NCBI GenBank assembly: GCA_016806715.1
Contig: CP060531.1
Location: 1,039,966 to 1,103,965 of the forward strand
Reading direction: 5' to 3'
DNA length: 64,000 bases
DNA from: Thermoplasmatales archaeon
GTDB lineage: Archaea > Thermoplasmatota > Thermoplasmata > Thermoplasmatales > Thermoplasmataceae
The notes beneath the pieces are model-generated. The model searched no databases and had not been told where the DNA came from. It worked only from the letters and a program-made list of their open reading frames with translations. The position numbers and the translations under genes are program-made. Shown in pieces: positions 1 through 64,000 of the stretch. Positions within the stretch are counted from its first letter, which is position 1, and every line of letters starts with the position of its first letter.

Positions 1-200
1 CTGACAATGATGTATCCGTCCTTGCTCTTGTATCCAAGGGCTCTTGCCCTGTCAACTCTTGTCGGTCTCTCTAGCCTGACAGTGGAAGGACTGTTCCTCC
101 ACTCTGCCATTCTTTGTTTGTGTAAACCGTATATTTCTGATCTCTTGAGATCTTTCCAAGCATTCCTGACTAAACTGTACGTGGTAATAGTTTCTGCCAT
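1..200 (-). CDS. rpl15e: 50S ribosomal protein L15e, N-terminal part (runs off the window)
   Basis: The minus strand from an ATG at 200 to the window edge translates to about 66 residues beginning [20 protein letters not shown], with the family segments [20 protein letters not shown] and IIVR following. These match the start of archaeal/eukaryotic L15e, a large-subunit protein that lines rRNA near the exit side. Only the first third is present; the rest lies before base 1. The divergent neighbour is the RNase P protein Pop5, and L15e next to RNase P genes is a common euryarchaeal arrangement. The identification is firm and the exact start likely. Confidence 0.9.
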
Positions 201-327
201 GTTATTCTACCCTGATGATGTGGTATTTCTTAAGGGTTATAGAATATTTATATTTTGGCACCGGCATGGAAGCTCTGAAATCAGGTGAAAGCGATAGGTA
301 AATATTGAATGTCCTGTTTTCGTCAGA

Positions 328-627
328 GTGAAAGGTTCCCTATACAGGAAGCGATATTTCCTTTTTTATCATCCGGAAATGAGTCAATTCATCAAGACCC
401 TCTCCGGAGACCTTTTCAGGACAATGAAGTCCAAGCTTAAGTTCAGTGACGGAGAATACTCAATCTTTCTCACCGATCAGTTCCGGAAGCAGGAGCTGTC
501 GGAATACATGTCCTCGTATTACGGAGACGTCCAGATAATAACTGTCAGCGGCACAATCAGGAAGTGCAAGACCCGCCTCTCGGAAGACTCATCTAAAAGG
601 AAGGAGAGCCTAACCGCTGCGAGATGA
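328..627 (+). CDS. rnp2: RNase P protein component 2 (Pop5/Rpp14 family)
   Basis: A 99-residue protein starting at GTG 328. It begins with a YRKRYFLFY strand and carries the diagnostic C-terminal VSGTIRKCKTRL strand-turn found in archaeal Pop5. Pop5 pairs with Rpp30 in the RNase P holoenzyme, which matures tRNA 5' ends. It is divergent from rpl15e, a known association, and its last 18 bases overlap the convergent RFC gene. An alternative start at ATG 379 would remove the first beta strand, so GTG is preferred. Similarity outside the C-terminal motif is weak, hence moderate confidence. Confidence 0.7.
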   Translation: MKGSLYRKRYFLFYHPEMSQFIKTLSGDLFRTMKSKLKFSDGEYSIFLTDQFRKQELSEYMSSYYGDVQIITVSGTIRKCKTRLSEDSSKRKESLTAAR

Positions 628-1917
628 TCCTGCTTTTTTCAATATCTCTTCTTCCTTCTCAGAAATAACCAGTTTATCCGCAATGCTGGCGAAGCCCTTC
701 TTATCCTTTCTGGAAATGTACGAAAAGAACCACATGAATTCCATTGCCGTTGCTGTACTAGAATGAGTCAGCCTGCCAAGTTTTGTTGCAATAGACTTCC
801 TGCTGGACCTGCTGCCCTTCATCCTCGACATGGACGATATGTAGGAGGGGAACTGGTACTTCACAAAACTCCGGTTCCGCTTCGCAATCCTTGTTGCGAC
901 ACCGGCCACGAGTTCTTCAGAGTACCGCTTGAAAGCGTAATGCTGTTTCTTCATTACCCTCCCGATGAACACATCGGCAAGCGAGACCAGGTCGAATGCG
1001 TTTGCCAGGTCATCAAATTCCCTTGCCTCTTCCGGCAGGTTCTTGTCTATCCACATGATGTAATCCTCAGTGCTGAAGTCATCCTCCTTGCTCTGGAGCG
1101 TTTCAAGAACCTCTTCATAACTGCTTGACTTGAATGTTGAGATCATTATGTTGAATGGGCTCTCTGTTTCATCCCTGAATGAAATGTCAAATCCCTGGTT
1201 CCGGCCTCCGGCACCGCCGCAGAAGGATTCGAGGTCGTTTATTATGCTCCTCAAATCCATGGAATCCCTGTCCATCACTTCATTTATCAGCGACTGCGGA
1301 AGATTCACCCCTTCGCTGTCCAGTATGTACCTGATCCTTTTCATAAGCTTAAGCCTGAACTGCTTGTAATCGTTAGTATTCTTCCTCTTGTACGGGGAGA
1401 AGTCAATCACGACTGCGTTCTCAGCTATCTCCCGGTTCTGTCCTCTCCTGCGGAATTCATAAAAATCATTCATTGTGATAATGACCGGATTCTTGGTCTC
1501 CCTCACCACCCGGGCAAGTTCAGCAGTGCCACCGGAGTCTCCTCCCGTTTCCGTGGATCTTGACTCAAACATATTGTCGGCCTCGTCCACGAGAATGATC
1601 TTCCTTGTGGTGTTCTGCTGGCCGGTAAAGCTGGTTATATCAGAATAGAGGGCCCCCATCAGCGCTATCTTCCTGACGCTGTCCCTGTTACGCTGATCAG
1701 ACGCGTTCATCTCGATCACGCTCCACCCGGTGTAATTTGCAATAGCATAAGCACAGGAAGTCTTTCCCATGCCGGGTTTTCCATGTAGAATCAATGTTGT
1801 CCTGGCAGGAACACCCTCCTTCCACGATTCGACCCACTTATTGAGTTGCGTCAGGGTCTCATCGCTGACTATGAGATCAGCCAGTGTCTTGGGCCTGTAC
1901 TTCTCTATCCAGGGCAT
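610..1917 (-). CDS. rfcL: Replication factor C large subunit
   Basis: A 435-residue AAA+ clamp-loader subunit that with RFC small loads the PCNA ring on primed DNA. It opens with the RFC box MPWIEKYRPKTLADLI, followed by Walker A GKPGMGKTS (about 46-54), the SDQRN segment near 73-77 and Walker B ILVDEAD (about 108-114). The C-terminal collar region is lysine and serine rich. Length is slightly below the usual 460-500 residues; I do not see a clear PCNA-binding PIP box at the C-terminus, which ends KKAGSSRSG. ATG start at 1917. Convergent with and overlapping rnp2. Confidence 0.93.
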   Translation of the reverse strand: MPWIEKYRPKTLADLIVSDETLTQLNKWVESWKEGVPARTTLILHGKPGMGKTSCAYAIANYTGWSVIEMNASDQRNRDSVRKIALMGALYSDITSFTGQQNTTRKIILVDEADNMFESRSTETGGDSGGTAELARVVRETKNPVIITMNDFYEFRRRGQNREIAENAVVIDFSPYKRKNTNDYKQFRLKLMKRIRYILDSEGVNLPQSLINEVMDRDSMDLRSIINDLESFCGGAGGRNQGFDISFRDETESPFNIMISTFKSSSYEEVLETLQSKEDDFSTEDYIMWIDKNLPEEAREFDDLANAFDLVSLADVFIGRVMKKQHYAFKRYSEELVAGVATRIAKRNRSFVKYQFPSYISSMSRMKGSRSSRKSIATKLGRLTHSSTATAMEFMWFFSYISRKDKKGFASIADKLVISEKEEEILKKAGSSRSG

Positions 1918-2000
1918 CTGTTACTCCAATGATATGGTGCATTTATTCATTTTCATTTTTGAGCAAGATTTATTTCTTGAATTAGTGATGCACCTCACAG

Positions 2001-3539
2001 TTGTTCAGCAGGAAATCCTCAATAATTGTATCCCAGAACGTAATAAGTGCCATATTCGGGTATATAGGCCTCTTCTTCATAACCCGGTTCATAGGCGTTC
2101 AGGATTTCGGGTTTCTTGCTTTCGGGATGGGCTTTGCCGGTACAATGTCCCTCGTGACTGATCTTGGGTTTACTACCGCGAACGTGAAGACGCAGGCTGA
2201 GGGAAAGGATATTGCCGAGAACAACGGCACCTTTCTTGCAATAAAGCTGGCCCTTGGCTTAATATTTGTAATAGTCACTCTTAGCGCACTTTTCATCTGG
2301 ACGGACGTGCTTCACAGGGGCTTTGAGAGCCCTGTTGAATACTGGGTCATAATTGCCCTCATTCCTTACTATTTCTTCAGCAGCCTCGTAGGATTCACAA
2401 ACTCATTCTATTCCGCAAACCTTTCCCCGACACGCCTCGCCATGCCACCTCTCATCGAGGCGATACTCCGCAATTCCATATTCATTTTTCTTGGATTGGC
2501 ATTCTTCTACAATCTCCCGGGGCACGACATAATCAGTGGTGCGATTGCCCTCGGAATAACTTACAGCATAACCTATACGGCGTATTTCCTCATATCTCTA
2601 TATATCGGGCGGCCATGGAAGATCGGAAGACCAAGCTGGAATGCATTCAGGAAATACAGGACAATTGCATTGCCGCTTGCATTCTCCGCCGCACTCGGCA
2701 CGGTTAATGGCAACATAGACAAGGTCATCATACAATTCTTCTGGCAGGCGACTGCCACGGCCGCATTTTATGCGGATCAGAAGATTGTGCTTCTCATATC
2801 CAGCCTTTCCAGTGCCGTATCTGTCTTCTTCCTTCCCATGCTCTCGAGGATTCACACCCATGGAACCAGGGAAAGCTTTGCATCGTCTGTCAAGGAATAT
2901 GAACGCTTTATCTCTATTTTCATACTTCCGTTTGTGGTGCTTTTCATTGTGTATTCAAGCGAGATAGTGAACCTTTTCAGTGCAGCCTTCATTGGCTACT
3001 CTGCAATTCTTGGAATCCTGGCAATCAACATTTATTTCTCCATCACGCTCTCACCATATTCATCTGCACTCATTGCCAGGGGTAAATCGCCAATCATCGG
3101 GATCCTCTCGCTGTTGTCTGTGTCTGCAAATATAGTTCTCAACTTCATTCTCGTTCCTCCTATTATATTCGGAACCAGGATATTCTCACTGGGAGTGGAC
3201 GGAGCCGCCATAAGCACCCTGTTGGTGACCCTTGCTAATTATGTGATTCTGCAGACAATGCTCTATAGATCTCACGGTGCGGGCTTCAATTTCTATCTCG
3301 CGAGGCAGCTGTTCCCGGCTGGAGCCGAAGCGGCTTTCCTTGTTGGCATATCACTTATGATAAACGTCAAGGATATACTCGTTCTCCTGCCTGTCTCCGT
3401 GGCATCTATTCTCATATTTGTCGGCATAGCCCTTATCATTAAGGAGGTCTCACTGGAAGAGATAAAAATATTCATCAGGGGATTGAATCCCATTGGCTTC
3501 AAGAAATCTCTTGAAGAGGAAATGTCAGGGAAAAAATGA
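2001..3539 (+). CDS. Lipid-linked oligosaccharide flippase-like membrane protein (MVF/Wzx type)
   Basis: A 512-residue polytopic membrane protein with roughly 12-14 hydrophobic segments. The N-terminus (SQNVISAIFGYIGLFFITRF, then a GVQDFG turn) is typical of polysaccharide-biosynthesis flippases, which move lipid-linked glycans outward across the membrane. In this setting the substrate would likely be a dolichol-linked glycan for N-glycosylation; that part is inference. TTG at 2001 is the first usable start because a TGA lies in frame at 1986. It stands alone between rfcL (divergent) and the acyl-CoA dehydrogenase (convergent, 8 bases apart). Confidence 0.75.
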   Translation: MFSRKSSIIVSQNVISAIFGYIGLFFITRFIGVQDFGFLAFGMGFAGTMSLVTDLGFTTANVKTQAEGKDIAENNGTFLAIKLALGLIFVIVTLSALFIWTDVLHRGFESPVEYWVIIALIPYYFFSSLVGFTNSFYSANLSPTRLAMPPLIEAILRNSIFIFLGLAFFYNLPGHDIISGAIALGITYSITYTAYFLISLYIGRPWKIGRPSWNAFRKYRTIALPLAFSAALGTVNGNIDKVIIQFFWQATATAAFYADQKIVLLISSLSSAVSVFFLPMLSRIHTHGTRESFASSVKEYERFISIFILPFVVLFIVYSSEIVNLFSAAFIGYSAILGILAINIYFSITLSPYSSALIARGKSPIIGILSLLSVSANIVLNFILVPPIIFGTRIFSLGVDGAAISTLLVTLANYVILQTMLYRSHGAGFNFYLARQLFPAGAEAAFLVGISLMINVKDILVLLPVSVASILIFVGIALIIKEVSLEEIKIFIRGLNPIGFKKSLEEEMSGKK

Positions 3540-3547
3540 TCACTGAC

Positions 3548-4735
3548 TTATTTGATGAATTCCTTCCCGATGGTTTCCCTCGCTATTATCATCTTCATTA
3601 TTTCCCTTGAACCTTCGGCCAGCTGGAAGGATCGAACGCCTCTAAGAGCCCATTCCTCCGGGCACTCTTTTGAGTAACCATAAGCACCCTGCCATTGCAG
3701 TGCATCGCTGATTGCGTCGAAAGCCCAGGTTGTAGAAAGGAGTTTTGCTATGGCGATCTGCTTGCTCACCTGAAACCTGGTGAATTTTCCGTATTTCTGC
3801 TCCTGGTCATATGTCCACAGCGCCTTGTATCCCATCAGCAGTGCGGTTTCCATCTTTGCAACGTCATCTGCTACCTGAAACTGCAGTCCCTGGAATTTTG
3901 CAATCTCACTTCCGAAAGCTTTTCTCGATTTCATGTATTCTACGCCGTTGTTGATGGAGGAAAGTGCAGCACCTGCGCTTATGACAGATATTAGGCCTCT
4001 TGCGAATTCAAAACCCTCATGTATTATCTTGAACCCTCCATTTTCCTTCCCAATGATGTATTTGTCAGTAAGCTCCACGCCAGAGAATCTGAAACTGCCC
4101 CAGGAAGATCCTTCCCTTCCCATTTCCTCAGTATACGAGATATCCAGCTGATCGCTGTATGGAAGGAAAAAGAGCGACACTCCGCCAGTTCCTTTCTTCA
4201 TATCCGTCTTGGCTACTGTAACGAATCCTCCAGACCTTTCCTTTATGTCCCTGATGAGTGAAATAAAGGCTTTCTCACCCTCAAGCACATACTTGTTCCC
4301 GTTTTTTCTCGCAACAGTGGTCATCGAACCAATGTCCGATCCAAAGTTGGGTTCGGTTGAGGCTATCCCGACAAATGCCTTCCCCTTTGTAACTTTTGGC
4401 AAAAGCTCGCTCTTCAGATTGGTCGTTCCGTATTTGTTTATGAGATAGGTCCAGGCATTGTCCACCAGGAATAATACGGGTATGGACATGGTGGGATCTG
4501 CCTTTGCGATCTCCTCTGCGGCTATCCCTGTAGTCATGGCATCGGCTCCAAGTCCTCCAAATTCCTCGGAGGCCGTCATGCCCAGGAGGTTCATCCTGGC
4601 AAGGCCTGTGAACACTTCATCAGGTATCTTCCTGGTTTTGATCATTTCCCTTATTCTTGGCGAGATTTCTTTCTTTGCAAATTCCCTGACCGACGATCTG
4701 AGGTTTTCCTGATCTTCACTGAATGAAAAATCCAT
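3548..4735 (-). CDS. Acyl-CoA dehydrogenase
   Basis: About 395 residues of the FAD-dependent acyl-CoA dehydrogenase fold. Visible features are the N-terminal FSEDQENLRSSVREFAKKEI helix, the middle-domain signature A-STEPNFGSDIGSM and the C-terminal segment QLAEGSREIM, whose Glu aligns with the catalytic base of short/medium-chain enzymes. It oxidises acyl-CoA to 2-enoyl-CoA and passes electrons to ETF; a fused ETF gene lies at 52.6-54.4 kb. ATG 4735 (MDFSFSED) fits family alignments better than the TTG at 4744. Chain-length specificity cannot be read from sequence. Confidence 0.9.
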   Translation of the reverse strand: MDFSFSEDQENLRSSVREFAKKEISPRIREMIKTRKIPDEVFTGLARMNLLGMTASEEFGGLGADAMTTGIAAEEIAKADPTMSIPVLFLVDNAWTYLINKYGTTNLKSELLPKVTKGKAFVGIASTEPNFGSDIGSMTTVARKNGNKYVLEGEKAFISLIRDIKERSGGFVTVAKTDMKKGTGGVSLFFLPYSDQLDISYTEEMGREGSSWGSFRFSGVELTDKYIIGKENGGFKIIHEGFEFARGLISVISAGAALSSINNGVEYMKSRKAFGSEIAKFQGLQFQVADDVAKMETALLMGYKALWTYDQEQKYGKFTRFQVSKQIAIAKLLSTTWAFDAISDALQWQGAYGYSKECPEEWALRGVRSFQLAEGSREIMKMIIARETIGKEFIK

Positions 4736-4848
4736 AATTATCAACCCTTTATCCCAAATGCGTATAATTGATTATTGCACGCATAAAACCCGGTGAACAT
4801 GGCAAATTATATCGATATTAATTTAACATTCCTCCACATCATGTTTCC

Positions 4849-5154
4849 ATGGCAGAATTCATATGCTATTCATGCAAAAAACTTGTGATCACCGGGGAGA
4901 AATTCACTTTTACCGCAAAGGGTGCTGTGCATTTTGATTGTTTTGTTTCCGAGAAGAGGAAAAGCATTTCTGAAGACAAGGTGCAGAAACTCAGGATACT
5001 TAGCAGTGTTCTTGAGTCGGAACTTGATCACCTTCTCAACCTTCTTTCAGCCAGGTCTGGAGAATCTGAGGAATACAAGGAAGAAATGAGGATAAAATAC
5101 AAGGACATCGAGAAGGCTGCAGGCGAGACAACCTCACTTATCAGCAAACTCTGA
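4849..5154 (+). CDS. DUF2175-family zinc-binding protein
   Basis: A 101-residue protein whose first 40 residues carry CYSCKK...GEKFTFTAKGAVHFDCF, the DUF2175 pattern with a CxxC pair plus a later His and Cys able to bind zinc. The remaining 60 residues are strongly helical and charged and probably form a coiled coil. DUF2175 proteins are small archaeal cytosolic proteins of unknown role. The gene has its own short promoter region and no obvious operon partner. Confidence 0.75.
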   Translation: MAEFICYSCKKLVITGEKFTFTAKGAVHFDCFVSEKRKSISEDKVQKLRILSSVLESELDHLLNLLSARSGESEEYKEEMRIKYKDIEKAAGETTSLISKL

Positions 5155-5531
5155 CATCCTCCCATGACTAAACAGTAGATCGAAAGCCACCTCCGGAAGT
5201 CCTTTTTTCCAAACGAAATCCGGGTGTGAATGGATTTACCGTTACAAGTACTGATATTATAAGCACTCTCAGCACCTCCGCGATGATTCTTATGCGGGAC
5301 TATATGATCAGCAGAACAGCTTTGGGAGAATATTATTTTGATCGGAGTTGCCTGTGTACTGTTTTTCTTCCGATTTCCATATTTGTCGTTCTGTCATTGT
5401 TCCCCCCAGGCCTCCTTCAATTCATCTCTTAATATATATCTAACACTATAAGGCAACTTCGTCTCACTATTTAGGGGGCAGACCAGTTCGGCATGTGTAA
5501 CCGCCAGAAGTCTACTCTATTTTTAAGAGAG
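5155..5531. other. Non-coding stretch, no gene recognised
   Basis: About 377 bases lie between the DUF2175 gene and the end of the ABC cassette. A short open frame on the plus strand has no family features. T-rich runs near 5200 and 5520 could end transcription from either side, and an AT-rich stretch near 5432-5445 resembles a TATA box but has no convincing gene behind it. This may be the boundary of the AT-rich cassette that follows. Confidence 0.4.
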
Positions 5532-6179
5532 TTATTTTTTGGAATTTTTTTGGAACACCTCATCTAAGTAACTTTTTTCCCCGAAGAAGAACAAACCTGA
5601 GATAGTAACTGCTTCTGATAACATCAATAGATAAACTGGAAATATCAAAATATCAGGTTGTGGAAGTGAAACTGATGCATCACTTACCGCTAATCTAAGA
5701 GTTGTGTTGTATTGATTTGTAATATTTTCAAGAGTTTTATGGTTTCCAAAAATTTCTGTGAAGAACCAGATAGAATAAAAGCCAGGCATTAGACTCAAGT
5801 TATACGTCTCAAATGATTGGAATCCTCCTATACGGATAACGGATTGATTGCTGTTAGAGATTGCAGACATATTAGCGTTTCCATTAAGAATAAACAGGTA
5901 AGTTTCAACTGTCAAATTGTTCTTGTACTGATCCAGTGATGAAAGATTAACTGTAACGCTCGCAATTCCACCGAACCCGAAGGAGTGCACGTAGTCTCCA
6001 GGCACATCTCCTGGCACTATGAAACTAGATTCTCCGTTATTAGTTTGATAAAAATTAAAAATTCCAGTGTTGAATGCGTAGTGTGGTTGATCAACCCAAG
6101 CCACCTCATATTCAAGCGATAGAGCAAAGATTAAGGCGAATATAACGATAATTATCTTCAGGAACTTTATCCTATGCAT
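5532..6179 (-). CDS. Membrane-tethered ectodomain protein of the ABC cassette
   Basis: About 215 residues: an N-terminal transmembrane helix (LKIIIVIFALIFALSL), an extracytoplasmic domain rich in N-x-S/T sequons, and a C-terminal hydrophobic segment (ILIFPVYLLMLSEAVTISGL). It is last in the five-gene operon. ATG 6179 is preferred because GAGGAG lies about 12 bases before it; GTG 6191 would overlap the permease stop. No family is recognised. The topology, with both ends anchored, recalls partners of archaeal ABC-2 exporters; the role is unknown. Confidence 0.6.
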   Translation of the reverse strand: MHRIKFLKIIIVIFALIFALSLEYEVAWVDQPHYAFNTGIFNFYQTNNGESSFIVPGDVPGDYVHSFGFGGIASVTVNLSSLDQYKNNLTVETYLFILNGNANMSAISNSNQSVIRIGGFQSFETYNLSLMPGFYSIWFFTEIFGNHKTLENITNQYNTTLRLAVSDASVSLPQPDILIFPVYLLMLSEAVTISGLFFFGEKSYLDEVFQKNSKK

Positions 6180-6180
6180 A

Positions 6181-6900
6181 TCACCGACCACTCCTCAGGT
6201 TGCTTTTTGCAGTAATCACGTAACTGAGCCATACGATCCCTATTGCCAGTGTGAAAAAAACGATCCATACTAAAACGATTTGGGGGAACCCCAAAAGGAA
6301 TTGTTGGAGAGTGTTTGCAAGAGAAATCAGGTATTGACCCACTTCCCAGTTCGGAAAAATTCTATCAGTTGATAAGTAGAGAGCAAAAAATATAAAAAAG
6401 GTAATCACAAAAGAGAGCATGGAATTCTTTGTAAGTACTGCTGCTAAATATCCAATGGATGTGTACAATAAACAGGACGTGTTTATAATAAGCACTAATG
6501 CTAGGAGGTAAGGGGGATCAAATTTTTGAATTTCAACTATACTCAAAAACGTAATGGCAAGAACTAGGATTACTGTAAAAATCGTAGTAGATACGAGGAA
6601 TCTCATAAATAAGTAAGAACGTCTTCGGACGGCAAGGCTGAAAATGTACCCCTGATATCCCTTTTCAAATGCCCGAGCAAAGAAACTGGACTCCAGCGAA
6701 GCATATAAAATAATGGTTATGAATATGGGCGAGCCAAGGGAAGCGATAAACTCAAAAGGCAGGGCTGGGCCGATTAATCTTGAATAGCCAAAAAAGTTAT
6801 TTATAGTGATTGCAAAGAATAGTATAAGCAGTAACTCTCTCACTGCGAAAGGATCCGTGTCGTGGACAATATACCTAGCTGTTCTTATGTAGCTATTCAT
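6181..6900 (-). CDS. ABC-2 type transporter permease
   Basis: About 239 residues with six predicted membrane spans, the size and layout of an ABC-2 type permease. It starts at ATG 6900 inside the last codons of the ATPase gene (8-base overlap), which shows translational coupling and pairs the two as one transporter. A longer reading from 6972 would bury the start inside the ATPase and adds a basic, non-membrane tail. The substrate is unknown; ABC-2 systems usually export lipids, peptides or drugs. Confidence 0.7.
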   Translation of the reverse strand: MNSYIRTARYIVHDTDPFAVRELLLILFFAITINNFFGYSRLIGPALPFEFIASLGSPIFITIILYASLESSFFARAFEKGYQGYIFSLAVRRRSYLFMRFLVSTTIFTVILVLAITFLSIVEIQKFDPPYLLALVLIINTSCLLYTSIGYLAAVLTKNSMLSFVITFFIFFALYLSTDRIFPNWEVGQYLISLANTLQQFLLGFPQIVLVWIVFFTLAIGIVWLSYVITAKSNLRSGR

Positions 6901-7753
6901 TTTTAAAGGTGGGTATGATTGACACGCTGAAGACTTCATCGACAGCCTCCTTCTGCAATAGTTCAAGAACATCCACGAATGAGAAATTTTTCATAACGAT
7001 CCTACCAGGGGTTGGTATGCCCACTATGTTATCACCACTTTTCCCAAGTTTAGAGAGTCCCTTACCCCTGATCTCGATGTTGTAGTTCCTATTATCCGAG
7101 AAAATATCCTTTGTTTTCGTAATCCCTTTTAATACTCCACCATGTATGAACGCGATATAGTCTGAGAGTGACAGAACCTCATCCAATAAATGTGTAGTGA
7201 TTAAAAAACTTGCTCCACGCTCGTGGTGTATTTCACCTATAAGTTCAAGAATTTTTTCGCGACGATCAAAGTCCGCATTAGAGTTTGGTTCGTCCATTAC
7301 GTAAAATTTCCTGTTTAGAGAAAGACATAGTACAACAGAAAGTAACTTAGACTCTCCAGTACTCAGATTTCGAAAATTGTAAGGGGCGACATAGCTTATA
7401 TCGGCCCTTTCCAGGAAATCGAATACGACGTTTGGGTCAGCGCCCGTAATCTCACAGTACCAGTATATGAAATCTAATACCATCCCGCTCCCAAAATTCA
7501 CGGGTTTCTCGGGCATGAACGCAACTGATTTCTGCAGATCAAGATAATCCTTGATAACGTCAAACCCCAGTATTTGCGCCGAACCCGACGTTGGTCTCGT
7601 AAGTCCTTCCAGTATGGAAATGAAGGTGCTTTTCCCGGATCCATTTTCACCATATAGTACAGTAATGCCCTGAGGAACCTCCACACTTATTTCCCTGAGT
7701 GCAAATACATTACCGTATGTCTTAGAAATTTCTCTTGCTATTATCCAGTTCAT
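6893..7753 (-). CDS. ABC transporter ATP-binding protein
   Basis: A 286-residue nucleotide-binding subunit. Walker A is GENGSGKST near residue 35, the Q-loop region reads SVAFMPEKP (Gln replaced by Pro-Glu, common in ABC-2 export ATPases), the signature is LSTGES, Walker B is FYVMDEP and the switch His is in ITTHLLDE. The last 60 residues form a small extra domain seen in exporters of this group. It overlaps the upstream gene by 4 bases (ATGA) and the permease by 8, so it belongs to the same operon. Confidence 0.85.
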   Translation of the reverse strand: MNWIIAREISKTYGNVFALREISVEVPQGITVLYGENGSGKSTFISILEGLTRPTSGSAQILGFDVIKDYLDLQKSVAFMPEKPVNFGSGMVLDFIYWYCEITGADPNVVFDFLERADISYVAPYNFRNLSTGESKLLSVVLCLSLNRKFYVMDEPNSNADFDRREKILELIGEIHHERGASFLITTHLLDEVLSLSDYIAFIHGGVLKGITKTKDIFSDNRNYNIEIRGKGLSKLGKSGDNIVGIPTPGRIVMKNFSFVDVLELLQKEAVDEVFSVSIIPTFKNE

Positions 7754-8610
7754 CGTTGTCTCCCCTGCGTCTGGTCAACACTTTTCACATTTCTCATTTT
7801 TGCTCTCCTGGCAGACAGAAGTACTGTTGGTAAAGCAATTACCCACAGTACGATGCTAAAAACAATATACTCCGTAAAATAATGAAAATACGCAATTGGT
7901 TGCAGGGCCAAGTTCGTGACAGCTAGCTCCATTTGAAAGTCAATGACCGAGTTCAGCGTAGAGTTGCTTCCGCCGATTGAATTATCAAAGAGTTGATTCA
8001 GGAACGGTATGTCACCTGATACCTGCAACGTGAGAATGACATTGTATGCTCCAACATAGTCATACGTTACAAAATTGTTCACTGGATAACTCAAACTTTT
8101 ATTTGATATCCCGGTGATTATAGACGCAGCCGAGGGGACGGTATGTCCCATTAATGTTGTCATCTCTTTAATATTCTGATCTGCACCCCTGTAATTCTGG
8201 CTGAATGTATAAGAAACGGGTCCTTGGTTAATAGCCTCACTCCCGTCGATGTTGACCATAGTGCCGGCATTTCTGGAAAACTCGGAAACAAATCCACTAT
8301 AAAGTGAGCTGCTCGATGTGATAGTTGCATTGTACCAGTAGTTATCATTGTAACTTGTGCTTGTTTCCGGAGGCGGCGCCTGAATGTTTAACTTTACTTC
8401 TATGGAGTTATTTTCCGCAATAAACAAAATCGTGCCGTATTGGCTAAGATAACTTTGTTTACTTGAAAAACTGTTGTAGTTATTCAGAGTATGAAATGAA
8501 TAAACTAATTCAGCACCGTTTTCTAGAGGATTTTGATATGCACTTGCCCTGTCATTTTCAAGCATAATCAGGGGGAAGAAAGAAAGTACCAATGTAACCA
8601 CAATGAGCAA
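7750..8610 (-). CDS. Secreted or membrane-anchored protein of the ABC cassette
   Basis: About 286 residues with an N-terminal hydrophobic segment (LIVVTLVLSFFPLIML), a 220-residue Asn/Ser/Thr-rich extracytoplasmic domain, and a C-terminal membrane helix (IVFSIVLWVIALPTVLL) followed by basic residues. This gives a protein facing outward and held by both ends. TTG 8610 is the only standard start after the in-frame TGA at 8647. No domain is recognised. It is coupled to the ATPase by a 4-base overlap and is probably an accessory or substrate-handling partner of the transporter. Confidence 0.6.
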   Translation of the reverse strand: MLIVVTLVLSFFPLIMLENDRASAYQNPLENGAELVYSFHTLNNYNSFSSKQSYLSQYGTILFIAENNSIEVKLNIQAPPPETSTSYNDNYWYNATITSSSSLYSGFVSEFSRNAGTMVNIDGSEAINQGPVSYTFSQNYRGADQNIKEMTTLMGHTVPSAASIITGISNKSLSYPVNNFVTYDYVGAYNVILTLQVSGDIPFLNQLFDNSIGGSNSTLNSVIDFQMELAVTNLALQPIAYFHYFTEYIVFSIVLWVIALPTVLLSARRAKMRNVKSVDQTQGRQR

Positions 8611-8687
8611 TGAAAAAGTCAGAGCAACAAATTTTCGTATTTTGATTCACTTCACCCCTATAAAATGAGATAAATTATTTAGATATC

Positions 8688-9248
8688 CTATACAGAATCA
8701 AGAATATATTCAATATTACCCCAAGCTATGAAAGTTGGTGAATTAACTGAAAGTTTACTTGTCACGGCGCAGTTCGCGCTAAGATCAATCTGTGTTTCTA
8801 TGTTATAAGTTGTACCGTAAAAGAAAACCCATTCTGTGAAAGCTGCATCTGGTCTAATGGTATACATTGGCGAACCAGTTGTTTCGTTTGTTACAAGTTG
8901 AAAGTTTCCACTGTTTGTACTTGACAGATAGACATCCCGGATTTGAGTGGATGAGCTGGTTCCGGAACTTCCTATAGCGACAAACTGAAAATTATTGTTT
9001 ACAAAGTACCAATTTCCGTTTGAATTCAATGATGAATTAGCATTTCCAACAGTCTCTGCTAGCAACGATCCAACGCCTGAGAATGCATATGAGTCTGATA
9101 CACCCCCCAGTCTATATATGGAGCCCCCTCCACCCTCCGGAGCTGGAGTTGTAACTGTAGGCGAAAACAAGGCTGAGGGAACTTGAAGATTTCCATTCTG
9201 TACGTTATATCCAAATATTTGGGAGCCGATAAACGACGTCGGTATCAA
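8688..9248 (-). CDS. Hypothetical protein opening the ABC cassette
   Basis: A 186-residue Ser/Gly/Asn-rich, beta-prone protein with a TTG start at 9248 preceded by GGTGG. It has no clear signal peptide but contains a Pro/Gly-rich linker (PAPEGGGGS) near residue 35. It has only a few charged residues and resembles an exported passenger or surface protein. It is first in the operon and the only member without a membrane anchor, so it could be the transporter's cargo; that is inference. An AT-rich dyad near 9335-9365 may contain the promoter. Confidence 0.45.
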   Translation of the reverse strand: MIPTSFIGSQIFGYNVQNGNLQVPSALFSPTVTTPAPEGGGGSIYRLGGVSDSYAFSGVGSLLAETVGNANSSLNSNGNWYFVNNNFQFVAIGSSGTSSSTQIRDVYLSSTNSGNFQLVTNETTGSPMYTIRPDAAFTEWVFFYGTTYNIETQIDLSANCAVTSKLSVNSPTFIAWGNIEYILDSV

Positions 9249-9486
9249 GCCACCTTACGATAAAAGAACTAAAAGGGAATGCTTTACATCACTTAGCTTA
9301 ACCTCAATTTCAGATTCACCGTATTGAGCACACATGATAATATATTAGTTTTATCATATATACATTTTGTGGTTATTTAGGCTGTGGGACGCTATTCTAG
9401 AATCGACCCATATTGAATAAATTGTGCCACACATTGGTGCAGAATAGTGCATTATTGATCCTGTAATCCATCTTTTGTGCTATATT

Positions 9487-9936
9487 TCATCCATGCATCT
9501 TCTTGTCCGCTGCGAATCCGGATTCTGAATTGCTTCTCCGATGGTACTGTTCCAGGTATTTCATGGTATCCTCAACGAATATCTTCATGGTTGATTTCCA
9601 CTTCTGCGAGTCGTTGAGTGTGGCATTCTTCTTCGGGATCACGAATACCTTTGTGTCCTGGAGCTTTCCATGCTCCAGTCATTCCACCAGAAGTATCCTT
9701 GCGTGCAGATAGACAAGGTAAATGCCGCTGTACAGATCTAGCCACTCCCTTTCCTTCAAATGATCGGATATGCAGTACTCATTAGAGCATACAGGACACT
9801 GCCAACTGCAACTCTCCTCACGGTCAAGATAGGCAAGGAGAACTCTCTCACTGGGGTCCAGAACAACACAAGAAACGAAACATGGTTTGGTGACAGAATA
9901 GAGATCCTCAACGAGTTTCCTATCGTCCGTTGGAGA
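9487..9936 (-). pseudogene. Decayed ISL3-family transposase
   Basis: The minus strand reads open from 9936 to a TGA at 9487 with one internal TGA at 9679-9681, where a Trp or Cys codon is expected. The translation carries a zinc motif CPVCSNEYC, then LKEREWLDLY and YLHAR, the N-terminal layout of ISL3 transposases (zinc ribbon, then the R-x-W-R-x-L helix-turn-helix region). It then jumps to a C-terminal tail ending SGFAADKKMHG. At about 150 codons against the usual 400 or more, the DDE core has been deleted. No intact terminal repeats could be placed. Confidence 0.6.
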
Positions 9937-10011
9937 TCAAGGATACCACCAATATTATCCTATCCCAAATATTCTAGGGTGAATAAACAAATTTAATGGG
10001 AAAATGGAGAT

Positions 10012-11382
10012 CTAAATACTCTCTAGTTGCTTATTTACTGCGGCATCTCCCCCGAAGAACAATATAAGGCCTGCCACAATAGTGGTAATTCCTATGAACA
10101 GGAAACCGTTAAAGAAGCTCCATTCCGTCACAAGTATTGGAAGGAGTAATGCTCCAATGGCACCTCCTATGTGACCAAGACCGTCTCCCATGGCAAAGCC
10201 AGAAGTCCTGCCATTTGTTGGATAACTCTCGGATGTATACATATAGGCAATTCCAAGTACAAACGCCAGGGCATAGGAGGCAAGGAAACTTCCTATCATC
10301 AGAACAGCAGAATTGTATTTTGTTCCAAACAGGATCATTCCCACGAGCCACAAAACGGTACCAATAAGAACGATATATTTCCTCTCAAATTTATCTGCGA
10401 TTGTATACGCTACTATGGCTCCTATAGGATACCCTATGGCCCCAATGGCTATGAATAGAATAGACGAACTCACCGTGATTCCGGTATTAGAGAGCAACGT
10501 TGTTGCATCGCCCAAAAAGGCATAATTTCCAATATACCACAGCCCCCAGAATAACCCAAATATAACCATCCTCTTCCGATATGGCGGTTTCCAAAGGTAA
10601 GCAAATGGCAATCTTCTTGTTGCGATCTCAACATTTGCCACGTCAGATACGGTTACTTCACTGAGTTTTTCGCCCTTACTTGTAATGTCCTTTTCTAACT
10701 TTTCCACTATTGCTTCTGCATCATCTATCCTGCCGTGCGTAGCCAGCCATCTCGGTGACCGGGGAAGTTCTGCCCTTAAAATGACGGCTATTACTGCTAT
10801 CAGGCCACCTATGAAAAATAGCCATCTCCAGCCCGCTGCATCAGAAGGAGTAACAAGGGCTAGCGCTACAAATGGAGTAACTGCCTGACCCAGAATCCCA
10901 AGGAGGAACGTGATTTCTCCCATATGTCCTCTTCTTTTTGCCGGGGAGAATTCGCCTATATAGGCAGGCATAAGATTCAGGTCAGCTCCCAGGCCAAGTC
11001 CCGTGATGAACCTGAAAACGACAAGCATAACAAGGTTTAGGGAGCCAGCATCTCCAAAGGAACCGGCTGCCATAAGGATCATCGTCACAAGAAGCATTGG
11101 GTATCTCCCGAATCTGTCGGCCAGGAATCCTATGATGTAAGAACCGAATACATATCCAATTAATCCTATAGAAAGAGCCAGAAACAAGCTCTCTGATCCA
11201 GTAAGGTTAAATTGTGGCCCTATTGCAGGCATTGCAAAACCAATATCCGAAATATCGAAAAAAGTGAAAAAATATCCAACGCCTATGATGGCAAGAAATG
11301 ACGCTGGAAGCGGCCACTTTTTGAATCTTTGCATTCTGGCAATTACCAGGCGAACACGATTCTCTGCAGAGCTGTTTTCCAT
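10012..11382 (-). CDS. Major facilitator superfamily transporter (sugar/organic-acid porter type)
   Basis: A 456-residue permease with about 12 spans. The loop between spans 2 and 3 carries GFLADRFGR, and after span 6 comes LPRSPRWLATHGR, the counterpart of the PESPRWL signature of the sugar porter and related families. A charged cytosolic loop of about 60 residues separates the two halves. The substrate could be a sugar, an aromatic acid or another metabolite. Transcribed alone; ATG at 11382. Confidence 0.85.
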   Translation of the reverse strand: MENSSAENRVRLVIARMQRFKKWPLPASFLAIIGVGYFFTFFDISDIGFAMPAIGPQFNLTGSESLFLALSIGLIGYVFGSYIIGFLADRFGRYPMLLVTMILMAAGSFGDAGSLNLVMLVVFRFITGLGLGADLNLMPAYIGEFSPAKRRGHMGEITFLLGILGQAVTPFVALALVTPSDAAGWRWLFFIGGLIAVIAVILRAELPRSPRWLATHGRIDDAEAIVEKLEKDITSKGEKLSEVTVSDVANVEIATRRLPFAYLWKPPYRKRMVIFGLFWGLWYIGNYAFLGDATTLLSNTGITVSSSILFIAIGAIGYPIGAIVAYTIADKFERKYIVLIGTVLWLVGMILFGTKYNSAVLMIGSFLASYALAFVLGIAYMYTSESYPTNGRTSGFAMGDGLGHIGGAIGALLLPILVTEWSFFNGFLFIGITTIVAGLILFFGGDAAVNKQLESI

Positions 11383-11678
11383 AAAAAATACAACAGTTGA
11401 TTTTATTTAAATCTTATTGCAGTGGCAGGTTTCTAGAGAAATTAGCCGGTGCCTGCAATATGCAATAGCTTTTTTATTTTCTATTAGAAGCAAACAGTAG
11501 GGGTATTCTCGAGACCAGGGAATTTGTTGTTGCACTGTGCTCGCCATTTTGGTAAAGGGCTCTCACGGACGGTGCATAACGGCAGATATACGGAACAACA
11601 GGCCGTGGCAAGCGATGAAATCAATTGCCGAAAGCTTCACTAAGATGCGGACATTGCCAGATTTTAGGATGTCTCAAA

Positions 11679-12653
11679 TCAGGCTACGGCAATCATCTTC
11701 TTGCTTTCGCTTTTGAATATCTCGTCAAAATTTATTTTTGCCATTGACGGGTCCTTGCTTATCAGGGCGACCCTGCTGTCTCTCCGATCCGCTGTGAACT
11801 GATATCCAGTCTTTCCTGCAAGTGCATTTGAAAATTCAAGGATGGAATCGTGGGACGGCATGTTATCAATAGTCAGCTTGGTTATGGATTGGCCTACGTG
11901 GACATAGCCCTTGCACTCTATGAAGTCAGGATCGGCCTTTGAATCAAGCGCAGCATACTCGTCAATGTAAGGCATGTTAACGTCCTTTACCAGTGTGTGC
12001 CTGATCACCTTTCTTGTGTTGAGCGATGGCAGCAGTTCAAGAGTCCGGTTGAAATTTTCCCATGCATTCCCCAAGGCTGGGTTCAGCACATCGTTGAAAA
12101 TCTGTTTTGTCGGCCCAGCGACAGTCACGTACAACTGTGTTGGCAGAGGATCAAGCTTTTCCAGTACCATGGGCAGTGTTCCATTGGTAACAAGAAAAGT
12201 TGTCATTCCACGCTTTTTTGCCAGGGCTATGAATTCCCCAAGCCTTGAATAAAGTGTGGGCTCACCGGTAAGCGAGATGGCTATATGTTTCGGGTTTTCG
12301 GCTTCCTCCCATCTTTCCTTGGTTACTTTGGAATTTCCCTTGAATCCGGATATCAACTTCCTGTGCGCCTTGATACTTTCCTCAAGGATCAGTTCCGGAT
12401 CATCCTCATCAGAAATGTGCATGCTGTCGAACCCCTGGAACCTCCAACAGAAAGTGCAGTTTTCAGTACACGAATTCAATGCAGGGGTCATCTGGATGCA
12501 CTGGTGTGATCTTATCCCATAAAAAGTTCCCTTGTAACAGCCCTCTTCACCGGACAGTTCTTTCTTTGTCCAGTGGCATACCTTGACGGCTGAATGTTTT
12601 CCAACCAGTCCGTAATGTTGCTTCTTGTATACGCTGGCGTACTTGTTTTCCAC
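11679..12653 (-). CDS. taw1: 4-demethylwyosine synthase (radical SAM)
   Basis: A 324-residue enzyme that builds the tricyclic base of wyosine at G37 of tRNA-Phe from N1-methylguanosine and pyruvate. The radical SAM cluster motif is C62-x3-C66-x2-C69 (CTENCTFC), and Cys26, Cys39 and Cys52 stand exactly where the second Fe-S cluster is bound in archaeal Taw1. The flanking text RSHQCIQMTP and SLTGEPTLY is also typical. It is a stand-alone gene with about 296 bases of unassigned sequence between it and the MFS gene. Confidence 0.95.
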   Translation of the reverse strand: MENKYASVYKKQHYGLVGKHSAVKVCHWTKKELSGEEGCYKGTFYGIRSHQCIQMTPALNSCTENCTFCWRFQGFDSMHISDEDDPELILEESIKAHRKLISGFKGNSKVTKERWEEAENPKHIAISLTGEPTLYSRLGEFIALAKKRGMTTFLVTNGTLPMVLEKLDPLPTQLYVTVAGPTKQIFNDVLNPALGNAWENFNRTLELLPSLNTRKVIRHTLVKDVNMPYIDEYAALDSKADPDFIECKGYVHVGQSITKLTIDNMPSHDSILEFSNALAGKTGYQFTADRRDSRVALISKDPSMAKINFDEIFKSESKKMIAVA

Positions 12654-12740
12654 ACCCCAATAAAGGCAGGCAATATTTAACCGTTTTTAACTTTCATTCA
12701 CTTCATTTTACGCGGTTTTTTTGCAAAGGGTCACGGTATC

Positions 12741-14051
12741 TCAGATCCTTCTGGCAACGCTTGCAGCGACTATTATGGGATCCCACACAGGGTCGAATGG
12801 CGGTGAATATCCGATATCATCGAAGAATAACTCATCCAGGGTGAATTTTGCCTGTATTGCGGTTGCAAGGACATTGAGCCTCCAGGCGCCAGCATCCTTC
12901 GATATGACCTGCGATCCTAGCAAACGACTTGAGTTTTTGTCATAAATTATCTTTATCCAAACCTCGCTGCCACCTGGGTAGTATTTTGCCCTGCTACCTG
13001 CCTTTATGTAAGTCGATGCCCACTGAAATCCATTTTTCTCGGCCTCCTTCTCATTAAGACCGGTAAAGCCCACCTCATAATCCAGTATTTTCACGAGTGT
13101 GGTGCCCAGTGAACCCGGAAAGACGGTCATCGCGCCTCCGACACTTGACCCTACGGCTCTCCCCATCTTGTTGGATACCTGTGCCAGGGGAAACCATCCC
13201 GGTTTTCCTGTGACAAGGTTGTTGGATTCGGCTACGTCTCCTGCAGCGTATATGTCAGGGTCTGAGGTTCTAAGGTATTTGTCGGTCCTGATCAGTCCTT
13301 TCCCTGATACCTCTATCCCGGCTGAAACTGCAATCTCGCTGTTTGGAACTATTCCGGTAGCAAAGATCACAAGGTCAGTCTGGTGTGTCCCTAACAGGGT
13401 GGTTACGGTGAATCCATTACCGGCCTTTTCAATGGTCACTATGCCTGAGTTCAACTCAATGTTGAAATCACCCTTAATGGCGCTATAAAAGTCCCCCCCG
13501 ATATCACGATCAAGAACCTGCATCGGCCGGTCGTGCTTGGAAATCACCCTCACCGCCACGCCTCTTTTCTGGATAGAATCTGCTATTTCCATTCCCAGGA
13601 TACTGTCTCCTACTATGGTGACGCTCCTTGCCTCTGCGATCCTCTTCCCGATCTCGATACCGCTGTCAAGGGTTCTTATTCCCATCGCACCCGACTTCGC
13701 AAAGTTCTCTGGTATGTTCGGCCTAGCACCCGTTGCGATGAGCAACCTGTCATATTCCATGGCCGTGCCGTCTGAAAGAATGACCTTTTTTGCTTGGCGA
13801 TCTATTCTGGTAACGGATTTTCCTGTTATGATGTTTATTCCCCTTTTCTCTGTGAACTCGGAGAGGGGGTAGTGGATCAGTTCGTTGCTGTCCTTCACCA
13901 GCCCCTCGATGTAATATGGAATGCCGCACTCTGCGTATGAGACAAACGAACCGCTCTCTATAACGGTTGCAGAAATGCTCTTGTCCAGCCTTTTTGCCTT
14001 TGATACCGCCGACATCCCGGCGGCCCCGCCGCCTATGACAATAAACTTCAT
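12741..14051 (-). CDS. FAD-dependent pyridine nucleotide-disulfide oxidoreductase (CoA-disulfide reductase / NADH oxidase type)
   Basis: A 436-residue flavoprotein. It begins with the FAD-binding GGGAAGMSA motif and has a single redox Cys at about residue 42 in SYAECGIPYY, the hallmark of CoA-disulfide reductases and NADH oxidases of this family. A second Rossmann motif (IVGDSILGMEIAD) binds NAD(P)H and IYAAGDVAE closes the FAD site. The likely role is thiol/disulfide or peroxide balance in the cytosol. Sequence alone does not separate CoA-disulfide reductase from NADH oxidase. Confidence 0.85.
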   Translation of the reverse strand: MKFIVIGGGAAGMSAVSKAKRLDKSISATVIESGSFVSYAECGIPYYIEGLVKDSNELIHYPLSEFTEKRGINIITGKSVTRIDRQAKKVILSDGTAMEYDRLLIATGARPNIPENFAKSGAMGIRTLDSGIEIGKRIAEARSVTIVGDSILGMEIADSIQKRGVAVRVISKHDRPMQVLDRDIGGDFYSAIKGDFNIELNSGIVTIEKAGNGFTVTTLLGTHQTDLVIFATGIVPNSEIAVSAGIEVSGKGLIRTDKYLRTSDPDIYAAGDVAESNNLVTGKPGWFPLAQVSNKMGRAVGSSVGGAMTVFPGSLGTTLVKILDYEVGFTGLNEKEAEKNGFQWASTYIKAGSRAKYYPGGSEVWIKIIYDKNSSRLLGSQVISKDAGAWRLNVLATAIQAKFTLDELFFDDIGYSPPFDPVWDPIIVAASVARRI

Positions 14052-14141
14052 GCATCATTATGACTGGAATAATAATTAATCTTGTTAAAAGTAGAAAAAA
14101 AGATGGATATGTACAGTTTGTAAAAAAAAGTGGTTGGAGGT

Positions 14142-15767
14142 TTAGTCTTCGCCGGCTCCGCCGCCAGGTGGCATAGGAGGAGCAGATCCGCCCTTTGATT
14201 TGGTGGCTATGACATCATCAATCCTTAGTATCATTACGCTGGCCTCGGTAGCAGACTCGATTGCCTGTTTCCCGACCCTTATGGGCTCAATGACTCCTGC
14301 CTTCTCCATATCTTCAACCTCACCGGTAAAGATGTTTATACCGAACGTCTTCTTTCCCTCGGCATGCTTGCTCCTGATCTTTATGAGTATGTCTATCGGA
14401 TCAAGGCCCGCGTTCTCTGAGAGTGCTCTGGGAATTTCCTCAAGTGCATTTGCGAATTTCTCTATTGCCAGTTGCTGTCTTCCGCCAACCTTGGATGCGT
14501 ATTCTCTGAGCTTGTACGATATCTCGGCTGCAGATGATCCGCCGCCGGTGACATATGCTCCGTCCTCCACGGCCACTGCAACTACGTGCAGTGAGTCTGT
14601 CAGCGATCTCTCTATCTCATCCACAACATGGTCTGTACCGCCCCTGACAAGTATGCTTACTGCCTTGGGGTTGCTGCATCCGGTCACGAATGTGAGGTAG
14701 TCATCTCCTATCTTCCTCTGTTCCACAAGATCTGCCTTTCCCAGATCTGATGCATTGAGTTCGTCTATTGAGGAAGCTATTGAAGCTCCTGTGGCCTTTG
14801 CCAGTTTTTCAACATCGCTTTTCTTGACTCTCCTAACCGCATAAATTCCTTCCTTTGAAAGGTAATGCTGTGCAAGGTCATCAATTCCCTTCTGGGTAAT
14901 CAGGACGTTTGCGCCAGTCGCCTTTACCTTCTGTACCATTTCTTTCAGGAGGTCTTCTTCCTGGGACAGGAACTTCTGTATCATGGACGGGTCGTCTATC
15001 CTGATGTTTGTGTCAAACTCAGGCTTCTTTATTTCCAGCGCTGCATTCATAAGTGCAATTTTTGCGTTCTTTACGAAGTCAGGCATTCCCGGATGGACTT
15101 TTTCCTTGTCCACTATGATTCCGTCAATGAGTTCAGTGGCGTCTATGTCCTCTCCCTGCTTCTTTACCATCTGTATATTATCAAAATCTACGGTTGTCTT
15201 GCCATTCTGGGTTTCGGCAACTTTATGGACTGCCTCGTAAGATATTTCGTCCAGGATCTCCTTGCTTCCTGATGCGCTCTTGCTGCTGAGAGATGTACTT
15301 GCCATCTTCATGAGCAGTTTCTTGTCATCCGGCTTCACCGGTTTTGAAGCTGCCTGCAGAATTTTCTGTGCTTCAGCAGCTGCCATCCTGTAACCTTCTG
15401 CTATGACAGTTGGATGGACGTTCTGGGCGATCAGCGCCTCTGCCTCTTCCAGAAGAGCTCCTGCAATGATAACAGCAGTTGTTGTGCCGTCACCGACATA
15501 GCTGTCCTGTGTCTTTGAAACTTCGACCATCATCTTGGCTGCCGGATGCTCAACATCCATCTCCTTGAGAATCGTCACGCCATCGTTAGTGATAACAATA
15601 TCCCCAAGAGAATCAACAAGCATCTTGTCCATTCCCCTTGGCCCAAGTGTGGTTCTCACTGAGCGAGCAATACTCTTCGCAGCTTCAATGTTATTTTGCA
15701 TGGCATCCTTACCGGATTCCCTCTTTGTACCTTCTCTTAATATAAATATTGGTTGTCCGCCTATCAT
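14142..15767 (-). CDS. ths: Thermosome subunit (group II chaperonin)
   Basis: A 541-residue ATP-dependent chaperonin subunit. It shows [12 protein letters not shown] (about 38-49), [10 protein letters not shown] (61-70) and GDGTTTAV (92-99), plus the C-terminal tail ending in Gly/Met/Pro repeats that projects into the cavity. Group II chaperonins fold cytosolic proteins in a double ring with a built-in lid. ATG 15767 lies just downstream of a strong TATA box. Thermoplasmatales usually carry alpha and beta subunits; I cannot tell which this is. Confidence 0.96.
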
Positions 15768-15796
15768 TCTAATCCCAAATAAGTAAAAATAAACTT

Positions 15797-15805
15797 CTAT
15801 ATAAG
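15797..15805 (-). promoter_or_regulatory. TATA box of the thermosome gene
   Basis: On the minus strand CTTATATAG is centred about 34 bases before the thermosome ATG. With the usual archaeal spacing of about 25 bases to the start of transcription, the message would have a leader of only several bases. Confidence 0.5.
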
Positions 15806-15987
15806 CATTTCTAATTAATGCTAAAACACTCTCGACATCGTGAAACAGCGTTCAAACATTTTATTTTCAAGTACGAATATAGGGTCGACCGCTTTGGTCC
15901 ATGGTTAGAGCATGGCACTGGAACCTATTTCTTTCGAGCAATACAGATTAACCATATCACTAAACCAGTTAGATCCTGAACTCCTCT

Positions 15988-17531
15988 TATTTAGGTACAT
16001 GTAACTGACTGGAGAGCTTCCAGGATTTCACCCTGCTTTCTGGTTCTCTCCCTTTCGATCATTTTCCCGTCAATCTCCATCATCTGCAGCTTCTCCAGTT
16101 CAAGGAATACCCTGTCCATGGAATATTTCCTGTTGAGCCCTGATTCACCCAGCATTCTCCTCATGGACAGCCTCACGATGAGTGAGAGGAAAAGGATGAA
16201 CACAAGGCCCCTTATGGTGGAAGGTTTCCTCTCCCTGAGAGGAAATATGTCCAGATCTGATTTCAGGATCTCAAAGGCTTTCTCCACACGATCCTTGTCC
16301 CGATAGAGATCAAGGCACTCAATTGGACCGTATTTCCCCCTGTAGACCAGCATGAAACGGCCCATGCGGTTCTCCCTCTGTGATATGGCATTGTTCCTTG
16401 CCTGTGCATGGTACTTCCCGTCCTTCACCGTGGTTCTTATGTATCTGTAATATTCTCCCGCCATGGACCGGACCTGTGCGATCTGGGCAGGTTTCTTCTC
16501 CTTCGGCTTCGTTTTCTCAATGGTATCCATGACCTCCCTGATGTGTCTGTGGAAATTGGTTCTTTCCCGTGCTTCCAGATCAAGGTCATGGTAGAGGTAC
16601 CCCTCCAGGCCAAGACCGTCAATGGTAAAATCCACATGCATCGCGAATATGGGCCTGCCGCTGTAGAGGATTGTGTTATCTGCGGAATCCAGCCTCCTCA
16701 TGCCGGCGGAGAATACATGCTTTACCTCCTTTCTTGAGTACGTTGCAGAGATTATGTATTCATGTTCGTGGAGTACCTTAAGATTGTCAAGGGAGAAGAA
16801 GCCGCGGTCAAGGATGATCACAACTCCGGTGACGAGATTCCTGATCCTTTCCACTGTTACCCTTAGGGTGGAAACATCCACAATACTCCCCGGGTATATC
16901 TCGAACAGTATGGGCAGGGATCTTCTCCTCTCCATTACAAGGGATAGATTGATCTGGGGAAGATCGCCATGATCCTTTGCATGACCATACTCGAACATGC
17001 TGTTTCCGGAATACGATGCAATGGTCGTTATATCGTACAGGAGAGAGGATTCCGCCTTCATGCGTGATGAGAAGGCGGAGAAGAACCTGTCCGGTATATT
17101 GCTGTTACCTATGTCCTCCAGCAGGCGGGATATGCGCTGCGAAGATGGATCACATGGGTATTCCCTGGCCAGGTAGGTTCCCTCATACCATGTGTGCACT
17201 AAATCCATGGGGAGTGACCTTATTGCCCGGGCAGCGGCAAGTACCAGGATAGTGTTCCTGTCCTCCTTCCCGAACATTGAATCAAGGATCTTCTCAATGC
17301 CCATCTCCCTGATGATTCGCAGCACGGGTATGAAGGGGCCGTAGACGAAGATGTTCCTGGGCAGGTGCATCCGGGCCTTTTCAATGCCCTTTTCCTTCTG
17401 CACGCCAAGGTACCTGCTGTGATACCTGATCTTCTTTTTCTCCCTGTCCCAGTATGGCGTCATCTCGTAGAAATATTCCCTGCCATTGATCGTCTTCTTT
17501 CTTGTGTAACTGTTCAATATATACCTAAATA
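15988..17531 (-). mobile_element. IS1634/IS4-like insertion sequence with terminal inverted repeats
   Basis: About 1,544 bases bounded by TATTTAGGTACAT at 15988-16000 and, inverted, TATTTAGGTATAT at 17519-17531 (12 of 13 identical). The single transposase gene fills the element: its TAA stop is inside the left repeat and its TTG start directly abuts the right one. No clear target-site duplication was found. All catalytic residues look intact, so the element may be active or recently active. Confidence 0.75.
15991..17517 (-). CDS. Transposase, IS1634-like (IS4-group DDE)
   Basis: A 508-residue DDE transposase. Catalytic residues appear at Asp162 (YDITTIASYS), Asp237 (IILDRGFFS) and Glu412 in YRDKDRVEKAFEILKSDL, matching the Y-x2-R-x3-E-x6-K signature of the IS4 group. 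The long insertion between the second Asp and the Glu is typical of IS1634. TTG 17517 is used because the terminal repeat ends immediately before it. No frameshift or internal stop is present. Confidence 0.9.
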   Translation of the reverse strand: MNSYTRKKTINGREYFYEMTPYWDREKKKIRYHSRYLGVQKEKGIEKARMHLPRNIFVYGPFIPVLRIIREMGIEKILDSMFGKEDRNTILVLAAARAIRSLPMDLVHTWYEGTYLAREYPCDPSSQRISRLLEDIGNSNIPDRFFSAFSSRMKAESSLLYDITTIASYSGNSMFEYGHAKDHGDLPQINLSLVMERRRSLPILFEIYPGSIVDVSTLRVTVERIRNLVTGVVIILDRGFFSLDNLKVLHEHEYIISATYSRKEVKHVFSAGMRRLDSADNTILYSGRPIFAMHVDFTIDGLGLEGYLYHDLDLEARERTNFHRHIREVMDTIEKTKPKEKKPAQIAQVRSMAGEYYRYIRTTVKDGKYHAQARNNAISQRENRMGRFMLVYRGKYGPIECLDLYRDKDRVEKAFEILKSDLDIFPLRERKPSTIRGLVFILFLSLIVRLSMRRMLGESGLNRKYSMDRVFLELEKLQMMEIDGKMIERERTRKQGEILEALQSVTCT

Positions 17532-17540
17532 GGTATATAT
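17517..17540. repeat. 24-bp palindrome overlapping the right end of the insertion sequence
   Basis: ATATATACCTAA followed by ATAGGTATATAT forms a near-perfect inverted repeat. Its left half is the right terminal repeat of the element plus the transposase start, and its right half lies in flanking DNA. It could be the transposase promoter and operator, or a trace of the target site. Confidence 0.5.
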
Positions 17541-17661
17541 TATTTACATGTTTCGGTTCAGAAGAGTGAGCATTACCAGTGGTTTCACAAAGATTCCTGA
17601 TGGATCATGTACCTAAAAAAGGGGGGTTCAGGTTAGATCCTATCTTCGCTCCTTTGTATCA

Positions 17662-17859
17662 CTACAATTCGATTGAAAGCTTTCCGAGCAATGTTTTCTG
17701 CTCTTTTGTGAGTTCCACAGGCGCATGTGACACATTGTTGTATACAACTTCCTTTATACCTGAAAGGATTCTCTCAGTCTCTTCGTATGAAAGATCGCAC
17801 CTGTGTGCGATCACATTCCTCATGGAATATCCTAGGATGGAGAGGAATATCCCTGCCAT
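17662..17859 (-). pseudogene. Possible C-terminal fragment of another transposase
   Basis: A 65-codon open frame reads LSILGYSMRN...SYEETERILSGIKEVVYN, then ELTKEQKTLLGKL to its stop. The pattern, a hydrophobic helix, then a short helical repeat and an LT-x-EQ-x-LL tail, is typical of the C-terminus of IS4/IS1634-type transposases. No upstream catalytic part is found. It could alternatively be an unrelated small protein. Confidence 0.4.
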
Positions 17860-18066
17860 TGCCCCTGATGATCTTTCTGGTGTAGGTCAATGTAATGATA
17901 ATATTACTACATAGTAGAAGATCTTTTATTACCAGAACCGGTCAAATAGCTGACAATCAGAAAGCTGTAGTAATGCAATGGTGCAAAGTTAGGTTATCAG
18001 GCTAGATACGGAACTTCTCCTGAAACGAAGGCAAAATTAAATAGGAGACGTCCATCTTAGTTTTAC

Positions 18067-19161
18067 ATGCCGAGTAAACAATATTGGAAATCCAAATTTG
18101 ATAAATGGTATTCTAAAAATGAAATGGTTTTTTCTGGAATTGACCAAATATGGTCAGATCAAAGCCTTAAATTTAAGGAATTTTGGTCCACTAAAATTCT
18201 CAATCCCGAAAACGAAGTGACTCAAGCAGATTTGGAAGATGTTATCAGAATACTCGATACAAAAGGGCGAGGCAACATTGACGCAGAATTAAAGGCTGTA
18301 GCCTCTCTATATCTAAGGCAAAATATGCAAGAAGAACTAATACGAAACATAAAAAATACTCCAAAAAAGATCGAATTGCTAGATCAATTTTTCAAGTCAG
18401 CATCCGATGAAGAAAGAATAAACGCGATCAACGAATTGCAGAATTTTGAAAGCAGTAACAGAGTAGCGAAACTTACTACCGTGTATGGGGTATTCCTGAA
18501 TGCCATCGCTTACGCCTATGATCCTGCGGAACACGTTAATATTGTTTCTATCGACAAAGAGAAAAGAGCAATAGATAAATTTGAAATTCCTATTGATTTC
18601 AATCCAGATAGAGTTAGCTACGGAGAACTTCTTGTTAAAGCCAATCGCGTAATTCTGGACTTCTTTCGAAAAATGGGGGTAAATGCTCACACATACGTCA
18701 TAGGAGCATTTGTTTGGGCTGTTCTGAACAGTGAAAGCGAACCTGGTAATGAAATAGTTGGCGTTTTCAATTTTGAAAGGTATTTGGGTGAATTCCTTTT
18801 CAAGAACTGGGACCAGATACCAGAATTTAGAAAGCACAAAATATTGACCGAGGATGGTGAATCCACGGGAATCGAGTACAACGCTGGCTCGGGTCGCATA
18901 GATATTCTAGCAATTGAAGAAGGCAGCGGAGATTATTTAGTAATCGAATTAAAAAGGAATCAAACCAGTGATGCTGTTGCAGGTCAAATTCTAAGATATG
19001 TCAATTGGGTAAAGAATAACATGGCAGGGAACAAGAAAGTAAAAGGGTTAGTAATAGCAGGGGACATTGATGAGCGTTTAAGGCTATCTTTGGCAGATCG
19101 CAAAGACATTAAACTCATGACCTATGAAATTGACTTCAAACTACATAATGTGAATTCATAG
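18067..19161 (+). CDS. NucS/DUF91-type nuclease with an unassigned N-terminal domain
   Basis: A 364-residue protein, AT-rich compared with its neighbours. The C-terminal third (about 235-345) has the PD-(D/E)xK core of the NucS/EndoMS family: GRIDIL (Asp279), VIELKR (Glu294, Lys296) and GQILRYVNWVK (Gln307). The first 230 residues do not look like the NucS DNA-binding domain; they are helical and contain a segment (residues 138-150) reminiscent of accessory domains in restriction-like nucleases. It lies alone among transposon debris. Mismatch repair, restriction or another defence role are all possible; I favour a mobile defence nuclease, as inference. Confidence 0.7.
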   Translation: MPSKQYWKSKFDKWYSKNEMVFSGIDQIWSDQSLKFKEFWSTKILNPENEVTQADLEDVIRILDTKGRGNIDAELKAVASLYLRQNMQEELIRNIKNTPKKIELLDQFFKSASDEERINAINELQNFESSNRVAKLTTVYGVFLNAIAYAYDPAEHVNIVSIDKEKRAIDKFEIPIDFNPDRVSYGELLVKANRVILDFFRKMGVNAHTYVIGAFVWAVLNSESEPGNEIVGVFNFERYLGEFLFKNWDQIPEFRKHKILTEDGESTGIEYNAGSGRIDILAIEEGSGDYLVIELKRNQTSDAVAGQILRYVNWVKNNMAGNKKVKGLVIAGDIDERLRLSLADRKDIKLMTYEIDFKLHNVNS

Positions 19162-19619
19162 GCAGTTACACCAGAGTCACTGCATAATTAGACAAAGTTT
19201 TCCTAACAATTACTCGTTGTAAATATACAATGATTATCTTTACTGGACATTATTAATTATATCTAGTCAAGCAGTATTTCCGAACTGAGTTAAGCTTTTA
19301 GCTTGCTCTCACTATTCTTGCGTGTGAGTGATTGGGGCATTGATCTCAGCATCCGCAGACCCAGACTGTCCTATGAATGCACTGTCTCCTTCTCTCCTCC
19401 CGTTCTACCAAGATGATGGACATGCTGCTCAACTCCATCAGGAACTTCTTGAAACTCTCCTCCTCCCCGAAGAAGAGATACCATATTGCCTCGATGACTA
19501 TCTCATAACCTGTGTGAAATGTTACGGAACAATGACTATTATTAACGGGAAAGAATAATTATCTTCGGAGATGCTGAGAATCCCAGTAAAGATTTATCCT
19601 AACTGGCGATTAACCAACT
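19162..19619. other. Non-coding stretch with possible degraded coding sequence
   Basis: About 458 bases. The minus strand between roughly 19343 and 19520 is open and would encode a helical, charged peptide (IEAIWYLFFGEEESFKKFL...) with no good start codon. This may be the remains of a gene lost in the mobile island. Nothing else was recognised. Confidence 0.35.
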
Positions 19620-19907
19620 ATGTTCAGGTTTGAAACAGTGAATATTGGCGAGAAGGAATTTGAGTTTTTTTCATACACGACCGGAAATGCGCCCCTCCTT
19701 ATACTCAAGGGAAAAAAGGGCTATGTTATGTGCGGCTACCTTAACCTGGAAGCTGCAGAAAAGCTTGGTGACACTGCAGTAAGGGCATCAGGCGTCAAGG
19801 ATCTCGAGACACTTCTCAATGCATCTGTCGCTGGCGCAACCGGAAAGGCAAAACTTCTCGGAATCAAGGAAGGCCAGAAGATATCTGAGATCATATCAAA
19901 GCTGTAA
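19620..19907 (+). CDS. DUF1805 family protein
   Basis: A 95-residue protein with the DUF1805 pattern: PLLILKGKKGYVMCGYLN, AAEKLGDTAVRASGVKD and KAKLLGIKEGQKI. DUF1805 proteins are small archaeal and bacterial proteins of unknown function. The stop is followed within 15 bases by the Nudix gene on the same strand, so the two are probably co-transcribed. Confidence 0.85.
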   Translation: MFRFETVNIGEKEFEFFSYTTGNAPLLILKGKKGYVMCGYLNLEAAEKLGDTAVRASGVKDLETLLNASVAGATGKAKLLGIKEGQKISEIISKL

Positions 19908-19921
19908 ATTGGTGCAGGCAC

Positions 19922-20377
19922 TTGGCAAGAACCGGAAATGCGGCAGTTTCACTTATCACCGACGGAGAATCCATACTTTTTATTAAGCGAAATGAAAGAA
20001 AGGATGATCCATGGTCTGGCAACATCGCACTGCCTGGAGGATTCATCAAGATTGGTGAAAGCCCGGAGGAGGCAGCTATACGTGAGACATTTGAAGAGAC
20101 TTCAATAAGCCTTACCGCAGATCAAATAATCGGTCGCATGGAACCCATGAGCACTGTGAGCATTCCGGGGGTGCATGTATACCCTTTCATATTCTCACTG
20201 GACCATTTCACTTCCTACATGGCAGGAGACGAGGTTGCCGAGATCCAGGTGATAAGGATATCTGACCTGAAATACTCAGAATCTCCGGAAAATTACGGTG
20301 GATCCTACCAATACAATGGATGGGTGATCTGGGGACTCACCTTCAGGATTCTCAGGAAATACTTCAATTCAAGCTGA
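19922..20377 (+). CDS. Nudix hydrolase
   Basis: A 151-residue protein with the Nudix box G40-x5-E46-x7-RETFEE, whose final Gly is replaced by Ser. It hydrolyses a nucleoside diphosphate linked to another group, using a divalent metal held by the Glu residues. The opening RNERKDDPWSGNIALPGG resembles CoA-pyrophosphatase and ADP-ribose type members; the substrate cannot be fixed. TTG 19922 is the likely start, 14 bases after the DUF1805 stop. It ends one base before the convergent kinase gene. Confidence 0.85.
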   Translation: MARTGNAAVSLITDGESILFIKRNERKDDPWSGNIALPGGFIKIGESPEEAAIRETFEETSISLTADQIIGRMEPMSTVSIPGVHVYPFIFSLDHFTSYMAGDEVAEIQVIRISDLKYSESPENYGGSYQYNGWVIWGLTFRILRKYFNSS

Positions 20378-20378
20378 T

Positions 20379-21392
20379 TCACGATCTGCTCACTATTCTT
20401 GTCCCTCTCTCATCGAATGATACTCTCACCACAAAGCGGGACATCCTTACCATTGCATCCTGTAGTTCCTTCAACCTCCCCTCACCTGCAATAACAAGCA
20501 CGAATCCCTGGGATCCGCCACCCAGGAGCCTGGCAGCCAGTGCGCCAGAGGACCGTGCCTTTCCAATTATGCCGTCAATTTTCTCATTTGTAACATTCTT
20601 GCCCAATGTTTTCTTTATTTCCCAGCCTTTGTTTATGAGAGAAGTTAGCTTATGAAAATCCTGGCTTCTTACAGCATCCCTCATCTCGAACGCGGTGGAT
20701 TTCATGTCAAGGAGCCTGGAAATTGTAGCTTTCTCTCCTGCGCGGGACTTCTCTACCTGCTCTGCAAGGGCAATGGAACTCTCCCTTGTCCTCCCCGTAT
20801 AGATCAGCAAAATGCTTTTCTCAAGCATTTTGAGGAACGATGATTCGTTGTCAAATTTTTCAATCTTTACCTGGTTTCCCATGAATTCTATGAACTTGAA
20901 GCCGCCGATGGAAATTGCATAGGGATCCTGCCTGCCAAGTGTGACCTTAAGGACGTCTCTCTCCGTCACGAAGGACTCATCGGCAAGTTCCAGCGGTGTA
21001 CAGCTTCTGCCGTTGAGGTTATTTATAAGGTTCATGACGGAAGTTGTCAGTGCGCTGGATGATCCAAGTCCAGAGCCCGGCGGTACATCGCTGTTCATTA
21101 GAACCCTGCCTGAAGTGATGTTTCTGGTCCCGAACAGATCCATTATCATCTCTGAGACGTTTCTGGCAGGCTTGTTCTCGTGACTTATGAGGTAGCTTTT
21201 AACAAAATCCCTTGAAGATATCTCCAGGGGAAATTCATCTGCAATGTATTTTACCCTTACTCCCCTGTCGATTGTGGTGTTCAACACAGCTGACCCGTAT
21301 TCATCTATGAAGGGGCTGATATCCGTCCCGCCTCCTCCGAAGCTAATGCGGAGTGGGCTGTAGGAAACCAGTTTGGAAGGCCTTTTGAACAT
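20379..21392 (-). CDS. GHMP superfamily kinase (COG2605 type)
   Basis: A 337-residue small-molecule kinase. The N-terminal PLRISFGGGGTDISPFIDEYG is typical of heptose- or mevalonate-type kinases grouped in COG2605, the ATP loop is PPGSGLGSSSA (about 104-114) and the C-terminal motif is LLGGGSQGF. Substrates in this group include D-glycero-D-manno-heptose 7-phosphate and fucose. Thermoplasma uses an unusual mevalonate 3-phosphate route with GHMP-type kinases, so an isoprenoid role is also possible, but sequence alone does not settle it. Confidence 0.75.
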   Translation of the reverse strand: MFKRPSKLVSYSPLRISFGGGGTDISPFIDEYGSAVLNTTIDRGVRVKYIADEFPLEISSRDFVKSYLISHENKPARNVSEMIMDLFGTRNITSGRVLMNSDVPPGSGLGSSSALTTSVMNLINNLNGRSCTPLELADESFVTERDVLKVTLGRQDPYAISIGGFKFIEFMGNQVKIEKFDNESSFLKMLEKSILLIYTGRTRESSIALAEQVEKSRAGEKATISRLLDMKSTAFEMRDAVRSQDFHKLTSLINKGWEIKKTLGKNVTNEKIDGIIGKARSSGALAARLLGGGSQGFVLVIAGEGRLKELQDAMVRMSRFVVRVSFDERGTRIVSRS

Positions 21393-21563
21393 ACTGACCT
21401 ATGGTTAAGCTGCAGGGGCATAAAAATATTACAGAAACCAAGATCATAACTGAAGACGTACATTACCGGTTCAAACTATTCATTACGGTCATTTTGCAGA
21501 GACTTCTCTAATCCAGTTCGGCTGGAAAATAACTAATTTATACGGATTGCATATAGAGTGAAC

Positions 21564-22109
21564 ATGGAGAATAATGGAAGTTACTGGCATAGCATACCCG
21601 TCGGACCGGATCCTCCGGAAACCTTCTATACAGTCGTCGAGACACCGAAGGGAAGCAAGAACAAGTACGAGATAGCAAAGGAATTCCCGGGAATGCGCCT
21701 TGACAGGGTCCTTCATTCATCAGTCGTATACCCTGCTGACTATGGGCTCATACCAAGGACACTCTATTATGACAACGATCCAATGGATGTCCTTCTGCTT
21801 ATTTCCCAGCCGACCTTCCCTGGGGCTATCGTCGTTTCCAGGCCCATAGCAATAATGCACATGCTTGACAAGGGTGAGGTTGACAACAAGATACTGGCTG
21901 TTGCAGTAGATGATCCTTTCTACAGGGACGTGAAGACAATAGGAGATCTTCCGAAGCACCTGCCGGAAGAGATTGTGGAATTTTTCACCACTTACAAGAG
22001 GCTGGAAGGCAAGAAAACTGAAGTAAATGGCTGGGGAGACAAGGCAGAAGCTGTCAAGGAACTACTTGAATCCGTTGACATGTATAACAGGAAATTCAAT
22101 AAAAAGTAA
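21564..22109 (+). CDS. ppa: Inorganic pyrophosphatase (family I)
   Basis: About 181 residues of soluble class I pyrophosphatase, which hydrolyses PPi and pulls forward DNA, RNA and aminoacyl-tRNA synthesis. Visible are [19 protein letters not shown] and the signature DNDPMD, with acidic metal ligands in VDNKILAV and VDDPFY. ATG 21564 (MENNGSYWH) is preferred to GTG 21558. It sits just upstream of glnA on the same strand, with a T-rich gap between them. Confidence 0.95.
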
Positions 22110-22167
22110 AAAAAAATCCAATTTTGTAAACTAAATCTATTTATTCACATCATTCCATTACTCAGGC

Positions 22168-23502
22168 ATGGAAGACCTTCAAAAGGAAGCCCTAAGTCGA
22201 ATAAAAGCCGACGAAATCAGGTTCTTGCAGATGCAGTTCACCGATATACTTGGTGTTGTAAAGACATTAACGGTACCCATGAACAGGTTTGAGAACGCTC
22301 TGAGCGAGGGCGTAGTTTTTGACGGTAGCTCTGTTGCTGGATATGCTCAAATAGAGGAATCAGACATGAGAGCTGTCCCGGATATTTCCACATATTCTCT
22401 GCTTCCAGAGACCGCAGACAACATGAAATCGGCAAGGTTTATATGTCAAATCTACACACCAAAGGGTGAAAGGTTCCCGGGGGACCCGAGATACGTCCTG
22501 GAAAAGCTGGTAGAAAAAGTCCAGAAGAAGCACATGGATTTCTACGTTGGCCCGGAATTTGAGTTCTTCATTTTCAAGAGGGACCAGAATGGCAACCCAA
22601 CAAACAACCCAAGTGATTATGGCGGATATTTTGACAGCACCCCAATGGATCCAGCCAGCGAGATCAGGCAGGAAATCCTTTCCACGCTGTACGCAATGGG
22701 TTACAGGCCGGAAGCAGCACATCATGAGGTTGCATACGGGCAGCAGGAAATTGATTTGAGATACGATAAGGCACTTATAATGGCTGACAGGGTCGCCATG
22801 CTCAAGAATATTATCAAGAACGCGGCAAACAGGCGCGGTCTTTATGCAACATTTATGCCAAAGCCGATAAACGGCGTCAATGGCTCAGGTATGCATGTCC
22901 ACCAGAGCATAATGGCCAGCGACGAATCAGAGAACCTCTTTTACGAGAAGGGCGTGAAATATGAGATCAGTGATCTTGGTATGCATTACCTTGGCGGGCT
23001 GCTCAGAAATATTCAGGGAGCATCCGCGGTAATGGCATCATGGGTCAACTCATACAAGAGGTTGATACCGGGATATGAGGCTCCTGTCTACATTTCGTGG
23101 GCAAACAAGAACAGGACAGCGCTTGTCAGGGTTCCCGCAGGTGAGGGGATGAGGAAGAGGATGGAGCTGAGATGTCCTGACTCTGCCGGGAATCCATATC
23201 TGCAGTTTGCTGCAATGCTGGCCATGGGACTTGACGGTATAGATCACAAGATAGTCCCACCGGATCCAGTCGAAAAGGACATATTCCACATGTCGCCGGA
23301 AGAAAGGCAGCAGGAAGGAATTGCCTCAATGCCTGAAAGCCTGGGGGAAGCACTTCACCATTTCAGGAACAGCAGGATAATGAAGGAAACCTTTGGTGAC
23401 CACATCTACGAGAATTTCATAACCGTGAAACAGAGGGAATGGGACAGTTACAGGTCATTTGTTACGGAATGGGAACTGAAGCGATACCTTCCCATGCTGT
23501 GA
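22168..23502 (+). CDS. glnA: Glutamine synthetase, type I
   Basis: A 444-residue GSI enzyme that makes glutamine from glutamate, ammonia and ATP in a dodecamer. It carries VVFDGSSVAGYAQIEESDM, GPEFEFFIF, NGSGMHVHQS and the catalytic loop NRTALVRVP. At the site where bacterial GSI-beta is adenylylated on Tyr, this protein reads DIFHMSPEE, so Tyr is absent; with its length this marks a GSI-alpha enzyme controlled in other ways. An AT-rich TATA-like stretch (CTATTTATT, about 22137-22145) precedes ATG 22168. Confidence 0.96.
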   Translation: MEDLQKEALSRIKADEIRFLQMQFTDILGVVKTLTVPMNRFENALSEGVVFDGSSVAGYAQIEESDMRAVPDISTYSLLPETADNMKSARFICQIYTPKGERFPGDPRYVLEKLVEKVQKKHMDFYVGPEFEFFIFKRDQNGNPTNNPSDYGGYFDSTPMDPASEIRQEILSTLYAMGYRPEAAHHEVAYGQQEIDLRYDKALIMADRVAMLKNIIKNAANRRGLYATFMPKPINGVNGSGMHVHQSIMASDESENLFYEKGVKYEISDLGMHYLGGLLRNIQGASAVMASWVNSYKRLIPGYEAPVYISWANKNRTALVRVPAGEGMRKRMELRCPDSAGNPYLQFAAMLAMGLDGIDHKIVPPDPVEKDIFHMSPEERQQEGIASMPESLGEALHHFRNSRIMKETFGDHIYENFITVKQREWDSYRSFVTEWELKRYLPML

Positions 23503-24042
23503 TCATCGCAATTCTCTTTCAAACATTTTTTTCATGACATTCTCATGTCTTCTTATGTAGAAATACAGCCCTATGAAAGCAATTCCTGCTGGCAGCAGCA
23601 CAAACCCGAAAACAACGGAATAGATCAGTGTATAGCTGATGTCTCCAAGAGTTATGGTCGCATTTGCAGTTGCGTTGGCGTGATTTATGGCTACAAATGT
23701 CCAGTTGCCCGAAACAGGAGCGACAAATACTGTTGAAGCCGTTGAACCTGTAGTTACGGTCTTGTTACCGAAGGTCGTATTCAGAGGTGAAAGCCAGTAA
23801 ATAGTAACGTTCGGGGAGGCCGACGTCATTGTCACGGAGTATTCCAGGTCGTCACCCTGAGATATACCTTTCACGGAGAGTGAAAATGGTGATCCACCTG
23901 CAGCTATATGGTTGTCTGTGTATGTGTAAGTATCCTGGGAAATGAAATAGGCCGATACTGAAAATACTATGACCGAAACGAGAATAAGCGAAATCCCGAC
24001 TTCAAGCATCCTCTTTCGATTTGGCATTTTCAATCTCATCAC
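23503..24042 (-). CDS. Membrane-anchored ectodomain protein, function unknown
   Basis: A 179-residue protein: a basic start, an N-terminal membrane helix (ISLILVSVIVFSVSAYFI), a beta-rich Thr/Ser/Asn outer domain with many N-glycosylation sequons, a C-terminal helix (SVVFGFVLLPAGIAFIGLYF) and a short basic cytosolic tail. The same architecture recurs at 51359-51862. It abuts glnA tail to tail with no spacer. No family name can be given. Confidence 0.6.
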   Translation of the reverse strand: MMRLKMPNRKRMLEVGISLILVSVIVFSVSAYFISQDTYTYTDNHIAAGGSPFSLSVKGISQGDDLEYSVTMTSASPNVTIYWLSPLNTTFGNKTVTTGSTASTVFVAPVSGNWTFVAINHANATANATITLGDISYTLIYSVVFGFVLLPAGIAFIGLYFYIRRHENVMKKMFERELR

Positions 24043-24151
24043 ACCTCAGGTAAACAAATCAAATTTGTCAGTCTCAGATATTGTTCTTGGAATTTATATT
24101 TAATCTTTTCAATGGCACTTCCAGTAGCGAATTTTATAGATTTTATTCAAT

Positions 24152-26542
24152 TCAGGCAGGCACGGAAACAGAGATTTCCTCTGCGTCCAGTATGTCCAGG
24201 GAAGTTATTTTCATCACGTCACGGAGTAGGTCCGCATGTAGCTCAATTTTTTTGCTTTTCCCATGAATCTCGAGTTTTTCAACTGGAGCTGATAGTGAGA
24301 GTTTCAGGGAACTCTTGTATGCCCTGATCCTTGACAATACATCAGCAAGATAATCAAACTCATCTTCAGCTTCCTTATACGATGGGATTCCACTGAGATC
24401 TTCAATCGTTTCTCCGTGTATGCTGCTACTGTCCGGTAATCCTGTGAGAACATGGTATGCTTCATCTGAGATGTATGGCATGAAGGGTGCATAGAGCCGC
24501 AAAATTGTATACATGGCATACCTTGCAGTGCTTATGGCATCCACGATTTCCCTGTTCTCCTTATCTGACTGCAATAGGGAATTCACCCTTCCCTTTATCA
24601 TTTCCAGGTAATCGTCGCAGAAAACGTTCCAGAAAAAGTCATCCAGCAATGATCTGGCCCTGGCTATCTGGTAATTTTCCATATGCTCATTATAACTCTT
24701 TGACAATTTAGAGAGTTTTGACACTATCCACCTGTTCACTGAATATTCAGGCGACGGCATTATGATTCCTGTATGCCCGGACGAAAGCATGACCACGAGC
24801 TTTGTAGCATTGTGAAGCTTTATAACTGTCCGTTTCCCCCTCACATATTCCTGTTCCTTTATCTTTATATCTTCACCCGGAAGCGCAGTGGAGCTCCAAA
24901 ACCTGATGGCATCGGCACCGAATTGCGTTATGAACTCGTCCGGCTCGGATACATTACCCTTGCTCTTGCTCATTTTCTGTCCATAGGGATCATTCACGTT
25001 CCCGCTTATGTAAATGTTTTCCCATGGGACCTTTCCGTCGTGGATCAGGGATCTTACAATTGTGGTGAACGCCCAGGCAGTTATTATGTCGTGCCCCTGG
25101 AAGCGGATATCCATGATCGATATCTTGTCAAACAACCCGTCTTTTGCTGTAGCGAGTCTCGGAGAAAGTGAAGATGTTGCCCATGTATCCATAATGTCAG
25201 TCTCAGGCTGAAGATCCACGGAACCACATTTAGTGCATTTCATTCCCGCGTTTCCCAGCCTTGGGTCAACTGGAAGCATGCTTTCGGTTGCATAGACGGT
25301 TTCACCGCATTTATTACAGTACCACACGGGGAACGGGACGCCATAAAATCTCTGCCTTGAGATGCACCAGTCCCACTTCAACCCGTTAACCCATGTCTCA
25401 TATCTTATCCGCATATGGTCAGGATGCCATGTAATCTTCCTTCCTGCACTGATAAGGTCCTCCTTCATGTCCAGGTATTTAACAAACCACTGCTTCCCGA
25501 TGGATATCTCAATCGGAGTCCCGCATCTCTCGTGCGTGTTGATGGAGTGCTTTATTCTTTCCTTCTTTACAATGTACCCGGAGGATTCAAGGAGTTCGAT
25601 TATTTTTTTCCTGCCATCGGCTACGGCAAGGCCATTCAACGGACCCGAATCGTCCAGCTTTCCGTCCTGCTTGATTATGATCCTGAGATCAAAGTTGTAA
25701 CGTTTCCAGATTTCAAGATCATTCTGGTCCCCGAACGTGCAGACCATCTCAGCTCCGGTTCCCTTCTCCATGTCTACCGATTCATCGGCATAAATTCTTA
25801 CCTTGTTTCCATAAATTGGCACTATGGCCTCTTTCCCAATGAAATTTGAGTACCTCTTATCTGATGGATTCACGAATACAGCTACGCATGATCCCAGCAT
25901 CTCTGGTCTTGTGGTTGCGATTATAATATCTCCTTCAGTGGTCTTGAACCTCATGTAGACAAAATCCGTGGAAACTATGGCATCTTTCATTTCAATCTGG
26001 GAAATAGCCGTACGGCAGGTCGTGCAGTAGATGATCGCCCCCTCCTTGCGATACACCCTGTCCTTTTTCACAAGGTCAAGGAACATTCTCTGCGATATCC
26101 TGCGCGAAGGCTCTGAAACAGTGGTGTAATAATTCCTAAAATCAGCGCTTATCCCGAGTCTGGACCATGAACTGAGCAGCCTCTTTTCAGACTCGCGGCT
26201 CACTTTCTCGGCAGCCGCTACGAACTCCCCAATGGGCATTTTTTCAGCCCTTATGCCAAGAGATTTCTCTGTAAACCGTTCAGTGGGAAGTCCGTTATCG
26301 TCAAATCCCCAGGGATAGAAAACGGTGTATCCCTTCATTCTCCTATACCTGGCTATTATGTCCTGATGAACGTATGAAAAAGCATGCCCCATATGCATTT
26401 TTCCGCTTACAGTCGGTGGTGGCGTATCGATCCAGTAGAACTTCCTGGACTGGTAGTCGGCCCTGTTCTTATAAGAATACAGGTCTGTGCTGTCCCACGA
26501 TTTTCTCCACCTGGACTCCATAGCCTCAATGTCGAGATCCAT
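24152..26542 (-). CDS. valS: Valyl-tRNA synthetase
   Basis: A 796-residue class I synthetase. The ATP-binding HIGH motif is HMGH in PPPTVSGKMHMGHAF (about 41-55) and KMSKS appears in GQKMSKSKGNVSEPDE. The editing domain that hydrolyses Thr-tRNA-Val lies between (IIATTRPEMLG), and a zinc-type CNKCGE...CTKCGS pair is present. The C-terminal anticodon-binding part is shorter than in bacteria and lacks the long coiled coil, as usual in archaea. ATG 26542. Confidence 0.97.
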   Translation of the reverse strand: MDLDIEAMESRWRKSWDSTDLYSYKNRADYQSRKFYWIDTPPPTVSGKMHMGHAFSYVHQDIIARYRRMKGYTVFYPWGFDDNGLPTERFTEKSLGIRAEKMPIGEFVAAAEKVSRESEKRLLSSWSRLGISADFRNYYTTVSEPSRRISQRMFLDLVKKDRVYRKEGAIIYCTTCRTAISQIEMKDAIVSTDFVYMRFKTTEGDIIIATTRPEMLGSCVAVFVNPSDKRYSNFIGKEAIVPIYGNKVRIYADESVDMEKGTGAEMVCTFGDQNDLEIWKRYNFDLRIIIKQDGKLDDSGPLNGLAVADGRKKIIELLESSGYIVKKERIKHSINTHERCGTPIEISIGKQWFVKYLDMKEDLISAGRKITWHPDHMRIRYETWVNGLKWDWCISRQRFYGVPFPVWYCNKCGETVYATESMLPVDPRLGNAGMKCTKCGSVDLQPETDIMDTWATSSLSPRLATAKDGLFDKISIMDIRFQGHDIITAWAFTTIVRSLIHDGKVPWENIYISGNVNDPYGQKMSKSKGNVSEPDEFITQFGADAIRFWSSTALPGEDIKIKEQEYVRGKRTVIKLHNATKLVVMLSSGHTGIIMPSPEYSVNRWIVSKLSKLSKSYNEHMENYQIARARSLLDDFFWNVFCDDYLEMIKGRVNSLLQSDKENREIVDAISTARYAMYTILRLYAPFMPYISDEAYHVLTGLPDSSSIHGETIEDLSGIPSYKEAEDEFDYLADVLSRIRAYKSSLKLSLSAPVEKLEIHGKSKKIELHADLLRDVMKITSLDILDAEEISVSVPA

Positions 26543-26717
26543 CAGATGGTTATCATATAAGCATTATGAATTTTACCAAATGAACAGACTTCTGCACATC
26601 AGCATTTCGATCCCAGTGATAACAGGGTAAGGAGGACGTCATATGCTTCCTGAGAAATGCAGCAGCCCCGTGGAAAATTCTCTGGCATCAATATAAACAA
26701 TGATGCAATATGGAATC

Positions 26718-27509
26718 ATGATTTTCATTATATCTTCAAGATCTGATGAAGCTAGCACGTCTCTGGGGCAGTTTCTGCTGGACAGATACGGTTTCCAGCC
26801 AGATGGTAATTCAGGCAATCTATTCAAACAGGGAGAATTCACGCTGCAGTTCATCAATGAGAGGCATCTCTATTATGAAGGATTTGAAGCTGATGTAAAG
26901 AAGCTTGGAAACGTGGAGGCAATGATAATTCTTTCTAGGCATTCATCAGTAGCCGATATTAAATCCCTGACAGTCCACCCCACTGGCAACTTTGATGGAG
27001 CTAAACTTGGTGGTGTGCCTGGAAGGCTGTCAATGACAAATCCTGCAGGAATGACCGATGCACTCAGGGCAATAAGGAAAAATTATCACGGACTGGATTT
27101 TGAGGTCACCCTGGAAGCCACCCACCATGGTCCCCTGACGATGATACCTCATTATTATGTTGAGATAGGAACAACAAAGGAACAGTGGGAGAATACTGAT
27201 GCGCTGTCTGCGGTTTGCAGTGCCATACTTGACAGGAAAGGAAATTCATACAAGAATTACGTCGGTGTGGGCGGGGGGCACTACATGCCCAAGATAACAA
27301 AATATGTACTTGAAAATGAAGTTAATGTCGGGCATCTGTTGCCAAAATATCACCACGAGGCCATTGGCGAGGACATGATCAGGCAGTGTGTGGAAATGAC
27401 TCCGGGTTGTTCAGGATTTATCGTAGACAGGAAAGGCACAAAATCCAGGGTAAGAGAAATGCTTGAGACAGTGTCAGGGGACATGGGATTGCAAATTATT
27501 CAAATATAA
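26718..27509 (+). CDS. dtdA: D-aminoacyl-tRNA deacylase (archaeal DtdA/GEK1 family)
   Basis: About 263 residues of the archaeal/plant D-tyrosyl-tRNA deacylase, which removes D-amino acids wrongly attached to tRNA. The conserved segments are LEATHHGP, a long VGVGGGHYMPKIT and HLLPKYHHEA, whose His residues form the metal site. ATG 26718 is preferred to 26700: an ATATAA element at about 26691-26697 then sits at normal distance for a leaderless message, and MIFIISSRSDEAS matches family N-termini. The gene is divergent from valS, a fitting neighbour. Confidence 0.92.
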   Translation: MIFIISSRSDEASTSLGQFLLDRYGFQPDGNSGNLFKQGEFTLQFINERHLYYEGFEADVKKLGNVEAMIILSRHSSVADIKSLTVHPTGNFDGAKLGGVPGRLSMTNPAGMTDALRAIRKNYHGLDFEVTLEATHHGPLTMIPHYYVEIGTTKEQWENTDALSAVCSAILDRKGNSYKNYVGVGGGHYMPKITKYVLENEVNVGHLLPKYHHEAIGEDMIRQCVEMTPGCSGFIVDRKGTKSRVREMLETVSGDMGLQIIQI

Positions 27510-27623
27510 AATCAGACATATTATTATATTTCTATACTATTGGCAATATACATATATTCACTGAGAATCTCGGTGTCAGCAGACGAATTTTTTCCAGTGA
27601 TCAGGCAACAAAAGTTTAAATAG

Positions 27624-27633
27624 TATATATAAA
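27624..27633 (+). promoter_or_regulatory. TATA box of the PLP-enzyme / DUF1611 / ATP-pyrophosphatase operon
   Basis: TATATATAAA lies about 44 bases before ATG 27672, preceded by a purine-rich BRE-like stretch. A Shine-Dalgarno GGTGA at 27661-27665 sits six bases from the ATG, so this message probably has a short leader and uses ribosome binding. Confidence 0.55.
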
Positions 27634-27671
27634 TGCCCACTTACAGGAACTCAGGTTCTTGGTGAAACAAG

Positions 27672-28640
27672 ATGGAAGAATTTTGTGAAGAGGAAGAACC
27701 ACCAGGTTCAACGCCCTTCCTAAGGGCTGTTAACCTAGAGAGGAACCTGCGCCTCAAGAAATTTTTTATCAAATTCGAAGGGGCAAATGCAACAGGTTCA
27801 CAGAAAGACAGGATATCCAAGCTGCACGTCATGAGGGCCAAGGAACTCGGCTACAAAACCATATCGCTTGCAACTTGCGGAAATTATGGCGCATCGATTT
27901 CATATTATGCCAGGCTATATGGTCTCGATTCCGTTGTAGCTATGCCACAGGATTATTCTCATGAGCGCTCTCTTGAGATTATGAAAAATGGGGCAAACGT
28001 GATCGAGCTTCCCGGAAAATATGAGGACACGGTGTCAGCTATGAGGGACATGGCATCTGACAATGCATGGTATGATTCAAGCCCCGGGTCTGCGAATTCC
28101 GAGCTTGATATAACGGGATACGGAAATATTGCTTACGAGATCGTTTCCCAGCTCGGGCACTCTCCAAAGTACCTTGCAATTCCTGTAGGAAACGGAACTA
28201 CCCTGGCTGGCGTATTCAATGGGTTTGTGAATATGTACAACCGCGGTTCCATAGATTCCCTGCCCATACTTATCGCATCAAGCACGGCAAACGGCAACCC
28301 AATAGTGCACTCATGGAAGAAGCATAACAGAAAGGTTGTGGATCTGAGCCCATCGGTTCTCAGGGAAAGCCCGGTCAACGAGCCATTGATATCATACAAG
28401 GCATTTGACGGGCAGAAAGCTCTTAACGCAATATACAGAAGCAATGGCTATGCAGAGTACGTTTCGGATGAAGAGATGGTAAGGTACTCAAGAACAATAG
28501 AGCAAACAGAGAACGTTCACGCACTGCCAGCTTCAGCCTCAACTCTTGCTGCTGCCGTCAGGATAATGTCAAGGAAGGGAAAAGAAAGCGAGTGTGTTCT
28601 TGTGATAACTGGCAGAAACAAGTTATGGACAACGCAGTAA
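27672..28640 (+). CDS. Threonine-synthase-like PLP-dependent enzyme
   Basis: A 322-residue fold-type II PLP enzyme. The Schiff-base Lys is Lys45 in ATGSQKDR, the substrate carboxylate loop is CGNYGAS (69-75) and the phosphate-binding glycine loop is VGNGTTLAG. It lacks the N-terminal domain of classical threonine synthase, being about 100 residues shorter, and so resembles compact members acting in beta-replacement, beta-elimination or dehydration. First of three tightly packed genes; the next start lies 16 bases inside its end. The reaction is unknown; context suggests an amino-acid-derived metabolite. Confidence 0.75.
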   Translation: MEEFCEEEEPPGSTPFLRAVNLERNLRLKKFFIKFEGANATGSQKDRISKLHVMRAKELGYKTISLATCGNYGASISYYARLYGLDSVVAMPQDYSHERSLEIMKNGANVIELPGKYEDTVSAMRDMASDNAWYDSSPGSANSELDITGYGNIAYEIVSQLGHSPKYLAIPVGNGTTLAGVFNGFVNMYNRGSIDSLPILIASSTANGNPIVHSWKKHNRKVVDLSPSVLRESPVNEPLISYKAFDGQKALNAIYRSNGYAEYVSDEEMVRYSRTIEQTENVHALPASASTLAAAVRIMSRKGKESECVLVITGRNKLWTTQ

Positions 28641-29653
28641 TTCTTGCCGAGGGTGTTTTTTCAACCACCTACGGTAAAACAGCCAATGGGCTTATCCGGT
28701 TCAGCAAGAGGTATAATGTAACTTCAGTCATAGATTCAAGATACTCCGGAAAGGACTCAGGAATGATCCTCACTGGAAAGAGCAATGGAATACCAATAGT
28801 TTCATCTCTCAGGGAAGCCCTAAAAATTGGGGCAGACACTATAGTAGTAGGAGCTGCTACTGATGGCGGTTTCCTTCCAGTGGAATACCGTCCTTTTATT
28901 TCAGAAGCCATACGATCCGGGATGAGGGTCGTGTCAGGGCTTCATGAGTTTGTTTCTGACGATCCGGAATTTTCTGCCCTTGCTGCAAAATCAGGTTCAG
29001 AGATCATAGATGTTCGAAAAATGTTCAGGGATCGAAAGGATCCGTTTACAGGGAAGATATCAGAGGTAAAGGCATACAAGATTGCTGTTCTTGGCACTGA
29101 CAGCGCGATTGGTAAGAGAACAACTGCCATTATACTAAACAACCAGATCAACTCAATGGGCAGGAAATCCGTCATGATAGGTACTGGCCAAACATCATGG
29201 ATGCAGGGTTTCCCTTATACTGTTGTGGTCGATTCAATGATAAACGATTTCATCCCCGGGGGACTGGAGAGCACCACACTGGAAGCCTGGCGAAAGGAGC
29301 GCCCGGAGTTCATGTTCCTCGAGGGGCAGGGTTCAGTTCTTCACCCAGCCTATCCCGGAAGTTTCGAGATCATAGGTGCGTGCAGGCCCGATGCAATTAT
29401 CCTGCAGCATGCTCCAGCAAGGAAATTTTTTGATGGATTTGAGGATTTTCCCATTCCCGACCTTTCAAAATATATACAAATACTTGAGCTGCTTTCAGAC
29501 AGGAAAGTGATTGCAATATCGATTAACAGGGAGAACATGACCGATATACAGGTAGATAATGAGATTGAGAAACTGGAAAAGAAGTTCGGCATACCGGTTT
29601 TCGACCCGCTTAGATCCACCAGCAGTGCAGTGTCAAGAATCCTGGCGAAATAA
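28625..29653 (+). CDS. DUF1611 family protein (DgcN-like, P-loop NTPase fold)
   Basis: About 342 residues from ATG 28625. A Rossmann-like N-terminal domain (ILTGKSNGIPIVSSLREAL, VVGAATDGG) is followed by a P-loop GTDSAIGKRTT near residue 160 and FLEGQGSVLHPAYPG, the DUF1611/COG3367 pattern related to dethiobiotin synthetase folds. Some DUF1611 members are reported as DgcN, which N-acetylates D-glutamate, usually beside an epimerase. It overlaps the PLP gene by 16 bases and touches the next gene, so the three are co-translated. A role in D-glutamate or acyl-amino-acid chemistry is inference. Confidence 0.75.
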   Translation: MDNAVILAEGVFSTTYGKTANGLIRFSKRYNVTSVIDSRYSGKDSGMILTGKSNGIPIVSSLREALKIGADTIVVGAATDGGFLPVEYRPFISEAIRSGMRVVSGLHEFVSDDPEFSALAAKSGSEIIDVRKMFRDRKDPFTGKISEVKAYKIAVLGTDSAIGKRTTAIILNNQINSMGRKSVMIGTGQTSWMQGFPYTVVVDSMINDFIPGGLESTTLEAWRKERPEFMFLEGQGSVLHPAYPGSFEIIGACRPDAIILQHAPARKFFDGFEDFPIPDLSKYIQILELLSDRKVIAISINRENMTDIQVDNEIEKLEKKFGIPVFDPLRSTSSAVSRILAK

Positions 29654-31078
29654 ATGCCACAGAGCTACGCTGAAAGGGTTATCAGTTTTGACAGGATCAC
29701 GGTTTCCGAACCTGAAATCACAACAAACAGCATTCGGGGAGATATCACAGTAACGTCGGGGGATGAGGCCAGAAAATTCAGGCTCATATTTACGTACTCT
29801 GAGCCAGTGAATGCCGATAGAAGGACTGCCGGGCTAATCCTCACGATGCCGGTCATAAACTTCACATTTTTTGCGAAGGAACTATTTCTGGATTTTCCGG
29901 TAGGGGAGAACGACATCAGACTTTTGCAAAATTTCCTCAAGATAAATGCAAGAGAGGTCTTTGTGAACAAGATCTGCCGCAGGAGATTCGAATTCATAAA
30001 AAAGGAGTATATTCCGGAAGAATCGGATATTAACCAGTCTAATTCAGATGGGATAACGCAGCTTATTGCACCTTTGAGAACGGATAGTTTTCACCACGTG
30101 AAAACCGACCCTAAATTTTCAGCAGTCCTGTCTTCCGGCGGAAAGGAAAGTCTTCTCACATACGGGATGCTCAGGGAAGCCGGCAGCAGGGTATTCTCAT
30201 TTTTCTTCAACGAGTCCGGAGGACACTGGATCACCGCGAAGACCTCTTACGACTATTTCTCCGGGAACTACAAGGATGTCCTCAAGGTCTGGTCAAATGT
30301 TGACAGGTTTTACAAATTCATGCAGAGGCGGGTAAAGATTCTTGACCAGGTTGCAGTGACTAAATGGGCCGATACATATCCCCTGCAGTTGTTCATATTT
30401 CCTGTTTACATTTTCGCCCTTGTTCCTTTTATCATAAAGTATGGAATATCCTCGATCTACATAGGCGACGAATTTGACGATCCCAGAGAAATGCCGGATT
30501 TTCATGGACTCAAGCACTACTATGGAATATTTGACCAGAGCCTGGAATTTAACAGGATGATGAGTGAATTCTTCAAGGATACAGGCATAGGATCCGTTCT
30601 CACATCCGCTGTTTATCCGATAGCAGGAAACATCGTTGAGAAGATACTTTTGCAACGGTATCCTGAACTGTTTAAGCTTCAGAGGTCATGCCATTCGTGC
30701 CATTATGAGAATGGAGGGATTGTGCCGTGTGGAAGGTGTTCTAAATGCCTTGGAATATTGATGTTCACCATCGCAGCGGGGGGAGACCCCACTAAAATAG
30801 GTTACGAGGACATCTCAACTGAAGAGCTCAGCAAACGTGTTGAATCTGAAAGGATGAGGCTTGACAGCGACGAACTTTCATACCTGAAGGAGATCATATT
30901 TGACAGCATAAAGCCAGGAGTAAGCCACGTTACTGGTATACATCTATTACCTGATGAAAAAGATCCAGGTGAGTTGATTCCGGAGATTTTCCGCGGCAAA
31001 ATCATGGATGTAATTTCCAGCTATTCCAGTGGAACCTTTTCACTGATCGATGGCGAATGGGTGCTCTCCAGGCACTGA
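29654..31078 (+). CDS. PP-loop ATP-pyrophosphatase protein, possibly MurL-related
   Basis: A 474-residue protein with a 150-residue N-terminal domain and a HUP-type ATP-pyrophosphatase core starting at SGGKES (161-166). It is followed by NESGGHW (186-192), a YIGDEFDD acidic segment and a Cys cluster C-x2-C...C-x2-C-x2-C that may bind zinc or iron-sulfur. This layout recalls MurL, which epimerises L-Glu in a peptidoglycan precursor with ATP. The organism appears to lack a murein wall, so the substrate must differ. It starts on the base after the DUF1611 stop. The PP-loop call is solid; MurL kinship is tentative. Confidence 0.6.
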   Translation: MPQSYAERVISFDRITVSEPEITTNSIRGDITVTSGDEARKFRLIFTYSEPVNADRRTAGLILTMPVINFTFFAKELFLDFPVGENDIRLLQNFLKINAREVFVNKICRRRFEFIKKEYIPEESDINQSNSDGITQLIAPLRTDSFHHVKTDPKFSAVLSSGGKESLLTYGMLREAGSRVFSFFFNESGGHWITAKTSYDYFSGNYKDVLKVWSNVDRFYKFMQRRVKILDQVAVTKWADTYPLQLFIFPVYIFALVPFIIKYGISSIYIGDEFDDPREMPDFHGLKHYYGIFDQSLEFNRMMSEFFKDTGIGSVLTSAVYPIAGNIVEKILLQRYPELFKLQRSCHSCHYENGGIVPCGRCSKCLGILMFTIAAGGDPTKIGYEDISTEELSKRVESERMRLDSDELSYLKEIIFDSIKPGVSHVTGIHLLPDEKDPGELIPEIFRGKIMDVISSYSSGTFSLIDGEWVLSRH

Positions 31079-31158
31079 TCAGTACTATTATTGAAAAGAT
31101 TGTATTTCAGGCAAATCTTCCGGCAATGATGAATCAACACGCGTCGTTGGAAGCCCAG

Positions 31159-31440
31159 TCACTTTTGATCCTTTTCGTCCTCATCGAAGGCACCAAAATT
31201 GAAACCTGCGTTCATGTACGTATTCTTTATCTTATTTATGCGTTCGCTCCTTGCAGAATAATCTTTGCGGTTGGTATCCCGCCTCTGTTTCTTAAGGTTA
31301 CGCAAGATTTCCTTCTTCTCAAGAATCTGTGAATTCAGTTCATCAACTGTAGACCCCAGGATTTCATCGAATCCAGGCGCGGACGTAATACCCCTCTTCT
31401 TCATTCTCAGAGCTTCCTTCAGATCCCTTATCTCCCTCAT
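31159..31440 (-). CDS. Small coiled-coil protein, function unknown
   Basis: A 93-residue, highly charged, helical protein with heptad-like leucines (VDELNSQILEKKEILRNLKK) and an acidic C-terminus ending EDEKDQK. No domain is recognised. Codon use resembles neighbouring genes and no larger frame competes. It lies convergent to the PP-loop gene. Confidence 0.5.
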   Translation of the reverse strand: MREIRDLKEALRMKKRGITSAPGFDEILGSTVDELNSQILEKKEILRNLKKQRRDTNRKDYSARSERINKIKNTYMNAGFNFGAFDEDEKDQK

Positions 31441-31626
31441 GGTTTTCCTGATAGAAGCGAGTTGAGACGCTTTACTATACCTGATTTTAATATTTCTCCC
31501 TCGGTAGATAAAACATGCCGTGACGAATATTAATATTGTGGGTCAAAACCCGGGAAGTCCTAACATGCAGTTTATATGGCAGTCCACAAAAATTCGGTCT
31601 TATCAGGCATCATAGCAGATTTGCGC

Positions 31627-32136
31627 TCATTCTTTTTTGTTCAAGGGGAAATACTCATTTTCCATGATCTTCACCTGATCATCAGTCTGGCACTCTGAGT
31701 AGTCCGTCAAGGGGTTTTTGTTAAGGACAAGAAAGTTCGGCCCCCACTTGAACTTGTCGAGGATTTGAACCGCAAGACCTGTATTCCCTGTTATGAAAAG
31801 GGCTGCAGCCAGGGCTTCCACGGATGAGAGTATCTCAAGTTTTCCATAATTAACGGGGTTTGCAGCCAAGAGGGCAGGGACTCTTCTCCCATTTTTTATT
31901 CTTAATCCGGAAATCCCCTCTATTTTGGCCCATGACCCATCAATAACATTGATCCCGTATCTTGAGACTAAAACAGAGTCTGTTTTCTTGATATATGTGC
32001 TCCCATATGGCGTCAGCGTGACTTTACTGCCTATGCTCCTGGCATTAATCCTTTCTGCCAGCCCCAGGCGTTCAAGCTTCTTCATTGTGGACTTTGAAGG
32101 GTCATCCTCACTAAGGTAGACAAATGTTACCTTCAC
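31627..32136 (-). CDS. tsr3: 16S rRNA aminocarboxypropyltransferase Tsr3 (DUF367)
   Basis: A 169-residue enzyme that transfers the aminocarboxypropyl group of SAM to a modified uridine in the small-subunit rRNA decoding region. Typical segments are SVLVSRYGINVIDGSWAKI, RRVPALLAANPVNYGKLEIL, SSVEALAAALFI and FKWGPNFLVLN. The usual Cys before SW is replaced by Gly here. The gene is divergent from the ECF transporter genes. Confidence 0.88.
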   Translation of the reverse strand: MKVTFVYLSEDDPSKSTMKKLERLGLAERINARSIGSKVTLTPYGSTYIKKTDSVLVSRYGINVIDGSWAKIEGISGLRIKNGRRVPALLAANPVNYGKLEILSSVEALAAALFITGNTGLAVQILDKFKWGPNFLVLNKNPLTDYSECQTDDQVKIMENEYFPLNKKE

Positions 32137-32328
32137 GGTTGTGTATCACAACTCCATTATTATTGCTAGAGCATAAACGGTACAGTATCATCTCAAATGC
32201 GTTGCCTGGAAGCACGCTGATATATTCGCTATAGGCAGCAACCGGTAAATACTGCTCCTTGACAGTAAATTGTCAATCATTAGAAAGTATTAAGCCACCC
32301 TCCGATAATATCCAGCTACTGGTGGAAG

Positions 32329-33015
32329 ATGGTGCAGAATTCTGATAAAATGCAAACGGAAAGCAAGCAGAATAGCGGGAAATCCGGCAATTACTCGAGA
32401 TATACCCTGAAGTGGAAGGGATCAGGGAAGGTATCAACAACGCAATATGCTCTATACGCCATCCAGATGGCAGTAGTTATTCTCCTTTCATATCTGGGAG
32501 CACTCTACACTCCTGTTGTTGGCCCCGGAATAGGGTTTCTATACTGGGCATATCCGTTCTTCGTTGTCTTTACACTCTGGTGGGGAATTTGGGGGATACT
32601 GGGTGCATGGGTTGGTAGCGTTGTGGGTGCTGGATTGCTTACCGGACTCCCTCCGATTGCGGCCCTGGGATTCAGTATAGGAGACTTTATTCCGGCGCTC
32701 CTGATTTTCCTGGTCTACAGGGGATATCTTTCCCATCATGGCGTGGATCCACTTGGCAGGGACATACTGAAAAACGCAAAGTCCGCGTTCTGGTTCGTTT
32801 TCTGGGTCATGGGAGTTACAAATATCCTTGGTGGTCTGTGGGGAGTATGGGTTTTAGTACAGCTTGGTTTCGTTCCAGCGAATGCTTACTGGCTTGGTGC
32901 TAGCCTCTGGATAATAGGGGATGCAGTGGTACTGGTCATAGCCCCATTCCTGGCTGCTACAATAACTCCTATCGTGGAAAGGTATGGACTGGTAAATACT
33001 GGCTGGGTAACCTGA
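32329..33015 (+). CDS. Probable ECF transporter S component (substrate-binding membrane protein)
   Basis: A 228-residue protein with a 35-residue basic cytosolic head and about six membrane spans, rich in Gly and Trp (LWWGIWGILGAWVGSVVGAG). Size, topology and position just upstream of EcfT and the ECF ATPases make it the likely S component that binds the imported compound. The family cannot be named. The ligand is probably a nucleobase or related compound, judging from the phosphoribosyltransferase fused to the ATPase downstream. Confidence 0.6.
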   Translation: MVQNSDKMQTESKQNSGKSGNYSRYTLKWKGSGKVSTTQYALYAIQMAVVILLSYLGALYTPVVGPGIGFLYWAYPFFVVFTLWWGIWGILGAWVGSVVGAGLLTGLPPIAALGFSIGDFIPALLIFLVYRGYLSHHGVDPLGRDILKNAKSAFWFVFWVMGVTNILGGLWGVWVLVQLGFVPANAYWLGASLWIIGDAVVLVIAPFLAATITPIVERYGLVNTGWVT

Positions 33016-33451
33016 TCAACCTCCCACACTTTATTTCTGTGAACGGGAAAACTTCTTCCAAAATGGTATATGAGAGCCATAGAAGCATAATTGAATACTT
33101 TATATTCAAATTAAGAACAGGAGCTTATTACTTGTAACCCCATGTGATCATGCAGGCTTATGTACAGCCTTTTCACCTGCCTCAGGGAGAATAGGTATGT
33201 TGAGGCTGGCAAGAAGCTCAACACCTTATTAAGGAAAGTATCAGGGAACACCCATTGAAACATCGATTAAGCTCACGAGGGAAGGATAGTTCACTATGAG
33301 AAGATTTAATTTTCCCCGAGCGATTACTATAACGGGGAGTCGAAACAGATTAAATATCCAGAAGGAATGAATCTTCAACCGATCCCGCAAACCAATAAAT
33401 CGGTGCAATAAACGAATAATCACCTTAAATCCCCCTAATGAGGAAAGTAAG
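33016..33451. other. Spacer between S-like gene and ecfT with possible gene remnant
   Basis: A 436-base gap. From about 33160 the plus strand encodes a short frame (MYSLFTCLREN...) that is interrupted by stops but continues in frame to about 33400, suggesting a decayed coding segment. No RNA structure, promoter or known element is clear. It separates the S-like gene from ecfT more than expected in an operon. Confidence 0.35.
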
Positions 33452-34270
33452 ATGACTAACAACCGTGAAGAAAAAAGATATGTTAAGACAATTCTGTTCA
33501 CTGCTAGGGCCGAATCGTTTTATGTAAGGCTGAACCCACTGGTAAAATTCACCTTTCTCATATTGATTTCCATTGGCGTGGTTTTATCCATGGACCGGGC
33601 AGTACCGGACCTTTATTACAACCTTGGCGCTCTGATTTTCGCGTGTATTTTCCTGACGGAGTCTGGAACGATAAAATATCTGGTTAAAAGCTACCTTGTT
33701 ATGCTTCTGGTGGCATTGTTCATAATGCTCCTCTGGTGGTTGGTGTTCAACCAGGTTGGAACCAATCCTATATTCGTCCTTAGCGCAGGAAGCTTGCATT
33801 TCCAGGTCACAAGTCTGTCCATTTATGTTGGGGTGGGAAAGGTTACCGGATATGCGGCTATGGCATTTCTCACGCTGCTGACAATGATGACCACAAGAGA
33901 CGCAGACATAATCTCTGCCCTGAGGAAAATAAGGACACCATTCAAGGCAGTATTCTTCGTGTCGATTGTATCAAGAAGCCTGAATATTCTATCAGACGAT
34001 CTTGAAACAATAAGGCAGGCACAGATAGCAAGGGGGAGCAGAATCGGAAAGTTTGGGATTCTTAACCATATCCGTGAATTCATAATGCTTGCAGTTCCTC
34101 TCACTGCATCCATAATACGAAGGTCAGTCGAAGTTGGCGGTGCAATGGAGGCCAGGGGTTTCTCGAAGGTGAAAAACTTTACCGGATTTGTGGACGAGAA
34201 GGACTTTCGATGGTACGATGGTGCGATGCTTGCTCTGGGTGCCGCAATGGTGATGGTTCCACTTTTGTGA
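33452..34270 (+). CDS. ecfT: ECF transporter transmembrane component EcfT
   Basis: A 272-residue membrane protein of the EcfT/CbiQ family, which couples ATP hydrolysis to movement of the S component. The two diagnostic Ala-Arg-Gly motifs are at 193-195 (AQIARGSR) and 234-236 (AMEARGFS) in the cytosolic coupling helices, and the N-terminal FYVRLNPLVKF leads into the first spans. The ATPase gene follows after 10 bases, confirming one transport operon. Confidence 0.9.
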   Translation: MTNNREEKRYVKTILFTARAESFYVRLNPLVKFTFLILISIGVVLSMDRAVPDLYYNLGALIFACIFLTESGTIKYLVKSYLVMLLVALFIMLLWWLVFNQVGTNPIFVLSAGSLHFQVTSLSIYVGVGKVTGYAAMAFLTLLTMMTTRDADIISALRKIRTPFKAVFFVSIVSRSLNILSDDLETIRQAQIARGSRIGKFGILNHIREFIMLAVPLTASIIRRSVEVGGAMEARGFSKVKNFTGFVDEKDFRWYDGAMLALGAAMVMVPLL

Positions 34271-34280
34271 TCTGATAGAA

Positions 34281-36887
34281 ATGGATGCAGTTGTAATTAA
34301 GGACTTTTACTGGAAATATCCAAACTTTACTGGAATAAGGAACGATTACGTACTTAAGGGAATAAACCTGACAATCAGGGAGGGTGAATTTCTAGGAATT
34401 ACGGGAAGGAGCGGTAGCGGTAAAACAACATTGTGCTTCTCTATTGCAGGTCTCGTCCCACATCAGCTCAGGATACCAGATCATGTCGAGGAACACATGT
34501 CAGGAAGCGTTGAGGTATTCGGGGAACTTGTAAGTGGCGTGAAAAAGGCTGCCAACGGATACGAACTGGACGGTGTCGGGTCAATGGCTCCGACGGTTGG
34601 TTTTGTAATGCAGGATCCGGAGAGCCAGTTCCTGAGCATGAGCATGTTGCACGAGGTTTCGCTCGGTCTGCAGATGATGGGACTTGACAAGGTTGAGATT
34701 AATAAGAGGATAACTGAGGCCCTGGACATGGTTGGGCTGGGTCAATACCGGGACGTAGCCGGCAGGATACATCCCGCTGAACTTTCCGGGGGTCAGAAGC
34801 AGAGACTTATAATCGCCAGCTTCCTTGCAATGCGCCCCAAGTTGCTGATCCTTGATGAACCAACCTCGGACCTTGATCCTGCGGGGAAGCTTGAGGTGAT
34901 GAAGACAATTGCCGACCTGAGGAAGAAATCAAACATGACCATAATCCTTGTAGAGCACAACCCGGACGTAATGCTGAAGTTTGCTGACAGGATAGCAGTA
35001 ATGTATGGTGGAAAGATTGTTCAGATCGGCAAGCCACTTGAACTTTACAGCAAGCCAGATATCCTGAGAGAATACAATGTTTACCTTCCAGACGTATCAG
35101 AGCTATCCGATTATTTTTCACTGGACGAAACCCCCAAGTTCCAGCTGGAGAAAAGCAGCTTCGTACCGGAAAGAAAAACGAGAGCCAGGACTGACCGGAT
35201 CATAGACGTCAGGGGAGTTTCTTTTTCATATCCTGATGGGACTAAAGCCCTTGATGGAATAACCTTGGAAGTGGAAAAAGGGGAGATGATAGCCATTGTC
35301 GGCCAGAACGGCTCCGGAAAGAGTACCCTGTCAAAGGTGTTATCCGGCATAGCAGCTCCTTCCGGAGGGGCCGTGAACATAGCCGGTCTTTCCGCTAACA
35401 GCAGGTCGGAAAGAAGGAAGCTCCCTCTACATGTGGGGTATGTGTTCCAGAATCCGGATCACCAGATATTTACCAGAACCGTGAAGGATGAGCTCTATTA
35501 CGGTCTCAAAAACATAGGCGTGAAGAGGGCAGATGCCGAGGAAAGCATAAATTCTGTCCTGGCAAGGGTAGGACTTTCCGACAAGGCTAATGAGGACCCA
35601 ATTTTCCTGGGCAGGGGCCAGAAAAGAAGGCTTGCGGTTGCAAGCAGCATAATAATGAAACCCGAGATCCTCATAGTGGACGAGCCCACAACCGGTCAGG
35701 ATTACAAGATGTCAAGAGACATCATGGACCTCCTGACTGAACTAAACCTGCAGGGGACAACTATACTGATAATAACACATGACATGCGTCTTGTCGCAGA
35801 GTATTGTAGAAGAGTTGTTGTCATGAGCAAGGGAACTCTTGTGTTCGATGGTACTCCGGAAAAACTCTTCATGGAGGACGACATCCTTGCTGTTGCATCG
35901 CTCTCTGAGCCCCAGTCGGTGAGGATGTCCAAGGAACTTGTCAGGCAGGGATTCCTGAGGAAGCCTCTGATAAGCGCCAGAGAGTGGCTTCAGTTCTTTA
36001 ACTTCATGAGGCTCAAGAGTGGATTTGAGTTCAGCACTTACAGCGAAATGGACATTATGTCACGCTCACTCATTGACACGATCATTGAGAAGAGGGGGAA
36101 ACCGGCTGCCCTCGTATACATTGAAAGAGGGGGAATGGTTCCAGCATTTCTCATTCTGAGCAAATTTCCGGACATAAAAACGTACCGGATTCGTGCAAGT
36201 TATTATTCTGATGTGGGCACGGCAAGCAAAGATGTTGAAATATATAACATTCCAAATGATTTATCCAGGTTGAAAAGTGGCTATATACTGCTGATTGACG
36301 AGATAGTTGATACAGGGAAGACCATGCTGAGGATTCGGGATGAGCTGAAGCCACGGGTCAGTGTGGATATAGTGACTGCATCAATTTTCCTGAAGAAGCA
36401 GTCCGCGTATACCCCTGATTTCTATTCAAAATTGGTGGAAAGTGATGTATGGATCGTCCTTCCATATGAGAAGAATGAGACAATCCACAGTGTAGGAATA
36501 AAAAGGCCGGAGGAGCTTCGGCACGTGACTGGGATGTTCGACGGAGATACGAGTGACTATGGAAAAATTGATGAATATTCAAGAAGAGTCGCGGAAAAAA
36601 TAAGGGAAATGTCATGGGAACCAAAGATCATAGTTTACAAATTGCCGGAATCCATGCTTTTCGCCAGGATCCTCTCAGATGCCCTCCGAGTCAACAATGT
36701 TGCTGGTATATCAACAGCTCAGGAAGTTGGAGAACTTGATCTGGGAGACACTGAAGGAGTGATACTTCTCGTCGCCTTGCAAATGACCGGTGAAATGGAA
36801 GCTATAAAGGACGAGCTCTCTTCTTACGGAAAGGTTGAGTTAATCACGCCTGGGTTTGAGACCGCAGACGCGTACAGGACGGGCTAA
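34281..36887 (+). CDS. Fused ECF ATPases A1-A2 with a C-terminal phosphoribosyltransferase
   Basis: A single 868-residue polypeptide. The first ATPase has Walker A GRSGSGKTT (42-50), signature LSGGQKQR (168-175) and Walker B LLILDEP (188-194). The second has GQNGSGKST (341-349), a degenerate signature LGRGQKRR (443-450) and ILIVDEP (463-469). From about 575 a phosphoribosyltransferase domain follows: YIERGGMVPA (613-622), the PRPP loop LLIDEIVDTGKT (670-681) and WIVLPYE (724-730), as in hypoxanthine/guanine-type enzymes. About 100 further residues form an unassigned alpha/beta tail. The polypeptide would import a base and turn it into a nucleotide at the membrane. Confidence 0.85.
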   Translation: MDAVVIKDFYWKYPNFTGIRNDYVLKGINLTIREGEFLGITGRSGSGKTTLCFSIAGLVPHQLRIPDHVEEHMSGSVEVFGELVSGVKKAANGYELDGVGSMAPTVGFVMQDPESQFLSMSMLHEVSLGLQMMGLDKVEINKRITEALDMVGLGQYRDVAGRIHPAELSGGQKQRLIIASFLAMRPKLLILDEPTSDLDPAGKLEVMKTIADLRKKSNMTIILVEHNPDVMLKFADRIAVMYGGKIVQIGKPLELYSKPDILREYNVYLPDVSELSDYFSLDETPKFQLEKSSFVPERKTRARTDRIIDVRGVSFSYPDGTKALDGITLEVEKGEMIAIVGQNGSGKSTLSKVLSGIAAPSGGAVNIAGLSANSRSERRKLPLHVGYVFQNPDHQIFTRTVKDELYYGLKNIGVKRADAEESINSVLARVGLSDKANEDPIFLGRGQKRRLAVASSIIMKPEILIVDEPTTGQDYKMSRDIMDLLTELNLQGTTILIITHDMRLVAEYCRRVVVMSKGTLVFDGTPEKLFMEDDILAVASLSEPQSVRMSKELVRQGFLRKPLISAREWLQFFNFMRLKSGFEFSTYSEMDIMSRSLIDTIIEKRGKPAALVYIERGGMVPAFLILSKFPDIKTYRIRASYYSDVGTASKDVEIYNIPNDLSRLKSGYILLIDEIVDTGKTMLRIRDELKPRVSVDIVTASIFLKKQSAYTPDFYSKLVESDVWIVLPYEKNETIHSVGIKRPEELRHVTGMFDGDTSDYGKIDEYSRRVAEKIREMSWEPKIIVYKLPESMLFARILSDALRVNNVAGISTAQEVGELDLGDTEGVILLVALQMTGEMEAIKDELSSYGKVELITPGFETADAYRTG

Positions 36888-37050
36888 TCATAGATTCAAT
36901 CATGCAATGGAAAAAAAGGATTCCAGCCAGGAAAGAAACTATCAAAAAGGTTAAGTTTTCTCTACCTGGGGTTTATAAAGGAATTCCCTGAATTTAACTG
37001 CCCGAAACCAGTTCGAGAAAAATTAATTAGTGGTGTTAGTCTTATCTATA

Positions 37051-38679
37051 ATGCGATATATTGTTATAACTGGGGGCGTCCTTTCAGGATTAGGAAAGGG
37101 CACAATAACATCCAGCCTTTCTCATTTATTGGAGTCCAACGGACTCAAAGTAACGGCTATGAAGATTGATCCTTACCTGAATTATGATGCCGGAACAATG
37201 AACCCTTACCAGCACGGAGAGGTATTTGTTCTGGATGATGGGAGCGAAGTGGATCTTGACTTAGGGAATTACGAGAGATTTCTCGATACAAACCTCAACG
37301 CGGACAACAACATTACTACAGGAAAAACCTACCTGGAAGTGATAGAGAAAGAACGCAGGGGAGATTACCTGGGAAGCACAGTCCAGATCATTCCCCACAT
37401 AACTAATGAAATCAAGAGAAGGATAAGGAAAGTTGCGACTACCGGCGACATAGATGTTGTCATGATCGAGGTTGGAGGGACTGTGGGAGATATTGAATCA
37501 ATGCCTTTCCTTGAAGCCCTGAGACAACTGAAGCGGGAGGAAAAAGAAGGGTCGGTATTGTTCGGTCACGTGACCCTTATTCCCGCCATTGGATCTGTGG
37601 ACGAGCAGAAGACGAAGCCGACACAGCACAGCGTTAAACAGCTTCGTGAGATCGGGATACAGCCAGACATCCTGTTCTGCAGAACCAAGAAACCACTACT
37701 CGATGAAACCATCAAGAAGCTCTCACTGTTCACTGACGTACCTGAATCGGGAATAATAAGTGTATCCGATGTGCAGAACGTATACCTTCTTCCGGAACTG
37801 ATGGAGAAACAGGGACTGGTTAAATATGTCGCTGAAAAGCTTTCCCTGAAGTTGAATCAGCTCGAGGATACCTGGAAAAAATACAAAGAAAACATCCGCA
37901 ACCCTGCAGAGACAGTAACAATAGCAGTGGTAGGGAAATATATCCAGCTGCAGGATGCATACATCAGTCACAAGGAGGCATTTTCACATGTTTGTGGAAC
38001 TACGGGAATAGGCGTGAAATTGAAATGGGTGGATTCAGACGATGTGGTTAAAAACCCGTCAATTTTTGACGATGTAAACGGGATACTCATTCCAGGAGGG
38101 TTTGGATACCGTGGAATTGAAGGCAAGGTTGCTGCTGCGAGGATGGCCAGGGAGAAAAAAATCCCATTCCTGGGGATATGCCTGGGTTTCCAGGTTGCAG
38201 TGATAGAGTACTCCCGGAATGTCCTGAAGCTTGAAAAGGCGAACAGCACTGAATTTGACCTGAACACAAAATATCCTGTTATAGATATATTGCCAGAGCA
38301 GAAAGGCGTCACTTCCATGGGTGGAACCATGCGGCTTGGATCGAAACTTGTCAAGGTAAAGGGCAACACACTTGCCATGAGCATATATGGTGAAAAAACC
38401 ATAAATGAAAGGCACAGGCACAGATTTGAGGTTAACCCCTCTTACATAGACAACCTAACCGAAGCAGGAATGATATTTTCAGGCGTGGACGAGGAAGGAA
38501 TAAGGATGGAGATACTGGAACTTGCCGACAGGGATAATTTCATAGCCACTCAGTATCACAGTGAGTTCAAGTCAAGGCCGCTGTCACCATCAAAGGTTCA
38601 CATTCATCTTGTGAAAAAAGCTCTTGAAAACAAGCTGGGACGGAAAGACAGCATCGATGCGGAAAAAATAGTGAACTGA
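37051..38679 (+). CDS. pyrG: CTP synthase
   Basis: About 542 residues that aminate UTP to CTP using glutamine. The N-terminal synthetase domain begins [17 protein letters not shown] and contains [15 protein letters not shown]; the C-terminal glutaminase domain has the Cys nucleophile in FLGICLGFQ and the His-x-Glu pair in [12 protein letters not shown] 37051 starts directly on the conserved strand, so the GTG at 37030 is not used. It follows the ECF-phosphoribosyltransferase gene on the same strand with 163 bases between, consistent with a nucleotide theme. Confidence 0.96.
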
Positions 38680-38705
38680 ATGTCATCGATTTCGGTGATT
38701 CTCTG

Positions 38706-41700
38706 ATGGCAGCTTCCGCAGGAATTTCCCTGAAAGATTATCAGGATGGAATACGCGAAAGGGTACAGGAATGCTATGATCTTGCAAAGAGGATCAGGGC
38801 GCTCGGAAAAGATGTGACGGATGAGGTCGAGATACCACTTGCATCTGATATGGCGGACAGGATAGAGGAACTCCTGAAAATCAAGGGTGTTGCGGAGGAC
38901 ATCCGAGCCGCAGCGAAAGAGATGACCAGGGAGGAGATGAGCATCTTCATCTCCAGAAAGGTGTGCAAGATTTACGAAAAGGAGGGTAAAGTAACTGCTC
39001 TGGATAAGTCGGTCAGAACAGGGCTAGCCATACTGACAGAAGGTATCCTGGTTGCCCCTCTTGAAGGTATTGCGGAGATTACGGTAGACTCAAACCCGGA
39101 TGGGACTTCCTATGCATCCATATTCTACTCAGGGCCGATACGTGGAGCAGGGGGCACTGCCCAGGCTATGAGTGTTCTCATTGCTGACATCGTCCGCAGG
39201 GACCTTGGCATAGGGTCTTACGTGCCGTCGGAAGAGGAGATCGAGCGATACGTCGAAGAGGTTCAAAGCTACAATCGGCTGAAACATCTTCAGTATCTGC
39301 CTTCTCCGGAGGAGATCAGGACAGTGATAAGCAACTCTCCCATATGCATTGACGGTGAGGGAAGCGAGGAGGAAGAGGTATCCGGCCATCGCGACATGAA
39401 CAGGGTGAGAACAAACAGGATCAGGGGCGGGATGTGCCTGGTTCTATGCGAGGGGCTTATCCAGAAATCAAAAAAGATCTTGAAGTACACGGGAAAACTC
39501 GGTCTCAACGAATGGGAGTTCCTGTCAAAAATAGGCAAGGAGTCCGGAGATAAGGAAATGTCCAAGAAACAGAGTTCCGAGAAATTCCTGAAGGACATAA
39601 TTGCAGGTCGTCCCGTATTCAGCCATCCCGGGACTCCAGGAGGGTTCAGGCTGAGGTATGGGAGGTCAAGACTCTCCGGCCTGGCTGCGGCATCAATTCA
39701 CCCCGCAACGATGCGCATACTTGGGAACTTTATTGCCAGCGGTTCACAGATAAAGGTAGAACTTCCGGGCAAAGCGGCAGCCATAACTCCATGTGATACT
39801 ATTGACGGACCCACGGTCCTCACAAAGGGTGGAGACCTTGTCAAGATAAGAACGGTAGAGGAGGCAATTGCCGTGGATAATAACATCCAGGCAATCACGG
39901 ATGTCGGTGAGATACTCATAGCCTATGGGGACTTCCTGGAGAACAACAGGCAGCTGGAGCCATCACCGTTTGTGCGGGAGTGGTGGCTCAAGTATACAGA
40001 TAGCATCCCGGATCTTCAAAAATACCAGAATGAAAAGCCTGACCAATTCACTGCCATAGACATATCAAGAAAATACAAGGTACCACTATATCCAGAATTT
40101 GATTATCTCTGGCATGACATAACGGCAGAAGATCTCAGGTACCTGATCAATGTCGTTGGCAAAGGATCATTCACCGACAACTCCCTCGTTTTACCGTTTT
40201 CAGAACAATTGGTGAAAATCCTAATTAGCCTTAACCTTGAGTTCAGGAGAAAGGATTCTGCCATCATTCTCCATGAATACTATCCCCTTGTCGTGTCGTG
40301 CGGATATGATCTGTCTGGAGGGTCACTGGTACAGGTCAGGGAGCTTCCTGGCAATGGCACAGTGGTTGAGATGGTAAGTCACCTGTCAGGACTGGACATC
40401 AGGCCGAGGTCCCCGACACGTGTCGGCGCAAGACTGGGAAGGCCAGAAAAGGCCGGGGAACGGCAGATGAAACCGAAGGTTCACGTCCTGTTCCCGCTGG
40501 AAAACAACGGACAGAACAGGAGATCCATAATTGCTGCCACAAACAATGCCTCCAATGGTTACGAGGCCGAAATATTTTCAAGGCGCTGTCTCACATGCAA
40601 CAATGAGACCCCGCTTCCGGTGTGTGAGCAATGCGGTTCCCACACAATTCCGGTTGGAACGAAGAAAATGAAGATCAATATACAGAAAATAATGGAAAGC
40701 GCAATGTTGCAGATGAATACCGACCCATCCGCGATAAAGGATATCAAAGGGGTCAAGAAGCTCATGTCCGCAAAGAAGGTGTGCGAACCCCTGGAGAAGG
40801 GTATACTGAGGTATCTCAACGCTATAACTATAAACAAGGATGGAACGTGCAGGTACGATATGTCGGATATCCCGATAACACACTTCCGGAGATCCGAAAT
40901 TTCCGTATCGTCATCGAAGCTCAAGAGTCTCGGATATGAAGATTGTGACCTCAATGAGATTTTCCCGCAGGACATCATCATACCAGATAACGCTGCAGCG
41001 TATCTTCTCAGGGTAGCCAAGTACGTGGACGATCTCCTTGTAAACTACTACAAGACCGAGCCTTTTTACATGTGCAGGACGAAAGAGGACCTCATAGGGC
41101 AGCTTGTTATCGGGCTGGCTCCACACACCTCAGGCGGAATCGCCGGGAGGATAGTCGGGTTCACTTCCGCAAGCGGATGCTATGCACATCCATTCTTTCA
41201 CGCTGCAAAAAGGAGAAATTGTGATGGGGACGAGGACAGCATAATGCTTCTCATGGACGGCCTGATAAACTTCTCAAGGGAATACCTCCCATCAACGCGT
41301 GGAGGACTTATGGACGCGCCACTCGTGTTAACGGTCAGGCTCAACCCGGACGAGGTCGACAAGGAGGCAATGAACCTCGACACCCTGGCCTCATATCCGC
41401 TTGAATTCTATGAAGCAACAGAGCGACACGATGTGCCTTCGAAGATCGAGAAAATCATGAGACCTATGAAAGTAATGATGGAGGAGACCGGCACGTACAG
41501 GAACTGTTCGTTCAATTTCGACACTGCGAGCTTCAATGACGGGACGCTGGTCTCGGCTTACAAAACCATAGGGTCCATGGAGGACAAGATCGAGAAACAG
41601 CTTGATCTAGCCAGAGTCATAAGGGCCGTTGATGCGGACGATGTTGCAGCAAGGGTGCTGACCGCGCATTTCCTTCCGGATATATTTGGAAATTTCAGGG

Positions 41701-41993
41701 GGTTCTTCACCCAGGAATTCAGGTGCACAAAGTGCAACGCAAAATACAGGCGGGTCCCCCTCTCCGGAAAGTGCCTGAAATGCAAGAACAACACAATAAT
41801 ACTGACGATACACAAGGGCAATATAGTGAAGTACCTGGATGAGACCATCAAGATTTCAAAAAATTTCAGGCTGCCTGATTACCTGAACATGAGGATAATT
41901 AACATGGTGGACACCATAGAGAGCACCTTCGAGAAAGAGGAGAACGCTGTCAGAGGGCTCGAAAAATTTGAGGAAGAAGTTGAGGAAGAATGA
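38706..41993 (+). CDS. polC: DNA polymerase II (D family) large subunit DP2
   Basis: A 1,095-residue catalytic subunit of the archaeal replicative PolD. Landmarks are GPIRGAGGTAQA near 140, the catalytic NCDGDEDS (about 838-845) and two zinc clusters, CLTCNNE...CEQCG near 640 and CTKC...CLKCKN near 1015-1035. No intein interrupts the catalytic motif. DP2 works with DP1 (not in the window) and PCNA, whose loader subunit rfcL is at 0.6 kb. It overlaps the GPN GTPase by 4 bases and lies 26 bases after pyrG. Confidence 0.97.
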   Translation: MAASAGISLKDYQDGIRERVQECYDLAKRIRALGKDVTDEVEIPLASDMADRIEELLKIKGVAEDIRAAAKEMTREEMSIFISRKVCKIYEKEGKVTALDKSVRTGLAILTEGILVAPLEGIAEITVDSNPDGTSYASIFYSGPIRGAGGTAQAMSVLIADIVRRDLGIGSYVPSEEEIERYVEEVQSYNRLKHLQYLPSPEEIRTVISNSPICIDGEGSEEEEVSGHRDMNRVRTNRIRGGMCLVLCEGLIQKSKKILKYTGKLGLNEWEFLSKIGKESGDKEMSKKQSSEKFLKDIIAGRPVFSHPGTPGGFRLRYGRSRLSGLAAASIHPATMRILGNFIASGSQIKVELPGKAAAITPCDTIDGPTVLTKGGDLVKIRTVEEAIAVDNNIQAITDVGEILIAYGDFLENNRQLEPSPFVREWWLKYTDSIPDLQKYQNEKPDQFTAIDISRKYKVPLYPEFDYLWHDITAEDLRYLINVVGKGSFTDNSLVLPFSEQLVKILISLNLEFRRKDSAIILHEYYPLVVSCGYDLSGGSLVQVRELPGNGTVVEMVSHLSGLDIRPRSPTRVGARLGRPEKAGERQMKPKVHVLFPLENNGQNRRSIIAATNNASNGYEAEIFSRRCLTCNNETPLPVCEQCGSHTIPVGTKKMKINIQKIMESAMLQMNTDPSAIKDIKGVKKLMSAKKVCEPLEKGILRYLNAITINKDGTCRYDMSDIPITHFRRSEISVSSSKLKSLGYEDCDLNEIFPQDIIIPDNAAAYLLRVAKYVDDLLVNYYKTEPFYMCRTKEDLIGQLVIGLAPHTSGGIAGRIVGFTSASGCYAHPFFHAAKRRNCDGDEDSIMLLMDGLINFSREYLPSTRGGLMDAPLVLTVRLNPDEVDKEAMNLDTLASYPLEFYEATERHDVPSKIEKIMRPMKVMMEETGTYRNCSFNFDTASFNDGTLVSAYKTIGSMEDKIEKQLDLARVIRAVDADDVAARVLTAHFLPDIFGNFRGFFTQEFRCTKCNAKYRRVPLSGKCLKCKNNTIILTIHKGNIVKYLDETIKISKNFRLPDYLNMRIINMVDTIESTFEKEENAVRGLEKFEEEVEEE

Positions 41994-42769
41994 TAGGATC
42001 ATTATTTGTAACAGGGCCAGCTGGCACTGGAAAATCGACATTTTGCGGATCGTTCAAGGAGTGGCTTATTCAGCAGGGTTATGACGTTGTAACAGTCAAC
42101 CTTGACCCCGGATCAGAATATATGCCGTATAATCCAGAAATTGACGTCAGGGAGTACATCTCCCTGCAGGACATAATGAGCCAGTATTCTCTGGGGCCAA
42201 ATGGAGCACAAATCGTGGCTGCAGATCTGCTGCTCGAGAATGTTGAGAAGATCGAGTCCCAGATCAAGGAACTGCAGGATTATTACGTGATATTTGACAC
42301 CCCCGGGCAGATGGAACTCTTCACCTTCAGGCAAGGCAGCACGATGCTTGTCGACAGGCTTTCGGGCGGAAAGGGAATGCTCGCATTCATCGCGGATTCG
42401 GTCGTATCTTCAACACCATCCGGGTACATTTCTCAGAAGATGCTGTTTGCATCGGTTATGTCAAGGTTTTACAGGCCAATGCTCTTTGTGATGAATAAGT
42501 CTGACCTTGTGGACGAGGAAACAATGCTTATGCTGGAGAAGTGGGAAGAAACTCCGGATTTACTCTACGAAGCCTTCATGAATGAAAAACAGGAAATGGT
42601 AAAGGACTATTTTTCAGGAATGCTGGAGGCATTCAAGTCAAGCGACATGATCACAAAGCTGTTCCCGGTATCCTCCAGGGATCTTATCGGCTTCGAGGAC
42701 ATCTATTCCGAGATGTCAGTTTATTTTACCGGTGGAGAAGACGCAGACACACTCTACAGGGATGACTGA
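41990..42769 (+). CDS. GPN-loop GTPase
   Basis: A 259-residue GTPase with P-loop GPAGTGKST, the defining Gly-Pro-Asn insert in SLGPNGA, switch DTPGQMELF and base-recognition NKSD. Eukaryotic relatives (Npa3/GPN1) help assemble RNA polymerase II; the archaeal role is uncertain. Its ATG overlaps the DP2 stop in ATGA, so the two genes are translationally coupled. Confidence 0.93.
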   Translation: MIGSLFVTGPAGTGKSTFCGSFKEWLIQQGYDVVTVNLDPGSEYMPYNPEIDVREYISLQDIMSQYSLGPNGAQIVAADLLLENVEKIESQIKELQDYYVIFDTPGQMELFTFRQGSTMLVDRLSGGKGMLAFIADSVVSSTPSGYISQKMLFASVMSRFYRPMLFVMNKSDLVDEETMLMLEKWEETPDLLYEAFMNEKQEMVKDYFSGMLEAFKSSDMITKLFPVSSRDLIGFEDIYSEMSVYFTGGEDADTLYRDD

Positions 42770-42981
42770 TCACTTCAACACTGAACCGTATTTTTGCTGG
42801 CTGCTGGAAATGCATGTTCATACGCATGGGGCCAGGAGAAATATTTTGTGGGTTTTAAAAAAATAAAGGTTGTCTGACAACATGAATGCCTTTATAATAA
42901 GCACGTAACTGTGTATATAAATCTAACATTTCATTCAGCAGGATCAGAAAAACGTTTTAATACAGTGTCAATGAAGTCCTT

Positions 42982-43197
42982 GTGCATTCCAATAGACACT
43001 GTATTATCTGCGGGGTACTTATTTTCTCAGGAATGTACTGTTCCGATTGCATGCGTGAAATTTCAAGGGCAAGGACGATTGATGACGAGAGATTTGAGGA
43101 TTGGCTTTCAAGAACAAGGGAGTCAAGACAACACACATATCCTTCTGGCAGAAACGGAATAAAGCAACTGGACAGTTTCGGCCTGCTGATGAACTGA
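42982..43197 (+). CDS. Small zinc-ribbon protein (DUF2116-like)
   Basis: A 71-residue protein from GTG 42982. The opening H-x-C-x2-C...YCSDCMREI gives a paired CxxC knuckle close to DUF2116-type zinc ribbons, after which the chain is charged and helical (DDERFEDWLSRTRES). It may bind nucleic acid or another protein. The start is uncertain, but the paired Cys motifs argue that the frame is real. Confidence 0.5.
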   Translation: MHSNRHCIICGVLIFSGMYCSDCMREISRARTIDDERFEDWLSRTRESRQHTYPSGRNGIKQLDSFGLLMN

Positions 43198-43395
43198 TTA
43201 TTAATTGTGCTTGCCTTCTGTCACAGGCGTCCATTAAGAGATGCAAAATAAAATGGTATATTTACTAAGTTAGATTTAATATATTCTGGGCATTTTGTGC
43301 GGTGAATGGGAAAAAAAACGGCTCTGCATGAACAGGTCTGTAAGAGAATAACGAATAATTTTTAAGGGATAATGTTATGATTGTAAGGTGATAAA

Positions 43396-44010
43396 ATGGC
43401 TGAAAAATGGGAAGCAAAGGACAAACTAAAACCAAAAGGACTCGACGGCATATCCGACCAGCAGATTGAATATCACTTTGAGACCCACTACAAGGGTTAT
43501 GTGAACAAGCTGAACGAGATATGGGAAAAGCTGTCAACAGCTGACAGGTCGAAGGCAAATCAGAATTACAGTGAATTCAGGGAACTTAAGCTGGAAGAGA
43601 CATTCAATTTCGACGGGTCACTGCTGCACGAACTGTATTTCGACAACCTTTCCAAGGGTCAGGGACAGATACCTGAAGACCTCAGAAAACACCTGGAGAA
43701 GGATTTTGGCAGTTACGAGAAATGGGTGGAAGACTTCAAGGCCACTGGTGTCGCTTTCAGGGGTTGGTCGCTTCTTGTGTATGACCTCAATACAGGGAAG
43801 TTGAGAAACATAGGTGCAGATGTTCACAATACAAACGGGATATGGAACGCTATAGTCCTGATGGCACTGGATGTTTATGAGCACGCATACTACACAGATT
43901 ACGGACCAAAGAGAGCGCCGTATCTTGACGCGTTCATGAAGAACGTAAACTGGCCTGCAGTATCGAAGAGATACGAGAAGGCAAAGAAGATTTACGAGAT
44001 ATTCAAGTAA
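43396..44010 (+). CDS. sod: Superoxide dismutase (Fe/Mn type)
   Basis: A 204-residue cytosolic enzyme that dismutates superoxide. Metal ligands are visible as His in YHFETHYKGYV, His in LLHELYFDNL, and Asp and His in ALDVYEHAYY; GWSLLVYD precedes them. Fe versus Mn preference cannot be read. A Shine-Dalgarno-like AAGGTGAT precedes ATG 43396, and the AT-rich region upstream fits a dedicated promoter. Confidence 0.95.
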   Translation: MAEKWEAKDKLKPKGLDGISDQQIEYHFETHYKGYVNKLNEIWEKLSTADRSKANQNYSEFRELKLEETFNFDGSLLHELYFDNLSKGQGQIPEDLRKHLEKDFGSYEKWVEDFKATGVAFRGWSLLVYDLNTGKLRNIGADVHNTNGIWNAIVLMALDVYEHAYYTDYGPKRAPYLDAFMKNVNWPAVSKRYEKAKKIYEIFK

Positions 44011-44086
44011 TCCTCAAATCCAGATATAATTTTATATTAAATTTATTAACCAATTGTTTTTTAAATTATTTTTCACTTCTATTACA

Positions 44087-45478
44087 ATGAACAACATGGA
44101 TAGTAAGGCTGGGTCAATATCCGCACTGCTGGTTTCGGAAGAGGAAGCGAAAAGAGTCATCGGTCCAGAGGGTGCACTTGACGTTCTGGAATTATTTTTC
44201 AGGGAACAGGTCAGTGGAAAAACAGTTACGCCACCGCGCATGCATGTGGATTCCAGTGAGGGAAACATGGTATTCACCGCAGGCGGCAGCGAAGGTAAGA
44301 AAATTATGGGTTTCAGGGTTTACACGACCTACGGGAATGACGACCAGTTCGTTGCCGTTTATAATTCAGGAACCGGGAATCTCCGGGGTATCGTCTTCGG
44401 CTCTTATACAGGGTCACTGCGTACCGCCGCCATCGGAAGCCTCTCGATAAAGTACATGGCAAGGAAGGACGCAAAAGTTCTCGGCGTGATAGGCTCCGGC
44501 ACCCAGGCATTTTTCCAGGCTATATCAGCCATAAAGACAAACAATTTTGAGCAGGTTGAGGTATACAGCCCTAACAGGGATCATTCAGCATCGTTTGCAT
44601 CCAGGGTGAGGGAAATCAGCGGGGTTGAAGTAATAGAACGAAACAGCGCAAGGGATGTTGCTGGTGAAGCAGACGTCCTGATCCTGGCAACCAAAAGCAG
44701 TGAACCTGTCAGGTTACGGTTTCCATTAACCATGTTAACTTCGATCTTTGGAAGTTATCATCCGACTGATGCTTAAACTTGGTGGATATAACCCTATACC
44801 CTCTATCCCGTTCCCTTTCGGTTCAGGGATTGCTTTTTTTGACGCTTAGCCTGACCTATTTTGCCTGTGTTTTACGGTAGGTCACCAACCCCATACACAT
44901 CCATCTTCTCTTGCGCAGAAGACTTCATTATGTTCATCGCTCCCCGGCACCTTTGTCCAAATTCCAAGGAATTGGACTAATGCAGTTATGCAGAAAAGCT
45001 CACGGAAAACAGATATCTGCATGATATAAAAAATTGCGTATGCTGACGTTGTTTTTAGATCCTTCATACTGTTCTATTTCGCTTTCAAGGTTAATTCCAT
45101 GCACACTGTGAATACATATGGTTATCATTTTACTTGACCATATACAAGGACTGGATAAGGAAAGGAAGCCACATAATAAGCGTTGGAAAGAAATTTGTAA
45201 GTGAACATGAGATCGATCCGGAAATTCCCCAAATATGTACCGTTGTAGCAACGGATTCCAAGGAGCAGCTCATGAATTACCCAGAGGAACATTTCATGGC
45301 AAAGAGTAAGAATGGAGACAGCATTGTAGACCTGTCTAGAATAATTTCTTCAGAAATACCCGGAAGAAAAGGGAAAGATGACATAACATTGTTCCTGTCA
45401 GTCGGTCTATCGGGAACAGAGGTAATGATTGCAAATGAGATAATCAACAGGATCATTGCTGAACGGCTTAAAAATTAA
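44087..45478 (+). pseudogene. Ornithine cyclodeaminase / mu-crystallin family dehydrogenase, split by an insertion
   Basis: The 5' part (44087-44710) encodes the NAD-binding half with VIGSGTQAF and ends at ATKSSEPV. The 3' part (45140-45475) resumes with IYKDWIRKGSHIISVG and continues to DDITLFLSVGLSG, the family C-terminus. Joining GTC at 44708-44710 to ATA at 45140-45142 restores SSEPV-IYKDW in frame. As it stands, translation through the insert stops at 44776. Family members convert ornithine to proline, or act as alanine dehydrogenase or imine reductase. The gene is probably inactive; the 3' frame could restart at TTG 45134 but would lack the catalytic core. Confidence 0.75.
44711..45139. 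mobile_element. 429-bp non-coding insert with imperfect terminal inverted repeats (MITE-like)
   Basis: This segment interrupts the cyclodeaminase gene. Its left end, 44712-44733, and the reverse complement of its right end, 45118-45139, can be aligned over 22 bases: both begin GGT and both end TAACCAT, with a weaker match between (12 of 22). No transposase gene is present and no duplication of flanking bases is evident. The length is divisible by three, but the segment contains stops. Confidence 0.5.
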
Positions 45479-45504
45479 AATAGACGAATAGCCATCATAG
45501 AAGG

Positions 45505-46149
45505 ATGATCGACTCCCTCAAACCTGCCACTATTGCTGTGAGGGTAGCGGAACTTGTATCTTCTCCCGTTTCGGAAATTATCGCAGGGAGGGCTCAGGAA
45601 TTCAGGCAGGCCGGGAAGTCATCCAAGGAATTTATTTTCGGGGAACTCTGTTTCTGCATACTGACTGCAAACACCTCCGCTGATATGGGGGTCAGTACAC
45701 AGAATCTCATAGGACTGGAAGGCTTCATGGAGCACGATGAGGGTAAACTCAGGGATGAGTTGAAGAGGGTAAAATACAGGTTCTATAACCTAAGAAGTAA
45801 ATATATTGTGGAGGCCAGGTGGATCATAGACAAGTTACCAGATCTTATGGAAAATAGCGACAGGCACTTTGTGCGCGATTACCTGGTTGATAATGTCAAG
45901 GGCATCGGATACAAGGAAGCCTCGCATTTCCTCAGGAACGTAGGTATTTTTGATTTTGCCATACTGGATAAGCACATCCTGAGAATGCTTTCTGCAGAAT
46001 ATCCCGGAGTCAGGATCAAGGTAAGTACAAGGCAGTCATACCTGGAAACCGAGAGGTATGTCATGGACATTGCAAGGGACATGGGCATGGAACCGGGCAT
46101 TCTTGACCTTTACATGTGGAAACTGGCAACAGGCAAGATAATAAAGTGA
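45505..46149 (+). CDS. ogg: 8-oxoguanine DNA glycosylase / AP lyase, Ogg2 type
   Basis: A 214-residue helix-hairpin-helix DNA glycosylase that excises 8-oxoguanine and nicks the abasic site. ELCFCILTANTSA opens the fold; the hairpin KGIGYKEASHFLRNVG carries the catalytic Lys, and the catalytic Asp is in FAILDKHILR. This is the compact Ogg2 (COG1059) form. It follows the broken cyclodeaminase by 26 bases. Confidence 0.9.
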   Translation: MIDSLKPATIAVRVAELVSSPVSEIIAGRAQEFRQAGKSSKEFIFGELCFCILTANTSADMGVSTQNLIGLEGFMEHDEGKLRDELKRVKYRFYNLRSKYIVEARWIIDKLPDLMENSDRHFVRDYLVDNVKGIGYKEASHFLRNVGIFDFAILDKHILRMLSAEYPGVRIKVSTRQSYLETERYVMDIARDMGMEPGILDLYMWKLATGKIIK

Positions 46150-46221
46150 TGGATCTGGCTCCAGCCATTTATCTTCGGTCTTAAGATTGTTTTTCAACCT
46201 GTAATGCATATATTGGTCATG

Positions 46222-47619
46222 GAAGCCTCCGAATTCAGAAGGGCAGACATCAATTACGAAAGCTTGTTCGGGAATCTCTATGTGCTGATGAACAATGCCG
46301 GAAAGTCAGTATCAGAATTCATAACTGGCACCCTTGGCACCAACAAGAAGATCTGCGTCGTGTGCGGCAAGGGAAATAATGGAGGCGATGGGCTTGTCGC
46401 AGCTCGCGAATTATCAAAAAATAATGACGTTACTGTAGTTCCGGTGGAGGGCAAATCCAGGATGTCCACCCTGCTTGCAAGGAGGGCGATGAGATCGTAC
46501 AAGGGAAAAATTGTTGGCCTGGAAATGCTGAATGATGAGCTTAAGAGAAGCGATGTTGTCGTCGATGCACTGCTTGGGACTGGAATCTCGGGAAATCCCA
46601 AATATCCGTATGATCTGGCAATAAAGGAAATAAACGCATCAAAAAAGACAGTTGTATCGGTGGATGTTCCATCAGGAATGGGAAGCGAGATTGCCGTTGT
46701 TCCACAGTATACCGTTACGTTCAGCCAGAAAAAGGATGGTATGGACGAGAGGAACAGCGGTAAAATAGTGGTAGCTGACATAGGCATACCGGAACAGGTG
46801 TTCAGGTTTGCAGGGCCAGGTGACATGATATATTACCCCCTGCCAAGAGCAGACTCACACAAGGGAATGAATGGAACCCTTGCGATAATAGGTGGATTGG
46901 ACTATTATGGTTCCGCTGTCATAGCTGCAGAAGGGGCAACCGGAATAGGCATAGATCTCGTGAGGGTTTTCACCTCTACCCAGAATTATCCGATTATTGG
47001 ATCGTATGATCCGGGGTACATAGTCAGGATTATGAGTGACAATCAGGAAGACTTCGTCGATGAATTGATGAAAAACTCAGCAATTCTCGTCGGGTCCGGA
47101 AACGGAATGGGAGACCTGGCTGGAAAGGCATTGCAAATTGCTCTCTCTCTTGAGCCAAAACCCGTTGTTCTTGATGCGGATGCTATAAAGATGATGGGAT
47201 CAAGATCTTACAGCGGCAGGCAGAACATGGTGGTTACTCCAAACAAGAACGAGTTTCGCATTCTTACAAATAAGGATCCGACCGAAGAAAATGCAGAGAG
47301 ACTTGCCTCTGAGAAGAACATGGTGGTTGTCCTGAAGGGACAGACCGATATAGTAACAAATGGAGACCGGACCATACTCGTAGATGGTGGAAATCCGAGA
47401 ATGACAATGGGTGGTACTGGTGACATGCTCGCTGGAATCATAGGAGGGTTATGTTCCAAGGGTATTGCACCATTCAGGGCATCAGTAATGGGTTGTTACA
47501 TCCTGAAGCGTTCATCTGAATTGGCATACTCGCAATACGGGCTATGGTACAACATCAACCACCTGTCCTCCATTATACCTGTAACAATGAACAACCTCGT
47601 TCCGACAAAAAAAGATTAA
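46222..47619 (+). CDS. nnr: Bifunctional NAD(P)H-hydrate epimerase / ADP-dependent dehydratase
   Basis: About 465 residues that repair hydrated NADH and NADPH. The N-terminal YjeF domain (about 1-200) shows CGKGNNGGDGLVAARELS, ALLGTGISG and VDVPSGM. The C-terminal ribokinase-like domain carries HKGMNGTLAIIGG, VGSGNGMG, VTPNKNEF and GGTGDMLAGII. ATG 46222 begins at the usual helix; the ORF could start 18 bases earlier. Length is normal for the fused form. Confidence 0.94.
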   Translation, partial: EASEFRRADINYESLFGNLYVLMNNAGKSVSEFITGTLGTNKKICVVCGKGNNGGDGLVAARELSKNNDVTVVPVEGKSRMSTLLARRAMRSYKGKIVGLEMLNDELKRSDVVVDALLGTGISGNPKYPYDLAIKEINASKKTVVSVDVPSGMGSEIAVVPQYTVTFSQKKDGMDERNSGKIVVADIGIPEQVFRFAGPGDMIYYPLPRADSHKGMNGTLAIIGGLDYYGSAVIAAEGATGIGIDLVRVFTSTQNYPIIGSYDPGYIVRIMSDNQEDFVDELMKNSAILVGSGNGMGDLAGKALQIALSLEPKPVVLDADAIKMMGSRSYSGRQNMVVTPNKNEFRILTNKDPTEENAERLASEKNMVVVLKGQTDIVTNGDRTILVDGGNPRMTMGGTGDMLAGIIGGLCSKGIAPFRASVMGCYILKRSSELAYSQYGLWYNINHLSSIIPVTMNNLVPTKKD

Positions 47620-47642
47620 TACTAAAGATACAATGAATCTAT

Positions 47643-49322
47643 GTGCAGGAGTCGCTTGAGCCCGAGGCAGGGATCGGGGAGGAATTGGTTGAGCAGGGAC
47701 CGGAGACGGAGGTTCCTTTCAACGACGGTAGCAATCTATACGATATTCTTTATGGAAATCTCCAGAAGAAAGCTTCCTATCCTGCAGTGATATATTATGG
47801 AAGGAGGGTTACATATTTCCAGCTTATTTCCTGGGTCGGCTCATTTGCTGCTGAACTGTCATCGCGGTTCAAGATCCAGAAGGGTGACAGGATAGCAATT
47901 TCCCTGCCAAATTCACCGCAGTTCATCATATCATTCTTCGCCATAATGAAAATAGGTGCTGTACTCGTTCCGCTCAACACGGGCCAGAACGCTGCAGATT
48001 TTGTGAAAAAGCTTGAAATATTGCACATCAAGGGACTAATAACTCATGCCCAGGGCTATACGCTGCTGAGGGAAGCCGTAAACGAGAGCATGTTTGTAAT
48101 AGTCACCCGGGTGCAGGATTTCATGCCATTCGAGAAAGCTTCCAAAATCACGTTTTTTGACTCAACCTGGGGTAAGGTGAAATGGGGCGGCAATGTCTAT
48201 CCATTTTCAGACTTCATATTCGGAAATGGAGGTGCCGGAATCGCCATAAAACCTGACGACGATGTTGCCATTATACAGCTAACCGGGGTATCCCTCCCTA
48301 ACCTGCAGGCGGTCACCCTTACACATTCCAACATATTGAGTGCGCTCAGTCAGGCGTCTGAAGTGTTCTCAATAACAGGAAAACACTCAATAGTGGCTTG
48401 CACCACGCCATTCTCCATCCCTTATGGTTACTTATTTGGATTTCTCCTGCCGATGAATAGTGGTCATCCAGTGCTCGTGTTCCACGACAACCATGATTCA
48501 AGGACAATAGCGAAAATGTGCAGGAAGATAGGGGCGGACATAATGGTTGGCCACCCGTGGATATTTTCAAAGCTGCTGCTCAACAAAAGCAACAGCAGAT
48601 ACCTGAAAAAAATCTCGATATACATCTCTGGAACAGACACAATGTCCATCTCACTGGCCTCCGCTATCATAGACGGGATGAAAGGAAAGCTGCTTCAGGT
48701 ATACGGTTTCTCCGAAACAACAGGAATCTCCCACTACCGCTGGGTGGAAGACCTTCAGCAACCGGCAAACACTCTGGGGTTTCCGTTCAAGGAGACTATT
48801 TGCAGGGCGGTCGATCAGACTACCGGCGAGGAAGTTAAAACAGGAGAGAAGGGGGAGCTACTCATTGACGGCCCACAGAAAGCCAGGAAATACCTGTTCA
48901 CAATAATTGGGGAAGAAGATAATTTTGCAGGAGGCTGGTTTCATACAAGCGACATAGTCATGGCAACCCAGGAAGGTTCGTACACACTCGTTGAAAAACT
49001 CAGGGACGTAATAATATCAAATGCCATACCGGTCTTTCCAAATGAAATAGAGGCAGTTATAAACAGGTTTCCGGAAGTGAGTGAGTCTGCAGTGATAGGC
49101 ACGAAAGACGGGAACTCCGGTGAGTCCATAAAGGCATTCATTGTTACGAAGGATGGAACTGCATCGTGCCAGAAGAGGTTGATAAAATACCTGAACGATA
49201 ACCTGGCAGAATATCAGCGTCCTCACTTCTACGAATTCAGGCAGGAATTACCAAAGAGCATGACCGGAAAGATCATAAAGCGCATACTTATAGAAGAGGC
49301 CATTCGCAATAGTGATGGTTGA
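47643..49322 (+). CDS. Divergent acyl-CoA synthetase-like AMP-forming ligase
   Basis: A 559-residue ANL-superfamily protein that normally activates a carboxylic acid to acyl-AMP and then acyl-CoA. YGFSETTGISH and SMTGKIIKR, with the adenylation Lys, are intact. The phosphate-binding loop, normally TSGTTGxPKG, here reads LTGVSLPNLQAV (213-224), and the hinge region LRDVIISNA is altered from the usual GR-x-KD. ATP handling may therefore be weak, or the protein may have another role. GTG start at 47643, 23 bases after nnr. Confidence 0.75.
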   Translation: MQESLEPEAGIGEELVEQGPETEVPFNDGSNLYDILYGNLQKKASYPAVIYYGRRVTYFQLISWVGSFAAELSSRFKIQKGDRIAISLPNSPQFIISFFAIMKIGAVLVPLNTGQNAADFVKKLEILHIKGLITHAQGYTLLREAVNESMFVIVTRVQDFMPFEKASKITFFDSTWGKVKWGGNVYPFSDFIFGNGGAGIAIKPDDDVAIIQLTGVSLPNLQAVTLTHSNILSALSQASEVFSITGKHSIVACTTPFSIPYGYLFGFLLPMNSGHPVLVFHDNHDSRTIAKMCRKIGADIMVGHPWIFSKLLLNKSNSRYLKKISIYISGTDTMSISLASAIIDGMKGKLLQVYGFSETTGISHYRWVEDLQQPANTLGFPFKETICRAVDQTTGEEVKTGEKGELLIDGPQKARKYLFTIIGEEDNFAGGWFHTSDIVMATQEGSYTLVEKLRDVIISNAIPVFPNEIEAVINRFPEVSESAVIGTKDGNSGESIKAFIVTKDGTASCQKRLIKYLNDNLAEYQRPHFYEFRQELPKSMTGKIIKRILIEEAIRNSDG

Positions 49323-49408
49323 TCGTGTAATCCCGGGCTGGTATGTTCACTGTACGTTTCCGCAGTTTTACGGAGTATTATAAAAATACACGTAATTCTG
49401 CCTGAATT

Positions 49409-49732
49409 TCATTTCTTTGTGTTCGGCATCTCAATTTGTATAATGCCATCCTCAATCTTCACATTGTAAACCCGTTGATCTAAAATGGCCGGGCCTGAAG
49501 TGCACTTGCCTGTCTCAATGTCAAAGGTGGATCCATGCCATGGGCACTTTATCGTCTTTCCCTCCATTACCCCATCCTCAAGAGGTGCATGTGCGTGCGG
49601 GCAAACGGAATCCATTGCGTAGAATCTTCCATTAATATTTGCTACAAGAATGGGAGAAGATGGCGTTGAAAATCCCTTCACGTCACCGTCTGCTATATCC
49701 GTCTTCTTCGCAATCTTCAGGAACCTTGTCAT
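49409..49732 (-). CDS. Rieske-type [2Fe-2S] ferredoxin
   Basis: A 107-residue soluble Rieske protein. The cluster ligands are C44-x-H46 (CPHAH) and C63-x2-H66 (CPWHG), spaced as in ferredoxin-type Rieske domains of dioxygenase and nitrite-reductase systems. It has no membrane anchor, so it is a cytosolic electron carrier. Partners are not adjacent; it stands alone, convergent to the ligase gene. Confidence 0.9.
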   Translation of the reverse strand: MTRFLKIAKKTDIADGDVKGFSTPSSPILVANINGRFYAMDSVCPHAHAPLEDGVMEGKTIKCPWHGSTFDIETGKCTSGPAILDQRVYNVKIEDGIIQIEMPNTKK

Positions 49733-49897
49733 GAGGCGACAACTGGTGCATCTCTATTTAATGTTTCCAGCAAGTTATATTGTATTGCGCAATGAATTCC
49801 AGAGTATACAGTAGAGCCAGCTTATGAGCACTTTTTGTGTCAGGTGCAAAATTCATTTATCATGTAATAATAGATGATGTGGAGGCAACATTAAATC

Positions 49898-50416
49898 ATG
49901 GAAAATTCAGGGTCCAGCGGAGTTGAACCAGCCGTCAGTTATGTTGTGGACACCTCAGCCATAATATCGCGAAAGTTGGATCTCCTCAACACGAGCCTTA
50001 TATTCCCATCATCTGTCCTGGGGGAGATAAGAAAAGGAAGACTTAGAAGAATTCTTGATGCATTATCGCCTGAAATCAGGATATACGATCCTTCCGCAGG
50101 CAGCAGGAATGAAGTTGCATCTGTGTCAAAGAAATCAGGCGATATCTCCGTTCTGAGCGAGACAGATATAGATGTCATTGCAACAGCCCGTGATCTCAAT
50201 GCAACAATAATAACAGATGATTATGCCATACAGAATGTCGCAGAATTTATGGGCATTCCCTTTACAGGATCAGATCTTAATCGCATTGCGAATAAGATTA
50301 CATGGAAATTCAGGTGCACTGGGTGCGGAAAATTCTACAGTTTCGACACTGGTACCTGCAGGATCTGCGGTCATAGCCTCAAAAGAATTGCTGTAAGGAA
50401 AACCGGTAAGAAATAA
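49898..50416 (+). CDS. nob1: Endoribonuclease Nob1 (PIN domain plus zinc ribbon)
   Basis: A 172-residue protein. The PIN nuclease domain has YVVDTSAII, SETDIDVIATA and IITDDYAIQN, whose Asp residues hold Mg/Mn. The zinc ribbon is CTGCGKFYSF...CRICG. Nob1 makes the final 3' cut of small-subunit rRNA. The cyclase gene follows in the same direction after 23 bases. Confidence 0.92.
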   Translation: MENSGSSGVEPAVSYVVDTSAIISRKLDLLNTSLIFPSSVLGEIRKGRLRRILDALSPEIRIYDPSAGSRNEVASVSKKSGDISVLSETDIDVIATARDLNATIITDDYAIQNVAEFMGIPFTGSDLNRIANKITWKFRCTGCGKFYSFDTGTCRICGHSLKRIAVRKTGKK

Positions 50417-50439
50417 GTACCATCAGGCAATGAATATTA

Positions 50440-51030
50440 ATGATTGATATAAGCCTGCCATTGAAGCGGGGGATAATTGCGTACCCCGGCGACGCCCAGT
50501 ATGAAGAATACGAATACTATACCCATGAGAAAGACCATGTCCATATTATGAGAGTTATAATGGAGACCCATTCCGGAACGCATTTTGATGCTCCATTCCA
50601 CATGCTGCCTGATGGAAAGAAGGCAGGAGAGATCGACTTGAGGAAATTCATGGGGAAGGCTACAGTTATAGAAGTTCCGGGGGATAGCATCGAAGCTTCA
50701 GCCATACCGGAAAACCCCACAGAGATACTACTGTTCAAGACAAAGAACTCCGGGCTTTATGACTCATTTCATGAAGATTTCACATACCTTTCGCCTGAAG
50801 CTGCTAAGAAAATAGCCTCTAAGAAAGTGAACCTTGTTGGCATAGATTACCTGTCAATTGAGAAATTTGGATCCCCTGAGCCCGTTTCCCATAAAACCTT
50901 GATGAGGAGCGACATAGTTATCGTTGAGGGACTCTTATTGAGCAATGTCAAGCCTGGAGTCTATGATTTTGTGTGCCTGCCTCTAAGCATGGGAGAAGAT
51001 GGTGCACCTTGCAGAGCCGTCCTTCTGTGA
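50440..51030 (+). CDS. Cyclase / kynurenine formamidase-like hydrolase
   Basis: A 196-residue metal-dependent hydrolase. It starts MIDISLPL and carries the family motif THSGTHFDAPFH, whose His and Asp residues bind metal, plus VGIDYLSIE and HKTLMRSDIVIVE. Relatives hydrolyse N-formylkynurenine, isatin or cyclic compounds; the substrate here is unknown. Position after nob1 gives no functional clue. Confidence 0.88.
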   Translation: MIDISLPLKRGIIAYPGDAQYEEYEYYTHEKDHVHIMRVIMETHSGTHFDAPFHMLPDGKKAGEIDLRKFMGKATVIEVPGDSIEASAIPENPTEILLFKTKNSGLYDSFHEDFTYLSPEAAKKIASKKVNLVGIDYLSIEKFGSPEPVSHKTLMRSDIVIVEGLLLSNVKPGVYDFVCLPLSMGEDGAPCRAVLL

Positions 51031-51358
51031 TCAAGGGTATGGCATAAGCTCCTGATCCATCACGTTGGGTGCGAGTTGAACAGCGAGATCTCCTCTAACG
51101 TCCTTTCAACAGCATTTATCTGACATGGCCTTTTTAAGTCATACTTTGCACTTCTGGCATGGTTTGTTGTAAAGCAGGTTCGTGGATCAGACTGAATAAC
51201 TTACCTGTCTGATGTGAATAGAGAATGAACATACCGCTATAATTCCAAACTGCAATCTCATGATATAACAATAAGTCTGAGGGATATTACTGTGCATCTC
51301 TCATCGGCGCTTAGGGAAAATCTCTCCTCCTATTTCTGAGACAGAATTTCTCTCTGGC
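51031..51358. other. Non-coding stretch, nothing recognised
   Basis: About 328 bases between the convergent cyclase and membrane-protein genes. No open frame with domain features, hairpin terminator or RNA gene was recognised on either strand. Confidence 0.4.
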
Positions 51359-51862
51359 TTATTGTGGGGGTCCTTGAGGCTTCTTTTTCAGGATCACGCC
51401 GATGATCGCGACTACGAATCCGATGAAGGCAAGTACACCACCTGGCACAAGCATCGCGGCATATACCACTTCATTTCCTATGTTGTTGATATAGACAGCA
51501 GATATTGACGGAGAAGAAGACGAGAATACGACGTAATAATAATGTCCGCTAAGGCCCTCAAATGTTACAGTTCCGTGCACAGTGTTATTTGGCGCTACCG
51601 CGTACGACGCAATATTTGATGAATTGACAGACGAGAGATCAGCCGAGGTAACGAGACCAGTGTCGCTCCCCGTGGCCCCTGTGACTGTCAGCAATCCACC
51701 CGAAGTCATGTTAATTTCACTTGTAGTCCATTCTGTGGAGGATATTTCAGTAGAATGCGTGTAAGTTTTAGTCATTGAAAGCGTGCCTGCAAGACCGGCT
51801 GCAACCAGTACAACTCCAATGACAAGCACAATAACTCCGATCAGGGCAATCTTTTTTCTCAC
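51359..51862 (-). CDS. Membrane-anchored ectodomain protein, function unknown
   Basis: A 167-residue protein with an N-terminal helix (IALIGVIVLVIGVVLVAAGL), a Ser/Thr-rich beta domain containing N-x-S/T sequons, a C-terminal helix (VPGGVLAFIGFVVAIIGVIL) and a KKKPQGPPQ tail. It has the same plan as the protein at 23503-24042 and probably belongs to the same lineage-specific family of exported domains held by both ends. Function unknown. Confidence 0.6.
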   Translation of the reverse strand: MRKKIALIGVIVLVIGVVLVAAGLAGTLSMTKTYTHSTEISSTEWTTSEINMTSGGLLTVTGATGSDTGLVTSADLSSVNSSNIASYAVAPNNTVHGTVTFEGLSGHYYYVVFSSSSPSISAVYINNIGNEVVYAAMLVPGGVLAFIGFVVAIIGVILKKKPQGPPQ

Positions 51863-52180
51863 TTAGCATCACTCTTCTGTTATATGTTCTATATAATGGG
51901 CTTTAATAAACTTTCTGAATTCAGATGCATGAATGCAAACATTTTAGGATTTTTAATCGTCAATCCGAATCATGAGTCAACAAGATCGGTACACTAAATT
52001 CGAATGAACTGACGGGAAAGAACGGCATCATGTGGAATAGGTCCTTCTTAAACACCAAAAGCATAGATAATCCATTTTTTTGTATTAGGAATATGGTATA
52101 ACCGTAAATCAACTAACGTTGCGGAGAATAAGCAGGATCGGTAAGAGAAAGTTTTAATCATTTCCCGCTTTAACCTCAGT
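51863..52180. other. Divergent intergenic region
   Basis: About 318 bases between two divergently transcribed membrane-protein genes, presumably holding both promoters. A short minus-strand frame that runs into the next gene has no coding character. No RNA gene was recognised. Confidence 0.4.
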
Positions 52181-52615
52181 ATGGCCAGCCATAGGGGAAT
52201 GACATCAATTTTCAGTATGCTTGTAATGCTGCAGTTCACCCTCCTGCTGATCGAATTTATAATAGGAATGGTCGTGAATCTTTATACGACGATCCCTCAG
52301 CCCGTAAGAGGTTCATTCTTCATGTCATCTGGAGGAGTAGCTGTCATTGCGCATATCGGAATGGGGGCGCTCATTTCTTTCATAAGTGTGATGCTGTTAT
52401 TCCTTGCACTGATGCAGGGCAACAGGACCAACGTGGTATTTACTGCATCGGCATTTATCTTCATCGTGGCTGCGGCCTTTTCAGGGCTGGCTTTCCTGTT
52501 TGCCGGACAGGATCCAGTGTTTTCCCTTCTAATGGCCGTATTCTTCATATTTGGATTCTCCATGTATCTTTTCCCACTTGTAACATCAATGAAAATTGAA
52601 CCCAGGCAAAGTTGA
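52181..52615 (+). CDS. Four-span membrane protein, function unknown
   Basis: A 144-residue protein with four hydrophobic segments: LVMLQFTLLLIEFIIGMVV, AHIGMGALISFISVMLLFLA, VFTASAFIFIVAAAFSGLAF and FSLLMAVFFIFGFSMYLFP. No family is certain; the His in the second segment and overall size recall small haem-containing or DoxD/COX15-like membrane proteins, but this is not supported by a motif. Convergent to the ETF gene. Confidence 0.6.
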   Translation: MASHRGMTSIFSMLVMLQFTLLLIEFIIGMVVNLYTTIPQPVRGSFFMSSGGVAVIAHIGMGALISFISVMLLFLALMQGNRTNVVFTASAFIFIVAAAFSGLAFLFAGQDPVFSLLMAVFFIFGFSMYLFPLVTSMKIEPRQS

Positions 52616-52636
52616 TCCTGCAGAAAAAGGCTATCT

Positions 52637-54352
52637 TTAGATGCCGAGGTGTTTCACGAATCCTCTTATGAATTCCATGGAATCCAGGACAATTCCGTAA
52701 TCAGCGTACTGGAATATGGGTGCGTTCGGATCATTGTTGACCGCTATGATTTTTTTTGCATACCTGGTTCCGACCACATGATTGTCGTGTCCCGAGATTC
52801 CAATTGCAATGTATACATCAGGTGATATCGATATCCCGGTGAGGCCAATCTGCTGCTGCCTGGGCATCCAGCCAAGATCAACAACCGGCCTTGTCGCTCC
52901 TATTGATGCATCAAGTTTTTCAGCGAGTTGTACCGCTTCCTTGACGTTATCAGGTTTTTTTATTCCCTTTCCTACAGCAACGACTACCCTTGACTGGTTA
53001 AGTGGCTTGAATTGGGGAGGGACATTGACTTCTGAAATTTTTTTTGCATTTCCTGTACATTCGGAAGAGCCAGCCACTTCTACGGAGAACTCACCGTCAC
53101 TCTGCATACGCTTGAAAATCCCCGGCCTTACTGTAGCCATCTGTGGGCTTGTCTTTGAGTATATTCTGGCTATTATTCCACCACCAAACGCCGGCTTGTA
53201 TTGAATGAGTTTCCCTCCGTCGATCCTGAGGTCAACACAGTCCGCAGTCAATCCTAAACCAAGATCCGCCGCAACAAATCCCGCGATCTCCCTGCCTTCT
53301 ACAGTTGACGGGTACAGTACGAAGCTGGGTTCTCTCTTTCTAATGTACCCTGATATGAACTTCGCCATGCATCTGCTGTCCTCTTCTTGCACAAAGACAT
53401 AATGGTCAGCCGGCATGCCTTTTAGCTCTGCTGGTTCAATATAACCTAAAACAACAGCAGAAAACCCTCCTTCTTCAGCCAGCTGTAAGTTCTTAGAGGC
53501 AATTTCCATAGCAATACTGCGGTCAGAAACGGCAATGCAAAGTGCTATTCCGTTCTTTCCTTCAGGGTGATTGTGTGCTATTTCTGTATCATCGGAATAA
53601 CGCTTGGCGATTATCTGCATTATGGTTTCATATACGTTTTCTTCCGGCCCGATGAAATGGACCTTACGTTTGCTCTCTACGTGTTCCGTTCCAGCAACAA
53701 CTGTCGGAGAGTCTCCCGTTCCCGAGACCTTCAGTCCAAGTTTATTAGCATCCACAATCTCTATTTTTCCGGACATGTCCGGTGTACCCTGCGCTACGCC
53801 CCTGGCCCTGTTAATTTTTTCACTGACTGAGATCACAGCGGGGAATCTAAGCTCATATGTGATTATGCTCCTTTCAGAATCCTGTTCGACTGTGCAAAGG
53901 TCGCCATTGATGGTCAACTTAGAAACCGAAGACTTGAATGAAAAATTGCAGATTTTAGCCAGTTCAGGCGGAACCTGTGAGGTTTCTCCGTCAAGTGAGT
54001 ATTTTCCCATGAGAACAAGATCCGGTTTATACTGGGAAACAAACTTTGACAGTATGCGTGCAGTCACCAGGGTGTCCGATCCACCAAAAGCCCGGTCGGT
54101 CAGGAGGAACCCACGATCAATGCCCATCATCAGGGAGAGGTTTATTATCTCCGCAGAAGACGGCGGACCCATTGTTGCAACAGCTGTTTCCCATCCGAGT
54201 TTTTCCTTAATTCTGAGGGCCTCTTCAACAGCCTTCCTGTCAAACGGATTCATCAGAAGAGGGACATTAGCCCTTATTATCCTGTTTGTAACGGGATCAA
54301 AGCCTATACTGTTTATCTCTGGAATCTGCTTTGCGAATACAAGAACCTTCAT
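52637..54352 (-). CDS. etfBA: Electron transfer flavoprotein, fused beta and alpha subunits
   Basis: A 571-residue fusion. Residues 1 to about 220 are EtfB (VLVFAKQIPE, DRGFLLTDRAFGGSDTL, DGETSQVPPELA) and residues from about 230 on are EtfA, ending in the FAD-binding region GATRPVVDLGWMP, GISGHDNH and NNDPNAPIF. The fused order is known in Thermoplasmatales and Sulfolobales relatives. It accepts electrons from acyl-CoA dehydrogenases such as the one at 3.5 kb. The start overlaps the upstream Rieske gene by 4 bases. Confidence 0.94.
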   Translation of the reverse strand: MKVLVFAKQIPEINSIGFDPVTNRIIRANVPLLMNPFDRKAVEEALRIKEKLGWETAVATMGPPSSAEIINLSLMMGIDRGFLLTDRAFGGSDTLVTARILSKFVSQYKPDLVLMGKYSLDGETSQVPPELAKICNFSFKSSVSKLTINGDLCTVEQDSERSIITYELRFPAVISVSEKINRARGVAQGTPDMSGKIEIVDANKLGLKVSGTGDSPTVVAGTEHVESKRKVHFIGPEENVYETIMQIIAKRYSDDTEIAHNHPEGKNGIALCIAVSDRSIAMEIASKNLQLAEEGGFSAVVLGYIEPAELKGMPADHYVFVQEEDSRCMAKFISGYIRKREPSFVLYPSTVEGREIAGFVAADLGLGLTADCVDLRIDGGKLIQYKPAFGGGIIARIYSKTSPQMATVRPGIFKRMQSDGEFSVEVAGSSECTGNAKKISEVNVPPQFKPLNQSRVVVAVGKGIKKPDNVKEAVQLAEKLDASIGATRPVVDLGWMPRQQQIGLTGISISPDVYIAIGISGHDNHVVGTRYAKKIIAVNNDPNAPIFQYADYGIVLDSMEFIRGFVKHLGI

Positions 54353-54669
54353 GCAACTTCTACCATGACATCCCCATCCTGTACCTTTACCTTGTACGAC
54401 TTCAACGGGGCAATATCTCCGGCGCTCTCGGGTGGAGTGACCACACTTCCATCCTCCGGGTTAAATGTTGCAAAATGATTCGGGCAAATAAGGTTGCCTT
54501 CATCAAGGAAACCCTCGGAAAGATCGTACTGCTCATGGGTGCAGTAAAGACTGGTTGCATAAAATTTTCCCTTCTCTCTTATAATCAGCAATTCGCTGTC
54601 CCCAACCTTCGACTTGAAAAGATCCCCATCTTTCATCGCTTCTTCTCTGAGTACCTTGTACCATGCCAT
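54349..54669 (-). CDS. Rieske-type [2Fe-2S] protein coupled to ETF
   Basis: A 106-residue soluble protein with cluster ligands C43-x-H45 (CTHEQ) and C62-x2-H65 (CPNHF). The second motif has Asn where CPWHG usually has Trp. The stop overlaps the ETF start in ATGA, so both are made together, which suggests this Rieske protein exchanges electrons with ETF. I do not see an ETF:quinone oxidoreductase gene next to them. Confidence 0.85.
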   Translation of the reverse strand: MAWYKVLREEAMKDGDLFKSKVGDSELLIIREKGKFYATSLYCTHEQYDLSEGFLDEGNLICPNHFATFNPEDGSVVTPPESAGDIAPLKSYKVKVQDGDVMVEVA

Positions 54670-54780
54670 GATTGATAATTTGCTTGGAATAATTATAATT
54701 TTTGTTTCGCAGTAGGGGCTGCAAAGTTATTAAAACGATAGATGGATATAGTATTCTGTAGCAAAAAAGCTGGTAATTCT

Positions 54781-55653
54781 ATGGATCAGGATGCAAAGAA
54801 AAAATATCTTGAGGCCGGTCGCCTGGGAAAAATGGCTCTGGAATATGGATCAACCCTTGTGGCCCCGGGGGTAAAGCTGTTCGACGTTGCCGAGGGCATA
54901 GAGAAATTTATATCGGATAATGGGGGAAAAGCGTCTTTTCCTGTTAACCTGTCAATAAACAATGAAGCTGCGCATTATTCTCCGTTTCGCGGCGATCAGA
55001 AGAAGTTTTCCACAGGAGACGTGGTCAAAATTGATGTTGGAGCACAGATAGACGGATACCTCAGTGACAACGCGACCACGGTTGAGGTTGGGGAGAGTGG
55101 CAAGTACAGCGACCTGATCCAGTGCACCAGGGAAGCACTGAATGCCGCGATAAAAATCCTGCGGCCGATGATTTCAGCCAGGCAGATTGGATCAGCCATC
55201 GAAAGCGTGATATCTTCACATGGGTACAAGCCTGTAAGAAACCTTGGAGGTCATGGAATCAAAAGATACGATCTTCACTCTGAAATTTTCATACCGAATT
55301 ATGACGACGGAAACGCATCGCCAATCAGGCCGGATACCGTAATCGCCATAGAGCCATTCGCAAGCACCACAATCGGGATGGTGCACAATGGCCAGGGCGG
55401 AAACATCTACATCCTCAGCGGAACAAAAGTAAGAAAGGATGAGATACTTTATCAGAATTTCAACACCATTCCGTTCGCGGAAAGATGGGTCGCTGACCTC
55501 ATGCCTGATTACAGCGAATACCTGAGAAAAATGGTGGCCGCCAAGGAAATTTCGCAATTTCCAGTGCTAAAAGAACACTCCACCTCCAGAATTTCTCAAG
55601 CTGAACATACAATAATGATTCTTTCAGATGAAATAATAGTCACAACAAAATAG
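54781..55653 (+). CDS. map: Methionine aminopeptidase, type II
   Basis: About 290 residues that remove the initiator Met from nascent proteins. Metal ligands appear at DVGAQIDGYLSD, in the GGHGIKRYDLH segment and in AIEPFAS; the 60-residue helical insertion of type II enzymes is present. ATG 54781 (MDQDAKKKY) is the usual start; the upstream 13 codons are not conserved in character. Divergent from the Rieske-ETF pair. Confidence 0.93.
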   Translation: MDQDAKKKYLEAGRLGKMALEYGSTLVAPGVKLFDVAEGIEKFISDNGGKASFPVNLSINNEAAHYSPFRGDQKKFSTGDVVKIDVGAQIDGYLSDNATTVEVGESGKYSDLIQCTREALNAAIKILRPMISARQIGSAIESVISSHGYKPVRNLGGHGIKRYDLHSEIFIPNYDDGNASPIRPDTVIAIEPFASTTIGMVHNGQGGNIYILSGTKVRKDEILYQNFNTIPFAERWVADLMPDYSEYLRKMVAAKEISQFPVLKEHSTSRISQAEHTIMILSDEIIVTTK

Positions 55654-55655
55654 GA

Positions 55656-56261
55656 TCAGTGGAAGAATCCAAGATTTCCCTGTACTTGGGTCATTAAGTC
55701 GTCAAAGACTGAGTCCACCCTGCTTTCTGCATCCAGGGTGATAACAGGGTCAGAGGCTAGAAATTCGTAGTAACCATGTACCAGCTCAAGAAATTCCCGA
55801 TTCTCGAATCCGGAAAGTGTTTTTCTGCTGGCGATTCTCTTCATTGCGGTGGCGGGGCTTATCCTGAGGTAAATTGTTATATCGGGCCTTACCGTGATTA
55901 TGCTGGAGACGTTTTCCATCCACTCGATGGTCTTGGCACGGCTTCCCATGAATTTCTCGATAACGGGGCCCTGGTAAGCATAAGATGACAGTAAGTACCT
56001 GTCACAGATCACTGTTTTGCCAGCACTGACAGCATCCTCAATCTCGAACTGGTGCCTGAAGCGATCCATTGTGAACTGGAAAAACAGGTTTATCCCATTT
56101 TCGGCATGTGTGCTTCCCTCCTCATTTCCCGACGGTCTGAAAGCGTCAGTTGGTTCGCGGGTGAGCAGCGTTTCGAAGCCTGCATCATTCAGGTAGGAGG
56201 AAAGCAATCTGGAGATAGTTGTCTTCCCTGATCCATCTATCCCCTCTATGGCAATGAACAA
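55656..56261 (-). CDS. tmk: Thymidylate kinase
   Basis: A 201-residue kinase that converts dTMP to dTDP. P-loop GIDGSGKTT is at about 7-15, the DR motif in VICDRYLLSSYAYQ is the dTMP site, and TREPTD follows the P-loop. The lid region is short, as in archaeal forms. It ends 2 bases from map in convergent arrangement. Confidence 0.94.
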   Translation of the reverse strand: MFIAIEGIDGSGKTTISRLLSSYLNDAGFETLLTREPTDAFRPSGNEEGSTHAENGINLFFQFTMDRFRHQFEIEDAVSAGKTVICDRYLLSSYAYQGPVIEKFMGSRAKTIEWMENVSSIITVRPDITIYLRISPATAMKRIASRKTLSGFENREFLELVHGYYEFLASDPVITLDAESRVDSVFDDLMTQVQGNLGFFH

Positions 56262-56351
56262 TTTCTATCATAAGGTCAACTTGAATGCACTAAAAAAGAT
56301 TCCCGCTTCCATCATAGAAGTTCATATATCAATTAAGGATCACTATGCGTT

Positions 56352-56777
56352 ATGGTACTTTACGCAAAGGATATCATGAAGAATTATACCAGGACATTTC
56401 CAGCAAACCTGACAGCACTCGAGGGTGCAAAGGTCATGCAGCAGGATCACGTGGGATTTCTTATTGTCAGTGACAGTAGTGGAAAACCGACAGGAATAGT
56501 TACTGAATGGGACTACATCAGCAAAGTAGTTGCAGCTGAAAAAGATTCCCGTAAAGTGACAATAGGGGAAATAATGAATAATGGAATAATCAGCGTAGAG
56601 GCCGATACTCCAACCGAAAAGGTTACCATAATCATGGGTAAGAATCTCATTCGGCGCATACCTGTTTTCGATAATGGAAAACTCATTGGCGTCATCACGT
56701 CAAGGGACATCATCAGGATATTCAAGGATTACATGGACAGCATATCCGATATCATTGCAAGATTTGGCAACTTCTGA
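56352..56777 (+). CDS. Tandem CBS-domain protein
   Basis: A 141-residue protein made of two CBS domains (about 5-65 and 75-135), with the typical VSDSSGKPTGIVTEWD and GKLIGVITSRDI strands. Such stand-alone pairs bind AMP, ATP or SAM and regulate partners; the partner is not evident. The MFS gene starts 9 bases after it on the same strand, so the CBS pair may control that transporter. Confidence 0.9.
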   Translation: MVLYAKDIMKNYTRTFPANLTALEGAKVMQQDHVGFLIVSDSSGKPTGIVTEWDYISKVVAAEKDSRKVTIGEIMNNGIISVEADTPTEKVTIIMGKNLIRRIPVFDNGKLIGVITSRDIIRIFKDYMDSISDIIARFGNF

Positions 56778-56786
56778 TAGGTCTAG

Positions 56787-58202
56787 ATGAACTACGGCAA
56801 TAAGGTAATTCTCACTTCGAGCCTGGGGTCATTCCTCTCTGTTGTTAATTCAACATCCCTCCTTATCGCGGTTCCTACAATAATGATCGAACTGAACACA
56901 ACGTTTTTCCTTGTTCTCTGGGTCCTTATATCATATTCCCTGGCGTTGACTGTTTTCTCTCCCGTTTTCGGCAAGTACTCAGACAAGATAGGAAGGAAGA
57001 AGCTGTACAGTTCAGGGTACATATTTTTTTTCATAGGTTCAATGGTGGCCGGCCTGAGCATTAATGCTGACATGCTCATTTTTTCCAGAATAATTCAGGG
57101 AATTGGAGGTGCACTGCTCTTCTCAAACAGCCTTGCAATACTCACTGATACTTTCAAGGCCATAGAGCTGAAAAAGGCAATAGCGATAAATGCAGCAGTT
57201 ATAGGATTCGGTACTGCCATAGGTCCCATAATAGGCGGTTTGCTCACTGCACTAAACTGGAGAACTATATTCTTCTTCAACGCTCCCATAGCAATAATTG
57301 GTTATTTCATATCCTGGCGTACACTTACAGAAGTGAAGAGGGAGCATCTGGCGGGTAAGTTTGACTATAAAGGATCTGTGCTGTTCTCATCTTTCCTGGT
57401 ATTCCTGATAGTATCTCTTAGCACAGGACCCTTCGTTGGCTGGAGTGATCCGATAATCATTTCTATGCTAGTCCTTTCAGTTGCATCTCTGATATCCTTT
57501 GTCGTAATGGAAAAGAGAACAATTGATCCACTGATAAGCATGCATCTTTTCGGTAGGCGGGCGTTTTCTTCAGCAGCATTTTCTACGCTGCTTAATTCCG
57601 TATCGAGATTCTCACTTATCTTCATTCTGATACTTTACCTGCAGGGCCCAGCCGGGTTCTCGCCACTGATTGCAGGTTTTCTCATGGTTCCCTATGCCGG
57701 CGCAATGGGATTTATGAGCTATTATTCAAGTTCACTTATGGCTCACATTCAGGGCATAACGCTGCAGATAATTGGGCTTGTTTTGGTGGCAGCAGGATCT
57801 ATAACCTTCCCATTAACTATAAGTGCTCATAGTTATGCACTTATAGCAATATTCATGATTATAACAGGTCTCGGCATAGGCATGTTCTATACCCCTAACA
57901 ACGCGTCGTTAATGCTTTCAGTTGATGGTGGTGACAGGGGAGTGGCGGCATCAATCCGGACGCTATTCCTGAATATAGGATCCGTGGTTGGCATGACAAT
58001 GGTATTCACCATAGTGGCCAGTTTTGTCCCGATGGCCACGGTAGGTGACATTTTTATCGGGTCCCTTAGCACAGGCGTTCACATACCAGCTGCAGCCTTC
58101 ATAGAAGGGCTTGCTATCAGTTTCATCGTTGCGGGAATCTTCAGCCTGGTTGCCATACCGATTGCCGGCAGTTACAAAGTACGGAAAGATTCCTGGAAGT
58201 AA
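56787..58202 (+). CDS. MFS drug exporter, DHA2 (EmrB/QacA) type
   Basis: A 471-residue permease with about 14 membrane spans. FGKYSDKIGRKKLYSSG is the loop 2-3 motif and the long IIQGIGGALLFSNSLAILTD with the following GPIIGGLL is the antiporter motif C of proton-drug exporters. It likely expels toxic compounds using the steep proton gradient of an acidophile. It follows the CBS gene by 9 bases. Confidence 0.88.
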   Translation: MNYGNKVILTSSLGSFLSVVNSTSLLIAVPTIMIELNTTFFLVLWVLISYSLALTVFSPVFGKYSDKIGRKKLYSSGYIFFFIGSMVAGLSINADMLIFSRIIQGIGGALLFSNSLAILTDTFKAIELKKAIAINAAVIGFGTAIGPIIGGLLTALNWRTIFFFNAPIAIIGYFISWRTLTEVKREHLAGKFDYKGSVLFSSFLVFLIVSLSTGPFVGWSDPIIISMLVLSVASLISFVVMEKRTIDPLISMHLFGRRAFSSAAFSTLLNSVSRFSLIFILILYLQGPAGFSPLIAGFLMVPYAGAMGFMSYYSSSLMAHIQGITLQIIGLVLVAAGSITFPLTISAHSYALIAIFMIITGLGIGMFYTPNNASLMLSVDGGDRGVAASIRTLFLNIGSVVGMTMVFTIVASFVPMATVGDIFIGSLSTGVHIPAAAFIEGLAISFIVAGIFSLVAIPIAGSYKVRKDSWK

Positions 58203-58242
58203 AGCATAAGGAGGTGGGGATTCAGTTGCTCCCGGCTTGATA

Positions 58243-58806
58243 CTAATCGATCTGCAGATCCCGTCGCATGACGACCCTCCCCTTCTTAGTCCTGCGAGCG
58301 ACTTCTGAGAACCCGGTGGAACCGAATAGACCCACTGTACCCGTGTAGGAAGCTGACGGGGTCCGTACCTGGGTAGCAGGATCACCGGGAACGGCTTCGA
58401 TTACCCGCGCACCCTCAGAGCGGGCAAATTCGACCGCCGCAGTGACCAACGCTTTCGTCACACCCTTATGACGATATTCTTCCACTACGAACAAGCACGG
58501 AAGTACCCATGTACCCTCCTGGTCATCAACGGGAGCTGTGTCACGTCTCTTGTTCAGGCGCGGGTATTCCTCGCGAGGCGAGACAGCCGCCCAGCCCACC
58601 ACCTTTTCGTCGCTGTATGCTAGGAGCCCCACCGGATGAACCGATCTCTCAACGAGTTGCAGTGCTCTTTCACGGGATGTTAAGTTCTTGGGCTGGCCAT
58701 CGTCACGCCACCACATGCACCAACACGACCGGTTAGGGCCCATTGCACGACAAAGTCGACTGAAATCCTCCCAACGTTCCACCGTAAGGGGCTCTACGCG
58801 GTACAC
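58243..58806 (-). CDS. GNAT-family N-acetyltransferase, probably acquired
   Basis: A 187-residue acetyltransferase. NRSCWCMWWR near residue 25 marks a GNAT subgroup common in bacteria, and EYRHKGVTKALVTAAVEFAR supplies the acetyl-CoA loop. GTG start at 58806. Its DNA is markedly richer in GC than neighbouring genes, with many codons such as CGC, CGG and GCC rare elsewhere in the window, so recent transfer from a GC-rich bacterium or archaeon is likely. The substrate is unknown; an antibiotic role is possible but unproven. Confidence 0.8.
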   Translation of the reverse strand: MYRVEPLTVERWEDFSRLCRAMGPNRSCWCMWWRDDGQPKNLTSRERALQLVERSVHPVGLLAYSDEKVVGWAAVSPREEYPRLNKRRDTAPVDDQEGTWVLPCLFVVEEYRHKGVTKALVTAAVEFARSEGARVIEAVPGDPATQVRTPSASYTGTVGLFGSTGFSEVARRTKKGRVVMRRDLQID

Positions 58807-59101
58807 ATGACCATCCTTTCATGCATACTGGCCAGGGGCCGCATTGCTGATGGGACATCAGGAGCAAGCAGGATCTGGGCTAGGGCAAAACTTGCAAACA
58901 ATGTTACGATAGATTTCATAAATAGAAATAATTATGAAAATATAATAAACTTTTTGTGGAACCGATAGAGTAGAATGGCTGAAACAACCGTGGCACTCGG
59001 CACTTTCTCGTAGGGGATATAGAAGCAACAAACAGTCCATGTGAACACGTATGAAATAGCTCGATGAACCAAATTTTTAAGCGTCCAATGAATATATCTT
59101 C

Positions 59102-60286
59102 ATGGTTCATTCAAAGAATTTTAGTGGATTCAACACGAAGGCAGTCCAGGCTGGAGAGTTGAGAGATCCAAGATTTGGAAATATATCGACCCCAATATTT
59201 GAAACTTCCACTTTCATTTTCCCGAATTATGATAAAGATGCATATGTGGATCATACAAGAAATGAGCCTTACATCTACTCGAGATGGGGGAATCCAACAA
59301 CGCAGTCTCTTGAACTGAAATATTCAGTTCTGGAGAATTCAGACCAGGGACTCGCATTCTCCTCTGGAATGGCTGCAATAAGCACAGCTATTCTGGCCAT
59401 AGTCAGAAATGGTGAAAAACTCCTCTCAGTCGCTGAACTCTATGGGCAGACACAGACTTTCTTCACACAGACACTCCGTGATTATGGGATATCGGTAGAT
59501 TTTGTTCCCATTAGGGATTTTAATGCAGGAAAATTTGACTGTACGGGCTATTCCGCGGTTTACACGGAATCCATCACAAACCCGACCCTTATGGTTGCGG
59601 ACATTCGAAAGGCTTCAAGGATTTGCAGCGAATTCGACGTCCCTTTGCTTGTTGATGCAACATTTGCCTCACCTTTCAACCAGAAGCCCATCTCTCTTGG
59701 TGCTAGCGTTGTGATACATAGTGCAACAAAGTACATCTCTGGGCACAGCGATGTTATTCTCGGTCTTGTAGGCGTCGGGGATGGATTGTTCCAAAAGATA
59801 TCATCTCTAAGGAAGACACTCGGAGGGACACCGGATCCACTGCAGTCCTACCTGGCACTCAGGGGACTCAAGACGCTGGGACTCAGAATGGAAAAACACA
59901 ACCAAAACGGAAAGGAGCTCGCAAAATTTCTGAAACAGCATAAGAAAATTCGAAAGGTGTTCTATCCGGGAATCGAAGATTCTGAATTCTTTGATGTAGC
60001 TAAGACCAACCTCTCAGGGTTTGGCGGCATGGTTTCCTTCGAGATCTCGGGTGGTATTGAGAAGACCAGGAAATTCATAGACAATCTGCAGATAGCTTCC
60101 GCTGCACCCAGTCTTGGTGGTGTTGAAAGCTTAATAACACTTCCTGTCGACACGAGCCATTCGAAAATATCCCGGGAGGAGAGGTTAAAAATGGGTATCG
60201 AGGATTCTCTGGTCAGGTTCTCCTGCGGTATAGAGGACATAGAGGATTTGATTGCCGATTTTGATTGCGCCTTATCCCTGATATAA
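59102..60286 (+). CDS. Cys/Met metabolism PLP-dependent enzyme (cystathionine gamma-synthase/lyase type)
   Basis: A 394-residue enzyme of the gamma family. The PLP Lys is in HSATKYISGHSD, with YSRWGNPT and AFSSGMAAIS binding the cofactor and SLGGVESLITLP near the end. Members include cystathionine gamma-synthase, gamma-lyase, O-acetylhomoserine sulfhydrylase and methionine gamma-lyase, which sequence reading cannot separate. ATG 59102 lies just after an AT-rich stretch that may hold the promoter. Confidence 0.92.
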   Translation: MVHSKNFSGFNTKAVQAGELRDPRFGNISTPIFETSTFIFPNYDKDAYVDHTRNEPYIYSRWGNPTTQSLELKYSVLENSDQGLAFSSGMAAISTAILAIVRNGEKLLSVAELYGQTQTFFTQTLRDYGISVDFVPIRDFNAGKFDCTGYSAVYTESITNPTLMVADIRKASRICSEFDVPLLVDATFASPFNQKPISLGASVVIHSATKYISGHSDVILGLVGVGDGLFQKISSLRKTLGGTPDPLQSYLALRGLKTLGLRMEKHNQNGKELAKFLKQHKKIRKVFYPGIEDSEFFDVAKTNLSGFGGMVSFEISGGIEKTRKFIDNLQIASAAPSLGGVESLITLPVDTSHSKISREERLKMGIEDSLVRFSCGIEDIEDLIADFDCALSLI

Positions 60287-60292
60287 ACCGGG

Positions 60293-60652
60293 CTATAGAA
60301 GAGGGAACTCCCCGGTTATCTCGTCCAGCTTGTCTGAATCATATGGGCCGATGCCCAGGCAGGTTACTGTTCCCGGTGGTATCTGTGTTAAGCCTGCATC
60401 TGTTATCAGGGAATTTATTATGCCGGACTGGTCTGCCCGATCCTTGAGAACGTATATTGTTTCCAGGTCATTCACCCTAATGACCACTTTCTTTTGTCCT
60501 GATTCTGTCCATTTCCTGAAATGCTTCTTGTCATGCCTCTCAGCCTGAAGGGCACAGCTTACGGCTGCATGAGCAACCTGCGCCGCAATCTTGCCCTTCC
60601 CAAGATCAATATCTTTCCTGAAGGCTATCACCATCTTGACATCGCTTACCAT
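60293..60652 (-). CDS. pth2: Peptidyl-tRNA hydrolase, Pth2 type
   Basis: A 119-residue archaeal/eukaryotic hydrolase that frees tRNA from stalled peptidyl-tRNA. It shows KMVIAFRKDIDLGKGKIAAQ, VAHAAVSC, KKVVIRVNDLE and the C-terminal LGIGP motif. It overlaps the carS end by 7 bases and so belongs to the HTH-CBS / carS / pth2 operon. Confidence 0.95.
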   Translation of the reverse strand: MVSDVKMVIAFRKDIDLGKGKIAAQVAHAAVSCALQAERHDKKHFRKWTESGQKKVVIRVNDLETIYVLKDRADQSGIINSLITDAGLTQIPPGTVTCLGIGPYDSDKLDEITGEFPLL

Positions 60653-61206
60653 GGAACGTCCTTCATGTGCATCCTGAAAGCTATAATATTAATTCCTCTG
60701 TGCAGGGGCGGCGTAAGTAGAATAACAGTCAGCGCTCCGACAATATTTCCGTAATAAGCCATGAAAAATGACCTGCTGAACAGGAACAGGAAGAGAAGTG
60801 CCATCAGGACAAAAGGAAGCTGGTCCAGCAACGAGGCATTTCCACCCCTCTTGATATTCAAACGCCTTTTTGTGAACGATCCTACGAGATCACCGGTTAT
60901 TGATCCTGCCGACATAGCCACCAGAGGCACCAGAGATGCTTCTATTGATACGCCAAAATTTCCAAACCCTTTATCCAGGTAATTGATTATAAGGTACAGG
61001 ATTATTCCTAATACTGTTCCGGAGAATATGCCACCCAGATAACCGCTCCAGCTCTTCCCATCACCCAGTATCCTCCTGCCGTCTGTGAAGTTCTTTCCCC
61101 TGTCTATTATTCCATGCCCTCCAAATATAACCGCACCGGGATTCGCGGCATATGCAGGAATGAAAAAAACGATGGACTGGAATATCTCCAATGGTACATC
61201 AGGCAT
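60646..61206 (-). CDS. carS: CDP-archaeol synthase
   Basis: A 186-residue membrane enzyme that activates digeranylgeranylglyceryl phosphate with CTP for archaeal phospholipid synthesis. The signatures are TDGRRILGDGKSW (41-53) and the charged loop KRRLNIKRGG with LLDQLPFV; five hydrophobic segments are visible. Overlaps with HTH-CBS (8 bases) and pth2 (7 bases) show one operon. It consumes CTP, the product of pyrG at 37 kb. Confidence 0.94.
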   Translation of the reverse strand: MPDVPLEIFQSIVFFIPAYAANPGAVIFGGHGIIDRGKNFTDGRRILGDGKSWSGYLGGIFSGTVLGIILYLIINYLDKGFGNFGVSIEASLVPLVAMSAGSITGDLVGSFTKRRLNIKRGGNASLLDQLPFVLMALLFLFLFSRSFFMAYYGNIVGALTVILLTPPLHRGINIIAFRMHMKDVPW

Positions 61207-61777
61207 ATTCCTCTACCGCCTTAAGTATGTCCGCCTTGGATACTATACCCTTGAGTTCTCCTCCCTCGGTGACCAGGACTGCACTGGAATATTTCAGCAT
61301 GGGATATATCATCGAAACAGGGCTGGATTTATCGACCTGCGGAAGGGTGCTTCCCATAACTTTCCTCACCAGGAGGTTCTTGAGTGACTCTATGGATGCA
61401 CCTTTGATCAACAGATCATTGACATCCGATTCAGTTATGGTTCCAACGGTTTTCCCGTCGTGCGTTATAACCGGAAGCTGGGAATATCCCTTCTGCCTCA
61501 TTATATTAAGTGCAGATATGATTGAATCGGTCGGGTAGCATGTTATGAGATTTTTTGTCATTATGCTCTCCACAGTAAGGTCCATGTTTTTCGCTCTCTG
61601 CCCGGAACGATTCAGGTAATCAAATATTTTCCTGATCTTGTCATATGCCGGGTTAATACTGCCCTTCTCCAGTCGGGCTATGTATGACTGGCTGACACCG
61701 CTAACCCTGGCAAGCTCCTTCTGGCTTATTCCTAGGTTTTTCCTCATTTTTCTTAGTTCCTCAATGGATGGGAGCAT
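61199..61777 (-). CDS. HTH-CBS transcriptional regulator
   Basis: A 192-residue regulator. Residues 5-60 form an XRE-type helix-turn-helix (LGISQKELARVSGVSQSYIARLEKG), followed by two CBS domains (about 65-190) with GTITESDV and GIVSKADIL. CBS pairs sense adenine nucleotides or SAM. First clear gene of the operon with carS and pth2, so it may tune lipid synthesis or its own operon according to energy state; that is inference. Confidence 0.9.
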   Translation of the reverse strand: MLPSIEELRKMRKNLGISQKELARVSGVSQSYIARLEKGSINPAYDKIRKIFDYLNRSGQRAKNMDLTVESIMTKNLITCYPTDSIISALNIMRQKGYSQLPVITHDGKTVGTITESDVNDLLIKGASIESLKNLLVRKVMGSTLPQVDKSSPVSMIYPMLKYSSAVLVTEGGELKGIVSKADILKAVEEYA

Positions 61778-61944
61778 AGATCAGTTATAAATTCCTCATA
61801 ATTAATATTACTGTTACTCATATTGATCAATTCCGCGGAAATCAGTTCGGTAATATTCATGGTACTTTGCCAATTACACATATCCAGGTGATCAACTCCG
61901 GAAGCATATTTCAGGATTCGGGTCCGCTCTTCTGGCAACAGCAT
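61753..61944 (-). CDS. Possible small protein upstream of the HTH-CBS gene
   Basis: A 63-codon frame from ATG 61944 overlapping the HTH-CBS start by 25 bases. Codon use is plausible, but there is no recognisable domain and the overlap is longer than usual here. It may equally be the leader region of the operon. Confidence 0.25.
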   Translation of the reverse strand: MLLPEERTRILKYASGVDHLDMCNWQSTMNITELISAELINMSNSNINYEEFITDLCSHPLRN

Positions 61945-62014
61945 ATTTCCCTAATAATTTCCATATATGAATCGATGACAAAATACTAAATAGTGATCTA
62001 TTGTTACGGAGCCA

Positions 62015-62752
62015 TTGTCCGGTTTGAGCGAATTCATAGTAAAGAATAACAGGGTTTCAGCACCGGTAATTTCGGTACTTGCGTCCGTGGTCCTGATTTA
62101 CGCGTCCCTCTTTATTTCAGAGATATTTCTTTTCATGGTTCCTGTAGCAGTTTTCCTCGTGATGCACTACACTAAAATGTACAGGATCAAGTCGAGAATC
62201 TTTGGCAGCCTGATGATTTTCATAATTGTTGCAATTCTCGCAGCTGCTATATTCTCCGATAACGTTTACAGCTACAAGCAGTTACCTATATCCAGCACTT
62301 CATCTTTTGGAACTATCTCAACCTACGTTACCCCATTCTCCGGTGTGAACGAGAACTACAATTTCACAATGGTGGTAAATGCAACTTCACCGGTGAACAT
62401 AGGTCAATTCACTCCAACGATTAACATAACCAACGGGGCAAGCAACGTGGTAATACATCCGTCGGAAATCAGTCATTTGAACAAATCTTCTAAGGAGTAC
62501 ATATTCTATTACGTCAGTAACAATCTGTCGGCTGGAATTTATACCTACAATTTTTCCCTGAACAACACACTATATATTTCCGACGGGCAAGGACCTATAA
62601 ACACATACGAAACTACATATTTTGAGGCTAACGTTCCTGGTTACGTGATCAGTGACCTCATAATCTTCGAACTGGTATTCCTCATAGGAGTCTTTCTTGC
62701 GAGAAGCATCTCAAACAGCAGGAGACATGATCCTCCGAAAAACACTAAATAA
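62015..62752 (+). CDS. Membrane-anchored ectodomain protein, function unknown
   Basis: A 245-residue protein from TTG 62015. Two or three membrane helices lie within the first 85 residues, then an extracytoplasmic beta domain with many N-x-S/T sequons, then a C-terminal helix (VISDLIIFELVFLIGVFLAR) and a basic tail. No family is recognised. It is followed by the AbrB-PhoU gene with a fresh promoter directly after its stop, so the two are separate units. Confidence 0.6.
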   Translation: MSGLSEFIVKNNRVSAPVISVLASVVLIYASLFISEIFLFMVPVAVFLVMHYTKMYRIKSRIFGSLMIFIIVAILAAAIFSDNVYSYKQLPISSTSSFGTISTYVTPFSGVNENYNFTMVVNATSPVNIGQFTPTINITNGASNVVIHPSEISHLNKSSKEYIFYYVSNNLSAGIYTYNFSLNNTLYISDGQGPINTYETTYFEANVPGYVISDLIIFELVFLIGVFLARSISNSRRHDPPKNTK

Positions 62753-62760
62753 TTTATATA
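62753..62760 (+). promoter_or_regulatory. TATA box of the AbrB-PhoU gene
   Basis: TTTATATA begins on the base after the previous stop codon and ends about 20 bases before ATG 62780. The spacing predicts a leaderless transcript. Confidence 0.5.
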
Positions 62761-62779
62761 GAAAATCAATCACATATAT

Positions 62780-63757
62780 ATGGAGAAAAGAGTCAGAAGG
62801 ATCCAGTTGACAGGTGGGTCCACTTACATAGTTTCATTGCCCTCTGAATGGATAAAAGAAAATAAGTTGTCAAAGGGCAGCGAAGTCAGGTTGGAGGACA
62901 TTAACGGCGACATTCTATTATCGTCAGATAAATATGCCAAGAAGGAAAACAACAAGATTCTCAGGATCTCTGACGGTATTGACCTGAAGGCCCTGGACCG
63001 AACACTGACATCACTTTATATCGCAAATTTTGACACAATAGTAGTGAAGAGCAAGGATCATATGAGTGCAACTGTGAGGGACGAGATAAGGAGATTCTCT
63101 AAACTTGTAATGGGTGTTGAGATATTCGAGGAATCATCGGATTCCATAGTATTGCAAAATGTTCTTGACTCATCATCTTTCCCGATATCCAATGCGATCA
63201 GGAGGATGTCTCTCAACGTCACAACCATGATAGCTGACGTGATAGAAGCTATCAAGAAGAGGGACGAAGCTCTATTCAGCAGCGTAATGGACAGGGACGA
63301 TGACGTCGATCGATATCAATGGTACATATACAGGGAAGTCAGAAAAAAGGGGAGAGACCTGGAGTCCAACCTCTTCTACCTGATCGTCTCCAGAATCCTC
63401 GAAAGGATCGCAGATCATGCAGTCAACATATGCGGGCTCTGGCTGGAGAATAGCTCCGGGAATATCGCAAAAGCTGACGGAATACTCGGCCCGCTTGAAA
63501 CATCTTTTAAGTTATACCAGGAATCCATGGAGGCATTTTATTCCAGGAATTATCCGGTCCTTAACGCACTGATAAGCAGAAAAGCCGAAATATCAGACCT
63601 TAAACGGGAGAAGTTGAACGAATTCAAAAAGGACAGAAACGTAACCCTCCTCTCCACTTCGATGGAAGAGGTTACGAGGATAGGCCATTATGCCACAGAT
63701 ATCGCTGAACTTGCCATGGACATGATACTTTCTGATCAGGACGACATAACGATCTAG
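62780..63757 (+). CDS. Phosphate-uptake-type regulator with SpoVT/AbrB and PhoU domains
   Basis: A 325-residue protein. Residues 1-50 form an AbrB-like swapped-hairpin DNA-binding domain (RRIQLTGGSTYIVSLPSEWI, LSKGSEVRLE) and the rest two PhoU three-helix bundles with acidic metal-binding positions (DRDDDVDR, ERIADHAVNI). Archaeal proteins of this kind regulate phosphate uptake or related genes. It ends with a 4-base overlap on the convergent hydrolase gene. ATG 62780 is set by the TATA spacing. Confidence 0.88.
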   Translation: MEKRVRRIQLTGGSTYIVSLPSEWIKENKLSKGSEVRLEDINGDILLSSDKYAKKENNKILRISDGIDLKALDRTLTSLYIANFDTIVVKSKDHMSATVRDEIRRFSKLVMGVEIFEESSDSIVLQNVLDSSSFPISNAIRRMSLNVTTMIADVIEAIKKRDEALFSSVMDRDDDVDRYQWYIYREVRKKGRDLESNLFYLIVSRILERIADHAVNICGLWLENSSGNIAKADGILGPLETSFKLYQESMEAFYSRNYPVLNALISRKAEISDLKREKLNEFKKDRNVTLLSTSMEEVTRIGHYATDIAELAMDMILSDQDDITI

Positions 63758-64000
63758 AAATCTACCTTTTCTATTTTTACGTTCCCTGGCTCTCCGCTGA
63801 GGTAAGCAGCCTTAGTCTCGACATCGTGATTGAAAATGCACAGCGCATGGTCTCTTATAGCCTTGGCAATCAGCTTCTTTTTCCAGTACAGGGTATCCAT
63901 GGGGAAGCCATCGATGGCTGTTATATATGGCAGTTTTAGATGGAAAGCGGTTGGAATAAGATCTCCAAAGTACAATAGCTCCTCAGCTCCGGTTCTGTAA
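63754..64000 (-). CDS. Metallo-beta-lactamase-fold hydrolase, C-terminal part (runs off the window)
   Basis: The minus strand is open from the last base of the window to the stop at 63754, about 82 codons. LLYFGDLIPTAFHLKLPY is the conserved Asp-containing strand after the HTPGH motif in MBL-fold enzymes, and LCIFNHD supplies the last metal His. The N-terminal half, with the HxHxDH motif, lies outside. A TTG start inside this stretch at 63975 would be an artefact of truncation. Confidence 0.7.
   Translation of the reverse strand, partial: YRTGAEELLYFGDLIPTAFHLKLPYITAIDGFPMDTLYWKKKLIAKAIRDHALCIFNHDVETKAAYLSGEPGNVKIEKVDF

Follow-up and report, generated by a model that had tools for sequence, protein, structure and literature searches.

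The locus described here raises the question of what the motor of a membrane transporter does with a phosphoribosyltransferase (PRTase) fused to its end. It lies in a window of 64,000 nucleotides from a genome identified as that of the acid-loving archaeon Ca. Scheffleriplasma hospitalis. In culture, this archaeon hosts the nano-sized Ca. Micrarchaeum harzensis as its obligate symbiont (PMC8975820). Both partners of this co-culture carry the operon, which bears on the purine supply of genome-reduced DPANN symbionts and makes it a specific candidate for that supply, present in host and symbiont alike. The symbiont of this co-culture has been reported to have incomplete DNA and RNA synthesis and few transporters (PMC8975820). 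All window genes and motifs given by position below lie on the forward strand.

A predicted ECF transporter operon with fused ATPases

The EcfA-EcfA'-PRTase fusion (34281–36887) encodes 868 amino acids in one open frame starting with ATG. Its first ABC ATPase domain (34281–35150, about residues 1–290) carries Walker A GRSGSGKTT, Q-loop MQDPESQ, signature LSGGQ, Walker B LLILDEPTSD, and a VEH switch. The second (35193–35960, residues 305–560) has a signature that aligns as LGRGQ in the window protein and LSRGE in most relatives. The chain matches Pfam ABC_tran twice (185 bits) and exceeds the NCBIfam cut-offs for both ECF_ATPase_1 (TIGR04520, 421 bits against 315) and ECF_ATPase_2 (TIGR04521, 430 bits against 330), with residues 308–561 as the best stretch for both. 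The ECF ATPase pair in one chain described in the initial annotation is confirmed.

The gene ahead of the fusion had been read as EcfT, and this assignment holds. Its 272-amino-acid product (33452–34270) is a member of the CbiQ family (PF02361, 89.5 bits against a cut-off of 25) and contains two ARG motifs: one at 34028–34036 (residues 193–195), with A193 and R194 invariant in the alignment, and one at 34151–34159 (residues 234–236), with A234, R235, and G236 all invariant.

Further upstream, a putative S component (32329–33015) of 228 amino acids has six main predicted helices. Helix 1 contains the sequence A44-I-Q-M-A48 (32458–32472), in which both alanines are invariant in 12 homologues, conforming to the AxxxA motif that docks S components onto EcfT (PMC11109136). 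The protein is 63–82% identical, in the same gene order, in every complete-operon genome, and wherever its gene was found intact, EcfT and the fusion are its neighbors. The earlier description of an S-like gene is thus supported by the motif and by conservation with the operon, but not by family membership, as the protein has no match in Pfam, NCBIfam, or PHROGs. Its structural model is poor (pLDDT 57), and the top PDB matches, although S components (5edl and 4dve), are non-significant (best Foldseek E 0.4). The missing family match and the weak model count against the importer reading given below.

The operon resembles the dedicated group I ECF importers of S-T-A-A' organization (BioMNY, CbiMNQO) in its CbiQ-family EcfT with two ARG motifs, its paired ECF-type ATPases, and its adjacent small membrane protein with AxxxA. 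It differs in that the ATPases form one chain ending in a PRTase, the S component falls outside the known families, and the likely substrate is a purine base. A separate ECF system in two genomes (L074 and L075, from G285 and G324) consists of a complete S/two-domain ATPase/T operon without a PRTase, located in L075 among transposase-like genes. Like the window operon, it has two EcfA domains per chain beside S and T genes, but its ATPases are very distant in the ATPase tree.

We know of no ECF transporter described for a nucleobase, and of none whose motor carries a fused metabolic enzyme. The initial annotation made the same claim for this fusion, and it stands within an open-access literature library: no account of this architecture as an ECF-nucleobase or ECF-PRTase system, a group-translocation system, or an archaeal fusion was found there. 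A survey of fusions (PMC11237513) likewise does not describe it.

The phosphoribosyltransferase domain and its proposed role

The C-terminal part of the fusion matches Pfam Pribosyltran (PF00156) at 36063–36461 (residues 595–727, 47–50 bits against a cut-off of 26.3), and the type I PRTase extends over about residues 590–742. The pyrophosphate loop YIERGGM (36117–36137, residues 613–619) has RGGM invariant in 20 sequences. The PRPP loop LLIDEIVDTGKT (36288–36323), which the initial annotation had placed at residues 670–681, is indeed there, with D..DTGKT invariant across the same number of sequences. A purine-site strip, K705..S..PD..W724..YE730 (36393–36470), includes the previously noted WIVLPYE segment (residues 724–730); its K, S, PD, W, and YE are invariant in 20 sequences, and it aligns with LKPWS..PDFY..WIIFPWDK of Sulfolobus GpT-2 (4z1o).

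Structural modeling agrees with these assignments. The AlphaFold model of residues 559–868 is confident (pLDDT 86, pTM 0.84) and reveals the PRTase core expected after residue 560; its top PDB matches in Foldseek are Sulfolobus HGXPRT (E 1.2e-11, target-normalised TM 0.79–0.82). Among solved sequences, the closest are those of Sulfolobus GpT-2 (4z1o, E 6e-14) and a Pyrococcus purine PRTase. Fold, PRPP loop, pyrophosphate loop, and flexible loop identify a type I PRTase, and the closest structures, together with the K..PD..W strip at the base site, place it with the 6-oxopurine enzymes. The domain shares its fold, both loops, and this strip with archaeal 6-oxopurine PRTases (S. solfataricus GpT-2/HGXPRT, 4z1o and 5bqo; Pyrococcus, 1vdm), but is only about 20–26% identical to them, is joined to transporter ATPases, and is trailed in two lineages by a degenerate second copy. 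Because it scores under all equivalog cut-offs, among them those for XPRT and HGPRT (NF006613, 45.6 against 138 bits; TIGR01203, 27 against 150), the identity of the base is not fixed. The PRTase is complete, with all catalytic loops conserved over 20 sequences, and is predicted to be active.

The degenerate PRTase-like domain (36507–36884, residues 743–868) has lost RGG and DTGKT, and is restricted to the Scheffleriplasma and Micrarchaeum-A lineages. It aligns with the PRTase in hhalign (probability 95.5, E 1.6e-8), and its origin is still visible when AIAYENPQALVQARLLSDRLGVKRLLPV of L083 is compared with AIIYIERGGMVFGRLLSDYFGVSRLYGI of the free PRTase of L101. Speculatively, the degenerate copy may act as a built-in dimer partner.

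Taken together, the three genes probably form a dedicated ECF importer for a 6-oxopurine base whose motor carries a base-trapping PRTase. The S component would bind the base outside, topple, and release it inside, with EcfT linking the S component to the fused ATPase pair. The C-terminal PRTase would then use PRPP to convert the incoming base to GMP, IMP, or XMP, which would be trapped. Uptake itself, the base, the reaction, and membrane-bound trapping are inferences. The earlier proposal of coupled import and phosphoribosylation is partly supported, on the enzymatic side by the PRTase fold and conserved loops, and in its import half by operon context and motifs. Still, as a hypothesis, an import-and-trap role for a purine appears well supported. 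The result would parallel NCS1 or NCS2 permeases working with soluble HGPRT, APRT, or XPRT, in which base uptake is followed by trapping as a nucleotide; there, however, uptake is ion-driven and the enzyme separate, whereas in the window system ATP would drive uptake and the enzyme is covalently attached.

A stronger form of this proposal, which we offer tentatively, is ATP-driven group translocation: the base would pass from S through EcfT to the tethered PRTase, so that import and conversion are physically coupled, and the machine would have moved between the host lineage and the Micrarchaeota symbionts, in which it would serve to take up guanine from the shared surroundings or from the host.

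A different role for the PRTase domain, as a regulator rather than a trap, would have it sense PRPP or a purine nucleotide and gate the ATPases. Domains added to the C-terminus of importer ATPases usually serve regulation, as in trans-inhibition through the MetN C-terminal domain, and the degenerate second copy could bind a ligand without catalysis. The PRPP-like site in HPRT is, moreover, shared by (p)ppGpp (PMC6783271). Conservation of every catalytic loop over 20 sequences argues against regulation, as do the intact PRTase domain retained in one family, f4, which has no S and in most genomes no T, and the lack of another candidate 6-oxopurine PRTase in M. harzensis. We consider a regulatory role rather unlikely.

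Purine metabolism and the likely substrate

Gene content in the symbionts bears on the cargo of the proposed importer. PurC (SAICAR synthase) and PurA (adenylosuccinate synthetase) are each found in none of the seven operon-bearing Micrarchaeota, compared with PurC in 10 of 10 Thermoplasmata; these and the absences below are firm in M. harzensis only, the other Micrarchaeota carriers being incomplete MAGs. Convincing IMPDH is also absent from the operon-bearing Micrarchaeota, where matches are short and at CBS level only. An NCS2 permease was not found in any of them, and an NCS1 permease is lacking in six of the seven, M. harzensis included in both cases. The sole NCS1 cytosine/purine permease gene among them adjoins the operon in L106 (5161–6696, reverse strand). 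For a related ARMAN-2 organism, missing purine and pyrimidine synthesis has been reported (PMC5498576).

Only three proteins of M. harzensis have the PRTase fold. Besides the fusion, these are APRT and PRPP synthetase, so the conversion of guanine to GMP would fall to the fusion. M. harzensis could therefore make AMP from adenine and, via the fusion, GMP from guanine. This, with no sign of an IMP-interconverting enzyme, favors guanine; for a 6-oxopurine importer, it is the most likely cargo, with hypoxanthine or xanthine possible. The Micrarchaeota symbionts, which lack PurC, would obtain guanine nucleotides mainly through the importer-PRTase. The host retains an intact de novo purine pathway, alongside which the system would serve for salvage. 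Counting against the importer reading, a further XPRT-like enzyme (L001) and an NCS1 permease are encoded by the host; the permease overturns the idea that it lacks any other nucleobase permease. Two further nucleotide-related genes lie close by, in keeping with the proposed role: a CTP synthase gene adjoins the operon in the window, and in Micrarchaeum a convergent thymidine kinase gene lies just behind it.

The transporter might instead import something other than a purine, such as another base, a nucleoside, or a vitamin-like compound, with the PRTase using either the imported compound or some unrelated substrate. Known ECF substrates are mostly vitamins or metals, and the ligand is not readable from the sequence of an S component that belongs to no known family. 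This alternative is nonetheless improbable, given that 6-oxopurine enzymes are the nearest PRTases in both sequence and fold, that the K..S..PD..W strip at the base site is invariant, and that the Micrarchaeota carriers are without purine synthesis markers. The initial annotation had left the choice between a purine and a pyrimidine base; fold, motifs, and tree favor the former.

Distribution and exchange between archaeal phyla

The fusion was searched for in 400 genomes of the class, followed by a scan of named genomes. It is present in a second genome of the same genus (G237, 74% identity over the C-terminal 310 residues) and, in the 400-genome search, in two further families of the order, f3 and f4. 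The survey of other Thermoplasmatales proposed in the initial annotation thus recovers the fusion, and the operon extends beyond them to Micrarchaeota. The Micrarchaeota carriers are Ca. M. harzensis A_DKE (L085, complete genome), L083, L088, L101, L104, L105, L106, and L117; several symbiont genomes labelled Marsarchaeota are counted as Micrarchaeota here, given the grouping of their sequences and a genome size of just 0.6–0.7 Mb. The order S, T, fusion is common to Scheffleriplasma relatives, f3, and seven Micrarchaeota genomes. In L104, the contig ends inside the fusion. The distribution is patchy: in G143, a different species of this genus, S and T are both absent and the only PRTase is a distant one.

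Several relatives of individual components were also observed. In one group of Micrarchaeota, the fusion is immediately followed by an intact PRTase gene that stands on its own (L101:10630–11184, L104:1298–1897, L105:10582–11181, and L117:4043–4645). Another Micrarchaeota protein, of 541 amino acids (L116:3020–4645), has a 270-amino-acid N-terminal part followed by two tandem PRTase-like stretches. A distant S homologue in G012 (29% identity, E 1.9e-6; L079:204–761) is immediately followed by a further membrane protein with multiple predicted helices; it was set aside, as no EcfT or ATPase gene was seen in the 8 kb examined. Searches of viral contigs found no relative, and searches of plasmids found none of the S component.

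Family f4 departs from the common arrangement. Its loci (L040:7156–9417, L041, L043, L045, L049, and others) encode ABC-ABC-PRTase proteins, and no S component was found in the family. A CbiQ-type T is missing from 11 of 13 genomes, and the other two have a separate complete ECF system. A DapA-like aldolase gene lies downstream of the fusion, and in most cases a divergent MFS gene lies upstream. In two genomes (L038:7216–9426 and L039:6720–8936), the ABC1 signature (now LPLWK) and the Q-loop are lost while the PRTase is intact, as if the ATPase half were decaying; this apparent loss of signature and Q-loop residues also speaks against the importer reading. A supposed S-component pseudogene in the f4 genome G303 (E 1.3e-4, five stops) was rejected, as it is antisense to a 551-amino-acid tRNA-synthetase-like ORF with the HIGH-type motif GPLHIGHARM (pairwise tblastn E 0.014).

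As the f4 fusion occurs without S and mostly without EcfT, the protein can persist without its transporter. This is the strongest contrary fact and weakens obligate transport coupling. It also gives some footing to a soluble, non-transport role for the ATPase-PRTase chain, with the S and T genes as incidental partners, as do the gene neighbors of the f4 fusion, a DapA-like aldolase and in many loci an MFS gene. In the ATPase tree, which has no firm root, f4 groups with f3 at 83/78; because f3 has the complete operon, the loss of S and T in f4 looks derived, with modest support. The S-T-A order is conserved across two phyla with all parts under strong purifying selection, and a soluble role is accordingly very unlikely.

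The evidence for selection comes from dN/dS. In Micrarchaeum pairs, values are 0.02–0.05 for S, T, and the ATPases and 0.05–0.07 for the PRTase; in the window–G237 pair, they are 0.03–0.05 for S, T, and the second ATPase domain, with synonymous sites saturated for the first ATPase domain, the PRTase, and the C-terminal part. S, T, the ATPases, and the PRTase are under strong purifying selection. The degenerate second domain in Micrarchaeum has a dN/dS of 0.16–0.21, indicating weaker selection and faster evolution.

Identity between the window and M. harzensis is 75% for S, 58% for T, and 57% for the ATPase-PRTase chain. A concatenated tree of S, T, and the fusion joins the host and Micrarchaeum lineages at 100/100, apart from other Thermoplasmata, and a topology that forces Thermoplasmata into one group is rejected (p-AU 3e-5). 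A tree of the ATPases alone gives the same picture with weaker support (83/99). These phylogenies indicate that the operon crossed phyla. In the unrooted PRTase tree, the fusions fall in a single clade (100/97); since its free-standing members are all Micrarchaeota-type, the tree hints that the PRTase came from the Micrarchaeota side. The fusion itself is real, conserved, and horizontally shared: an assembly or annotation artefact, as separate genes in relatives would have implied, has a negligible probability because about 28 independent archaeal genomes carry the same fusion, including the finished M. harzensis chromosome, and the window genome is complete in a single contig.

An Rfam scan of 29000–42500 was empty at E 0.1, so no known riboswitch accompanies the operon. 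Bacterial-type promoter and terminator scans, whose models are not apt for archaea, gave results near chance. Elsewhere in the window, a 474-amino-acid protein (29654–31078) without a Pfam or NCBIfam match is conserved in G237 (L078:4169–5593). It contains an SSGGKES PP-loop-like motif and CxxC pairs and is possibly a PP-loop ATPase.
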